From Taxawa tesnikishii (nom. ined.) (lineage: Eukaryota > Ascomycota > Dothideomycetes > Dothideales), in assembly GCA_030247885.1 (NCBI GenBank), contig JAPDRO010000010.1, positions 1-64,000 on the forward strand: 64,000 nucleotides of DNA, in the 5' to 3' direction. Shown here piece after piece: positions 1 through 64,000 of this stretch (its first letter is position 1; every line of letters starts with the position of its first letter). A model generated the notes under the pieces. The model saw only the letters and a program-made list of their open reading frames with translations. It did not search any database and had not been told where the DNA came from. A program made the translations under genes and the position numbers.

Positions 1-81
1 CTAACCTAACCTAACCTAACCTAACCCCTAACCTAACCCTAACCCTAACCCTAACCCTAACCCTAACCCTAACCCTAACCC
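1..81. repeat. Telomere repeat tract
   Basis: C-rich telomere strand reading inward from the chromosome end. The inner part is regular CCCTAA hexamers. The outermost ~25 bases are CCTAA pentamers, followed by one CCCCTAA and another CCTAA unit. This fixes the window as a true left chromosome end. The pentamers may be real variants or undercalled C runs. Confidence 0.97.
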
Positions 82-133
82 ACTCACTCACTCACTCACT
101 CACTCACTCACTCACTCACTCACTCACTCACTC
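81..133. repeat. CACT tetranucleotide microsatellite
   Basis: Thirteen near-perfect CACT units begin directly where the telomere ends, with no unique sequence between them. Confidence 0.95.
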
Positions 134-878
134 TTATTCTTACTCATTCTTACTCTCACTCACTCACTCTCTTTTTCAATGTTTTTTCTCTTTCTACTTT
201 ATTTCTTTCTTTCTATTTTATCTCTCTACTTCTTTTATTCTTCTTATATCTTATTACTCTACTACTTTATTACTTTACTACTCTATTACTCTACTATTCT
301 ATTACTCTACTATTTTATTACTCTATTATTTTATTACTTTACTACTTTACTACTTTATTATTTTATTACTTTATTACTATATTTTTATTACTTTCTTATT
401 CTTTTTAAATATTACTTTAACTCTACTAATTTATTATTCCATTCTTATATTACTATATCTCTATTACTTTACTCCTTATCTTTTACTATAAATCTCTTAT
501 TTTAACTTTTTTTCTTTTATTTCTTTTCTTTCTTTTATTTTATCTCTTCTTATTTTCCTATTTTTTACTTTTATTCTATTTCTATATTATTATATCCCTA
601 TTACTTAAACTTTCTTTCTTTATTCCTTCCTTATTATAACTCTTATTTTCTAACTTACTTATTTTATTCCTTCTCTTTTTATTACCTTTCTTTTTATTAT
701 CTTCTCTTTTCTTTTATATTATCCTCCCTTACTTTACTTTCCTTTTTACTTTTTTTCTCTTATTCTTAACTAATCTCCTTTTTCTTTTTATATTCCACTA
801 TTTTACTTTAATTTCTTTTACTTTACTATTAAATCTATTAGTTTTTCTTTTTCTTTCTTTTATCTTTTTTTATCTTAA
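134..878. repeat. G-depleted pyrimidine-rich subtelomeric tract
   Basis: Low-complexity T/C/A sequence. Across bases 1-878 I find only two G residues on the + strand (181 and 841), while C stays common. The complementary strand therefore lacks C. Long open frames here are compositional artefacts rich in Leu, Tyr and Phe. No gene is supported. The composition matches the telomeric C-strand, so the tract may be degenerated simple sequence made at the chromosome end. Confidence 0.9.
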
Positions 879-1305
879 GAGATATATCTTTTTCTCTTTA
901 AAATATTATACTTGTTATAGAGAGAAATATTACCTTTTTTTTGAAAATCCTATATAGAGAAATATTGTTCCTTTCTTTAAAACTTAGCTTTTCTATGATT
1001 ATCGTCTTCTTCATTTATATACTTACTTTTTACCCTTATTTATCTAAACCCTAACTCTTAGTTCTATATTATCCTATATAATCCCTAAGGTTTAAGAAGA
1101 ACTTTATTATACTTTAGGATTCTTTCTTAACTTCTTTATAACTTAGCTTAAGTCTATTTAACTAAGTTACTTTCCTTATCTATTAGACTTCTTCTTAACT
1201 ACTCTAACTAACTTATTATTAGGCGTTTACTTTTTGTTAGGACTCTTTCTTGCTTGTCGGAGCTAGTAAGGACCTAACGTATTTACCTCTTAAGCTATTA
1301 TCTAT
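879..1305. other. AT-rich spacer without recognised gene
   Basis: AT-rich sequence in which G reappears. The motif AGAGAAATATT occurs twice around 921-965. No coding or RNA gene is recognised. It lies just downstream of the TLH helicase stop codon and may be transcribed read-through or 3' untranslated sequence. Confidence 0.6.
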
Positions 1306-1407
1306 TTTTTTCCTTCGCTACTTCTTCTGTTTTTTCCTTCACTACTTCTTCTGTTTTTTCCTTCACTACTTCTTCTGTTTTTTCCTTCACTACTTCTTCT
1401 GTTTTTT
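1306..1407. repeat. 24-bp minisatellite
   Basis: Four tandem 24-bp units (T-run, then CCTTCACTAC, then TTCTTCTG) plus a partial fifth. The first unit differs by one base (G for A). The period is a multiple of three, and one minus-strand frame would read EEVVKEKT repeats, but it lies about 40 bp past the TLH stop codon. It is either a 3'-flanking minisatellite or a lost coding tail. Confidence 0.9.
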
Positions 1408-1448
1408 CTTATAGGTCGTTGCTATTAGTTGTCTCTGACCTCGCTATC

Positions 1449-4400
1449 TTAGAACGACAATAAAGCCTTTGCCGCTACTCTGACTCCCTGTACCGCCATT
1501 CCGCCTCCAAATCTTGTCTCCTCTCCCAACCAGTCAAAGAAATCCTCCACCCCGGCGAATCTGCGCCGGAAGTGGTCCTCTAGCCATCTGGCTCCTCCGG
1601 CGCTCACGAATATCCCGTAACAGAGCGGCAGGACCACGTCTCCGTGCTCACACGCTTCTTCCTTACTGGTCTTGCTGAGCTCAGCCCTTTGGCAGATGGA
1701 CTGAGGGTTTAGGCACCAGAAGCAGCTCGTGTACGGACGCAACCACTTTCGTCCGCGTGTCTCGTGCCGCTGCCGTACTCGACTGCGCTCGTGAAACACC
1801 TCATGCCGCCGGGCACACTTGGAGAACTCGTGCTTCCATTCCTCGTCCATCGCACGGCAGAGCAAGCATGTCCCGCGCACGCTGGCCAGGTCCAGACGGT
1901 AGTTGACAAGTTCGGAGTGAGCCTGCAGCCGCTCTTGCTGGATGAGATCGAGTCCGGTGTGGGCGGTCTGCCGTCTTGTCGCGTCCGAGGCTGCGATTGA
2001 TCCTCGTGAGCCGCTTTGCAGACGTCGCAAGCCACGTCTTCCGGCATGCACCACCTTCGGTGCTGAGCGAGATCGAGGTGTTCGCTCAGCGAAGTTCGGA
2101 AACATTGCTCGCCTCGTAAGTACTTGTGCACGGCCTGCTTGTCCCGTCGCTTGCGAAGTGACACGTCGTCCCTGCAGCTGCCCGTCTGCTCCGAACCGAC
2201 GTCGACGTCGTCTTCGAGCTGTGCCTGCCACGTCGCCGGCAGGAGAACCATCGAGTACGCCTCCATCCCGTCGCGGCCGGCCCGACCCGACTCCTGCGCG
2301 AAGGTGACCAACGAGTCCGGCTCCCTACGTTCATGACCAGACGTACATGAGCGTGGTCGAAGCCTTCGGCAAGAGCGGTCGTGGCAACGAGATACGGGCG
2401 GTCGGAGGTATGGATCCAGCGATCAACGATGAGCTTCTTCTGTTCCGGCGTTCCGCTCTTTGCGGTGTATGCAGCACAACCAAGCAGTTGGCACAGGCTG
2501 TCCGCGTCCTCACACGTTCGGACGTATAGGACGATCTTGTCACGGGAATGATCGAACAGGTCGGAGTCGCGCCACGCGTCTTGCGCTTCGACCGCACTCT
2601 GCTCCAGAAGGCTGCCTTTGCGAGGGTCTGCCCTGCGGACCATGTAGAATATGTTGGGTCGGTTGCTCGATGCTCTGATGGTTGTCGGACGGTAGAGGTA
2701 GTTGCGCTCCTCAAACTCCTCTTTCATGGACGGAGGCAGTGTGGCTGTCAGGTAGACAAACTGCGTCCTGAGATTGCGGACCGCAGTAAGGTCGACGATG
2801 CTCGATCGGTAGTCAACGGCAGTCACCGTCAGGTGGCATTCGTCGATCACGATTCGATCGAGTTTCTGCTGGACGATCAGGCTTCGTGCGTATTTCGTGA
2901 AGTGTGTTGTGGCCGCAGCCTCAACGCTGACGATTATCAGCGATGCTTCTCGACTTTCTCCCGGCAACCATTCGAGGTGAGCGATGTTCAGTTCCCGTAT
3001 CCGCCGAAGCAGGTCTGCCCGAAGGGATACGAGCGGCACGATGAGGATGGTGATCCCGGCATCAGGCAGCGTACACGGCAACATGAAGGACAGGCTCTTT
3101 CCGGCTCCGGTTGGCAAGATGGCCACCACCTGCTCCGTCCACGACATGATCGTGGTGAGGGTCTGTTCCTGCTCCCTCGATTTCCACATCATTCTCTGGT
3201 TGCCGTAGAGCTTTCTGAGCCCTTCCAGCAGAGCCTCTGCCGACCACGGTTTGCGGGGCCGATAGACACCCTTGGCAAGTCGTTCCTTCAGTCGACACTC
3301 TTCTCCGTCCCTCTTTCGCTTCTTGCCTTTTAGCATCGTCTCCACTCCCCAGAAGTCCTGCCACAACGTTGACGCGCGAAGTCCCATTCGGATCAGCCCG
3401 TCCCACACGTTGCCGAAGGTCGCTCCCGTCTGATTGGCATACGCCCTGTTGACCGTGCGTGTCTTGTGGTTGCGCTGTCTCGTCATCGCTCGGATATCCT
3501 CCTCCATCTCCTCGGCGTCCTCGTCGTCTTCGTTGACTTCGAAGCAGCCTATGTTGCTCGCAAACTTGGTCTTGACGATGGCCACGCTCATCTGGCGCCA
3601 GTTGGAAACGTGAAGCCGGGGTGTGCACGCCCGAGCACTGGCTTCCTCCAGACAACGACTCAACCGTCCTTCGCCCCACACCTTTCCGTCTTTCTCCCAC
3701 AAGAACGAGGAGAGCAGTGCCTTTGGTGATTGCTGCCGCAGAAAGACCTGTCGTAGCGGCACGACATAGACGAGGTAATCCAGCAACAGGTCGCCCACCG
3801 GATTGGCGAGAAACCGGATGTTTTCCTTGTACCTGCCCGTCTGCTGCTGACCTTTGTGGTATTTGACATGTATCATGACACGATCGTGGCGGAGTGTGAT
3901 GGATCGTCGTCGTTGCGTGTTCCGCCAGGTCATGGAGAAGAACTCGCTTTCGCGGATGGGCTGACCGCCACTGATGTGAACGAGGACACACAAGCGTTTC
4001 AAGAACTCCTGCACAGTTGCCTCGTAGCCGGCTAGCGCACTGTCCCTCCAAACGAAGCCGCTCGCTGATCGACGGTCTTGCTGAAGGAAAAGGCGGCACA
4101 GTTGCTCGGAACGCTCAACGGCGGCCAACAGAGCTTTGTCCGTCCCCTCAGCAGGAGAGCGTTGTCACGATGCTGGATCAAGCTCCAGCCGACGGTATCG
4201 ACGTTGCCGCTATCTCTAAGCGCCCAAGACTGCATGCGGCGTAGGTCCTTCTGACCCAGCAGCAAGTCGTCGTACAGTAGCCGTTCGCACTCACGGTATT
4301 CGGAGAGCAGTAGCGTGGGGATCTGGTCCATACGCAGCTCTGTATCTTCGTATGTCAGGACCTGTTCGCTTTCGTCCCAACAGGCCTCATGATCACCCAC

Positions 4401-5880
4401 GCTGTCCTTCGAGATGCGAAACAGCAACAGGCGCCAGCGGAGTATCTCCCCATCGGCGTCTCGGCCGTCTGCTGCAGATAACTCTCACAGCATTCCTTGA
4501 CGAGCGCGAGCGTTTCTCCCCACCCTGCCGCTCTTTGCGAGCACAGTCATAGAAGATCAGCAGCTGCGCGACCCATATCATCGCAGACAGACTGCTGTTG
4601 AAGTTGCCGGGTTCCATCCAGCCTTGCGTAGACGGCTTGATGCTTAGCATCGCGCAGAAGCTCACTATTGGCGAGCGGTACCGTCGGGCTCCGGTAGTGT
4701 GACGGATAACGAGCATCCATAACTCAACCAGCCCATCTCTCAGTTGGCCCTTGATCCCTTCACCCGTGCCCGTCGCTCCCCGTTCTGCTAACCGACGGAG
4801 GTTATGCCACACCACCCTTTGCTTGTCCGTCGGTTCGATCACGTCCTCTGGCCGGATCGTCTCCTCCGAGTCAGCACTGAAGTGGTACTCGTCACAGATC
4901 GCCACTCGCTCCAGGTACGACAGGAACTGTGACGCCAGCTTGAAGTAGACCTTGAGCGTGCCGGGCTCCTTGTAAGGATCGAACGGCCGAACCTTCCCAA
5001 TCGACTCGACCTGCGACGACTGGAACCGACTGAGAACGACGCGACATGGCCAAGTGAGCATACAGTCGGGTCCGTCGAAACACCAGCCGTGCGCCTCCCT
5101 GAGCACGTCCTCCATCGCATCGACGATCGTCCGCAGAGGACATCCTTCGTCTCGCGAGGGCACGGCGATCGCTGCTCGGATCTCGTCTTTCTTCAAGCCG
5201 CAGACATGGTCGACGATGCCGGTCTCTCTGAGCCATGGTACCACGGTAGAACGATGCTCGTCGAATCCGCGGACACGGTTGGCCGCAGATGCGGCGTCGC
5301 GCTCTGCCTGAAGGATGTCTTCTTCTTGCGTCCGGAAGAAGTCACGCTGGTGACCGGCTCGCCTCCGACCGCAAATCTCCAGGTCCGCTACTTGGACCTC
5401 GAAGTACCTCTGCCAGCTTCCGACCTTGAAGAAACGCTGACAGGCGCGGTCGCAAGACCACAGCTTGTTGTGGGTATGGACCTGCTTCAAACGAGCATCG
5501 CCGCCTCGCTTCTGTCCGTTGACCCAGCCGTGTTGCCGCTCACAATGATCTTGCATGCCACGCGGAGTGCGGCATATATAGGGACAAAGCCTGCCTTCGC
5601 CATCTTTCCCGCCACACTTCAAGCCGTCGAAGTACACCGGAAGTCCCGTTACGGGAGGCTCTGTTGCTGCTGGATAGATGACATCTGCCTCGACTTGCGC
5701 AAGTTCGGTAAAAGACCCGACTTTGGCAATAATGTCCCGCCGTTGTTGTAAGCTGAGACGCTTGTGATGCACACGAAGATGTTTGGCGAGCTGCGAAGGT
5801 ACGACTGCATACTGACAATGGATGCAAACAAGGATGCGGTGCTGGGCGACTACTTGGAAGAGACGATGAAAATCATCCAT
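1449..5880 (-). pseudogene. Telomere-linked RecQ helicase (TLH), full length with frame breaks
   Basis: Subtelomeric ATP-dependent DNA helicase; family members sit beside fungal telomeres and are thought to act in end maintenance. Order from the 5' end: OrsD-type C2H2 finger (C19, C22, H34 and H38/H39, near 5826), a second finger, a long linker, a tyrosine-recombinase-like module (3954-3439), RecQ core with Walker A PTGAGKS (~3114), DECH box (~2844) and LTATLPP, motif VI QESGRAGRDG (~2296), then a Cys/His-rich tail ending at 1449. The start at 5880 was chosen because it precedes the OrsD finger as in relatives. The reading frame changes about five times (near 4505, 4450, 4130, 2323 and 1985), mostly where a G run looks one base short. 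It could be a pseudogene or an intact gene with sequencing errors. The 3' end faces the telomere. Confidence 0.85.
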
Positions 5881-6221
5881 CTGAGTCTTGGCTTGCCTTC
5901 ACGGCTGCCATACTTGCGAGGCCAGACATAGCTATATTACCTTTCTAAGGATTTAAAGGATCCATGTGATGCTCAGGATCAATTGTTTAGAGCGTACTGA
6001 TCACGTCGCATAGACACAGGGCTGGTCTTTGTTTGGAGAGGCCGCCCTGCGAAAATGCGGGGAGTGGCCTATGCACAAGGCGCCTCATCTTTTTCCTTTT
6101 AAGACCGCCGCCCTTGATGTTCCATGTATATGGCATATATATGAGTGGTGTTTGGCATGCAGAGAGAATAACCTTATGACAGTATAGTGTGTGGGTTTCG
6201 AGAAGGTTGGGGCTCGGGAAG

Positions 6222-6324
6222 GCAAACGAATCGTGGTCAACAGGTGCAAACGAATCGTGGTCGTTCCTCTAACCCTTAGGGTTATAGCCCACGCAAAAGC
6301 AAACGAATCGTGGCCATTCGTTTG
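6222..6324. promoter_or_regulatory. Repeated GCAAACGAATCGTGG motifs with telomeric palindrome
   Basis: GCAAACGAATCGTGG occurs three times in direct orientation (6222, 6246, 6299). The last copy is followed by the inverted half ATTCGTTTG. Between copies two and three lies CTAACCCTTAGGGTTA (6269-6284), a head-to-head telomeric unit. The cluster is 340-440 bp upstream of the TLH start codon, so it may be its control region. This is inference. Confidence 0.55.
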
Positions 6325-6913
6325 ACTTCTACGAGTAGCGGCTAGAGGGCTAAGACCCTCACTACCACCTGTCTCTTACCCCCTTACCTGGGCCCTGTCG
6401 CAAGTCAGCCGCTCTCTGTCCCTACAAACCTCCTGCAAACCTCCCTGCTACACTTGCCACCACTCAATTCCCTTCTTGTCCCTAATCCGGCGCACCCTCG
6501 CTTTAAATCCCCCAACCCTGCCTGCCCTATCCGCCCGCTTCCCGGATCCCGAATCTCGTCCTCCCCGCTCACGCCCCTTCCCTGCACTAACTCTACCCTC
6601 CTGCTACCCCCTGCATCGACCATCTCGCACTACCTGCCACCCCTCACTAACGATATACCCTTACTGCCTGCTGCCTTACACCCGCCCTTCCAACATAACA
6701 TCACACCTACTAATTCTTCTTCTCTCCTGCCCTGCTCGCTCCCTAACTACGACTTACTTCAACCATCCTACCCGTACCTATTCATTCGTCTCAAACAACT
6801 TAACCTCGCCTTCTCCGCCTTGTACCCATATCGCCCCATTATTTCCCTTTGCCCCTACCGAACTGTACATTTACTTGTCTTGCATCAATTTGTACATTAT
6901 CTACCTACTAAAT
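6325..6913. other. C-rich, G-poor spacer
   Basis: Strongly C-over-G biased + strand between the two TLH loci. Apparent open frames on either strand are Pro/Ser/Leu- or Gly/Arg-rich and resemble nothing I recognise. I see no gene. It may be highly decayed 3' sequence of the second TLH locus. Confidence 0.5.
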
Positions 6914-8450
6914 TCATACTCTACACCCTTGCCCAACTTCTCTCCTCTTCTTAATTCTCTTGCCCCTCCCTTTGTCTAAATCCCCACTTTGTCTAGGATG
7001 AGTCCAACCGCACGCACTGCGTTTGTTGCCCGATCTCCCGCTACCTTTGTCCCCTTCCCCATCCATGACATCAACTCCTCTACAGACTCCCCCTACCTCC
7101 CTTGATAGCACCTCCCGTGTCCGACCTAGCCCCCAACCCGCAAACACCATCGGCACGATCACGTCCACTCCTCTGCACCGCTTCCGCTCTACGTACCACT
7201 CGCACCACTCCCCGGAAGTGAGCACCGGTAGCAACAGTAGCTCCCCTCGTACTTGATCAGTCGCCGTAGTGATCCATACTCTCCTCCCACCGCCTTGATC
7301 AGTGTAGGGCACCCATCCATGTCGTGCGAAGGTCCTCCAACTCCGTGAACCCAACATGCTGCGCACTCCAACCCGGCAGCCGCGATGCCACGCTCGATCT
7401 TCTGCCGTTCCTCTCCACGTTGCCGCACCCGCCCTTCCCATAGTCGACCTCCTGCCGCGTACCTCTCTCGCTGCTGTTCCGCCCACCCGTTCGATCCTGT
7501 ATACCTTCGAGCCGACCCCTCTTCCTGCTCCGTGTCGAAACTTCCTCCTCTACAAACGTCGCAACCCCGGCCCTTACTGTCGCCGCACGCCACCCCTTTG
7601 CCATCCATAAACTCCCCAGCTCTAGCCTGCGGCACCCTTGACTCGTCAAGAACGCTTTTAGTCCTTCCTGATTCCAGTCTCGGTGGCTGCCGTCTTCGGA
7701 CTGTACTAGCTCCACCTCTCGTCTTCCGATGACAACGACACTCTCGACAGGCTCGTTGTTGCGTCCTGCACGCCCAACTTCTTGCACGAAGTCGACAACT
7801 CCATGCGGACGGCCTAGGTGCACCACTACCCGGTCCCTGGCCACATCGACACCCGTCTACAATGCGCTTGTTGCAACCATCACCTTTTCCTGCCCATCCA
7901 TCCATGCCGCAAGCGATGCCTCTTTCTCTTCCGACTTACTGTGATACGGTCGGCAGCCTAGATCCTTGCCTACTCGCTCGCAGGTTGCACGACTCCGGCA
8001 AAAGAGGATGGCTCGGCGGCCCTCTGGCAGATCTTCGCGCGCCTGCCGTACTAGGCTGCATGCTTGTTGGGTCACTTCCGACCTGTCACATACTGACACC
8101 GATAAGCAACATTCGGCTGGTCTATACTTGCGCGCACATATTGCAGCCCATGCTCGGGCGTCCTGAGGAGGAACGTATCACCGGGTGCTCCCTCCAGGCT
8201 GGGTGGCATGGTGCCGGTAAGGAGCACAAGCTGGCACGGTATCGCACGCAGGCAATCAAGCTTGGCTAGCCTCCGTCGATACGAGCCTGATATTAGGGGA
8301 ACATGGCACTCATCGATCACAATCCGGTCCAGTCGGCTTTGGATCTGCAGTTCTAAAGTGAAGGTGAGGAAGCCTTCGCTTACGGCAGTATTGGCGCTGA
8401 CAACCATGACTAGTTGAACTGATCGAAACAGCACTGATCCAACAGCCGAA
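6914..8450 (-). pseudogene. TLH RecQ helicase remnant, second locus, 3' half
   Basis: Remnant of a telomere-linked RecQ helicase in several minus-strand frames. Visible parts: DECH motif in RLDRIVIDECHVPLI (~8330), motif III LTGTMPP, a motif IV/V region with ILFCRSRATCE and VATSAL, motif VI QEVGRAGRN (~7785), and a C-terminal Cys cluster (CAACW, CCYRC) matching the first locus. The Walker A segment is missing: sequence passes from an OrsD domain to just before the DECH box within about 50 bp near 8450. At least three frame changes are present. A helicase without Walker A cannot hydrolyse ATP, so this is a dead copy or a junction between two gene copies. Confidence 0.8.
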
Positions 8451-8480
8451 TGGCTACAAGCAGAAGAAAACTATTCCTTA

Positions 8481-11400
8481 TCAATCCTCTCTTCCATGTT
8501 CAATCTCGAAGAACCGTCGATGCGGACCACTAAAGAAAGTCTGTACCTGAGCAGCTCTCCAAGGTCTACTATGACCCTTTGTCCACCGGTGTACCTCCCG
8601 GCCATGCTTCTCCATGACAGCCTCGCTCACACAGAGATACTCACATCGGAGGCAACCCCAACCATCGTACACTGGTAGCCAACGTACTCGCCCCTTGTCT
8701 TTAGGAGGATAAACGAGCCTGTCCGGCGCAATCAGGCATAGCTCATCGACATACCGGATAAGATCGTTTCGTGTATTTCGAGGCCAGTTTGAGTGCGTGT
8801 CTCGGAAGTGCCGCTTCGCGCTTGGAGGGGGTTGATGCAATAGCCACATGGAATGCACACCGCCACCTTGTAGTCTGCCAAGTATGCTACCTGTCCGCAT
8901 TTTGACATACTACCATGTTGCGGTAGCACGCTAGTCTGGTTCACTTGTTTAGAGATGCCGTGTACGCACTCGTTTCCCTGCTCAACGTTCTTCGTGATAG
9001 GTTGTTTTGCTAATAGCTGAGTAGACAGAGCGAGATTCCAATCGGAACCTACGCAGTTACGCTTTGGCTGCTCAAGACGTGACGCGTCAGTCGCGTCTAT
9101 CTTCCGCTTCGCAACTCGATCGTTTTCCGGCGCCATCCCTTCTATGTGTTGCATGCAAGTCGCTAGAGGCGCAACTGGCTGTTCCGGTATGAAGACATGC
9201 TGTTCACAACCCAAGAAAGTATGCCACTGACCTGACGCCCATTGGTACACACGCAGCAGCGCCGGCTGTAAAGAGTCTGGGTATGCGCCGTCGAGACCGT
9301 AAGTCGTGCCTCGTTGAAGCGGCCTGTGACCACTCTGCCAAGCGAAGGCTACTTCAATGTCTGCGCTGCAAGCCTTGTCATCAAACCGATTGAATGGGCG
9401 ACTAAGCTCGCGGACATGCTTTTCCGTGATTGCGATTGAAAGCTGGCGATAAGCCTGCACGCCGATCGGTGTCCCCAGAGCCGTCCCTGTATACTCGAAG
9501 ACTTTTGCTGAGGTTGACTGAGGTCCACGGGACGTCCGCTATACCCGGGGAAGAGAAAAGAAGCCTTTGTTGCCGCCACCAGTCTGTCCAAAACAGACGC
9601 GGCGCACCATCTCCGCAAAAGGGCGGATATACACAAGATACAAGAAGAGTACGTGGCCTGCTTCATGTGGAAGGAACCTAGCGATCTGGAACTCGTGGTT
9701 CGTCGCATGGCGAGCCTTGTGGTGCCGAGTAACGAACGTCATATGGCCGCCATGTACGTAGATCCCACGTGAGCTGCTCGGTCCGTTCTGACACTCTAGA
9801 CTGAAGAGCTCCGTCGAACGAGGTGCCTGTCCCCGAGGAGATACATTAGGAGCATGATCTGGCACAACAACTCCCGTTCCTTCTTCAGGTAGGCGTTGAC
9901 TGCAGGCATGCTCCAGCGGTCGTGCGACATCAGTCCATCAAGAGGGCTTAGACAAGCTTTAGCAGACAGATCTAGGTAGGCGCTCCCGAGCTCCTTGATA
10001 GGGTCTTGGACGAAAGAATACCCTGCTGCTTGATTTGACATCTCGTCGCGCATATCTTCCAGGCGGACGCTAGGTTTGATGCCGTACATCAGGTGACCGC
10101 AACACGACGCCGCATCGTCGAGTACCTTCCGCCCAAGCGCTCGGAAGGTGCCCATTTCAACGCAGCCGTCAGGTCACGAGACGGTTTGGCTGTCCTCGCT
10201 CCAGCGGACGTGGAAGCTGGGCCCATCTGATCGAGAAAGCACACGGCCGTACGATCGTAGACTCAACAGCTCTCCTAGAGGCGCTTGGCAACCAGCGCAG
10301 GCAAACTGACGTCGCATCGCATTCAGTTCCTGGAGTTGGTTAGAGGCAGGTCTTTCTGTCCATCCGACGTACGGGTGCGGAAGCCGTGGCAAGGTGGCCT
10401 CAAGAAGTATCAGCCGCACTGAATAGATAAGGCCCGAGAGTTTCGGAGTATATGCCTTTGGGCGCTGGAAAGTAAGCCCGTCGGAGGACAAACCAAGGAT
10501 GCCACCAAAGTAAGTGAGGAGAGACGAGCTTGAACGACCGTCACGGTAACTCTCTTTGCACAATGAGGCAGACAACAGACCGACCAAATCGGCAAGCTGA
10601 TGAAGGGAAGGCTTGGTGCTTGTCTGGCGCGCTTCACGTTTTCCGGCCGTAGGACGATGGAGGCTGGTATCGCTACTATACGCATCGCTGTTGGCATCTT
10701 CACTCGACGACTCAGCATAGTCATCGTCCGTCTGTTCGCTTGAATCCCATAGACTGCCGTCCTGCACCTGGTCTAGCAACTTCGGTGACCTTGCAGGGCT
10801 CCTTGCCAACGGCGGAGACTCTTCTCTGTCTAACGCTACATGTGAGACTGGCAGTGAAGAAGTGCTCGACCGGAGTTGGCGCTCAGTGTTTGACTGTCGC
10901 AATCCTTGTGCGCCTTAGAACACTGGGTCGAGAGTGATCCGGTCTCTTCTCGGCTGAAAGGTTCTCCTCCCACCAGCCGTCGTTCCAGAACTCGGCTGTC
11001 AAGACGGATTGGCCTGGCGTGGGCTTGAAGCAAAGGAGTTCCCGTCGAACAGGTTGGTCGAGACGGAAGAGACGAAGTACGAACCACAGGAAACTCTTCC
11101 ACAAGCTCCTGTATCTTCTGATCGTCGGCTTCCTTCCTGGAAGCTGGAAAGGCGCTTTGAACGGTCGATCTGGAAAATGACCGCGCAGCCAGCAGAGGAT
11201 GGAGTGATCCGTATGGCGGACAGTATCCTCACAGCGGTCAAAAACAGGTCGACGGCCCGACCCACTAGCAGCAAGCGATGCTCGTCGCCAGCAGGGCTCT
11301 CCATTCCGTTCTCACGACCGCGACCAGGCGATAAGGCTAGCCCGTTTGCGCACGCTGGCAGACTCAGCCGCTTGAGGAGTCTTCGGTCTGCGTCTTTGAA

Positions 11401-12090
11401 CATTCGTGCCCACCCAGTCCGGCGCATCCAGCTGCTAGTCAGGGCCAGGTCATCAAAGCCTGTGTACGTACACGCACGTTCTGCCTCTTGAACGGCCATG
11501 CGCTGGAGTTCCTCTTGGTGCAGTCTCTCGAGCCACCGTCTGCGGCGCGGAGTAGCTTGCATTGCCGAGGACTCCGTTACCGGCTCCCTTGGCGTAAGGA
11601 CGATCCAGTACGGGCGAGCTCCGTTCTGTGTCCAACTCTGCAAGGTCGCCTGGTCGTCTACGTAGCTGCGAAGCCCGCCGTCTCGTTTTCGCTTGATACC
11701 ATGATGCTTCGAAACATGCCTGAGAACGAGCTCTAAGCTCGTTGAACGATACTTGCATAGCTTGCAGCACGCGCCGAGCTGCAACGCAAGGTATGGATGC
11801 GGTTCATAGCCGTCAGCCCGCGGAACAAGGCTGTTCGGGTCAGGCAGGCATAGCGAGTTGATATAGGTGGACAGGCCCCTCCGCGCTTATATAGGAACGT
11901 TGTGCTTTTCCGACATATGCTTAGAGACACAATCACCCGATGGCTGAAGAGCGTACTTGCATTGCCGGCAGATCAGAACAGGTTCGGGAGTATTAAGATG
12001 TAAGTCCAAAGCAGCGAGCTTAGTCTCGACCTCTTTCACGCTCAGAACCGTCCATTGGCAAGATTTCCCTTTCTGGTTGCGCTCGGTCAT
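8481..12090 (-). pseudogene. OrsD / tyrosine-recombinase-like / OrsD remnant of a TLH-type gene
   Basis: Decayed minus-strand gene read through many short frames. Order from 12090: OrsD finger (CRQCKY..HMSEKH), a second OrsD segment with CKLCKYRS..HVSKHH (~11760), an acidic Ser-rich linker (10900-10500), a helical region (10155-9796), a recombinase-like module (R at ~9820 in APRSTELFSL, K at ~9718 in HHKARH, R at ~9448 in YRQLSIAIT, H and Y at ~9328 and ~9301 in GHRPLQRGTTY), a basic linker with KRKID, then another OrsD domain with CIPCGYC and CLRCEYLC (8900-8490). Either it was one gene with the helicase half at 6914-8450, or it is a rearranged pair. Frame breaks are numerous, so it is not functional as read. 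Confidence 0.7.
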
Positions 12091-12194
12091 TGTAATGCTA
12101 AAGTCAGGGACAACAGTATTCTAGCAAGGTATTACAGGTCTATAGTAGGATAGTTGTGAGAAACTAGGGAAGGGTTGTGGTTGGTAAGGCATTG

Positions 12195-12395
12195 AAGCGC
12201 GACGCGTTCCATAAACGCAACATTGACCTTTCCGGGGAAAGCTGCACAGACTGGAACGTGTTCCAAACGCGACGCGTTTCAGATATGCACCCGGTCAGCA
12301 GGCGGGGTGCCGTGGGAAGTTCGACGCGTTCCAAACATGCAACTTAGCGTTAGCCGGTAGATTCTTCTGGAACGCGACGCGTTCCAGAGAAGAAT
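12195..12395. promoter_or_regulatory. Four spaced CGACGCGTT palindromic motifs
   Basis: CGACGCGTTYC occurs at about 12200, 12270, 12322 and 12375, spaced 50-70 bp. The last lies in a larger near-palindrome (12362-12395: TTCTTCTGGAACGCG followed by its complement). Each contains ACGCGT, the MCB core bound by the MBF cell-cycle factor in ascomycetes. The cluster is 100-300 bp upstream of the TLH-like start at 12090. Function is inferred. Confidence 0.6.
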
Positions 12396-12514
12396 ACTAG
12401 AGTAAAGGCTCTCAAGTACCTTTCTTCGACGGATTGATTGAAGCTTTGTAAGGTTCGAACAGACAGCCCCCGTTTAAGAGCTGTGTGTAGTACCAAACAC
12501 TAGTATGCCCCGTT

Positions 12515-15500
12515 TCAAGGCAGCCTGCAGACTTTGACAATGTTCTGCAGCTTGTCATCGCTGTTTTTGAAGACAGACCCAAGCCCCGCGACGTCCGTCG
12601 CAGTCATCCCACGCCTTAGCTTAGCGACGTCGCCAATGCCTTTCCCAGTGCGTGCAACTTTGGCAATCGAGCCAACACCAATCAGCATGCCCAGGATATT
12701 GACAACAGCGGCTTCCGGGTCTTGCACAGTATCGTAAATAGCAAGTGCAGCGTTACCAAGCTCGCCAGCAATAGCAATCGTGCGTGCAAGGGTAGCGAGC
12801 CCGGCCGCCAATGCAATCTCCTCACCCACGACGGGAACGAACTAGACGAGGAGTCAGTGAGAGTCACGGATGATGATGAGAAGAGTGCCTGCCGTGGGGT
12901 CTCACGTACCATAAGAACCACACTAACGATGAGAATAATGAAATTCTTCCGCCGCTTTTCTTCCTCCTCCTCTTCCTTTTCCTCTTGGGCGCCAAGGGCC
13001 TTTGCTTGAGCCATACCATCAACTGCTTGCATCAACATGAAAACAGGCGTACTATATGCCTCTGCTGCGTCCATGGTGGTTCCACCGGTGTACAACCCGA
13101 GTACAATCTCCAAGTACGTCGCTTGCATAGATTCTCGAAGCTCTGGTATGCTACCAAGACCTTTCGTGATCAGGTCTTTTGGATTGGGCACAACAATGTC
13201 GGGATTCTCGATGGGGTAGCCAGAGAATTGATACCTGTATGTGCGGCCAGCATGAGGCATCACGACGCTTTTGTCGACTTCGTGGTCTCCCAGTACGACC
13301 CAGTCAGGCGCAAGTCCGGCATTACCCAAGGCTCCATTGTATCCGTCTTCGTCTCGTAGAGTCAGGATAGTCGTATCGGTCGACATGTCTTCATGCCACA
13401 GATCGACATCAGTACATGGGAAGGTGCTGCTGCCGCTTTTGTCAATCTGACAGTCGAAGTCTGGTTGGTGAATGCAGTCAGTATCGGGCATGTCAGCTAC
13501 TGTTAAGATTGTGCAGTACTCACAGCTCATTCCAAGACCTGGGGGGCATGGTCCTATAAGCGGTGTCACTGGCCTCGTCAAACATGAAGCTCTTGTCCAG
13601 CACGGTGGGTACGAGCTTTTGGATATATGTGACGTAATACCCGAACTCCTCATCGTAGCCGTCATTGACCGAGGTGTAGTTGTCATATGCCGTGTCGAGC
13701 ATCGTGATCAGTGTTCGCATAACATAAGCTGCAAGGCACTCTACCCGCAACCCATCGGCAGCTGCATTGAGATCGTCGAGATTATCGAACGCCTTGGTGT
13801 AATCACATGGTTCGAACTCTTCAGGAGCGTAGTTATCATCGTCGTCGGCAGTAGTGACCGGTGTTGCCGTGCCGGTAGACGAGCTCACGGTGGTCGTCGG
13901 GTTTGCGGTTGTCTTAGGAGGATCTGGAGGGGGAGCCGGACAGGCATTCTCCCAGAGCGTGAGACCACCAGTGTGCGGGTCCACCGAGACGATATCGGCC
14001 CGTCCGTCATTAGTCATCTGTGATCATGCAATGTCAATATGATATAACATACCCGCCACGTTAGTGGAGCTCGACTTACATCGACAACTCTGATACTGTA
14101 GCCAGCGGCACCACCCCGATCGATTCAGCCCACGGCGTGGAGGCGCCCAATCAATCGAACCGTCCTCTCTAAATCCAAGATTCCGCCATACCTCAGCAGC
14201 TCCAGTGATCCGATTCACGTGTATGTAGTCCATTTTGCCGTCGCCATCGGTGTCCCCGAATTGGATTTCTGTGCCCCAAACCCCTTTCTGCGGACCAGCT
14301 GCTATGAGCTGAGCGTTTCCCCAAGAAGGGGGTATGGTTCCCTGATTCTTCCACATCAGTACTGCGCCGTTTGTGTTGATGTAGAGGTAATCGTCCAGTC
14401 CGTCACCAGTCAAGCTGCAGCGGGGAAATTCGATGTCAGCGAGATGTTCCACTATTGAGAGCGAGGAAGTTTGAAAGTGCGCTAGACATACTCTGCGAAG
14501 CGAACCCTCGTCGAGTCCCAGCGCCAATTGTAGGGCGCCGCTATGACTGTGTGTTTGGGTCCCGTTGCGAGAACGCCGACAGCACCCCAGCTGTAACTGC
14601 CGCTGTCTGATCGACCAAGGTTCTGCGACCATTGGCAAGCGCCCTGTACGTTGTCGACCATCACAACGTCGGGACGTCTAGAGTTCGTGATGACAGCCAT
14701 ATGAAGGTGCCGTAAATCCCAGGGCTGATCTGTGCGTTTGACTTGACCTTCGTTCTGCCAATTATTGCTGGCCAGTCCGTCGCCGAGATAGCCGAGGATG
14801 TTCTGTGACCCGTCAGACCAGATGTAATCACGAACCCCATCCCCGTTCACTATTCGTAGGTTAGAGATACTTTAAAGAGGACGAGATGATATAGAGCTTA
14901 CGATCGGCCAGAAAGACGCCGTCTCCAACTTGCCATTTTCCACCTTTCCCAGCGTTGAGCCACAATTTCGAGCCGCCGTTCTTGTCATACAGCAGGTAAT
15001 CCGCCTTGCCATCGCCATTGACGTCCATGAGGCGCACGTATTGCTGTGTCGCACCTTCAGGTCCTTCGGCAATCGTGACTTTGGGAGCCCATCTTGGTAT
15101 AAACGCCCTCTCTTGTATGAAATTAGCGAGGCCGGTGACCTTACCGTCCTTCCCAACGAGCATGTAATCTGCGAATCCATTGCCAGTGAAATCGCCTAAG
15201 ATGACGATGTCGTTAACGGTCTTGGAGGCGCCAGTGGCTATGATGCCAACTTTCTGCCAATCCGGCATATCAAATGGCCCGCCATTGAGCCATGCGGTCA
15301 CTGCGCCAGTATCGTTGTCGACGAGAAGTAGATCGGCTCTACCATCGCCTATAATAGGATGAGTACGCATGATTCCTGTTGCTTCGAAGATCGGCAAGTC
15401 TGTGGGCTTACCATCGATATCGACCATTTGTACATTTTCCGGAGTTGCTCCAACATCGTTGACGTTGATCTTTCCAAGAGGGTCCCAAGTCCAGGGGCCT

Positions 15501-16854
15501 CCAGAGGCACCTTTATTGATCCAAGCGTAGATACTTCCAGATTCGACGTAGATGTAATCGGACTTGCCATCGCCGTTCAAGCTAGGAACGATAAGTCAGA
15601 ACTCTGCGCATTGTGGCTTATAGGAGCATCTCATGTGCCTTACTCTGTGAAAAAGACCCAGCTGCCGTTGCGACCATCTTTTCCGGTCGCAATCGTGCCT
15701 TGAGCTGCCCAATCGTTGACAGGCTTGCCACCAGAAGGCTTCTGTAGGAATGCCAAAACATCGCCTATATCACCGACGCAAGCCCAGTCGCCGTAGCCGT
15801 CACCATCCAGGTCTGGGAAAAAGAGGCGGCTGGGATCGCACTCATGCGTACTAAAAGTAATGGGTGGCTCCCACTCCTGCACGAACGGATTATCGGCATA
15901 GGCACTGGAGGCGGGGCGGTCAGTATCTACTGCGTGTTGTCACGGAGAAAAAGGCAGGCAGCACATACGCGTGTGGACCAGTCGCGATCTCGCCGCGTGA
16001 CTTCCACTCTCCGTTCGCACCACAATTAGACCCTGCACTAAGAGGCGGCGTCGAGAAGTCCCAGCCTCGACAATCCATCCCTTCGCATCCGCGGTTGTGA
16101 TGGCATCGTACCACTGCTGGGCCATCTTGGTATAGCCTTGGAAGTTCGGATGGAGGTCGTCGGCAAGGTCAGTAGCTGAGTTGACCGCATTGAAAATATC
16201 GACCGTCATGATGTGTTTTCCTTTGTCACCCAGGTATTCACGACTCCTGGGATCGCGTTGTTGTAAGCCTTCACCCTGGCCGTTGACGATGCTGTCTTCG
16301 TCGGAACGATTTGCGCAACGAACACGGCGGCATTCGGGGAGTGCTCATAGATCAATTCGATCAAGTTCGAGAGACGATCTGGAGCATTGTTGACGTCGAT
16401 ATCGCGATTGATATCGTTCGTGCCTGCGTGGATTAAAACAATGTTTGGGGCAGCCCAGATCCCGACAGAGCTCTCTTGGGCAATCTCGTCAATGATCTTG
16501 CCCCTGTGGCCCTCATGTTGGTTGTTCGAGAATGTCCCTGACGCGGTAGAGCCAACATAGTCCACCGTATTTCCGCGACTTACTAGCTTGTCTAAGAGCT
16601 CTTTGCGGTAGCCATTGAATGGCTCGACCGGAGCGCCGAAGGTGATCGAACTGAGCTCTGTCAGTGCCTAATGCCGCTCGATTGATATCTTGCCAGTACG
16701 ATACTTACTCGCCAATAGGAAGAATGCGCAGTGAAACGCCATTGGCGATCGCTGCTCGCGCGTGAACGGTGTGCTGGGCAGTGACTCTTGCCTCCGAGAT
16801 CGTGGCAATGGTAATCAACGTGAAAAGCTTGAATGCCGAGATGATAGCCATCAT
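12515..16854 (-). CDS. Secreted SGNH hydrolase with FG-GAP/VCBS repeats
   Basis: Multi-exon gene for a secreted esterase/lipase-type protein. Start at 16854: signal peptide (MMAIISAFKLFTLITIATIS). A 58-bp intron (16708-16651) splits the catalytic serine motif, giving GDSITFG. Block III is HAGTNDI, and the Asp/His motif is DDLHPN, so the Ser-Asp-His triad is complete. The rest is FG-GAP/VCBS repeats of the NGDGKSDYIYV type (a predicted beta-propeller), several divided by short introns (e.g. 15968-15905). After them come a Thr/Ser stretch, a Glu/Lys run with a membrane helix (NFIILIVSVVLM), and a hydrophobic helical tail ending at 12515. Single-base frame breaks occur near 16220 and 16060, where a G run seems one short. 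The gene is either slightly damaged or mis-sequenced. Confidence 0.8.
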
Positions 16855-16977
16855 GCTGTGCAGATAACCACGGCAGTATCCTTGCTGGCTAGATACGCTC
16901 AGGCACCCCGAAGAATTCGACTGATTGAACTCGCTGTGGGTGAATTGATAGGAGATGCAACAGAGCAGCTGCAGCAT

Positions 16978-18439
16978 TCAATTATACTGACGGTTCAAGT
17001 CCACTATTTATATTCTCGCGTTGCAACGACTCTGGAATCCACGCGCGGCTACTGGAGGCTTGGGTATCAACGCCATGGGTCCTGGAGCATTGTGGGCCGT
17101 TCGATCCTGGTGATGGCCGTGTCCCGACCGATTACTTTTGCTAAGCGATCCAACAACCTCATCCTACCGTGCCGCATATAATGTTGCCAAGCATGTCCCG
17201 CGCCACTGGAAACAGGATCTCGCAATCCTTCGCAGCTGGACGACCGCCAATCTTACTGAAGGCGCAATCGAAGCTAATGTCGCTTTCAAGCTCATGCATC
17301 GCTTTTGAAGTACAAAGGGTGGCATTAGCGGATGAAATCCCTGCACTTGCACGAACTTATTGTCAAACCTATCTAGGTGTAGGTCTAAAGAGGCCATACA
17401 AGGTGGTAGGACTCTATACTTAGAGAGATTAAATAGCGGGTTTATGCAGGGGCAGGGGTTTCATCCATCAATGCATACTTCCCTAGTAATTCTTATTCCA
17501 CTCTGTACTATGATCACCTCGCTAGTAGAGTAGTAGTCTGACGGCGCCCTATCATCTAAGTCGTAGACTATCAGAAATAGACGATTCCTTAGCATACTCT
17601 CAACCGGCGCCATAGAGCTAGATCAAGATGTTAACGAAATGGGCAAGGAAATTTGACGGTCCACGGCAACAGCACATTCAACGGCCACAACAAGCTAAGC
17701 ACTGCGAAGTGTCCCACGTGGCGTTGGTACAGATTAAGTGATTATACAAAGCTTCGGGTCATGTTGGATTCGTGATTAAGCGCGCTGCTTGATGATTTCA
17801 AGTGTCGGCATTGACCAGATTGCCAAGCGATAGCTTCGCCTGCCTCGTCTGCTAAGTCCGAAGCCAACGCTGGTTCCGTTCAGGCGCGCAGACTAGCATA
17901 GGACAGCAGACGGGACGAAGATGCACAAGCATTGCTTACATAAGTGTTCCGAAACGTGTAGAGTATTTGCTAGACATGGTTGAAGCACCATGTAGGCTAT
18001 CCACAGAGTGAAACTGACGCAAGGAGTGTCGCAGATGTGCAAGACCCTGCATGGCCCGCGATGGAGAGCGTTGCCGCAAAGGATTGCGGAAGAGCAGCCG
18101 CCCTGGTAAATGGTTCGATAGCGTGTCAACGCGCTGTCGCCTAGCCAAGGTGGAGATTGCGAAAGCCCGGGAAAGTACGGAACGACGATCCGCCTTGACG
18201 AACACCGAGAACTGTGCCGCCCTTCGTTGTTGGGAGAGGAGACCATTGCCAAGTACGCTTTACTGCCGCATGACCACGCTATCAGCACAATTTAATATAC
18301 TTCCGCAGTACACCTCGGTACGGCACAAGCGTCCTCATGTAGATATCTTCGAGGGAATTGGTGGGAAATAATGCGGCCATATAGCTATGCTGCATACGAG
18401 GAATGTACGACGATGGCACTGGCTTGCCTAACTGCAGTA
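16978..18439. other. Intergenic region
   Basis: About 1.5 kb between the SGNH hydrolase gene and a MITE. Small open frames exist on both strands, but none shows a domain, signal peptide or convincing codon use. No RNA gene is recognised. Confidence 0.5.
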
Positions 18440-18606
18440 ACGTAAACCGCGGGGAAGCGAGCCAGGTGGGGAAGCAAACCACTGACCTGGATTAAGTTTA
18501 GTTAGATCTTGTAAAGGCTAGAAAACTTACCTCTAAGGGCTTTCAGCTGCCTATACAAGTTAAATGGTTCGCTTCCCCACCTGGTTCGCTTCCCCACGGT
18601 TGACGT
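18440..18606. mobile_element. MITE with ~40-bp inverted repeats (pogo type)
   Basis: 167-bp non-coding element with TA on each side (18438-18439 and 18607-18608). The ends are inverted repeats beginning ACGTAAACCGCGGGG and ending CCCCACGGTTGACGT, with an internal CAGGTGGGGAAGC motif on both arms. It belongs with the MITE at 60411 (same first 15 bases except one). Confidence 0.88.
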
Positions 18607-18986
18607 TAATTGAGATTGGCCAGACCGACTGCCGAAGCGACCGACCCTGCCAAGACGCAAAGGCAGTGCAACATAGCGCCAGTCAATGTTGGCTCAATAG
18701 CGACTTTAAGCGTGGCGCCTAGTGCAACATGTTGGACGCTGATGGTAGAACGAGATTGTCTAATACGGTTGGCGCGCCACATCGCTCCAAGTGCTGCACA
18801 CAAGCAGTGCCCAAGGTATCCGACCGCAACGCCTAATGAAGCAAGAGTGTCGCGGGCGCCTTTAAGAACGGTGAGCTCTCTGCACGTCGTTATGTTCGGT
18901 ACAAGTCGTCGAGCTCATCGTCGCTCACGAAGATCCGTTCCTCATTTCTTCGTCAATTGCTCCAGTGTGCGGATCGTCCATTCATT

Positions 18987-20053
18987 ATGCAGTCTCTCGC
19001 TTTCCTTCTGTGCGTATGCTGCTTTTTGACTGGAGTCAATTGCAATATAGCAGCGGGTCCATTTCAGGCAAGTCCTCCTACACAATATCTACACTCTTCG
19101 AGGACAGGGCGCCCGGATGCATAGAGGACACTATAACACCACCGCATCTTGGTAGTGAACGCTGGAAATGCATTCGCACTCGTCATCACCGACCCGTAGC
19201 CTGCGCGGAAAGGGCGAAGACCACGATCGCTGATCAATTTGTGTAGAGTGTCTACGTCTGGTACGCCTACCAAATGGACGTCTCGGCTCACGGCGTCGGA
19301 GCCACGAATGGGATCGCAATAGGTTGCCGAGGGTCAAACTCCGACGGCAGCTGCCAATTCGACGAGTTGATGAAGTACATCCATAATCCAGGAAAGAAAA
19401 CGCCCCTTTGGTCGGGCAGCACTGATATCGGCGACGACTTCTTCCCTGACCCGGTGCATGCGGCGGAAGAGCTGCACAATAATGGCTACAACAACGCCTT
19501 CGATTCCGGAAAGCTGTTCCCGAATATCTGGCCCAACGGCGGCCAGCAGCAGCTGGGCGCACTCTTGTCGGCGGTGACAGACCGAATTCAGGCGGCCCGT
19601 CAAACATCGGGAGATGACTATTTTACCAGAGAGCTCAGAAGCGCGAGAAGCGCGATTACCATCGCTACAGAAGCTCGCTTGGCTGATTTAGCCAATTACC
19701 GCATTCCAGCCATCAACACTAAGCTACACGATCAGGGTATCACATGGGTATGTCGTCTGATCGTTATCTTCCTCCGCTTGCTTGTCAACCGTGCAGTAGG
19801 AAGCTGATGCTCGCCTGACTGCATTTAGAACGTCGAGACCGAGACTCGCCTTGGTCAGGAAAGTTCTTGGACAGATGTCGACATTTACAAGACGCTGAAA
19901 AATCATCCTAACGAGTCGCAAGAGATCGTCGACATCATCAATGACTTCGAGACAAATTGGATGCAAAGCGATGGTGACGCCAGGAGGCACGATCGCGCTA
20001 TTAAGGCGTGTCAAGCCGCTGCCAATCGTGTGTTTGGTGATTGCAACAAGTAA
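18987..20053 (+). CDS. Small secreted protein, unrecognised family
   Basis: The N-terminus MQSLAFLLCVCCFLTGVNC (ATG at 18987) looks like a signal peptide. The main exon (19247-19747) starts VYVWYAYQMD and contains IAIGCRGSNSDGSCQFDEL; an 81-bp intron (19748-19828) joins it to a last exon ending VFGDCNK at 20053. Conserved-looking Cys, Trp and Asn residues suggest a folded extracellular protein. The part between 19050 and 19246 does not read through: it may hold an intron ending in TAG at 19246, or a broken frame with VVNAGNAFALVITDP as coding sequence. I do not recognise the family. Confidence 0.6.
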
Positions 20054-20231
20054 TGCGTCGTATTGACGGCGGTAGCTACAATCACAAGAGACCCTGCGTC
20101 ATGTAGCTTCGTTTTGCTGTGCATTGGTTTAACAAATCTAGACATACGTAAACCCTCTCCTACTTATCACGCGTGTTTTGAATAGCCTGCACTGTGCAGC
20201 TTGGGCTTCATCTCGTCCCACCTTGTCCTGT

Positions 20232-21200
20232 CTAGACGTTTCGCTCCTCTCCCAACGTGTTACTGTGATTGCACATTTGCGTACACAGCCTGAACATGAT
20301 TGCTGGCCGCATGCGCTTCGACAACTCATGGTCGTGAAAAGCCTTCAACGCCACGCGCTTCACCATGGCATCCATGTCGTTTGCAGACATTCGAGCGAAG
20401 TTCTGAGCAGCTGTGACCGCGTATGCCTCACGTTCACAAATCTCGGCTAACTCATACAGCTGCGAAGCCAACGGCAAAGTGGCGTCCACTACTTGCACAA
20501 ATTCGTCTCCTGATAGCCCGAAGAGTCCGGTCTTGGCAGCTCGTGCAAAGTCAAGGTGTATGATGACGACTCTCGTAACTACCAGCCATTCTGGTAATAG
20601 CTTAAGTGCCGCTAGGTCTTCCTGCTTGCTGTGGGGTATTGGTATGCTTTCAAGCGGCCGAGCTATAGGTTTGTCGAAGGGCTCCAGCTCCATTAGGGAG
20701 TCACTCATGTAGCCCAGCATGATCGATGCTGACCCATTCAGACGCTTCGATTCCCGGACCAAAGAATTCAAAGGGTGACCATCAGTCGTACAGCCAAGGT
20801 CTGCCCTATAGGACGTGGTCCAATTCAGATGTGCAGAGTCGCGGGAAGGGTCCTGCCAGTAATCGCGGTCTATGAGGTTCATGGCGTCCCATTCAGCTTC
20901 ACGCGGCCGGTAAGGACTCTCCGCTTCCCGGGACATGAACACTGAAACCCAATTGCCTGATTCAAAGGCAATTCTCCGCGACTCACGGCAGACTCGCGTA
21001 AGTAATGGCGGGCGACCATTGCTGATACTGGTCGATCTGAGTGAACAGGGAAGCTTGTCCTCAGGGTCGAAGCTGTCGTAGACCATGAAGTCGGCAGGAT
21101 AGTCCATTTCGCTCACCCGATGCGGGAGGCAGAAGCGCCATATCTCTTCGCGAAGCTCAGTGGGCAGTCGCGCGAAGGGGTTGAAAGTATCGTCGACCAT
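20232..21200 (-). CDS. 2EXR-domain protein
   Basis: Single-exon protein of about 322 aa if started at MVDDTFNPFARLPTEL (21200); the frame stays open upstream to 21395. Near the N-terminus FARLPTELREEIWRFCLP and, about 55 residues later, LLTRVCRESRRIAFE are the two signatures of the fungal 2EXR family, whose molecular role is unknown. No signal peptide or membrane helix is seen. It is intact and single-frame, unlike its neighbours. Confidence 0.85.
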   Translation of the reverse strand: MVDDTFNPFARLPTELREEIWRFCLPHRVSEMDYPADFMVYDSFDPEDKLPCSLRSTSISNGRPPLLTRVCRESRRIAFESGNWVSVFMSREAESPYRPREAEWDAMNLIDRDYWQDPSRDSAHLNWTTSYRADLGCTTDGHPLNSLVRESKRLNGSASIMLGYMSDSLMELEPFDKPIARPLESIPIPHSKQEDLAALKLLPEWLVVTRVVIIHLDFARAAKTGLFGLSGDEFVQVVDATLPLASQLYELAEICEREAYAVTAAQNFARMSANDMDAMVKRVALKAFHDHELSKRMRPAIMFRLCTQMCNHSNTLGEERNV

Positions 21201-21730
21201 CCTCGGGTTCACAGGGTGAAATGCGGAACCGTGTTTGCAAATTATGTCAAGCTTGTGAGGATATGTGCCGGAAACAGAAGAGTGTGTGAGTGCAAAAGAG
21301 AGTTGCCAGCTTGTGAGTGGGCGAGGGGAATGTATAGTTTTGCGGGATAAGTCTTGGCACTTCCGAAGATTGGGCCGGCGCTTAGGGAGTGACACACGGG
21401 AAACCGCAACCCGAATCTTGTCGATTACGCTGTTACGCTACGCCTCGTTTGATGAGAGTATGATCGCCAAAAAGCGGCCTTCGGGAAACGATCTGCATAC
21501 TAAGACAGATTAGTGGAAGGAGTTCAACTACCGTCCATCTGCCATCGCTCAGGGTTGCAGTCGTGCAATGGGGTCCAAAACGAGATTATTCGTCCTCGGA
21601 CTAGGACTGGGAGAAAGAAATTTCCGGCCTGCTCAAGTGGGACAAAAGCTAAGCCGCACTTGGGTCAACGATCCATACCCCTACCTGGTCCGTTACCCCG
21701 CAAAATACATTATCAATTGTTTGTGGCTTC

Positions 21731-21840
21731 ATGGGTACGCGTATCTTGTTATTGGCATCGCGCTTCGGTTAGCGATAGCTTCCTACATCCTTCAGGGTTC
21801 ATAGCTTCAAGAATCAACTAATCAACCAATCAGCCAATCA
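21731..21840. repeat. Short dispersed direct repeat, copy 1
   Basis: About 100 bp from GGGTACGCGTATC to TTCATAGCTTCAAGAATCAA matches 23600-23700 in the same orientation with scattered differences. The two copies flank the Tc1-like element at 22202. Confidence 0.6.
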
Positions 21841-22201
21841 TTGTCCTTCCTAGTCATAGAGAATCAGCTAGAGTATACTCACACCATGTGGAAGGGAAGA
21901 AACAACAATACTTCCACAAGCAACAAAGTGAAAACCAAAACTCAGAGAGGAGGAAGCAGAAGTGATACGATAATGGTCCACGGGGACGAGGTGGTTTGTT
22001 ATCGATATCGTTGTCCCGCTATGATTGTGCACTCAGCCATGCTTGCTCGATACTCCACTGCTGTCATGGTGAGGTGAGGGTGGCACAGGTCAACCGCGAT
22101 TCTGTCTAGCTTTTGTTAGGCGACAAAGTCTTCGCAGTAGCGCCTCGAACCCTCCGTAGCGGCACCTTCGATGCTGACTAATACTGGCAATGTCTACTCT
22201 A

Positions 22202-23554
22202 CAGTGACTCCACAAAAGAATCCGATATTTTGCCGTGCAGCTGCCTTTGTTGATAGCTACACCATCCGTTCATAGCGTAACCATGCCACAATCAAAGCGT
22301 CCTTTGACTCAGATCGATGCGGATCATGTCCAGAACCAAGAGCTTAGTCCATACATACGTGGACAGCTCGTTTCAGCGCGTGCGCATGGTGATACGTACA
22401 ACAAGATCAAAAAGGATTTCAAGCTGCCTTATACCACTGTTTACGATAACATCAACAGCGCACCTGCACGTGTACAAGGTGAATCGCGTCCTCGCAAAGG
22501 CCGTCCAAAGAAGCGATCGGACCGTATAAATCGCCGTGTCGTCCGATATGCTCGTACCAAACCGTTTGCGACGTATGACCAGCTCAAATCCGAGTTGCAG
22601 CTGAACGTATGTACTGCAACTATCGCACGAATACTCCGGCCGTACGGGATCAAGAAATGGATTGCAAAGTCACGTCCTTTGTTGACAGCAAAGACCGCCA
22701 AACTACGATTAGTATGGGCCAGAAATCACCGGCATTGGACGCAGTGTCAGTAGGAAAGAGTGATCTTTTCGGACGAGTGTTCAGTTGAACGTGGAGCTGG
22801 CCATAAACGCCGATGGGTATTCCGCCAAGTTGGTGAAGCATACGACCACGATAAGGTTCAAACACGGAACAAGAGCAAGGATATACGCGTTATGGTATGG
22901 GCTGCAATATGGGACAACAACAAATCTGACTTGATGGCTATGCGACGAGATACGGCTGCAAACAGGAAGGGCTATACCGCAGATTCGTATTTGGACACGA
23001 TTAGCTACGCGCTCGCACAGTTTTACGAGCCATCACTTCTTTTTCAGCAAGACAATGCTCCTATCCATACGGCCAACAAAACCCAAGCTTGGTTTCGTAA
23101 GATGGAAGTCGAATTGTTAGCAAATTGGCCTCCATATTCGCCGGACTTGAATCCAATCGAGCACGTCTGGGCAATCTTGAAAGAACGGCTGTACCAGCTA
23201 TATCCGGATATCGAAACATGGTCAGGATCTGACGAATCGATTGCGGAAAGGATGGAAGATGCTTTGGTACATGCGTGGTCAACTATCGAGCCACAAATCA
23301 TTCACAACTGTATCGCGTCGATGGAGGAGCGAATTGAGGCTGTCATTCAATCCGAAGGCTAGTATACCAGATTTTGAGCGTCGCATTGCCATTCACGCAC
23401 ATATTCAAGATCGCAAGATTCAAACGTTATTATCTATCGGGTTTTAACTCAATCCAACATGTGTTCGCTGCGCAGCAAGGTGGTAAAGTGGCTGGTCGCA
23501 ATCTAGTGAATGAAGCTGGACGGCAGAATATCGGATTCTTTTGTGGAGTCACTG
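22202..23554 (+). mobile_element. Tc1-like DNA transposon, complete ends
   Basis: 1,353-bp element with inverted repeats starting CAGTGACTCCACAAAAGAAT at 22202 and mirrored at 23554, flanked by TA (22200-22201 and 23555-23556). It contains a single transposase frame with one stop. The ends appear intact. Confidence 0.93.
22283..23362 (+). pseudogene. Tc1-like transposase with one in-frame stop
   Basis: Tc1/mariner DDE transposase of about 360 codons from ATG 22283. The N-terminal helix-turn-helix region (LSPYIRGQLVSARAHGDTYN) is followed by a basic GRPKKR linker. Catalytic residues: FSDECSVE, then FQQDNAPIHTA, and NPIEHVW, with 35 residues between the second Asp and the Glu. One TAG at 22751-22753 replaces what relatives suggest is Trp (QWERVIFSDE); TGG to TAG is the change expected from CpA mutation on the other strand (RIP-like). 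Otherwise the frame is open, so the copy is young. Confidence 0.9.
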
Positions 23555-23600
23555 TACTTGCGGACGAGTATCCATGTATCCATGTCACAAGCAGCTTGGG

Positions 23601-23700
23601 TACGCGTGTCGTGTCATTAGCGCAGCGGCGCGGTTGGCGATCAGTAAAAGCTCTTACCCTCCTCAGGGTCCATAGCTTCAAGAATCAATCAATCAATCAC
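23601..23700. repeat. Short dispersed direct repeat, copy 2
   Basis: Diverged match to 21731-21840, including CATAGCTTCAAGAATCAA. Origin unknown. Confidence 0.6.
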
Positions 23701-23863
23701 GAGCAGCTTCCGGCCCGCAGGATTCAGTCGCGTCATTGGAACGTTCTGGGATGCAAACAACGATATCTACGTAGAAGTCGCTCCAGAATTCTGGCCATAC
23801 GCGATGGAAGGAAGGAACGTGCCCGAGAATCCAAAGGAACGACTTAGGCGCGTGAGGTTGGCA

Positions 23864-25092
23864 CTCCATCTTCCTCATCATGGATGGCCACGGCTCGCAT
23901 ATAACGATGAAGTTTATCAGTTATTGCGATGAACACAAGATTCGGTTGTGCATCTATCCACCGCACAGCACCCAGACGCTGCAGCCGCTTGATGTGGTCA
24001 TGTTTAAGCCGATGTCAACAAACTACTCACAAGAGCTTACTCAACACCTTCACAACGCTTAAGGCCTGCTCCCTGTCAAGAAAGGTGGCTTCTTTCGCCT
24101 CTTCTGGGCCGCGTAGGTACGCACCTTTGTCGAAAAGACTATACTCAAGTCCTTCGAAGCCACAGGCATCGTGCCGCTCAACCCCGACAAAATCCTCGAT
24201 AGATTCACCCCCGATGAGCCACACACACCCTCCGGCAGCTCTGTCACTTCATGTAACAGCGGAGACGATTGGCGTCATACTGACAGGAATCTCCGCCGTT
24301 GTGTGAAGGATCCAAACAGCAAGGACGCGCGTGCTTTAAGGCGAACTTTTCACCACCTTTCAGTGGATAACCAGCTACTCAGGATGGAGAATGAGGGGCT
24401 TCGAGAGGCTCTCAACGTCAAGAAGAAGCAGGGCAAGAAAGGCATAGCTCTGCCTTTGATTCAGCGGAAGGAGACTCGCGCTGGGACTCAGTGGTGGTCT
24501 CCGAGTAAGGTGTCAGAGGCTCGCTGGCGCGATAAGGTATTCACAAGAGAAGCAGAGGCAGAGAAACTCAAGAGAGTGGACGCCAAGAAGCTCAGAGAGT
24601 CCAACAGACTACTAGGATAAGCTTGACCAGGAGAAGCGTGAGAAGCGTGCGAGGGAGAAGGAAGAGCGAGACAAGGCAAGGACCAAGGAGCGCGAAGAGA
24701 TAGAGGCGCGCAAAGCTGAACGACAGCGCCAAAAGGAGGATAAAGACCGCGAGAAAGCTCTACAATTGCCCCAAAGTAGTAAGCGTAAAGCTTCAAAGCC
24801 TCTAGCAAGGTCTAAGAAGAAGAAGCGTTGTGGTGCGGCTGCGCGTCGTGGTCCTCCTGCTGCAGAGCCCGTTTTGGAAGCCCCAACCCGCACCACTCGC
24901 AACGGCCGCACCTCCACTCTGCCAGCACGTTTTGTATGAGGGAATATCGCCACGTAGGTCTATAGAACACTCCACCAAGATATCTCGTGATAATCGCTAT
25001 TGTGTGTTACTCTACAGCCTCATTTTTGCGCGGTGTTGATATTGGTGATCGCGCGCATCCGGCGATTGCGCGCATCCGGTGCACGGACACGA
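23864..25092 (+). mobile_element. 5'-truncated pogo/Fot1-like transposon
   Basis: 3' half of a pogo-like element related to the one at 29040. Coding remnants start at LIMDGHGSH (second catalytic Asp) and include LQPLDVV (third Asp) and a Lys/Glu-rich coiled-coil tail ending STLPARF near 24938. Stops and frame changes occur near 24060, 24113 and 24620. The right inverted repeat (ending CACGGACACGA at 25092, then TA) matches the right end at 31172. The left half, including the DNA-binding domain, is missing. Its right end sits inside the left repeat of the next element. Confidence 0.85.
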
Positions 25093-25094
25093 TA

Positions 25095-26947
25095 GTTGGT
25101 CAGGCGGGGTAGTCGGTCACTAAAGCGCGACCTTTCTATCTTTCACCGTTATTACCACCCACCATGAGTACTTCCACACCTAGTAAACAAGCGTATACGG
25201 AAGAGGACATCCAGAAGGCAATATCCGCAGTGAGAAAAAGGAATACCCGTCGATTCGCAAGGCTGCCCTCGCGTTTCACGTTCCGAACCCAACACTACAG
25301 AGTCGCATGTCTGGACGAACATCACGCGCTACAGCGCACCAAGAAGAGCAGCTCCTTTCAAACGCGGAAGAAAGCACCTTAGCACGATGGATTACACGTC
25401 TTACGCGTACCGGGTTTCCTGCGTCGCCTGCGTTGGCTATGCAAATGGCTGAGGAGATACGACGCGAACGCGTCCAGCTTTCCAAGGCTTCCGCACCAAC
25501 CCTTCGACCAGTTGGCCAGCATTGGTTGGATCGCTTCAAAACTCGTCATCCCGAGATTGCCGGCATCTGGACACGTCAGATCGACACTGAGCGGTTCAAG
25601 GCGACGAGCTACGAGAACGTAAAGAGGTGGTTTGACGCGGTGACGGAGATGTGGATACAGAACCAATACGATCCGGAGCACAGTTATAGCATGGACGAGT
25701 CCGGTTTCGCAGTCGGAGCGAGTCAGTCATCGAGAGCATTAGTCAATATACGCGAGGACAGTAGTTGGAAGCAGATTGGAAGCAGATTGGAAGCAGATTG
25801 GAAGCAGACAGGAGTGGATAACTGCAATCGAGTGCGTAAGCGCTGCCGGCCTGGCTGTTCCACCCTTGTTGATCTACAAGGCGAAACACACGAATACTAC
25901 ATGGATACCTGCACATACGCCTCCGGACTGGAGGTTCTTGACTAGCAACAGCGGCTAGGCGTCCGATAGCCACGGTTACGAGTGGCTGACTACCGTTTTC
26001 GAGCCTTTAATACGGCCGGAGGACCCTGCAAGCCGGAGACTACTGATCATGGACGGTCATAGCAGCCATATTACTGGCAAGGTAATTGCGTTCTGTATGC
26101 AGAATGCGATTGACTTGATGATCCTACCACCTCATTGCTCGCATATCCTTCAACAGCTTGATGTTGGCGTGTTTGCGCCGCTAAAGCGCACGCTAGCTTC
26201 GGAGACTGACGCTGCTTTGCGTGTCGATTCTGGCCGTATATCGCGCGTAGAGTGGACAGAGATGTATATCCGCGCAAGGGATAGGGCGCTTACTACTCGC
26301 AACATCCTCGCTGGATGGCGCGGTGCTGGTTTAGTACCGCTAAGCCCGATATCTGTGCTTGAAAAGCTGCCTACACGGCTAGCTCTAGCCGCTTCACTAC
26401 CGCATACACCACCCCAGCAACTCGATCTAGACCTGTCGCTACTCAATAGCTCACCGCCAGACGGCACTGAACTACGTGAAGCAAACGCGCTACTCAATTC
26501 CACGATAAAGGCTATCCAGGACGTTCCATCTCCGGCGAAGCGGTATACGGAGCGGATGACTCGCGCTTTTGAATCGACGCATAGCGAGCTTATCACTTTA
26601 CGCAAGCAGGTAGAAGAACAGGAGAGGCTTCTTAATACTCGAAAGGCTCGAACAAAGGGCAAGCGAGTTGCATTGAAAGGGAGGTTCGTGTTTAGTACGG
26701 AAGAAGTGCTCGAGATAGCGAAGGTAGCAGAAGCGGAGACAGCAAAGAGAAAGACTCGTGGACGGCCACGTAAGCGCAAGGCGAAAGAAATAACTGAGGA
26801 GGAGGAAGACGAGCTATTTGAGAACCTACCTAGCGACTCTGATTCTGATTGTATTATGGTTGCAATGCGCAGATAATTAATGGAGTTGAAAGGGTAGAGA
26901 TTCGCTGACCCACTACCCCGCGTGACCCACATCCCCGCGGACTACGT
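25095..26947 (+). mobile_element. pogo/Fot1-like transposon interrupted at its left end
   Basis: The right inverted repeat ends GGACTACGT at 26947 before TA. Its complement begins ACGTAGTCCGCGGGG. The left repeat is seen only from GTTGGTCAGGCGGGG (25095) inward, because the outer ~16 bases are cut off by the neighbouring element inserted at a TA. The inner repeat is nearly identical to that of the MITE at 60411. Confidence 0.85.
25164..26876 (+). pseudogene. pogo/Fot1-like transposase with two frame breaks
   Basis: DDE transposase in three frame segments. N-terminus MSTSTPSKQAYTEEDIQ (25164), HTH/CENP-B-like region with WLDRFKTRHPEI, first Asp in YSMDESGF (~25695), second in LIMDGHSSH (~26050), third in QQLDVGVF (~26160; Gln-Gln where relatives have QPLD), then a coiled-coil tail with KRKTRGRPRKRK and an acidic end. 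Breaks: an A run one base short near 25240, and an 11-bp tandem unit (25765-25808) expanded to four copies where the copy at 38400 has two, shifting the frame. The C-terminal half is intact. Confidence 0.85.
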
Positions 26948-26951
26948 TACT

Positions 26952-28380
26952 TTAAGTCTCTTTGCACACGTGCACCGTGTCGGAAGAACAGTTGTCATCG
27001 TGGTCCTCGACGGACTGGCTTTGAGGGTTGAGACGCGCCTCGTCGCTGAACTGCAGTTCCCAATCGATGGTCTTCTGGATTTGCAGCACGTCGCCAGTGT
27101 TCCTTCGCTGCTTCGACGTCGAGACGATAGTGGAAAAGTCAGATCTGTCTGGCCGCAATAGATGCTTCGAGAGTCGAGCAGCTACCACGGTCCTAGTCTC
27201 TTGTTCGCTATCGCTGTTGAGCCGTGGGCCTTGACGCTTCGACAGCGAATGCATGGCATAGCTGTTCGACACCCCGTATGTACCCTCTCTTTTTCCGAGT
27301 GAGACTGCCATCATACCCGATGCTGCTCGATCCATGAACGGTTTGAGGGCGGGTATAGACGCTGCAACTACCGTCGACGTCATCTGGCTCTGCGTCGCGA
27401 TGCTGTAGGCTAAGGTGTTGTATGTCGGATCGGATGAGTTGTGCAGCTGGTGCAGGAGAATGAGTCGTGTAATTTGGGCGATGATCGCTCTGTAGGCCGA
27501 GTCAGTTCCACGAAGGCATCATGTGACAACAAAAACCCACACAAGCCTGAAAGCAAAGGCGGACACGACGATCAGTTTCTTGTCCCATCGTATACGAAGG
27601 TCCCAGACAACCCATGTGGGAAGTGCAACCAGCGCAATGTCAAACAAGACATCGAGGATTCCTATGACGTCCCAAAATGCTACCTGTCTCAACGTCAATG
27701 TGATTCTAGGTCAGGTCAATAGTGACTCTTACGACGTCAAAGCATTTTCCGCCAGAATAATTCCACGGGTCCGGTAGCTGACACTCGAAGGCCAGTGCGA
27801 CAACTGATGCCACCATCCACAGCGCAACTACGACACTCAATACACGGATCATCAGTTGGTGGGCTCTAGCCACTGCCAAGCGTGCGATGAGGAGCAGGGT
27901 GGATGCCTTTACGAATGCGAGCGTGATGATATAAAGAATCATCGAAAGGTAGACATTCTGTCTCCCCAACAATGATCAGCTAGCATTCTAAGAACGGGAC
28001 GGTGAGAGGTATACTTTTTCCATAGCTATCGTCTGCGCTGCAGCGAGGAGTGATGAGCGCTTGCCCAACCCATTATTCACAGCCAATGAGATCGCAACCA
28101 CCTCGCCGACTCCTACTGACTGTGCCAATTACATCTTAGTATGCGACTCTTGGCTCGCGGAAGTCCTACAGTCACTCACCATTGCTGCGAGGGCAAACGC
28201 ATCATCTGATCCCGGGATATGTGCTGTGCTGAAGCGTATGAACATCCTAAGGAAGGTCGCGAGAACCATCACCACTACCAGAAACCACGTTGCAATCTGC
28301 AACACCGCACCGTGGTCGTCTGACGTGATAGTGGCATGTCGAGGTCCTTCAGGATGGAGCGCCGGTAACGGTGAAGGCAT
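26952..28380 (-). CDS. Fungal rhodopsin-domain integral membrane protein
   Basis: Intact 403-aa gene with five exons: 28380-28180, 28119-28015, 27957-27733, 27683-27541 and 27489-26952. All four introns have GT/AG ends and the phases join. Several hydrophobic helices are visible (e.g. IATWFLVVVMVLATFL, MILYIITLAFVKASTLLLIA, VVVALWMVASVVALAF, GILDVLFDIALVALPTWVV), as expected for the seven-helix 'rhodopsin domain' family of fungi, whose members lack an assigned substrate; they are not proven photoreceptors. The C-terminal ~100 residues are polar and cytoplasmic-looking. A pogo element is inserted directly downstream of the stop codon. Confidence 0.88.
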
Positions 28381-28383
28381 GTG

Positions 28384-29037
28384 GTGAGGTGCGTGTTGCC
28401 TGCTTGAGTGGACTATTAACGAACTGTATGAAGGGTGGCTGTCCTACAGCATACAATGAGGACAAAATTTCAGCAGTGGGCTTCCCGGGTTCAATGTGAG
28501 AGGCAACATACGGAGCCACGATCGTTACTTCTATACGATTGATGGCACTAGGAGGAGCTGTGCCGCATGAGTGCACTTACGACAACCATACTTCTGGGTA
28601 AAACTATAGGTAAGCTCGTTCAGTGCGATTGACTTGTTTCTATGAGACCTGAAACACGTCGGAGATTACACGATGCATCAACCCATGGTCGTACCCTCTA
28701 ATGCCGCCGTGAGGCACAGCTTGTGCACTGACAGATCCATATCATACATAGTATCGCGGCTGGCTTGACTGAGGCAGATGGAGAAATTCCAAAGAATCTT
28801 GCGCGGATCCGTGCTCGAACGGAACGAATCATCGGCCAGACTCGAGGGGGTTCTGATTGGCACTGTCGTACTTGTGATGAGCGTACCTCCCGCTTGAGTC
28901 CAAGTCCGAACGCTCGGGGTTGTTTGGTAGGCACGTTTCTTTTGGATGGCGTGCCGGCTCTAAGTCCTTAGTGGTGATCCGGATCGCACGATCCGCAGCC
29001 GAGTAAAACACTCCGTTCCAGAATCCCAGTTGATCGG
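28384..29037. other. Intergenic region
   Basis: Upstream of the rhodopsin-domain gene and of a pogo element. It may contain the rhodopsin promoter. No gene or repeat is recognised. Confidence 0.5.
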
Positions 29038-29039
29038 TA

Positions 29040-31172
29040 CCGTGTCTGTGCGTGTGATGCGCCCGAACGCGTGATGCGCGAACACCGGTTATGCACCTAT
29101 ACTTCACACCCACATAACTCAACACCACAATGTCGTTAGAAGAAGCCCTTGCAGAGTGTGATACTTTTGAATATGAAGAAGATATCCCCTGGACCAAGAT
29201 TGCTGAAAAGCATGGTGTTGTGCGATCAACTTTGACGCGAACGTACCGAGGGGAAACCCAGCCACACGCGATGAAGAGCATCAACCAACAACACCTCACC
29301 CCCACGAAGAGGCAGAGCTCGTAGCTTATATAGATGAGCTAACAGAGCAATACCTACCTCCTACGCGTGAAATGATCCAATCTTTCGCGTCCTGTATAGC
29401 CAAAAAGCTCGTCTCTGATGGCTGGGTTTCCCGATTCATCAACCGACACTCGGATGAGCTGACACCTCGATGGACCTCCGCCATGGCTGCCGATCGCCAC
29501 GCTGCCGATTCATATGACAAATATAAGCTCTACTTCGACATGCTGCGCACAAAGATTGAAGAATACTCGATAGAGCCTGAGCATACATACAATATGGATG
29601 AGAAAGGCTTTATGATTGGAAGTATTGGAAAGAGCAAGAGGATCTTCACCAAGACCAAATGGAAGGAGAAGAAGTACAGGCAAGCGCTCCACGATGGCAA
29701 TCGCGAATGGATTACGCTCATAGCTTGCGTGGGAGCTTCTGGAGTTGCACTTCCGCCAGGCCTCATCTACTCCGCCGATTCAAAGAAGGTCCAGGCGAGC
29801 TGGGTGAGCGATGTGGACGTTAAGAAACACCATGTATATGTCAACGTCACTCCAAATGGCTGGTCGAACAATGACGCAGGCCTTGCCTGGCTTCAGCAGG
29901 TGTTTGATGCCAACACTAAGGAGTCGGCTCGGAGAAAGTGGCGGCTACTTGTTGTAGACGGCCACGGCAGCCATATCAGCAAGCCGTTCTTGAAGTACTG
30001 TCATCTGAACAAGATTCTATTGGCTATCTATCCACTCCACAGCACCCACACGCTTCAGCCGCTTGATGTGGTGTTGTTCAGTCCACTAGCACAAGCATAC
30101 TCAAAGCAGCTTACCCAGCGACTGTTCAGTAGCAAGGGATTGCTGCCAGTGAAGAAAGGTGATTTCTTCAACTTATTCTGGGCCGCGTGGGTGTCCTCCT
30201 TCACAGAAGCCAACATACAAAAGGCCTTCAAGGCAGTAGGAGCATACCCCTTCAACCCTAACGTTATACTCGATAGGTTTGCACCACCTGGATCAGATGA
30301 TGCCAGCTCATCGGCATCATCTGCTTCATACTACAGCAGCTCGGAATGGCGCAGAATTGATAGGATTCTGCTGCGGAGTGTGAAGGATAAGACTAGCAAA
30401 GACGCGCGGGTGCTGAGGCACACACTCCACCACATCTGTATCAGTAACCAGCTACTGAATCAAGAAGTTGAGGGGCTTGCTGAGTCTCTTAGTCATAAAA
30501 AGAAGCAGGAGAAGAAGAGCAAGGCACTTGATCTGCAGCAACATGACAAGAACCCCTGGGGACCTTCACACTTTTGGTCACCTCGATCGTTCAGAGAAGC
30601 TAAGATTAGAGAGCGCATTGAGAAGGAGATGAGGCACGAAGAAGAGCTTGAAAAGTCAAAGATGAAGGAGTTGAAGCGTGCTAACAAGCTCTACAATGAG
30701 AAGATTGCAGAGGAGACGCGTGAGAAGGCAGTGCGGGAGAAGGAAGAGCGTGACAAGAGGAAGGCGCAAGAGCGCAAGGAGATTGATGCACGGAAAGCTG
30801 AGCGACAGCGCAAAAGGAGGAGAAAGACAGCAAGAAAGCTGCACAATCATCTCAAAGGGGCAAGCGTAAGGCTTCGCAAAGTGCAGCACCTAGAAAGAAG
30901 CAGAACTGTGGTGCTAGGGCTACTCGTAGGGGTGCTGCGCCTGCAAGCCCAGCACGGGAAGCTCCTACAACAACCACCGCCGCGGGCGCACCTTAACACT
31001 TCCACAAAGATATGTATAGGCAAAGTTAGTCGCATAGGTCTATGGAAGACTCCACCAAGAAACCCTGTGATTATTGCTTTTGTGTGTGGTTCTACAGCCT
31101 CATTTTTGCAAAGTTGTGATGTTAGTGACTGCGCGCATCACGCGTTCGGGCGCATCACGCGCACGGACACGG
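29040..31172 (+). mobile_element. pogo/Fot1-like transposon with complete ends
   Basis: 2,133-bp element with TA on both sides (29038-29039 and 31173-31174). Inverted repeats of about 42 bp start CCGTGTCTGTGCGTG and end CGCACGGACACGG. Two mismatches were seen between the arms. The motif GCGCATCACGCG is repeated inside each arm. Confidence 0.93.
29130..31000 (+). pseudogene. pogo/Fot1-like transposase with two frame breaks
   Basis: ATG at 29130 (MSLEEALAECDTFEYEEDIP) opens a DDE transposase with an N-terminal helix-turn-helix and KKLVSDGWVSRF. Catalytic Asp residues are in YNMDEKGFMIG (~29595), LLVVDGHGSH (~29955) and LQPLDVVLF (~30065). A long Lys/Glu coiled coil ends the protein. Two breaks: a five-C run near 29305 that needs six, and a missing C near 30807. 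With both allowed for, the natural stop is just after 30990. Without the second, the frame runs past the element's end to 31216, which shows that version is not native. Confidence 0.87.
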
Positions 31173-31418
31173 TACTGAGCTTGCCTGTCAGAAGAGGCTT
31201 TACGCTGGGACCCTGAAGACAAAGATACACACCAGTTGTACTCGTACGCTTCATCCATGGCAAGTTATCAGTTACAGTGGCTCTAAATCTGATCGACCGA
31301 TGCTATTCAAGGGCGACCTCTGCAAGCTGATTGCTCCTTGGAGGAAGTCACCGAGTCGCTGGGTGCTATTGAGATCATCTCCACCGCAATGCGTGCGACG
31401 CGCGACTTCGCTTGGGTA

Positions 31419-33774
31419 ACGTAATTCCCCACTTGATGACCGATCCCACATGATGACCGATTTTGCACATCCTAGCTAAACATGAAAGCACAGCTCTAAT
31501 AATTCAACCACTAGATGCATTAACCTGATGTTTTATGTACTTTAAGAAGAGTAGTAACAGAGCTATTCTGGCTACTAACTAACTTAAAAATATCGTGAGG
31601 GCGGCTGTGTGCTACGCCCGGAGCGTAACCTCCGCGAAACCGGTACCCAACCTGCCTTTCGCTGGCGCAAAGTAGGACTAGAAACCCTCCCTCTAGAAGT
31701 AACAGCACGCTGAAGCTTAGACTCCGTAGAACCTAGAATGGCACCTGAATCGCTTGCTTCTCGCTGGGTGCGCTGTGTGGAAGGCTGCGCGTGAAGCCTC
31801 TTCCGGGGCACCCCTACCCCTTCCTCTTCGAGACCCCTCTTCCTAGGCTTAGTAGCGTCTACTTTCGCTGCCCTTACCACTATCACTTCTCCTTCTTCTA
31901 TGGTAGCAGCCCGAGGCTGCTTAGTAGTTTGCGCAAGCTTACTCGCTTGTTGCGCTACTTTCTCTGCCGCTCGTTCGGCCTTTTCACGTTCACGCTCTGC
32001 TTTGGCTGCCTCCCGCGCCGCAGCACGCGCGGCCTTTCTTTCCTCCCTCTCACGTGCTTTGTCTGCTCGTGCTCTAGCTGCTTCAACCTTCCGATCTTGT
32101 ATAGCTTGCTTGCGTTGGCGCTCCGCCTCCGCTTCGTTGGCTGCTTGCTGCCGAGCTCGCTCAACCCGAGAGGGACTGAAAAACCGCGCTTGACCTGCAC
32201 TCTCGCCTTCTTCGTACAGGTTCAGCCTCTTACCGCGTTTCCGCTTCTTCTTCTCTTGTACCAGCGCCCTCTTCAAGCCTTGAACCTCATGCTGTGAGAT
32301 CTCTAGCTTAGTAGCCAGCTTTTCGCTAGCGTGGAGGAAAGTACGCGCTTCTACGTCAACATGGCCTTCCTTTTGTAATCGGTTAAACATACGGCGTAGA
32401 GAGCGTGCTGAAGTAGGTGTTCGAACTTGCTGCGGCTCAGGCGTGGTGCTCTTCCGTGTGATTGTGGCTATCACACGCTCGGGGTTGAACGGGTGAATCC
32501 CAGCCGCTTCCCATGCGCTTTTGACGTTCTTTTCCGTAAATGCGCGCTTCCACGCCTCGTGGAAGAATGTCCAGAACTGCCGCTTTGTAACATGAGTGAG
32601 ACCTCTACCATTGCTCAGAAACTCGCTGACTTCTTGCGAGTAGTAGGTCGAAAGAGGCGAAAACATGCCAACATCGAGAGGTTGCAGCCTATGGGTCGAG
32701 TGTGGAGGGAGAACGGCAAGTAGAATCCGGTTGCAATCGGCGTAGTCGATGAAATCGAGGTTTACATGGCTATTATGGCCGTCTAGAATAAGCAGGCGTT
32801 GATCTCTGGCTGCTTTTCGCCGTGTGTTGTGGTCAAACACGTGCTCCAGCCACTGCAACCCCAAAACCTCATTACTCCACCCCTTCTCCGAGCTAGCGAA
32901 GTATGCCGACTGTTTTTCACCGTCAAAATCCTCTAACCAAGAGTCTTGCAAGTCTCCCGACTCGCTTTGGTAGATAAGCGCGGGTGGAAGGTGCGTTCCA
33001 TCGGCGCAGATGGAAGCAATAAGCGTGATGAAGTCCCGGCTGCCATCCTGACTTGCACCGAGCAAGCGCCCACTTTCTAGTGCTTCACGTGAGACGATTC
33101 TTCTCGTAGACCTAGAGAGGCCTATCAAGAAGCCTTTCTCGTCGAAGTTGTACGTGTTTGACGGCGTGACGTCGTACTGCTCCATCTTTTTGTGAAGCTA
33201 GGTTAAGAGCGTTAGACGCGTATACTAGAAGCAGGCTGCACGCTACTATAACGCAGGTGGGAGAAAACTAACTAGGTCAAAGAAGTCTTGGAAGTAGTGC
33301 GAGTTATCTGCTACCTTGCGCTTGTGATCAATTGTTCGTAGGTAGATGCTAGTGAGGCGATCGCGGTGACGCTGGTAGAAGCGAGTGACCCAGTTCTTTC
33401 CAAGCTTAGTCTTTGCAATCTGTTCGGCAATATTCTTAAGCATCTGCGGTGTTGGTGGAAGGCCACGATCCGTAAGTCTATTCAGATGCGCAACAAGCAC
33501 CTCTTCTTGCGCATCTGTGAGCTTCCGGCGCGTGTAAGAGATGGCTTCTTGGACTGTGCCTGTTTCGCCTTTGTAGCGCTTTGCTAGTGTTCTACGGTCG
33601 ATGTTCCACTTTCGCGCAGTCACGGCATAGTTTATACGCTCTTGCGACTCTAAATCATCTATTGCGCAAGCTATACGAGTGTTGTGGTCCATTGTGGAGT
33701 AGGATAAAGTTGGTTGTTGGTAATGCGCAAAATCGGTCATCATGTGGGATCGGTCATCAAGTGGGGAATCACGT
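31419..33774 (-). mobile_element. pogo/Fot1-like transposon, complete and apparently intact
   Basis: 2,356-bp element flanked by TA (31417-31418 and 33775-33776). Inverted repeats of about 46 bp start ACGTAATTCCCCACTTGATG (left) and differ by one base on the right; GATGACCGAT occurs twice within each. It carries one intact gene on the minus strand. Confidence 0.94.
31584..33692 (-). CDS. Intact pogo/Fot1-like DDE transposase
   Basis: 677-aa transposase from two exons (33692-33273 and 33197-31584) joined across a 75-bp intron with GT/AG ends. I chose ATG 33692 (MDHNTRIACAID) because the upstream ATGs lie in or near the inverted repeat. N-terminal helix-turn-helix and CENP-B-like domain (GKNWVTRFYQRHRDRL), then catalytic Asp in YNFDEKGFLIG, LLILDGHNSH and LQPLDVGMF, followed by a long Ala/Arg/Glu coiled coil and a basic C-terminus. 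No stop or frame break was found, so this is the best candidate in the window for an active transposase; it may also mobilise related elements. Confidence 0.92.
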
Positions 33775-34179
33775 TAGGGCAAATCGATACCTCTACCGAC
33801 GCTCTAGAAAGGAGAATTACCCAGCCGTGTAAGCGGGATGTCGGACGTGGGTAACCAAGTGTGTTAGCACCCCGCTTCTGCACATGCGCGGCACAGAGCG
33901 GCAGGTTCTGTTGCATCTCGGTCCAGTAAGTCGACCCGTGGTATGCGGGCATTGATTACAATCCGCGACCATGCCTTATCTGCTTTTCAACTAAGCAGCA
34001 CGACCCTTGAGGCACAGCAGACACTAGATACAATATGCAAGAGGCACGGCAGGCAACCTCGCTAAGCCGGTCCTCCGGCAATTCTCCTTCGTATCCTGCA
34101 TTTATTCTTCAGATGATTCCGACCGAGAATCTTTTTCGCAAACTCACCACCACGCTTAAGGAGTCCACCAGCCTCCACA

Positions 34180-36035
34180 ATGAACATCCTCAAAGCCCGA
34201 CAGGCGGACGGAAGCGCGCAAAGCGTAAAGGAAGACTCTGCCGTTCACAATCATGAACTCCGTATCAACGGCGATGTTGCTACCGATACGGATCGAGACA
34301 CTGCGGACATGCAGAAACTGGGTGTACGGCAGGAGACGAAGGTATGGGCAGTGGGATCCCGCTGCAATGGCGCCGATTGACCGGCCATCTAGCGACGGTT
34401 TGGTTTCATGACACTGCTCGGCTTCACTACTACAATGATGTGTACCTGGGAGTCGGCCATCCCGTAAGCATTCCCATCGCTCGACTGGCTCGAAATGATT
34501 CTGACGCCTACGTAGCTTCTTCGTCACGGCATTCCTCAACGGAGGCGGAGTCGCTATGATATACGGTTACGTCTTTGCCTTCTTTGGCGCCCTGGCGACT
34601 TGTGCTTCGTGAGTCTGAGAGATGAGTGATACCTCGCAGACACGGACTGACAACGATAGAATGGCGGAGATGGCCTCTATGTTCGTGACAACAGTTCGCA
34701 GTTGCTGCCCCATCGATAGCTAACCGTGCTGGAAAGGTATCCTATCTCGGGTGGACAGTACCATTGGGTCGCTCTGCTAGCGCCCCGCCGCCAAGCTAAG
34801 TTCCTGAGCTGGCTGACGGGCTGGCTCAGTACACTGGGCTGGCAGGCTGCGGCGTCGACAGGAACCTACCTTGGTGGGACCATCATCCAATCCTTGCTTA
34901 TCCTTAACGATCCGAGCTATGAGCCTCAGCGGTGGCATGCCACTCTGATGCTGTTCGCCGTCCTACTCCTCACTCTCTTCGTCAACACCGTCCTGATTAA
35001 GATTCTTCCCGGGCTTGAAGGTCTCGTCCTCATCCTTCACGTGATAGGATTCTTCGCTGTGCTTATTCCAATCGTGTATCTGGCGCCCATCAGCTCGAAT
35101 GCGTTCGTATGGACAGAATTCACGAACCTATCTGGGTACAGCAGCAACGGCCTGTCGTGGCTCATCGGACAGTCGGCTAGCGCCGTTTTGTTCATCGGAT
35201 ACGACGGCGCTTGCCACATGGCCGAGGAAGTCGAGAACGCATCAGTCAACGTGCCCCGGGCCATGTTTTTCACCATGTTTATCAACGGTGCCCTTGGATT
35301 CGCGACATACATCTTTATCCTCTACTGCTTCGGCAATCCGGAAGAAACTCTGAGCGCACCTTACGGCGCCCCATTCGTGCAAATCTTCTACAACGCCACA
35401 CAATCGAAAGCAGGAACCACGGCCCTGACATCGCTGCTTGTTGCTATGTACATCTTCGCAACCTTCGGCTTTGTCGCTTCAGCTTCTCGGCAAGCTTGGG
35501 CCTTTTCCCGCGACAACGGGCTGCCATTGTCGCGACTCTTCAAACGCGTATCTACTCCTTCTCAGAGCGTATAGAAGTGCGCTAATGCTCTCAGATTGAT
35601 GCTCGTTGGGCTATCCCCGTGTGGACGATCGCGCTCACTGGCGCAATCAACTCACTTCTTGGTCTCATCAACATCGGTTCCTCAGTCGCCTTCAACGCCA
35701 TCGTCTCCCTCGTTGTGTCCAGTTACCTGTCCTCTTACCTCATTCCGATCATCCTCATAATCCAGAAGCGGTTGAAGGATGAAAGAATCGACTTCGGGCC
35801 TTGGAATTTGGGCCGATGGGGCCTTCCGATCAACATCTTTGCTGTCGCCTACACTCTGCTTACCGTTGTTTTCACTTTCTTTCCTGTATCTGTGCCTGTT
35901 ACGGCGGTGACGATGAATTGGTCGTGCGTGGTTTACGGTGGTGTCATCATCTTGGGCATCATCTATTACGTCTTGCATGGACACAAGAGCTATGTCGGCC
36001 CAACGACTGAGTTGGATATCCCAACTGAAACCTAG
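34180..36035 (+). CDS. Amino-acid/GABA permease family transporter (APC superfamily)
   Basis: Intact 532-aa plasma-membrane transporter. Exons: 34180-34341, 34393-34463, 34516-34608, 34660-34680 (a 21-bp microexon), 34737-35547, 35595-36035. All introns have GT/AG ends and join in phase. After a polar N-terminus (MNILKARQADGS), the conserved start FGFMTLLGFTTTMMCTWES is followed by about ten to twelve membrane helices. GGQYHWVALLAP and IGYDGACHMAEEVENA are typical of the fungal UGA4-like amino-acid/choline/GABA permeases. The substrate cannot be read from sequence. Confidence 0.9.
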
Positions 36036-36628
36036 ATTAGGTTGTTAGACTTGGACGAATCTCTTCAGATTGATCAAGCGCAGAACGTGTGTAGCTAGTG
36101 GCCAGTAATAAATGGAGTAGACCAAGACGACACAGTGTCATGTGCTTTACATGCAGTTCACACCTGTACCGCAGCCTCGAAACCTCAATGGACACAGCAT
36201 CTCAAACTACCTAGGCTCAGTTCACAGCTTCCGCAAAGCAAAACATCTCGAGCTCACAATTTGTCCTCCATGTGTTTTATGCGGATAATGACGGATAACG
36301 AACGATCGGCAATAGTCGGCAAGCCTCCACAATCAAGACCTGTGCGCACCAATCAGATGGTTTCTAACTTAATACGTGCGTTGAACCATTCATGAAGCTA
36401 AATAGAGATAACTGCGAGTCTAGCGAAGTCGGGTAAGTGGGTTAGTCTGTTGCCGCATTTAAACAAGTTGCATAAGGATCGTCCCGCTCAAACTCCAACT
36501 GCTTTGTCTGAACGAGTGAAATCAACGCAACTCCGAGCAAGCTGCATTCTCACTTGCTCCGAGAAGTGTTTTCTCCCACCCACTTCAAGCAACCAGCCAT
36601 TGTCTTCTCTAAAAGTACAGTCCAAATT

Positions 36629-37455
36629 ATGCACGGTGCAAACAGCATGAAAAAGTCAACGGAACTCGAAGTCGCACCAGCTCTCGAATCCGACATTGAC
36701 CGACTCATGGAAGTCCAGTTCTCCGCCTTTGAGGGCGATCCCTACCACGGAGCCCTGTATCCGGGCGACCACTTCTCCCCTACAGTGCGTAGATCAGCCG
36801 GAGAGAGAACCATCAAAGAGTGGCGCTCAGATCCGTCCGTCATCTTCATGAAATGCGCCAACCGCCACAGCGGCCAAATCGTGGGATTCGCGAAGTGGAA
36901 TCTATACGAAATGGAGAGGGCAGAGGAGCAATGGACGAAAAGGCCGGATGTGGATTGGTGTACGGGGCGGCAAAAGGAGGTTGCGGAGAACTTCTTGTAC
37001 GCCACGATGGCGATGAGGGAGAAGACTTGGGAGGGACGACCGCACTTGTGTGAGTTTCACGATGCGGTTACCTTTCTGCAGTTTCGGACTTCGAGTCGTG
37101 CTTGCACGGATCGGGAGGTGATACTAACGCGACGATAGTGCTGAGCTTGCTGTGCGTCCGTCAAGACTTCCAGCGTAAACGTGCCGGTACGTTGCTCGTG
37201 GAATGGGGGCTCGAGCGGGCTGCGAGCCTGGCATTACCCACTTATCTCGAAGCCAGTCCAGCAGGTTTCCACCTGTATCGCAAGTTGGGCTTTTATCAGA
37301 TCGATGTTGTCGTGGTCAGAGCTGGGGAGTGGGACGGCGACTTTGATAGACACTATGTTGCCATGTTGACAAGACCGAAGACTGAAATCTCGAGTGCGAA
37401 GGGAGACGCGGTAGAGATGGCAGAGACGTCGGAAAAGATAGACACCCTGTCCTAA
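36629..37455 (+). CDS. GNAT-family N-acetyltransferase
   Basis: Intact 245-aa protein from two exons (36629-37049, 37139-37455) with an 89-bp intron carrying ACTAACG branch-like sequence. The fold is visible: N-terminal APALESDIDRLMEVQFSAF, central IVGFAKWNLYE strand, acetyl-CoA loop LCVRQDFQRKRAGTLLVEWG (the QxxxxA/G loop), and C-terminal SPAGFHLYRKLGFY. The acceptor substrate is unknown. It lies about 0.6 kb downstream of the permease on the same strand. Confidence 0.9.
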
Positions 37456-38140
37456 CTCTGATAGAGAGACAGAAGACCGTTCTGTTCACCCTGGGAGCTC
37501 CCGCAACTAGAAGCGAGCTCATGCCATTCTAACATGTCTCGCGATCGTCTCGAGGATGTGCAGCCCTGCTCATCGGCTTCCACAAATCGTTCGCACGCAC
37601 TCTTTAGTGCTATAGCGGGTGCAGCCCTCGCCACCGTGAGAGTGTATGTAGAAACTCCGACTTCCAGCGGATGGCTGCACCAGCAACTGTGTAGTTGCCT
37701 TCCCGACGAACCAAGCGAAAAATTGCTGGATGATGAGCCTACTAGCATCCTTCCAGATTCCCATACTCCTAACAGAGGATGTAGCACTGCGAGTTCCATT
37801 GTTGCATGCAGACGTAAAGATATGAATTAGTAATAGGATCAGGCCAGCAGGAACTGTTCCGCACCGCAAGCGATTCGCTTGACACCATCCAGGCATACGG
37901 AGAATGGTACAGTATGTGCCGCTACTCGGTAATAACATGCACTTTCTCGTCCGTTAAAGGTCCCGCAAGACAATATACATGCTGCTGTAGGAGGGGCATG
38001 TCTGTGTAGTATCTAGAAGTCGCTTTACAACCGATGAGAAATCGAAGACGGAGTAACGAAGGGCAGAGATACTGGGACTACAGTAACGGCCGAGGAAATC
38101 TGATGCGTTCGTGTTCAGCTTTCGAGAACTAAATCACCTC
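37456..38140. other. Intergenic region
   Basis: No convincing gene. Small open frames on both strands lack domains. Confidence 0.5.
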
Positions 38141-39330
38141 TTCTTCGACCGATTGGCGGGCATCGACTCCATCGTTTCACAACTCGCCGTCCTGAGATGG
38201 CAGGCACCTGTATTCATCAGATTAATGCTGCACGGTTCAATGCGACAAACTATGATGGCGTAAAGAGGTGGTTTGACGCAGTAATGGAGCTTCCCTAGAA
38301 CAGCAGTACCCTCTAGAGTGCGTCTACAACATGGACGAGTCTGGCTTTGCTGTCGGAGCGAGCCAGTCGTCAAGAGCATCGGTCAACATACGCGAGGCAG
38401 CTAGCTGGAGGCAGATCGGAAGCAGACAAGAGTGGATAACTGCAATCGAGTGTGTGAGTGCTGCTGGGCTTGCCGTGCCGCCCTGATCATCTTCAAGGCC
38501 AAACACACCAACACCGCCTGGGTACCTGCACACACGCCTCCGAACTGGAGGTTCTCGACTAGCAGCAGCGGCTGGACGTCTGATATCCACGGTTTCCAGT
38601 GGCTGACCACTGTTTTTGAGCCTTCAACACGGCCGAAGAACCCTACGGCACGGCGACTACTGGTCATGGACGGTCATAGCAGCCACACAACTGCAAATGT
38701 AATCGCCTTCTGCCTGGAGAATGCAATCGACTTGCTTATCCTACCACCGCATTGTTCGCATATACTCCAGCCGCTTGACGTTGGGGTGTTTGCGCCGCTG
38801 AAGCGCGCGCTAGCTTCGGACACCGTCGTAGCCTTACAACTCGGTTCTGGCCGCATATCGCGCGTAGGATGGACGGAGATGTATATCCGCGCAAGTGCGA
38901 AGGCGCTTCGTACTAACAACGTCCTAAGCGGGTGGAGAGGGGCAGGTCTTGTGCCTCTGGGCCCTGTAACAGTACTCGACAAGCTACCTACGAAGCCAAC
39001 TACGGCGGACTCACAACCTCATACACCTCCGCAACAACCCGGTCTGGACCTATCGCTGCTAGACAGCGCTCCTTCAGATGGCATCGAACTACGTGAAGCG
39101 AACGCAATCCTTAATTCAGCGATTGAAGCTGGCTCAGGCCTTGCTTTTCCGGTAAAGCGCTATGCGGAGCGGATGACTCGCGCTTTTGAGTCGACGCATA
39201 GCGAGCTTGTTACAATGCGAAAGCAACTTCGAGAGCAAGAGAAGCTTCTTAAACACATGAAAGTCTCGAAAGGAAGGCAAGCGGGTCGCATTGAAGGGAA
39301 GGTTCAACAAGACCTGACGACAGCGCGTTC
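38141..39330 (+). mobile_element. Pogo/Fot1-like transposon fragment (both ends missing)
   Basis: Close relative of the element at 25095. Homology starts at FDRLAGIDSIVSQ-like sequence (~38141), includes YNMDESGFAVG (first Asp), LLVMDGHSSH (second), LQPLDVGVF (third) and a tail that breaks off near 39330, where a PD-(D/E)XK gene remnant begins on the other strand. No inverted repeat is found at either end. A TAG near 38297 and a frame change around 38430 disable it. Confidence 0.85.
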
Positions 39331-39920
39331 CCTCCAAACCAGGGTCGATACACAGTCTGTGCCCAATCCAACAGTAGTTGCAGTACTGTGATGATTTCAG
39401 CACACCTACAATCGTTGTCGCGTCCCCGACAACATGTTTGGACCATGTTTTCTTCCTGTTGCATTAAAAAGTGGTGCCGACAAGACTACCTGGTTGTTTG
39501 CCTACCGTAGCTCGTGACTGATCCCTCCAGGCCAACATGAATGACCACTCAAATCCCCGGGCTAGCAGTGGAGGGGATATGGTAGCTGATTTCCCGCGTT
39601 CCGCCTAGAGCCAGCCATCAACTCTTCCCGCCGGTTGGAGTGTGCAGCTGCCCATATTACTAATTGACTGTACGCCTCTTTCAACCCTTCCCTAGCTCTT
39701 TTGGTCCCAATGCTAACAGCAGTTGGTGTGCCTATCTTTGGCTTGTGCGATGTATAGTTGAAGCTTCCAAACCCATCCTTGTTAGCTGGAACACGGTTGA
39801 AGGCTATTTGGAGGATGCTGTTACGCTTGGAGGATGATGGCGGAGTCGATCATCTTCGGGATTTCGTTGTTTTCTTGTGTCCTAGGAGCAAAGATTCTAG
39901 GGTTTGATATTTGTGAGTAG
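39330..39920 (-). pseudogene. Decayed PD-(D/E)XK nuclease-like gene copy
   Basis: Minus-strand remnants of the gene found intact at 42172-43684. LQLLLDWAQTVYRPWF (~39390-39340) matches the intact C-terminus LQLLLHWAETHYRPWF, and PRTQENNEIPKMIDSAIILQ (~39890-39830) matches its PETQENQTIRSKMVDFAIVL. Sequence between is heavily altered. The pogo fragment abuts its 3' end. Confidence 0.7.
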
Positions 39921-41229
39921 TAGGACCTTGACTATGATGAAGGCTCCCTCTCATATATTAACAACGCCCACAACCTCGGCATGTTGTGACAGATCTTGAA
40001 CTTTCCATGCTAGCTCATGTTCGTGCTGTACGCGACAAGTGTTGGTGTTCTTGACGATTCTTTGCGTTTCGCGCATCCTGGCTACTACCCAAGCTTTGCA
40101 CGAGCATTAACGTCTTATCACGAGGCGGTCGAACGGTAGGAAGATCTTCTCAGTAGGGCGTGGTCCATTCTGTGGTGCGATCCTTCGTCAGTTATACTCT
40201 CCACACCGACATTCAGACTGTGCTCACGCTTCAACCTCCAGGCATGGCCGGAATGCCGTTGGCAAAACCAATCACCTTAACGGACAGGTCTCTGCCCTCA
40301 TCGGCTTTGCGCACCACCGAACACAGAATTGGCTACAATGTCGATCGCTTGTTTGAGTGTATGCGATGGAAACCCTGGTTGGGCTACGTGGTCGCTGTCT
40401 CATACAGAGATCCCTTGACTGTCTGGAGTTTGATACGAAGCCAGAATCAGTTGAACACACTGCATGGTTAATCCGAGCGTTGGTGGGCATGCAAGGCCTA
40501 GCGAGTTTACTTGGAGGTTCTGGACGCTTCAGTCAATGCCGAGAGTCCATTGCTGAGCCTCATGCAGGCGAAGAAGTTGTCCAATCAGCGATCTGTGCGA
40601 AAGGAGGCTTCCCTTCCGAAGTTTCTCAGCTCCTCATGGTTTAACCGCCTCGGTTCCTAGTTGCCTGCCTGCCTTGCGCAATGTCAGTTCGCATTGATGC
40701 AAGCCTATGAAAAGCAACATGAGTTGTCCCGAGGTTTTACACTCTCGAACTGGTTGACACCGTCTGTTAGAGACAGTCCAAGAGCGTACTCCATAGACTT
40801 CAGCCATGATTTGGTGTCCATTGGGCCGGACTGTGCAGTACTTCTCATAGGTGTCAGACTCAACGTAGGGTACGTCTGTAATGGCTTGCATTAGCGGCTT
40901 TGTTCCGTCACCGACCAATGATCAGAAGTCATCAAAACACTACTTCGCGTACGCGAAGATGTTTTGTCCAGTGCTCCCACAGTAAAGCCTGATGGATAAG
41001 AGCATTCGAAAGCGAGAATAGAGTGTATTTGACGCAGTGTCCTAGGACGTACCTTATTTTGCACAATGGCAGCTTTGCAGACTTCTCCTCCAGTCATGTT
41101 CGGTGCTGGATCGCGCAATAAGCAGTGCTTCTTGGAGCCTCGGGCACGATCAGTCCTCGCTACAAGCGACAGCCCTCAGTAATGGTCTTTGGGCATTCTC
41201 CGCGTGTTATGCACAGAAGACGGGCGGCC
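39921..41229. other. Unassigned region
   Basis: Contains several open frames on both strands (e.g. 40160-40471) but no recognised domain. It may hold 5' remnants of the decayed nuclease-like copy. Confidence 0.4.
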
Positions 41230-41660
41230 AAAATCAAGGCGCTGTCACTACGTGCAACTTCGTAGGGGATAAGCAAGCGAAAGGCAGCAGCGTCGCGTAA
41301 CACACGGCAGCTGACAGCTATGCCTGTTTCAGAGACCCTTGTCGCGCACTACTTCAACCCGGCGCTTAGAAGATAACATACAGAAAACCGAAACCTGGAT
41401 CTCATCTCTTACGCTATCGCGACACACCTCGCTTGCTTGGGTACAGCTGCGATGTACTCGCTGGAAAGCGGGATTTGGGAACCGGTCTGCATACGGAGGC
41501 AGATTGGCGTGGGGAGTTCTACGGCTACAATCAATCTGCAATGGGTCGGGTTCGTAGTTGTATTATGGGATCCAGAACGGGACGATTTGGCATTGGACAG
41601 GAGCAAGCTAGGGTTCAGCCTTACGCTAGGCCGATGAGAGGAAACAAAGAATATGTCTAC
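41230..41660 (-). repeat. Unclassified dispersed repeat, copy 1 (inverted)
   Basis: The reverse complement shares blocks such as GATCCCATAATAC, AACTCCCCACGCC and TCTGCCTCCGTATGCAGA with 44150-44570. The 41240-41480 part also matches 49900-50279 in direct orientation. There is no coding potential and the termini are not defined. Confidence 0.6.
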
Positions 41661-42171
41661 TAAGAATGAGGCATAGATTAACATCAGGCGTCACCCCTAC
41701 ATGCACTCAGTGCCTACTTCGCGTTGGTTGTAAGAGTCTACTCATGACAGACCGACCGTTTCTTGCGGAAGGGGCCAAGCGGACGCAGACTCCACCCCGG
41801 GCAACCTGCTTCGACTCGTCCTAGCAACCAGGCTTGTGTACCTTCTGTCCTGAGCTGGCCTGTGTTTCTAACACACTCAGTCTCTGTGCGGCTTGCCTGT
41901 ATTTCCACCTCTTTGAGCCGCCCGAGCACAAGCGCAAGAGATTGCGCGCTCCATGCCTATTGAGACCCTCCACAGATTCTCCTTCTTGCTCCTCGGTTAG
42001 GCGCTCTCCGAGTGGCCCCAACAACTTCCGCACAGGGGATCTGCACCAAGTGACAAAGGCTGAAAGTAACAATCGAGCGCGTGGAAAATCGCACTCCAAC
42101 ACAATTACCCCGCAGTTCCGAACGAGTCACTGAATTGTCTAGCTATGCCGTGGATGACTCTGCTTCGTACG

Positions 42172-43684
42172 TCACGGAACAGCGTGAGTCTCGAACCAGG
42201 GCCGGTAATGCGTCTCTGCCCAATGGAGGAGTAACTGCAGCCCAGAGACGACCTTGAAGACCCCAAGTCTCGTACTCGCGTCTCCGAACTCGATTCTCGT
42301 CCAGACGTTCTGCCTCATATTAGTCGAGCTCCTAATCGTTGCATGTGACACTGATGGAAGACTTGCAGTTGTCCCTTCCGCAGTCCTTGAGGCGAACAGA
42401 AAGAACCATTGCGGACCCTGAACAAGGAGGAGCGGAAGCCAGGGAAGGCCGGCACCCTTGGCTCCCCTCTCCTGAAGAAGTTCCTGCAAGCGGGTGAAAT
42501 GCGCTGCAACCCATACAGCGAGCTGCGTTTGCGCTTCCTGCAGGTTCTCTCCTTCCGGCTTCGTTTCGATGCTGACTACAACAGGCTTGTCGATAAGCGG
42601 ACCATATCTTGTATGATTCAAGCTTCGAGTACCGCCGTCCGGACTTCTGCGGATCTGCCGCAGAGCAGACGACAGCTTTTCGTTCGGCTGGAGAACGATG
42701 GCGAAGTCTACCATCTTGCTCCGGATCGTCTGATTTTCCTGTGTCTCAGGGTTCAGCGTTTCCGGGCTCACTGTTGCGTGCACACTGATAATGAGTGTCA
42801 GCTGAACCGTATGGCCGGATCCAAGACGCCCTCAACCTACACGTTCTTGACACACACTGTCCGTGAATGCGTTGAGCGACTCTCAGCAAGACTGCCGAGG
42901 GGCCCGTGAACGAAACAGTTCCACGCCGCCTCCGAATCGGCATCCTCGCGGAGCTCGCGGGCTTTGTGTACGATACGATCAACCTCTGATAGCGTAGGGG
43001 CCGTACCGAGTTGAGTGCGTGAGTCTATGGGTGTGTAAAAGACATCGCTTCTTCGAAAGCTTCGCTCCGAGTCCGCGAGATCCTCCTACACAAGTGGCAT
43101 GTCAACATCATCGGGCATGGCTCCTTCGATCAACCCTGGAAGCTTCCCCGTACCTGCAAAGACTGAGGAACAGTCTTGAGGCCTTCCGCAATATCTAAAA
43201 TACCCTCGACCAGCTCTTTGAACCCGAGCGGAGCTCTAGGCCCGACTGCGGAGTCATCGTAGGCGTGTATGTTGATCGATCGTGGGATCGTCCGGAGGAA
43301 TGCGCGTTTTGAGGGACTCGTGGGCTCTGACCTCCGCGATCTCTTCGAGCTTCGCGATGTGAGCGACGGCTGTGAGGACGTGGTACTCTGTGATCGCGGT
43401 GAGTCTGGAACTCCAGGCGGCGCAAAGGATCTGCTTGGGCCGCGAGGTGTCGCGTCAAGATCAGTGTGGTTGACACCGCTCATCATATGTTTTGCACGCT
43501 TGAACGGCGGTTCCGGAGTCGGGTATGGATGTACGGTACAATCGCACGAGGTGCGCTGTCTCTTGAAGCGGTGCTGAGGACGGCTTGGTGACCGTGGTGA
43601 AGGTACGCTTGCCGATGTGGATTGGGCAATACAGAAATCAGTGTTCTGAAGCCACTCCTCGATGGCGGCGTTGTCGCGATGCAT
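42172..43684 (-). CDS. PD-(D/E)XK nuclease-like domain protein
   Basis: Intact 462-aa protein from three exons (43684-43154, 43085-42841, 42784-42172) with introns of 68 and 56 bp. The N-terminal IEEWLQNT followed by a Pro/Ser/Arg-rich disordered region is usual for the fungal family. The C-terminal nuclease-like core shows LIDKPVVVSIETK (Asp, then ExK), VWVAAHFTRLQELL, LPWLPLLLVQG and the family end HWAETHYRPWF. Biochemical function of the family is untested; a restriction-endonuclease fold is predicted. A decayed second copy lies 2.3 kb away on the same strand, so the locus has been duplicated. Confidence 0.85.
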
Positions 43685-44149
43685 GTTCAGCCTGCGGTAA
43701 AAACTGGCGCAACTGTGCAAAGACGATGACCATCCTTTGTTTTGTTGATGGTGCGGGCGTCAGGACAGTCGCGCAGCCCCATATCGTTAGGTATTCTCGC
43801 TTCGAAAAGTTCTGGGCCATCCCCAGATCTCTGCTAAGCGCTGTCACCAGAATCAGCCCAAGCCCCCGCCAGATGACTTGTAGACCTGGCGGCGAAAGCC
43901 TACTGTACGCGTCTAGGTCGCTGAGGCTAGTAACGTCGTCAAGAGGCTTGTCTCTTAAGGATAGCCGCGTGCAGAGGTGGTAGACGAAATTCCACGATTC
44001 ACCCTTGCGGGCCGTTGAAGCCGTGACTTGATGCGATGAAGCTCGCTACGCATCGACCGCGGCGACGACCACGCAGCCTACTGTCCCCGCTGGGGCTGTG
44101 CATTCGTCCATCTACGAAGGCTCTACAAGGGACACACAATACAACTAGG

Positions 44150-44570
44150 GATGACAACGTGACCGATCTAGGAAACGGTGAATGGGAAGGAGGCCGGAAA
44201 CCCCTTTCTCCCAGTCCGAATCCGAGATTGAATCATCCCGTCCCGAATCCCATAACACGACTACGACGTTCGAAGCGATGGCAGATGGACGGTGGTGCTA
44301 CAACTACCCCCGCCGATCTGCCTCCATATGCAGATCGTTTCCCGTATCTCGCTTCGTAGCGGTTGTGGCGGGTTTTGCCCCAATCGACCGAGGTGTATTG
44401 TAGTAGCATGATAGACGAGTTTCGAGTTTCGGTTTTCCCGTATATTATCTGGTAATCGCTGGCCAAAAATAGCGTCCGACCAGGGTGACTGCAACAGGCG
44501 GTGCCACATCTGCCGTGTCTTTCGTGATGCTGCTGCCTGGATCTGGTTCAGCCCTCATGGAGCCGACAAG
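44150..44570 (+). repeat. Unclassified dispersed repeat, copy 2
   Basis: Matches 41230-41660 in inverted orientation (blocks CGTCCCGAATCCCATAACAC, TCTGCCTCCATATGCAGATC, TTCGGTTTTCCCGTATATTA, GATGCTGCTGCCTGG). TCTGCCTCCATATGCAGA is itself a partial palindrome. Confidence 0.6.
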
Positions 44571-44698
44571 ATCTGGATCTTGGGGCTCCAGCATTTATCG
44601 TGGAGCGTGAATAGAGAGAGCAACGCCAGCCGTGCTTGAGTGTCTAGAAAGCACTGCCGGTTGCGCAATCCTGCACTGGAAGGGGCATTGACGCTTCT

Positions 44699-45340
44699 TT
44701 ACCACACGCTGACACCAAACATCCGGACGAACTTCAGCACCAGCTTACCCCAGCCATGCGCGTTGTACACGAGCCACGGCACTTCGTGAGGCATGTTGCC
44801 GTATCTGAGCAGGTTCAGCACCATGAACGGTTGCCAAGATAGGCCGGGTCTGAGCTGGGTTGCTTTGGCAAGCAGAATAGACAGGCGTAGGCGGATGGAT
44901 GAGATAGGACGTGTTGCCTTGTTTTGGCTTTGTAATGGAACGTTAGACAACGTCACCCACTAGATGAAAACAGCTCGATGAAGCCCCATACGAGAATCAC
45001 ACAACAGCGGCACTTTCGAGCTGTTCTGACCAGTTCCTTCTATTGAAGGCCTACTTATGTGCGAGTGTCCCCATTCCAGTCGCCAAAGAACGACAGCTAA
45101 TGGAAAGCCTAGCAGCAGAACCCAGCTCAGGCATGAAAGAAAGACGATACAAAGCGGAAACACCCAGTATGCGCGACTCATCATTCGTGGCCCCACCTCG
45201 CTAAATCTCTGGAACCCGAGCTCCTGCACAGATGCTGCTAGCACGACCTGCATTGAGGACAACACCGATCACATATTAGCGAACAGGAACAGCAACGGCG
45301 CAGTGGACACTTCGACATACGGCGTGGTAGACTGGTAGGG
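44699..45340 (-). pseudogene. Possible decayed membrane-protein gene
   Basis: Minus-strand frame reading VEVSTAPLLFLFANM, one TGA, then SVLSSMQVVLAASVQELG and strong hydrophobic helices (AYWVFPLCIVFLSCLSWV, LLLGFPLAVVLW). A downstream frame ends FVRMFGVSVW at 44699. Codons upstream to ~45750 may belong. I do not recognise the family. The TGA could be a Trp codon changed by mutation. Confidence 0.4.
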
Positions 45341-45930
45341 CTCCTCGTATAACCATACCGTCTTGCGGTTAGGTGGGCGAACACGCGAGTGGCCCAGTTC
45401 AGGCGCGTGAGTCGCAGTTGTCCGGAGCGATGCCGCTTGGCAACCTCTGTGTCTTCGATATTGTGGCCCCGGATCTGAAAAGCTCGGAACAGTCCGATAG
45501 CAAGATGCTGCAATCAAGGCACGAATCGCTGGTAAGTGCATACTCTCAACGCGTACGTCAGCTACTGACGAGAACGTAGATCTGGACCAAAGCTCATGAC
45601 CCAAATTGATTTTCCTTATCAAGGAGCGACTTTCCGCTCGAAGAATCAGCACCTCCACTACTCGCGTTAACCTTTCCGACAATCTGAGCATTGCTGGTAT
45701 GGGATCGGTGACAAAACAGAACGGTAAACCCGAAGAGGGGCAGGTGATCAACAGCGGCTCGAGCTCGAATCAGTCTGTTGTTGCAGTGCAAAAGTACCGA
45801 CTGATCTCATAAAGTTTGCTTTCCATTGATCGACTACCCCAGCTGACCTTCTCCAGCTGACCTTCTAACCCATTAACCGCATCACTTGTCGTACAGTCTT
45901 CTGGTCTTCATCTCTACTTATACAGCTTGT

Positions 45931-46358
45931 TTATCGAAGCTTTTCCTTCGCTCCCTGCTCTAGTTCCGCCAGGACTCGTTCCATTTCTTTCTGCTTGTCT
46001 GCAGCCTCGGTGTCGAATTGTGCTGTGGCAAGCTTCCCATGCGTAGTATTTCTCTTGACGAAATCTTTCAACCCTGGGCTCTTGGCTTGGGAGTTGACTT
46101 GCAATACGACGTTGAGCTTCTTTGTCTTGTCGTCGTACTTTCCCGCATCAATGCGAACTTGGTATTCGGCGTCTTTGTCCTTGGAGGAAAGATCCGACTG
46201 CCCTCACGAGCAGCGGGTGTAAACTTCGATGGCGCAGACTTCGTTGCTTTGATCTTTGCCAAGCTATCTCGAATTGCTTTGGACATGCTTGAACTTCGAT
46301 CCATTAGAGGAAGCTCCACCGCGGATTGCGGGCCAACACTTACATACGTAAGACGCAA
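45931..46358 (-). pseudogene. Hypothetical protein fragment with C-terminal coiled coil
   Basis: Frame starting RLTYVSVGPQSAVELPLMDR continues to KFALMRE. After a one-base shift at an A run (~46150) it reads KYDDKTKKLNVVLQVNSQAK and ends in a Glu/Lys heptad-like stretch (EMERVLAELEQGAKEKLR) with a stop at 45931. Upstream minus-strand frames to about 46840, with PPAGENDEAIHPPGG and LLVADLTRLMGPL, may be further exons. Family not recognised. Confidence 0.4.
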
Positions 46359-47178
46359 GGTTACACTTGCTTGATAATGCTTTGATCTCGATGTTGTTTA
46401 GGTAGCAACACTCCACAATGACTGGAGAGGCTCATCTTATATGTGTGCAACACGGTCGGATACTCTTTGACTGTATAAGCGCCAACCTGATATAAGCGCC
46501 AAGAAGGATCTGCTGCAATGGTTAGAGGACCCATGAGACGCGTCAAGTCAGCCACCAACAGATCCATCCATAGTGCTCGATTGGTGTACGGGGTATCCGG
46601 AAGCGATTCATGGAACATCGAGGATGCAACTCGTTTACATACTCACAACACCTCTTCGGTCACGACATATCAACTGGCTCCAAACTGCCTCTCATTGCAG
46701 CTTGTAGCCGCCGCTCCTCCAGGCGGATGGATTGCTTCGTCGTTTTCACCAGCTGGCGGCATGCACCGGATGGGCTTCGCTTCAGCTCCAGCCGAGCCCT
46801 GAAAATCCCACGCTTGGCACCCCTGCACTCCTTCCGTTAGCCGCGCGGCTGCGCTGCGCTGTTCTTAACACCACAAACCTGCTCTCCCGGGTCAGCATCA
46901 ACTTCTATCAAGAAAGGGATGAATTTGCTCAAAGCAGGACAACGCTGGCACTTGAGAACAGAGACAGTCTTGAACACGCGGTCTGTAGGTGAGCTGAACC
47001 GGTATAGCTCGCTTGTCCCGATGTCAAGCCAGTAACTTTATGAACAGGTATCGCAATACGGTCGCGAAGTGACTGTCTTCACCAGAAGCGTTTGTGGGAG
47101 ACCTCTACCCCGCCAACATTCGCTTCAAGTCTTGATCTCGCCGCTTGTTCGTTCTCTTCGCGCTCCTTGCATCACTCA

Positions 47179-48897
47179 ATGACATCTTCAAAACAAGAAT
47201 TCACTGGTATGCATTTGCTGCAATAGAGCTGCTGAGATGTTCACCGCGTATTGTTTCTGAATTTGTTATAGAACGTGACCTACATTCATACACAGCTGGC
47301 AAATGGCTACGAAACGATAAAAACGAGCGGAATGCCCGCTATATCGATTTTAGTTTCACTTCTCTTTGCCAGAAAGTGATTGACTGTTACGAGGGAGCCA
47401 CCGCCATCTCATCGTGGGAGAAGCTGGAGGGTAATTCCTGCAAAGTCTTTATCTTCAAGACCGACAACGGCGAGCAGCTGGTGGCTAAGCTTCCAACCTC
47501 GGTCGCAGGGCCGGAGAGCTTGATCACCAACTCAGAGGTCGCTACGATACAGTATTGTATGCTGACGTGACTTCGGCCCATTCTGATTCACGCATTGCTG
47601 ACTATCTAGTACAATCACATACCAAGATTCCTATTCCTCCTATAATTGCTTGGAGTGACCACCATGCTTCCAACGCCATTGGCTGCGAATACATCATAAT
47701 GGGCCATGCTGCGGGTGTTCCCTTAAGTCACGTCTGGCAAACTCTTGACGTTGGCCAGCAGATGCGCTGCATGGGATCTATTGTTCGATATATCGCGCAG
47801 ATGGCAGAGCTCAATTTTCCTGCCTACGGCAGCCTTTACTTCTCCAACGTCTCGGCGGTTGATTCATCTCAGAAAATCAGGCTCGACGATAACTTCTGCA
47901 TCGGCCCTCATTGCGGTAAGCGCTTCTGCAGCGACGGTGTACGCGATATACGCTTCACACATCTCACTCAGCCTGATCGAGGACCATGTAAGTTGCTGTC
48001 TCTGTGATCGTCAACGGCCTAGAGCTAACCAAATCGGCTTCCGCAGGGCCTAACTTACCATCTTACTGTAACGCTCTGATAAATGCAGGGCTTGCTAGGA
48101 TTCCGCCTGATGATACCGCTCGTGCAAACGGGAAATCCTTCCAAGGATCACCAAAGGAACACATCGAATTACTTCATCATGCTCAGCAAGTCTTGCAGAA
48201 GTTAGCAGCCGATGCCCGCATCAAGGATAATGCATCTCCGATAATGTTGCACCCTGACCTGCACATGCAGAACATCTTCGTCAATCCGGATGATCCTACC
48301 GATATTACCGCTCTGATAGATTGGCAAGCGACCAGTATCGAGCCAGCTTTTGAACATGCGGCAATTGGACTAGATCTGGACACTGGCCTGTTACAATCCG
48401 AAGAATGCAAAGATCGCAGACCTTATCTAGAACAGGCCTACGATGCGTTCATCAAGGCATATGTTCCTCTCCTCGCCAATGTGCGATCGCTCGACGACGA
48501 CCTTCTGAGATTGTTCCGATACTGTCATCGGAGTTGGGCCGATGGCATCACCGTGCTCCAGGACGAGCTCATTAACATCTCCAGGCATTGGGAACAATTG
48601 GGTCTGTCGGGAAGATGTCCGTACATTCCACCGACAGGCAAAAAGCTTGATGAACACATCAAGAATCATCAAGCATTCCTCGACGCACTGGAATTGAAGA
48701 CGGGCTTGGTGGAACAGCTACAGACGACCAACGACGGATGGGTACAAAGGGAGCGATGGGAAGACGTGAAAGCTATGCATGCGGCTGCTTTCAAGATCGT
48801 GTCGGATACCGTGTCGCAGCCGGATTCTGATACGACTGTTGAAGAGTTGGAAGCGATTTGGCCATTCGACAAGCCGACCGGGGATGATAAAGTCTAA
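47179..48897 (+). CDS. APH-family phosphotransferase (AIM9-like)
   Basis: Intact 513-aa protein, four exons (47179-47206, 47272-47556, 47610-47987, 48047-48897) with phase-consistent GT/AG introns. It begins MTSSKQEFTERDLHSYTAGKW. Kinase-like features: EGNSCKVFIF and QLVAKLP (nucleotide loop and lysine), GCEYIIMGHAAGVPL hinge, catalytic HPDLHMQNIFV and metal-binding ALIDWQAT. The family includes yeast AIM9 and many fungal aminoglycoside-phosphotransferase-like enzymes whose substrates are mostly unknown. There is no drug-resistance context here. Confidence 0.9.
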
Positions 48898-49879
48898 GAC
48901 GGGCATTTGGCGGGATTTATCAGCCGAGCTGAAGGCTTACCATGTCTGTTGTATCACACACTTGATCGGCTATTTTTCTGGAGCTCGATGCCCACGTGTG
49001 CACGATGTCTATAATGGAAGCACGCGTTATGCTGAAACAGCCCGACTGGGATTTGCATGGAAGTTTCAAGCTAGATCACGGAGCATCGGATGCATGCATG
49101 AGTTGAAAGACAAGTTTCCGATCAATCACCGCTGGCTATACGACGAACCGGTGTTGTATACTTTCTGTTCCATCCGCTAACGTTGGCTTTCCCACTTCCG
49201 CTTCTTGTTGCTTGGCAGCACTCGGAAATCTGACGTCTCCTCGTCCTGCTTCCAATTCGCTCACCAACGCGGGTCTCTGTCGCAAACATCACCTGCCCTC
49301 GCCATCGACGACACTCGAAGCAGAGCCCTCAGAAAACCCCTTGCCTACTCTCATATCTGCGACCGCGAGCCTTTGTTGCCAGTAAATGAGCAGTGCCTCG
49401 ATAGCACCATCCTCTTCGCCCTGTACATCACTTAACACCGCACAGCTCTGTTCTGAACAAGGACATAAGTGTAGCAGTGGGTACGGGAAGTGCCGGCAAG
49501 ATATCATGACACTCTTCCAACGGTGCTAACCACGTACGTAGATACAACCACCGAGCCGCTCTGTCCAGGCCATAGTCGAGAAGGCTGTGTGACCGAGTTA
49601 CAATCGAGACAGGGCTCACAATGGCAACACTAGCGTTTGGTGTGTTACTGGCTCGACCAGTAGCGCAGCCTTGTGCGGGACTGAAAAGGGCTTGCATAAG
49701 CGGCTTGGCTAGAGTCCTCACCATTTTTCTAAGAATTCTCACAGTTGGTTCAGATGTTTGTAGCTAGCCTGTGACAGCTCACGCCAGAGATGTAGGATGG
49801 TGGCACAAGCTGATGCAACTATTTTCAGAACGCCACCCGATTCTATTAGGATGTTTGAATTTGTACAATATGGGGTCAA
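48898..49879. other. Intergenic region
   Basis: No supported gene. Scattered small frames only. Confidence 0.45.
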
Positions 49880-50279
49880 CGTCCTGTCTGGCACAGGATC
49901 ATGCAACAATCGGTGCTTTTTCAGCCTCGAGCATGAAGCTATCGTTGCCGGGCCGTAGTGTAGCCCTTCATGCCCACTTTATGCATCATGGACCAGAAAC
50001 CAGACAAGGCGGTGACGGTGGACAAACGCCGGGACCTCCAGATCTTGTCACTGTCTGCAGCTTCGTGGGGTTAAGCAAGCCCAAGACGGCAGCAGCGCTA
50101 TGCAACATGTAGCAGGTATGGCGCCTCCTGCAGGCGCTGTTATTGTGCGCTTACTTTAGACTGGAGCTAAATATACAACAGGCGGGAAACTATAACCTGG
50201 ATTCTGTCTCTTACGTTATTATGATACGGTTCTGCTGATCGAAGCAACACACGCTATTACTGCCGAAAAGCGGGATCTA
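49880..50279 (+). repeat. Unclassified dispersed repeat, copy 3 (partial)
   Basis: Matches 41115-41480 in direct orientation (e.g. GCAGCTTCGTGGGGTTAAGC, CTGGATTCTGTCTCTTACG, AAAGCGGGAT). It ends exactly at the Tc1-like element inserted at 50278; the expected continuation is not seen on the other side. Confidence 0.55.
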
Positions 50280-51642
50280 CAGTACTAGACGGAAAGTTTT
50301 CGGACAGCTGCAAATCCTAGCCACGTGACTACCCTACCAGCTTCTTCTGAAATGCTGTAACACTACAACCATAGTAGTAATTACTATAGAATTGATACTG
50401 TAGATGCATTAGATAGTGAAGAATCTCAGGCAGTTGTTGAATTGTTGTTGCAGTGTGTATATACATCAGGATCTGGTATGCCATCCATCTGCTGCAATTA
50501 TAGCCTTCACCCTCTCCCCCATGCTATTAATGCAGTTATCTCTGGTTTCCTGAGCTATCTTTGGCCAACAAGCTATGAGAGCCTCGCCAATTGCTTCCCT
50601 TTGGACCTCTTGGCTTCTAGATAGTTGTAACAACTCAGGGTGTTGCTCCAACAGCAGCTTTTTGAGGTAGTACCACAGGTGCTCAATAGGGTTGAGATCA
50701 GGGCTATATGGAGGCCAGTCCACAATGATATCAATGCCTAGCTCTTCAAAATAGAGCTTCACCTTCTTGGCCTTGTGGATAGGAGCATTGTCATGCATAA
50801 AGACTATACCAGGCTCCCATATAGTTGGCAGTTGCTCTTCCAGAACTGTAATGTAGCTGTTGGCTGAATACCCCTGCTTCTTGTTCTTAAAGTCACGGTC
50901 CATAGTGACTAGTTCTGAGACACCATCACCCCAAAAGGCAGCCCATACCATAACTGAAAGGTCTTTCCCTTTGTTGTAGGTTTGAATCATCTTTTTGTCC
51001 CATTTCTGTGGTGGTGTTCTGAAGCACCATTCTGTGGATTTGCCAGAACCTCGCTCAACTGAGCACTCATCACTCCAGATGACCTTTCTCCATTGCTCAG
51101 CTGTCCAATTCTCGTGTTGTTTGGCCCATAACAGCCTCTTTCTTGCCACATCAGGTGTAAGCTTAGGCCGTTGTTTGCATCTCCATTTGTAGATGTGGAA
51201 TGGCTCTAGAATAGCCTTGATGGTGGTGTTGCTGAAATTGAGGCCAAGCTGCTGCCTGAGCTCGGCATACGTGAGTTTTGGCTCTATTCGTACGGCGCGA
51301 ACGATACGTCTGATGTCTTGGTCTGTGTAGATTCGTGGCCTGCCTTTACGAGGTTGTGAGGCACCGTGTGGTCGTGTTGTGGCTAGTTGAATGGTGTTGT
51401 AGATGGTAGACTTTGCGACGCCAGTAAGACCTTCAACTTCACGGTATGATTGTCCCCCTTTCACAAGACCAACCACCTTTCCACGCGTATAGGGTGACAG
51501 ATCAGGCTTTTTGCACGCTTTGTAGTATCAGAAGAAGGCTCTGGAGTGTGTGGTTGTTCCATAGTAATTGATTGAAAAGAGTGTAGCTATCTAACACGAA
51601 ACGCGAGCGTCGCGGTGTCCGAAAACTTCCCCGCGGGTACTG
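50280..51642 (-). mobile_element. Tc1-like DNA transposon, second family
   Basis: 1,363-bp element with TA on each side (50278-50279 and 51643-51644). Ends begin CAGTACTAGACGGAAAGTTT (left) and CAGTACCCGCGGGGAAGTTT (right, reverse complement), sharing AAGTTTTCGGACA. The transposase runs right to left. Confidence 0.92.
50466..51562 (-). CDS. Tc1-like transposase, nearly intact
   Basis: DDE transposase with a 336-codon open frame from 51476. Relatives suggest the true start is ATG 51562 (MEQPHTPEPSSD), with the frame shifting by one at an A run near 51508 (six A rather than five would read KKPDLSPYTRGKVVGL). Domains: HTH (SPYTRGKVVGLVKGGQSYRE), GRPRIYT linker, catalytic WSDECSVERG, MHDNAPIHKA and NPIEHLWYYLK, with 35 residues between the second Asp and the Glu. 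All catalytic residues are present. If the start at 51476 suffices, or if the A-run loss is an error, the enzyme could be functional. Confidence 0.85.
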
Positions 51643-51644
51643 TA

Positions 51645-52098
51645 TGTATGGCCAACGACCAAGGGAGTGCCGGGGACGATACGAACAGCCGGCGGCAGAA
51701 GTCTAGCAACTCCTGAAACTGCGAGAAACTCTGGCCTCCTATGCCACTGATAGATGCCGCTTGTCCCTGCGCCTTAGCTCCAAGACCAAGCGCCTTGAGG
51801 ACAAGATCCTCATCCTTAACACCTTTCTCACACACAGCGTCTTCGAGAACTGCAGAAAGTATGCTTAAGGTTTGGAGAGGAGCCTTGTGGATTAGGCACG
51901 TGCTTTCCATGATGTGACCAGAGCACGCGAGTGGATTGGGCGATGCGAAAAACGGTCGATTGCCCAGAAGACCCAGCGCAAACCGAACACCACGTCGTAA
52001 ATGTCGCCACTCATTTCTACAAGCAAACTGTCAGATGCAAGCTGCGCTGCAAAGCCACTCTGTACATGCTTCACACGTTGTAGCTGAGGACGTGGCAA
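51645..52098 (-). CDS. Hypothetical protein, possibly truncated by transposon
   Basis: Minus-strand frames MPRPQLQRVKHVQSGFAAQL (52098) and LIHKAPLQTLSILSAVLEDA (to about 51645) appear to be one protein with a frame change near 51900. It has mixed helical content and no recognised motif. The Tc1-like element at 50280-51642 lies against its 3' end, so the original C-terminus may be lost. Confidence 0.35.
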
Positions 52099-52390
52099 GC
52101 AACTCTAGATAACAGGGCTTTCAGAATGGCTTCCCCAGGCTACTCTTGCGAAAGGATCTGGGGATCGTCATTCGGCAACGCAACGAAAGATTTCGGGCGT
52201 TGGTTAACGCGTTCAAACAGCTGGTACATGCGACAAGTGTTCGTTTGGCTTTTATGTAAGATCAAACCGACAGGCATAGAAGCAGATTAGAGAAGCCGTT
52301 CTACGATCTCTTTTGCGCCAGTAGCCATACCTGTGTTTAGCGGAGAGTGGAGTTGGCGATTCTAGTATGATTGTGATTAGTGCTAGACCA

Positions 52391-53519
52391 TCAGTGGAAG
52401 AAGGCACAATGGCTGGTCTTACGCGAGGTTTTTAAGAGGATGTAGTAAATCTTCAGTATCCTTCCCCTGAAGCGGCCGTAAATGTCGTCCATGAGTACCT
52501 GGAACTGCCTCACCTCTGGTAGCCGGTCTGGGTCAGTCCTCATGTCCCCCAAAGACAGGTTGTCGATGTCCTCCACTAGAAGCTGTTAGTAATCGAGCGA
52601 GATTTGACCAGGCACAAATCGATTTACCAGCAAACATAGCCACAAATCCTTCCGTGATGACCGCATCATTGTTCTTGCGGCACTTGAGGGCAAGTAGCAT
52701 AGCCGCCAGTGGAACAACCCAGCAAGCCCCGAAACAGACCTCCGCAAAAGCGATTGCCTTACGGACTTCGGCGTGAGTTGCAGGAGGAGCATCTCTCAAG
52801 GCTCTGAATGGTCCACGAAGATTGACGACCCTCTTAGCCCACTGGTCCCACTTGCTCTCATCCCCAAGCTCGTGATTGAGCTCGAATAAGCCAGAATCAA
52901 CCATCCTTTGCATGGTTGTCTGAACACATGTTCCCTGGATGGTCAAGTCCCCCTGGGTGAGGTATTCACCAAAGTAGTATCCCATATCGTTCTTGCGAAA
53001 ATTCAGGAGATTCTCAAGGTTGTTCCGTTCTGAAGCATCCGAGTATCGGGCAAAGACCTCCATGATCTCCAAGTCTTTGACGAACGTTCCCTTCGGAAAT
53101 CTTCGGGTGTCGATGATCAAGAGAAAGATATGCGATAGATCAGACTTGTCGTGAGAAGCATGGTGCCTATACAGACCGTACTGTAACGCAAAGAGCAAGG
53201 AGCTAGTCCAGCTGATGAGGTTGCACTCCAGTTCATGAGAATACTGCCATCTTAGGTGCGCATTCAAGAGGGCTGCGGCAGTACGGGGCTGAAGCCTGAA
53301 AATGTCTTCTGCTCTGTCCGTTTTGCCGCAAGTCGACGCTGGTGGGATGACACAGGCAGCATCCGTTTTCCCTGCAGTCTTCGGAGTATGGACACGAAAA
53401 AGATACCTTGGGACATGGTTCTGTTGGAATAACGGCATCCGGAGTAAGTGTAATGGGTTGGGCTGGAACGGTGATGAAACCTCGGCTATAGGTGCGCCAC
53501 CAACAGCATTGTCAGCCAT
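52391..53519 (-). CDS. DUF7587-type fungal protein
   Basis: Intact 358-aa protein from two exons (53519-52628 and 52575-52391) separated by a 52-bp intron with a TTACTAAC branch site. The conserved core begins PRYLFRVHTPKTAG and continues with SWTSSLLFALQYGLY and IDTRRFPKGTFVKDLE, as in the uncharacterised fungal DUF7587 family. I see no signal peptide; a hydrophobic stretch near the end (ACWVVPLAAMLLAL) could be a membrane or buried helix. Function unknown. Confidence 0.82.
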
Positions 53520-54634
53520 ATCAAAGCCGGTTGAATTGGGCTTGGAAAAGAAAATCTGGACGATAACTCAATTAAACCTGAGGATAATGGGGACGTTTGG
53601 TCACTAAATATATTTGAGAGGTGCTGTCTTGTGCGCAGTCCCCGTCAGATTGTCGATTTGCACGCTCGTCCTAACCGCGCGCGTAAATGACTCCCTTCCT
53701 TGTACCTCCACGCCAACCGTCTCCTGACACGACGATCAGTCGTATGCAAGCAATGGCGCCTAGGATTGCAGTCAGGCTACATCACACTAGTGACCAAAAG
53801 CACATCAAACTTGGCTGATCCCTCTTCCACGATCGCGCTGGTAGAGTGCTTGGCGCGTGCGCTTTATGAATGTGCTTCTGCGCCCCAGCTCTGGAGCGTC
53901 TGTCCCTATACCCTGGGTAGCCCGCAACTTCACGATCGTTCGTGCATGTAGGAAACAAGGGACAGCTGAGCTTCCACAAGATTGCATTGAGGCTGTGCAT
54001 GCCAGTGACGAATACGCTGCAACGCTCTACTGCTAAGCACAGCATATCACAGCCTCTTTTCCGGGCTCTTGACTGGTCGCCCCATTTTTCCTCTTCGAGC
54101 ATGTCGGAACAGTGGTTTCTCATTTGAATCGCAATCGTCGGGCAGGTCTGTCATCTTCCCTTGCATGTACGGCTGTCGGTCCATAGTCGGAGTAATGCAT
54201 ATGTGGCAGTCTGTGGGGAAACACGTATTGCAGAACGTTTGAGCCTCGGTAGTAGTGACGCAAGCGCCTATCTATCTCTCTGCGAGGCACCCACTTCACC
54301 GCCTTCAGAGCGATAGCCAAGTTCCCAGTGCCACGCGAGCCGTTGACTAAGTCCATACATCGCAACTTCCGGCAGCATGCGTTGCAAGACATATGCCGCT
54401 CTCCATACATAGTTGTCTCTAGCAGCCGAAGGTGGCCTTTGGTTTTGTTAGATTGCACTGAATTATCTGTGCAGCCGTGAATCACAAACCGCGGCTGGCT
54501 AGTTAGGCAGCAGGGCGAGATCAATTATGTTAGAGAAAATGTTAAGTTTAACGCTCGTATGCGCGGGGACAGAAATTTTCGATTTTAAGTCAAAATCGAG
54601 TTTCTCTTATTTACGGCTCTATCTCTTCTTTATA
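53520..54634. other. Intergenic region
   Basis: About 1.1 kb with no supported gene; the small open frames have no recognised features. Confidence 0.5.
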
Positions 54635-54636
54635 TA

Positions 54637-56446
54637 ACGTACCCCACAAGTGAGCGTGCCACCCAAGCGAGCGTGCCACTAAAGCGCGTCAACGCGACGA
54701 TTGAACTTTCGGGGTTTATGTCACAACCAGTAATCATGAGCTCGGGTCGCAAAGACAGTCAACTACTCTTAGCCGTTCAGGCTATCCAGAACGACCCGAA
54801 GTTAAGCATACGAGCCGCTGCGACAATCTACAGAGTCGACCGTGAGACATTAAGGCAGCGAAAACACGGCCGACCGTCTCGATGCGATACTGCACCCAAA
54901 TCCCGAAAGCTTACGGATTTGGAAGAATCTACGATAGTCCAGTACGTGCTCGACCTGGACTCACGCGCATTTCCCACTAGACTAGCTGGTGTGGAAGATA
55001 TGGCGAACCGACTACTACGCGACCGCGACGCGCCACCCGTAGGCAAGAACTGGGCGTCCAACTTCGTAAAGCGACAATCAGCTCTCCGTACTCGTTTTAA
55101 TCGAAGGTGCGACTACCAGAGGCTCCAATGCGAAGACCCGGAGACGATCTCGATGTGGTTCCGACTCTTGCAGAGCACACTTGCTAAGTATGGCATTGCG
55201 GAGGAGGATGTCTGGAACTTCGACGAGACGGGCTTCATGATGGGCGTCATCTCGGCGACAGGGATGGTAGTTACAGGGGCCGAGAGGCATGGAAGAGCCA
55301 AGATGGCACAGCAAGGTAATCGCGAATGGGTTACGGTGATCCAGGGCGTCAGCTCCCAAGGGTGCACGATCCCGCCGTTCATCATTGTTGCCGGCAAATA
55401 CCATCTCTCGTCCTGGTACCACAACAGCCTGTTACCACAGAACTGGGTTATCGCTGTTAGCGAAAGGGGTTGGACTACTAACGAGCGCGGTCTGGAATGG
55501 ATTCAGCATTTTGATAAGCACACTAAAGGTCGTACGACCGGGGCATATCGGTTGCTTATCCTAGACGGCCACGAGAGCCATCACTCGACCGCATTCGAGC
55601 TGTACTGCAAGGAGAACAAGATCGTCACCGTCTGTATGCCGGCCCATTCATCCCATATCCTCCAGCCACTTGATGTCGGGTGCTTTGGCCCGCTCAAGCA
55701 AGCATATAGTCGCCATATCGAGGATCTAATGCGGAGGCATATAACCCATGTTACCAAGGAAGACTTCTTCCCTGCATTCTACGCCGCCTTTCAGCAGGCA
55801 ATGACAGAGGAGAACATTCGAGGGGGTTTCCGAGGAGCCGGGATTGTCCCTTTCAGTCCAGAAAGCGTGATCTCCCAGCTGGATGTCAAACTACGTACGC
55901 CAGCGCACTCTGAACTAGACCCTGACCCGCCTGCCCCTTGGGTTTCAAAGACCCCAGACAACCCAATCGAGGCGACATCGCAATCCGAGTTCCTGAAGTC
56001 CCGGATTGCGAGGCACCAAGGTAGCTCACCAACATCAATTCATCAGGCAATCGACCAGTTTACGAAGGGGGCCATGGGCATGATGCACCAGGTTGCCCTT
56101 CTCCGCGATCGAGTCGCTTCCCTCGAAGAGGCAAACCAGACCTTGAGCAGGCGTCGCAGGGCAAAGAAGACACGTGTGCGTCGGGGAGGGTCGATGACCT
56201 TACAGGATGGCCAGGACCTATCAGCGCAAAAGGGTACCCAAAAGCGGGCAGGACAGGAAAAGGATGGAGATGGAAGGGGTACGAGCAGCGGTCCGGCGCA
56301 GCAACGTCGCTGTAGGCGATGCGGCAACACTGGCCACAATGTGCGTACTTGTCGAATAGATACGAACAGGCGTGGAGAAGACGACTTAGAATAGTTATCA
56401 TGAATTTTTTGCGTTGTGATGTATGATACCTCGGCAAAAGTCTGCG
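54637..56446 (+). mobile_element. pogo/Fot1-like transposon lacking its right end
   Basis: The left end ACGTACCCCACAAGTGAGCG follows TA (54635-54636), with AGCGTGCCAC repeated twice inside. I find no matching inverted repeat to the right. At 56447 a Tc1-like element starts, which probably interrupted or removed the right end. The gene within is open. Confidence 0.85.
54673..56394 (+). CDS. Intact pogo/Fot1-like transposase with C-terminal zinc knuckle
   Basis: Open frame of 573 codons from 54673; MSQPVIMSSGRKDS (54718) is a likelier start. N-terminal helix-turn-helix (SIRAAATIYRVDRETLRQ), CENP-B-like GKNWASNFVKR, catalytic Asp in WNFDETGFMMG, LLILDGHESH and LQPLDVGCF, and a coiled coil (LLRDRVASLEEANQTLSRR). 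It ends with CRRCGNTGHNVRTC, a CX2CX4HX4C zinc knuckle, unusual at the end of a DDE enzyme. No frame break was found, but without a right inverted repeat the element cannot move itself. Confidence 0.9.
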   Translation: MPLKRVNATIELSGFMSQPVIMSSGRKDSQLLLAVQAIQNDPKLSIRAAATIYRVDRETLRQRKHGRPSRCDTAPKSRKLTDLEESTIVQYVLDLDSRAFPTRLAGVEDMANRLLRDRDAPPVGKNWASNFVKRQSALRTRFNRRCDYQRLQCEDPETISMWFRLLQSTLAKYGIAEEDVWNFDETGFMMGVISATGMVVTGAERHGRAKMAQQGNREWVTVIQGVSSQGCTIPPFIIVAGKYHLSSWYHNSLLPQNWVIAVSERGWTTNERGLEWIQHFDKHTKGRTTGAYRLLILDGHESHHSTAFELYCKENKIVTVCMPAHSSHILQPLDVGCFGPLKQAYSRHIEDLMRRHITHVTKEDFFPAFYAAFQQAMTEENIRGGFRGAGIVPFSPESVISQLDVKLRTPAHSELDPDPPAPWVSKTPDNPIEATSQSEFLKSRIARHQGSSPTSIHQAIDQFTKGAMGMMHQVALLRDRVASLEEANQTLSRRRRAKKTRVRRGGSMTLQDGQDLSAQKGTQKRAGQEKDGDGRGTSSGPAQQRRCRRCGNTGHNVRTCRIDTNRRGEDDLE

Positions 56447-56448
56447 TA

Positions 56449-57523
56449 CAGATTCGCGCGACGCGTCAGCTAGAATAACACTCTATCAATTCAACCACCA
56501 CTATGGCGCCACAAACTCGTGCTCTTGCTGTGATACCGCGTAATAGACGTCGCAATACTGAGATCTCACCAGCTACAAGAAATCAGATCGTTGGAATGGC
56601 TATTGCTAGTGTACCATAGCGTCAAATACGCGAGATCTTCAACCTTACAGCTAGTACCATTAGTACTACTATCAAAAGGTCCTCTCAGCGACTATACGGT
56701 GTCTCCAAACCTCGCATGGGCCGTCCACAAGCTTGTACAGAGCGCACAAAGCGTACAATTGTGCGTTATGCGCGTAAATATCCATTTCACAACTATGGCC
56801 AGCTTTTGAAGGATCTCCAGCTAGATTGCAGCCATGCTATAGTCTACCGAGTTCTGAAGGACCAAGGCATCAAGGATTGGATTGCCAAGAAGAGACCTTT
56901 GTTGTCAGAAGCCTCAGCTGAAAGGAGAAGAGAATGGTGTGAATTACATAAAGACTAGAGTGTTGAAGACTAGCTAAAAGTCATCTTTTCAGATGAGTGC
57001 TCTGTAGAGCGTGGATCTGGTAAACTAGCTGCCTATGTATGGCGTGCTACTAGCTAAGCATACTAGAAAGACAAGGTTCAACCATTCAACAAGAGCAAGG
57101 ACATACGTGTGATGGTATGGGCTGGCATATATAGCAACTACAAGACTAAATTGATTGTTATGCGTAGGGATATGGAGTCAAAGAGGCAAGGGTACTTAGC
57201 AAACTCATACATTGATGCTCTTACTATGGGCCTACTTCCTATGTACCATAAGGACCTGCTATTCTAGCAAGATAACGCTAGTATACACACAGCCAGAAAG
57301 ACAGCAGCTTTTTCAGAAAGGAAGGCATCAAACTGGTGGAAGACTGGCCTGCATACTCACCAGATCTGAACCCCATTGAGCATGTATGGGCTATGCTCAA
57401 AAAGCAGCTCTTTCAGCTATATCCTGGCATGGATCTATGGAGTGGTGGTAATGACTTTGTACATAAAAGGATGGAAGATGCCCTTGTACATGCTTGGGAT
57501 CATATTAGTAGTAATGCAGTGTA
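56449..57523 (+). pseudogene. Tc1-like element with stop codons of RIP type
   Basis: The left end CAGATTCGCGCGACGCGTCAG-like sequence follows TA (56447-56448). The transposase from ATG 56503 (MAPQTRALAVIP) retains KRPLLSEASAERRREW, FSDECSVERG, QDNASIHTA and NPIEHVWAML, but has about six in-frame stops. Where relatives can be compared, these sit at Trp or Gln codons (TGG or CAG to TAG), consistent with C-to-T change at CpA on either strand. A T-run shift near 57310 is also present. It is interrupted at 57524 by a pogo element; its remaining tail probably lies at 59373-59440 (ATCGTCGCGTCAAACACTG resembles the mirrored left end). Confidence 0.8.
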
Positions 57524-57525
57524 TA

Positions 57526-59370
57526 ACGTAGTTCACCACCGAGCGGCCAACCACCACCGAGTGGCCCGCCTCACCAACCTTTGCCTATTACATGTCTATT
57601 GCCTACAATGCCACCACCACGTAACGCGCAGAAGACCTACAACGAAGGCACACTGTCCCTTGCTATCCAGGCTACCCAAGCCAAGACACCAGATACTACG
57701 AGACACGCAAGCAGAGCGTTTGACGTCCCCCGAACGACGCTAAGACGACGACGCGACGGAACCCTCTCACGACGCGATACTCAGCCCAACTGCAGGAACC
57801 TTAGTAGCCTAGAAGAGGACGCAGTTGTGCGACGCATACTTGAGCTAGATGCGCGAGGGATAGGCGCTACAAGGACTATGGTCGGAGAAATGGCCAATGA
57901 TCTACGCGCCGCGCGTGGGAAAGGGCCCGTTGGCAAGAACTGGGTAGACAGGTTCAAGACGCGTATCGACGATATCAAGCTTCGACGCAGCCGTCCATAC
58001 GATCGTCAGCGAGCCTTGAACGAAGATGCACGCGTTATAGCGCCCTGGTTCAAGCTTGTAGAGGACACAAAGGCGAAGTACGGCATCCTGGATGAAGACA
58101 CACACAACTTTGATGAGACAGGCTTCATGATGGGCGTGATAAACGCTCATATGGTCTTCACAGGCACTGAGAAGCGGAACAATCCAAAGAAGATACAGCC
58201 GGGCAACCGGGAGTGGGTTACAATCATCCAGGGCATCTGCGCTAGTGGGTGGGCTATCCCACCCTTTATCATCTTCGGCGGCAAGGTCCTCATATCAAGC
58301 TGGTACCCAGGCCTGCCTCGTGATTGGGTTATCGAGACTAGCCCTAACGGCTGGACGTCAAATGAGCTTGCTATCAGGTGGTTAAAGCACTTTGACGCGC
58401 ATACAAAGGGGCGTACTATAGGAATGTATCGTCTACTGATTGTGGACGGCCATGAGAGCCACAATAGTCACAGTTTCCACAAGTACTGTGAGGAACAGAA
58501 GATTGTTGTTCTCTGCATGCCTCCACACTCATCGCACCTGTTGCAGCCGCTTGACGTGGGCTGTTTTGCCCCCTGAAGCGGGCGTACTACACGGAGATTG
58601 ACAGCTGGTCACGGTACTCAGTCACGCAAGTCAAGAAAGAGAGCTTCTTGCCAGCCTTTCATATCGCTTTCGACAAGGCAATCACAAAGGAGAATATCCA
58701 GGCAAGCTTCAGAGGCGCTGGGTTGGTCCCCACGACCCAGAGCGAGTGCTATCGAAGCTTGATGTGGTGCTTCGCACGCCAACACCTCCACCGGTAGAGG
58801 CCACCCTATGGGAATCCAAAACACCAGGCAACCTGCAGGAGATAGAGGCCCAATCAACACTAGTCCGCGAGCGCATACAACAGCACAGAGAATCGCCTGT
58901 TTCACCTCTTCTGCAGGCTGTCAATTCGCTTGCCAAAGGCATAGCTATCATAGGTCATAATTCAGTGTTGCAGACCAGGGAAATCGCAGGTCTTCGCAAG
59001 GCAATAGAGGCAGCAACAGAGCAGCGCAAACGCAAGAGGAAGTATGTTCGCACAGAGGAGAGCCTTGCAGTAGGCGACGTATTGGATCTGATTGCTGAGA
59101 AGGAGGGTGGTGGTGAGGAGGCAGCTGAACAGCCTGCAAAGAGGGCGCGCGCAGAGGCACTGCGGGCGTTGCGGCAAGACTGGCCACAACAAGCGCACCT
59201 GCACTGCAGAAATAGTAGATCCAGGCGATAGCGACGCTTCTGAATAGTACTGTAGTGCCTGGCAGATTGCAGCAGAGTGTAGTGGTGCGGAGGTAATAGA
59301 CATGTAATAGACGCAACTTTAGTGGGGTGGGCCACTCGGTGGTGGTTGGCCGCTCGGTGGTGAACTACGT
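57526..59370 (+). mobile_element. pogo/Fot1-like transposon inserted in a Tc1-like element
   Basis: 1,845-bp element with TA at 57524-57525 and 59371-59372. Long inverted repeats (about 50 bp) begin ACGTAGTTCACCACCGAGCG on the left and mirror this almost perfectly on the right. ACCACCGAG is repeated inside each arm. It encodes a relative of the transposase at 54673. Confidence 0.95.
57608..59248 (+). pseudogene. pogo/Fot1-like transposase with about three frame breaks
   Basis: ATG 57608 (MPPPRNAQKTYNEG). N-terminal HTH, GKNWVDRFKTR, catalytic Asp in HNFDETGFMMG, LLIVDGHESH and LQPLDVGCF. The frame is open to 58576, where a five-C run needs six. A second C-run loss is near 58728. A third shift near 59155 hides a C-terminal zinc knuckle, CGRCGKTGHNKRTC, matching that at 54673-56394; the natural stop would be at 59246-59248. 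The C-terminal coiled-coil region is otherwise well preserved, so the copy is recent. Confidence 0.87.
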
Positions 59371-59444
59371 TATTGAGTATGTTACATAGTATCAGCTTAC
59401 TTTCCTGAGTTTTGGTTGAACTATTATAAATCGTCGCGTCAAAC

Positions 59445-60355
59445 ACTGGCAGGTGCTGCGTTCGCTTATCTGGAGCACTTGCTTATCCTGTACGTTGAGT
59501 GCAGTGAGTAACCCTTACACCCTTACCTTGAGTCATTGTGATGCTGCAACTTGGAGAAGTAGCGTGGCACAAACTCAACAACCAACAATGCGAGCAACTG
59601 CACGAATCGAGGCTGCTGTTTGACTGGCGGCGGTGTGAAGAGTGAAAATGACATGTGCTGTGGCTAGAGCTCGATCGGGCCGAAAAATCGCCAGCCCCAC
59701 CAAGAGGATCTGCCGGCGTCGAAACATCCGACTATGCGACTCTCTTCTTCTCCTCTTCCTCCCGGGCTTCCTGCACCCGGCGATGTGCGGCCGGGATCTC
59801 GTGTTATCGAACCCCTCTCCTGATCGCTATCGCTACCGTCATCCTGGTATCACGACCAACAACTACCTTACTCGGGCTCGAAAGAATTGTACCTTTCATC
59901 TCGATCCAAATACTCTTGAGCCCTTTTGCAGTTCGCAGCTTCACTGTTCGACACGACAAGAACCGACAGTAGTAACTGTAGTCTATACCGTAGTTGTAGT
60001 AGTGTCAATTGTTTTGATACCTATCGACCTCACGGCGAGCCGAACTACCTCCATCCACCTTGCACGTTACTTCTTTCTATACAGCAACGCACATTCGCAT
60101 TGGTGCTGGCCTTTGGTTGATGCTTGCTGCATTAGTGTTTGTTCGAGTAGCTGCTCCAGACGGCCACATGCATGATACTTTCCACCCGTGTGACGTGAGC
60201 TGATCTGAGGGGAAGTCGCGATTCGTCTTCGTCGTATATCCCTGCCGCCGCAACACTTGGCTTGCAGCTCAGTAAAAGATCAAAGAGCAGTCAAGATGAG
60301 GGCAAACCTCCTTTCTATCTCCCACTTCAGTTTTCCAGTCGTGCACTTGTACAGA
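59445..60355. other. Intergenic region
   Basis: About 0.9 kb. Open frames rich in Ser, Thr and Val (59642-60175) have no recognised domain. It may contain the promoter of the MATE gene. Confidence 0.45.
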
Positions 60356-62110
60356 ATGCTGTCAAAAGACGACGCCACCGTTCAGGCCGCACCGCTTGCA
60401 GACGAGGTTAACGTAAACCGTGGGGTAGTTGGTCAGGTGGGGTAGTTGGTCAGTAGCCTCGATGGAGTCAAGGTTGGACGAGATAAGCTAGCCAATAAGG
60501 CTTAGTGCGCTTAGAACTGCCTAACTGCGTTAACTGACCAACATCCCCACCTGACCAACTACCCCACGGTTTACGTTACGCAAGGGGTAAAGACCAACAC
60601 AAACTCGTGGTGCAGCCGACAGAGGTTAGTCAGTCTTGCATTCCAACACTCGTCTACTGATATCGCCACAGCTACCCTGGCACCCTTCTATTCAATATCT
60701 GTGCCTTCGTCCTGCCGGCTCTATACGCCACGTTGAGCAAGCTATGGGTCGCGAACATCGACTCCTCCATGGTAGTGACAACCGATGTCTACACATACAT
60801 CGGAGTGGCGGCCGAGGTTATCAACGAGGGCCTGCCGCGAGCGAGCTGGAACGTTATCGGCGACAAGTCTAACCGTTCAATGCCGGTCAGATACAGCCTG
60901 TCCTTCACCCTGATCATATTCCAGACCGTCTTGGGTCTCCTGATGTCCATCATCTTCGTTGCGGCAGCACATCAGCTCGCTGCAGCATTCGTTCCCGTAG
61001 AAGTAAGAGAGGCCTCATTGACCTACGTCCGCATCTCTGCCTTCTCTGCCTTGTCTTCAGCCATCGAGACAGCCATCGCAGCCAGCACAAGAGCACTGGA
61101 TCGACCGGACGTTCCTCTAATCATCAGCTCAGTCAAGTTCCTGGTCAATATAACCCTCGACATGCTGTTGATTTCAAAATTCCACGTTGGTAGTATTACG
61201 CCGACTGTCAACATGCAAGCCATAATTCAGCTCAGCTGCGCATTGGCTGCGGCATTCGTAGGCCTCGCCTATTTCTTGACCGTCACCATCAAAGATCACT
61301 GCAGACTCCGTCGCAACATGCACGAGTCAGAGTCGATGAAGCCAACCTTTCGGGGGCTCATGATTCTAGCACGTCCAGGTATACTCACGTTCACCGAGTC
61401 CGCAGTTCGGAATGCCCTGTATCTCTGGCTCATTAACGGCATCGTATCCATGGGCTCGGACTATGCAACCGCATGGGGAATCTTCAACACCATCCGCTGG
61501 GGCCTCGTCATGGTCCCAGTCCAGGCATGGAAGCCACATCACTGGCATTTGTCGGTCACTCCTGGGGTCTCTGGCGAAGTAGCAAGGGCCCGCGGGAAAG
61601 AAAGCCCACAGCCTCTTTCCGCGATCTGCTTAGTTCGTATCCCACTCCATTCAATAACAAAACATCGCTGACTCGTATTTCGCAGCAATCGCAATGCCTG
61701 CGCTCGTCGCCTGTACCGTTGCACTCGTTTTCGAAGTGGCTCTCTGCATCTTCCTCGCGGAATGGGGCGCGCAGCGTTTCGCGTTCTACCTCTCACAACC
61801 TGACGCTGTCCCCGGCATCGTAGGGAAGATGTGGAAGACGATCGATTGGTGCTACATCTTCTACGCCTTGTCCACGCAGCTAGCGACCATCCTCCTCGCT
61901 AAATATTTTTTGGGTCTTGCCGTGGGCGATTGTGGTCAGCAAGATTGGCATTACGCCGAATGATGCGTGGACGTATCATTCAATCATTTTTGGAGGCTCG
62001 CTGTTGTTTAGCTTCTTTGATATGTTGATCGTAGATGGGTTTGGGCGTTGCTGAAGGGCAGGATGCGGTTGCCGCCCATTAGTCCTGTCACATCAAGCCG
62101 AAGGACATGA
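60356..62110 (+). pseudogene. MATE-family transporter, disrupted
   Basis: Remnant of a multidrug/toxin-extrusion-type membrane transporter. Exon 1 starts at ATG 60356 (MLSKDDATVQAAPL) and is interrupted by a MITE at 60411-60576; exon 2 begins near 60648 with [20 protein letters not shown] after an intron with GTTAGT and CACAG ends. The main body shows about eight hydrophobic helices, e.g. [20 protein letters not shown] and [19 protein letters not shown]. An intron near 61620-61682 joins to MPALVACTVALVFEVALCIF. Later segments shift frame near 61528 (an A missing), around 61905 and near 62040 (a T missing), and end RMRLPPISP close to 62110. The insertion plus shifts make it non-functional as read. 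Confidence 0.75.
60411..60576. mobile_element. MITE with ~45-bp inverted repeats inside a MATE exon
   Basis: 166 bp, flanked by TA (60409-60410 and 60577-60578). Arms begin ACGTAAACCGTGGGG and contain GGTCAGGTGGGGTAGTTGGTCA-type subrepeats. Arm sequence is nearly that of the pogo element at 25095, its likely source of transposase. Confidence 0.93.
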
Positions 62111-63128
62111 TTGCAGTTTGTGATAACTAATCCTCCCTTTTCTATATAATTTGGAGCATCAGAGCGAATGAGTCCGATATCACAACGTCCATCGGAGGTA
62201 TAGATGCGAAGAGACACCGGTACCAAAAGAATCCTCCTCTGCTCCGTCCTCTAGAGCAACAAACTGCGATCGCTTGACCTCCTTCATCTTATCAACGCTC
62301 GATTGCATTAGGCTTTCTTGAGCAGGGTCTGCAACGTGAGGCGGGTTCTCGGTTGATTATGGGTCTGCCGCTGCAGGCGCGGTCTATCTGGATGGCTGAG
62401 ACGATCCCTATTGCTGGAAATGGATTACCCTATGGTTGGGATGTCTTATATTTACCACATTCGCGCTAATCATAGCAGCCAACATAGCGTGAGCAGATGT
62501 TTCTGCCGTGCTTGCCTGTACGCAAGTGGAACTTGTGAAATCCTGCAGCGTGCTGCTGCCTCGGTGCTCAGCACAGCTGACGGGACGAAAGAGCAGAAAT
62601 TCGGCGACTAGGGACGGTATGTGTGGGTCTTTACATGCCTTCTTTGGTATGTTGTCTTTCCGCACGGTGTTTTGCGGAGGCTGCAGGGAACCTGACTGTT
62701 GTAACAGGTGTGAACTGGGCTACGCAATATCGGGTAGAGAGCAGCAGTATTGCAAGAAGGTTGGTACGGTGGATTGTATAGCAGAAGGCAGTGATTGAAA
62801 CTTGCTACATGAGTTGAGCACGAAGCTCCCGTCTACAGTACAGAAAGGTAACTACATCCTCAAGGAGACTCGTGTCAATAGCGCGTAGTGCGCTGTTCGC
62901 GACATGGGCGACGTGCGCTCACGTCGCGGACGTCGCGAGAGTCGCGCATCCATCCTTCATGTGCGCGCATGGCAATCAACGAAGTTGCCAAGCCTGTCGC
63001 GCATTTCGAGCGGGGTTTGTAACACCTGCGCTCTATAAGTCCTTGGTCTAGGCAGCACTATGAGTTGTGAAGAATCGCGCATCATCCCAAACGCCCATGT
63101 GAGATGGCAATATCTAAGATCGTTGGCT
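62111..63128. other. Intergenic region
   Basis: No supported gene. Short frames only. A stretch at 62900-62960 is rich in CGCGAC/GTCGCG words. Confidence 0.45.
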
Positions 63129-64000
63129 CTAGCATTGTAAGGATCGTCCAGTCTGCTTGCGGCCGCTAATCGTAGTCTGATCCCCACTCGAGGATAATCG
63201 GGAGACAACTTCCTCAAGGCCCGCGAACCGCACCGAATGTGTGTCATCTCTCTTCAGAGACCTTGAGTCAGCAGTGCCATCGAATGCAGCCTCGGAGATC
63301 GGAGGAGATATTCCAACGCCTGCAGTGCTTCTCGCCGGTCGTTCTTCGATAAGATCTTCCAAGCTAGGAACACGTAGTTGAGCCATGGTATCGGGGCTTG
63401 GACGAGTGTCTTCGTTTGGTAGAGTTGATACTCTGTAGCTACACCAAGTCCTCGACAAGCTCTTCTCGACTCGGTCGATAAATTCCATGAACAGCCGGTT
63501 CTGATACCATATGTGGAAACTGGCCTGACACTCTTTCCGCGCTTCAGTTTCGTTCAAGTACTGCAATCCCAAGTACTCGGTCCTGATGTTTTCTGTGGGC
63601 CATTGGCTATATACCAGATCCTCGAGCCGAGACTTCTCAGTTCTCATCTGTGCGAGTGCTTGATTGACCGTGCTCTCATTGGCCCGCCGCCATTCTGTCT
63701 TCCGACGCTTGTTGAGATGGCCAGGCGGGGTTGCCTGGCGCTTGAAGAGCTTGTTTTCGTGCTTCATTATGATTTTGCCAAGATCCGACCTCGTTGCGCT
63801 GTCACCAGGGGAGAGGTCGTAATGCGTATAGACTCGTGGAGGATCGATAGTAGAGAACTCCCTGGAGAATGCACAAGCAAGGAGATCCCGAAGATGGCAG
63901 TCGTAGTCCTCACCATGTCCGAACGCTATGGCACAGAAGGTGAACATCAACCGCCACCTGGAGTGCTCTTTGCTGCTGAATCTGCACAGTTCGTACAGGG
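63129..64000 (-). CDS. C-terminal part of a large fungal protein, possibly DUF3638/DUF3645 ubiquitinyl-hydrolase-like
   Basis: Minus-strand frame open from the window edge (LYELCRFSSKEHSRWRLMF at 64000) to a stop at 63129, so the gene starts beyond the window. FTFCAIAFGHGEDYDCHLRD and the following Pro/Tyr segment resemble the region after DUF3645 in the very large fungal 'ubiquitinyl hydrolase 1' proteins. The match is from memory and only moderate. The last ~100 residues are polar (RSLKRDDTHSVRFAGLEE). Apparently intact as far as seen. Confidence 0.55.
   Translation of the reverse strand, partial: LYELCRFSSKEHSRWRLMFTFCAIAFGHGEDYDCHLRDLLACAFSREFSTIDPPRVYTHYDLSPGDSATRSDLGKIIMKHENKLFKRQATPPGHLNKRRKTEWRRANESTVNQALAQMRTEKSRLEDLVYSQWPTENIRTEYLGLQYLNETEARKECQASFHIWYQNRLFMEFIDRVEKSLSRTWCSYRVSTLPNEDTRPSPDTMAQLRVPSLEDLIEERPARSTAGVGISPPISEAAFDGTADSRSLKRDDTHSVRFAGLEEVVSRLSSSGDQTTISGRKQTGRSLQC

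Follow-up and report, generated by a model that had tools for sequence, protein, structure and literature searches.

A candidate one-ended, telomere-capped mobile element in Taxawa tesnikishii that encodes a telomere-linked helicase with a predicted tyrosine-recombinase domain

The outermost 6.3 kb (positions 1-6338) of the stretch analysed here, a window of 64,000 nucleotides from the fungus Taxawa tesnikishii (placed in Dothideales), probably represent a mobile DNA element with a single defined end and a telomere as cap, whose OrsD-tyrosine recombinase-RecQ protein attaches the inner end to further chromosomes. Telomere-linked helicases (TLHs) were described between 1998 and 2005, and to our knowledge it has stayed open what accounts for their presence at so many chromosome ends. 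A preliminary description of the window had suggested a mobile or self-amplifying subtelomeric system on the basis of the protein; this suggestion gains strong independent support from the DNA itself, where the inner terminus is identical to the base in 51 copies, each next to a different flank. The DNA-level analysis of the element covers one genome, that of T. tesnikishii, a fungus known from desert biological soil crust according to the accessible part of its genome paper (PMC11195213). Outside the helicase gene the element comprises the following features:

1..81, plus strand: telomere repeat (CCCTAA)n, the outer end of the element, found by tandem repeat search
82..1448, unstranded: outer AT-rich part with CACT repeats and a 24-bp tandem array at 1306-1408, common to the 20 other left-end copies compared
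6222..6326, plus strand: GCAAACGAATCGTGG as direct repeats at 6222, 6246 and 6299, within the element and close to its inner end; proposed as binding sites of the recombinase
6267..6287, unstranded: telomere-like palindrome CTCTAACCCT/AGGGTTATAG between the terminal repeats
6300..6324, unstranded: palindrome CAAACGAAT-7 nt-ATTCGTTTG (9-7-9; arms 9 bp, spacer 7 nt)
6327..6338, plus strand: inner terminus ...TTCTACGAGTAG, with the element end at 6338

A genome search with the inner end AAACGAATCGTGGCCATTCGTTTGACTTCTACGAGTAG returned 51 occurrences with 0 mismatches, compared to 0 for the control. From the telomere to position 6338 the window copy is 99.5-99.8% alike to 20 other left-end copies, and beyond this base they are unlike; mismatches among the left-end copies amount to 1 to 9 over ~6.3 kb. 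Fifty copies are located at contig ends (27 left, 23 right), those at right ends lying 6264-6374 bases from the contig end. The sequence beyond the inner end could be read for all 51 copies and was different each time, so that 51/51 combine a constant terminus with unrelated flanks as a mobile element does. One common end with differing flanks indicates an element with a defined terminus and not homologous exchange. Telomere repeats adjoin 50 of the 51 copies, namely 49 of the 50 at contig ends and one at a join within contig C2; hence the gene lies beside telomere repeats at many chromosome ends, as is characteristic of TLHs. The left end of C5 begins within the element and carries no telomere repeat in the assembly. 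The copy at C2:871,984 was considered as an internal exception and rejected, since it adjoins an N gap with a telomere on either side and thus marks a scaffold join: the region C2:864000-873000 (L059) holds a TTAGGG telomere, an N gap and a CCCTAA telomere together with a full element, with two chromosome ends inside the contig.

Close to the terminus, the last GCAAACGAATCGTGG repeat is one half of the 9-7-9 palindrome, a pattern which is found once in the window when up to 3 mismatches are allowed, and the element ends 14 nt beyond it. Recombinase core sites resemble this arrangement. In loxP-type sites the junction is placed within the spacer, whereas the junction of the element lies outside the palindrome and not within its 7-nt spacer.

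The gene of the element reads towards the telomere and contains three domains:

1449..5898, minus strand: TLH gene, OrsD - tyrosine recombinase - RecQ, frame-broken in the assembly
5527..5862, minus strand: OrsD (PF12013) C2H2-type domain, E 2.3e-23
3330..4352, minus strand: predicted tyrosine-recombinase catalytic domain, approximate limits from AlphaFold2 models and PDB comparison
2299..3174, minus strand: RecQ-type helicase core (DEAD + Helicase_C), RecQ5 E 1.2e-19

The helicase core is of the RecQ type that defines telomere-linked helicases, and no reverse transcriptase was present among the Pfam matches of the TLH protein. In the assembly the gene, running from 5898 to 1449, is interrupted by a few small frame breaks at homopolymer runs; relatives of ~1,480 aa are each listed as a single protein, and in the inspected part of 21 aligned element copies the 20 variable columns comprised 18 indels and 2 substitutions. 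Since the source assembly is an ONT/Illumina hybrid (accessible part of PMC11195213), the frame breaks are probably sequencing errors. Their recurrence at homopolymers in near-identical copies (window 1449-5898) suggests that ONT reads err systematically there. The public gene models for element copies (P0001-P0005, P0012) are shorter than the relatives or different around the breaks.

The preliminary description had recognised a tyrosine-recombinase pattern (R, K, R, H, Y) in the part of the protein that separates the OrsD finger from Walker A, with the Lys 33 residues past the first Arg and nine residues from His to Tyr. The residues are found as exact codons, and both spacings are confirmed from them:

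3952..3954, minus strand: catalytic Arg I (QPIRESEFF), 54/54 present in alignment A1
3853..3855, minus strand: catalytic Lys (KYHKGQ), 55/55 in A1
3595..3597, minus strand: catalytic Arg II (SNWRQM), 55/55 in A1
3466..3468, minus strand: catalytic His III, 54/54 present in A1
3439..3441, minus strand: nucleophile Tyr, 53/53 present in A1

In the numbering of the fragment these are R71, K104, R190, H233 and Y242. The stretch 3439-3954, lying inside an open frame from 4164 to 2086 between the OrsD domain and Walker A (~3123), does hold all five; as the extent of the domain it is too short, the predicted fold starting upstream at ~4352. For alignment A1 the region between OrsD and Walker A served as query, whereby 123 proteins matched, 120 were listed and 55 were aligned, the relatives being 33-94% identical to the window region. 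The invariance that the preliminary description had called for was borne out, as the five residues do not vary wherever their column is present. Gaps occur in P0112 (R), P0106 (H, Y) and P0093 (Y), and in P0092 the Tyr column is filled within a sequence that departs from the motif. Of 241 columns in A1, 17 are fully conserved, and all five residues fall within these 17 (hypergeometric P 9.5e-7); the pattern is more than chance.

Arg I, Lys-beta, Arg II, His/Trp III and Tyr, with His and Tyr 9 apart, thus stand in the order of the tyrosine recombinase superfamily. The classical His of the HxxR box, three residues before Arg II, is missing (Ala 33, Ser 18, other 3, gap 1; n=55, A1), this position being occupied by Ala or Ser in 51/55 instead of His or Lys. 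Within the superfamily the R-3 residue (His or Lys of HxxR) varies. Three relatives (P0197, P0124, P0208) have a listed OrsD and no listed helicase domain, although P0197 is named 'ATP-dependent DNA helicase tlh1'; P0208 and P0124 show OrsD-like sequence also past the recombinase. A second alignment (A5), queried with an older TLH relative from the same window, gave 282 matched proteins, of which 120 were listed and 41 aligned, and all five residues were present in 41/41. Between the two families identity is 21-22%, and all five residues are kept (joint alignment, 8 proteins); hhalign links the families with a probability of 100 over 791 columns.

AlphaFold models, including one of the fragment from the window itself, match PDB structures of Cre/Xer recombinases and of topoisomerases, and the predicted fold of the domain is therefore that of a tyrosine recombinase. 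The first 46 structure matches (VIA rows 1-46) are all of the recombinase/topoisomerase IB superfamily type. Cre, XerH, XerA, integron integrase (2a3v), SPbeta YopR and MrpR are among the matches of the structure comparisons. Structure prediction, proposed earlier as a check, thus agrees with the residue pattern, with weak Foldseek scores for the larger model. Neither Foldseek search gave a match at E <= 0.001, and the best value was 3.7e-3; with the 931-aa model the highest-ranking recombinase had E 0.52 and stood below a designed protein, and the fragment alone performed better. The segment around the Tyr has a pLDDT <50 in both models. Furthermore, no tyrosine recombinase family occurs among the Pfam matches of the protein itself or the 24 Pfam families matched by 28 TLH members, nor among 25 of the 48 Pfam families listed for 41 second-family members. 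PDB profile searches yielded helicases and no recombinase for the TLH alignment (best 60 of 209 matches), and zinc fingers or low-complexity matches and no recombinase for the second family. Because these profile searches showed no recombinase, the assignment is based on fold and residues. What is new is the system, the catalytic domain being a member of a known superfamily; the catalytic activity of the domain and its tie to the junctions are what we infer.

The older family is represented in the window by a decayed copy behind the terminal element:

6985..12006, minus strand: remains of an older TLH element, stop- and frame-broken, with OrsD, a recombinase domain with all five residues, a second OrsD and RecQ
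12194..12405, plus strand: inner end of the older family, with four GACGCGTTCC-type repeats, the last palindromic, and the terminus CTAGAGTA(G)

It has the same orientation and the same plan as the terminal element: the repeats lie upstream of its start with a final spacing of 53 bp, as in the terminal element, and both families end in about CTA(C)GAGTAG. A 401-base query from this inner end found 13 genome matches including itself; among the 9 other matches reaching at least query base 350, six stop at 355 (window 12404) and the others at 350, 354 and 357. Nine other places of the older family end in AATACTAGAGTA(G) or variants, and L123, L125, L128, L130 and L131 are among the ends that differ by substitutions. 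In 10 copies 8 different flanks were counted, with one flank common to three copies (C2:627150-627700, C2:1100950-1101550 and C2:840200-840900), which points to segmental duplication within C2. Several older copies are now far from chromosome or contig ends, e.g. at C2:558,636, and the older family is therefore not strictly terminal; it either inserted internally or was shifted inward by rearrangement. Elsewhere in the window, an isolated RecQ scrap of the TLH type is present at 22008-22184. Two-copy tandem repeats of period 17 and different sequence occur at 18565, 25047, 26906, 31428, 33732, 54647, 60420 and 60534, some in mirrored pairs (31428/33732, 60420/60534) which are perhaps the ends of another mobile element.

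The flanks of the terminal element are AT-rich (GC 0.19-0.35) in 35 of 38 cases, and 21 of these 38 match another one of the set. Eight flanks were searched in the genome, and seven had 11 to 54 further matches (best 40 candidates scored); the window's own flank (6339-7000) matched itself only. As expected for a mobile element, unoccupied target copies exist, from which the target could be reconstructed for 11 of the 51 junctions, on one side only. The host base before the junction is G in 12/12 hosts for C10L, 7/7 for C13L, 5/5 for C18L, 14/14 plus one separately compared host for C6L, 7/8 for C1L, 6/8 for C29L, 5/9 for C9L and 1/1 each for C14L, C5R and C11R; for C24L it is G in one of two hosts, the better-aligned one, the other (L025) reading TTTA. 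The hosts thus conflict for four targets (C1L, C9L, C24L, C29L), where the conflicting ones carry A (or TA for CG) before the junction, a change that repeat-induced point mutation could cause. Taken as 11/11, the G has a probability of ~1e-10 by a simple estimate from flank composition; AG is the prevailing dinucleotide in 9/11 targets, taking the better-aligned host for C24L. The base following the junction is G in 20/51 (P 1.7e-6). The element also ends in AG, and consequently either side may supply the shared G or AG. Two targets were dropped: C13R, whose host is unaligned over the first 6 bases (also with G before the junction), and C19L, whose host ends short of the junction. The same applied to C10L with host L021, and this target was later reconstructed from other hosts.

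This short match permits a different reading, which we consider unlikely: the element would be mobile and have an exact end, and something else would do the joining. The terminus would be nicked or broken site-specifically, and end-joining by microhomology or replication primed by it (1-2 nt, AG) would follow, with a recombinase domain that just binds DNA or serves another function. A shared match of just 1-2 nt fits joining by microhomology, the segment with the Tyr is modelled poorly and the HxxR His is absent; moreover, the structure matches include YopR and MrpR, which we take to be proteins of this fold used only as regulators. Nevertheless, 51/51 identical ends still demand a specific cutter. 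Moreover, neither family shows variation at the five catalytic residues, the Tyr nucleophile among them, an invariance for which a dead DNA-binding domain would have no need. Recombinases for which only 2-3 matching bases suffice exist, namely IntDOT and integron integrase. The element's own protein as the agent is the simplest account.

Subtelomeres commonly exchange, and ectopic recombination, gene conversion or break-induced replication might have spread the terminal block, the near-identity of the copies being explicable by homogenisation. As the origin of the copies this is very improbable and largely refuted by the constant breakpoint: homology-driven breakpoints shift and need shared flanks, whereas here 51/51 fall at one base and 51 flanks differ. 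Exchange may still explain the identity after the spread.

We give equally little credit to a single-strand mechanism of the rolling-circle, Helitron-like or another type, with a terminal hairpin marking the end and RecQ unwinding. Helitron 3' ends carry a stem-loop shortly before the end, and the element combines a stem-loop 14 nt before its end with a helicase; as a single-strand hairpin the palindrome folds better than shuffled sequences (z -2.8, 2/200 as good). In addition, the HUH model PF00799 (Gemini_AL1, geminivirus Rep) has weak matches in 2 of the 41 second-family members (best E 0.0047). However, Helitrons are defined by an HUH Rep nuclease and an SF1 helicase, whereas the helicase of the element is RecQ-type, no HUH model is found among the Pfam matches of the protein itself or among all 24 Pfam families matched by 28 TLH members, and the domain concerned has the predicted recombinase fold. 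Integron integrase acts on a folded single strand, and a recombinase working in this style (compare the 2a3v match) would merge the single-strand mechanism with the recombinase-based reading.

An assembly artefact, by which a single terminal sequence would have been attached to numerous contig ends of a hybrid ONT/Illumina assembly with its C2 scaffold join through N between two telomeres, can practically be dismissed in view of 194x ONT coverage and 55 telomeres (accessible part of PMC11195213), of copies that differ in homopolymer lengths and telomere variants, of the unoccupied targets, and of a diverged second family showing the same ending.

According to the recombinase-based reading, movement of the element would proceed in four steps. 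The OrsD/recombinase protein would bind the repeats and the palindrome just inside the inner end, and the recombinase Tyr would then cut at ...GAGTA(G)/ (the slash marks the junction). Strand exchange would place the cut strand in a target within the subtelomere at [A]/G, for which 1-2 matching bases would be enough. Finally, the RecQ part would unwind or migrate the branch and replication would copy the element outward through its telomere, whereby the old chromosome tip would be replaced. Because the outer end of the element is the telomere, the second junction of other recombinase transposons would be unnecessary. As chemistry, these steps, including the making of the terminus by the recombinase and the copying to the telomere, are what we infer from the arrangement.

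Going beyond this genome, we lean slightly towards the view that OrsD-recombinase-RecQ TLHs act as transposases for a class of DNA transposons, one-ended and capped by a telomere, which take over chromosome ends in many fungi by strand exchange and copying to the telomere. If this holds true, the 'subtelomere' of such fungi is a selfish element, which could serve as a telomerase-independent route to rebuild an end. It would be a source of new chromosome-end junctions, of distal sequence loss and possibly of end repair without telomerase. An exact terminus together with an element-borne recombinase offers a testable answer to the abundance of TLHs: the gene moves itself.

With the known TLHs (UTASa of Ustilago, the TLH regions of Fusarium and Magnaporthe, the subtelomeric RecQ of Agaricus and Metarhizium) the element shares a multicopy RecQ-type helicase beside telomeres; neither a recombinase domain nor a base-exact inner terminus was found reported for them in the accessible parts of the sources. 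For U. maydis UTASb, OrsD is reported alongside the helicase (accessible part of PMC10532341), and the word 'recombinase' is absent from the accessible main text of PMC8381367, PMC10532341, PMC12857005 and PMC4812632. A TLH joined with a tyrosine recombinase was not found in the literature searched, which was mainly open-access with sparse subscription and preprint coverage. Terminons and the telomeric retroelements MoTeR and FoTeR likewise live at chromosome ends, and unlike the element they use reverse transcriptase (accessible parts of PMC6431247 and PMC12857005).

In fold and in the R, K, R, H, Y residues the TLH domain resembles Cre, XerH, XerA and integron integrase. Its His-Tyr spacing of 9 equals that of Cre by Cre numbering, by which the distance from Arg II to His III is ~20 residues shorter in Cre. 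The TLH domain differs from this group in the missing HxxR His and in its fusion to zinc-finger and helicase domains. Protelomerases or telomere resolvases (ResT, TelA, TelK) make hairpin ends, whereas the ends of the element are ordinary telomere repeats, and protelomerase structure matches were low-scoring. Yeast Y' elements are subtelomeric, helicase-encoding and amplified at many ends, with a homology-driven spread; in contrast, the 51 flanks of the element differ. We know of no described kind of transposon in which a telomere takes the place of the second end, so that only one is needed. Cryptons, Starship captains (DUF3435) and DIRS represent recombinase-encoding eukaryotic mobile DNA with two chromosomal ends, and it is from their descriptions that the element is set apart by its one end plus telomere and by the fusion of its predicted recombinase to RecQ.
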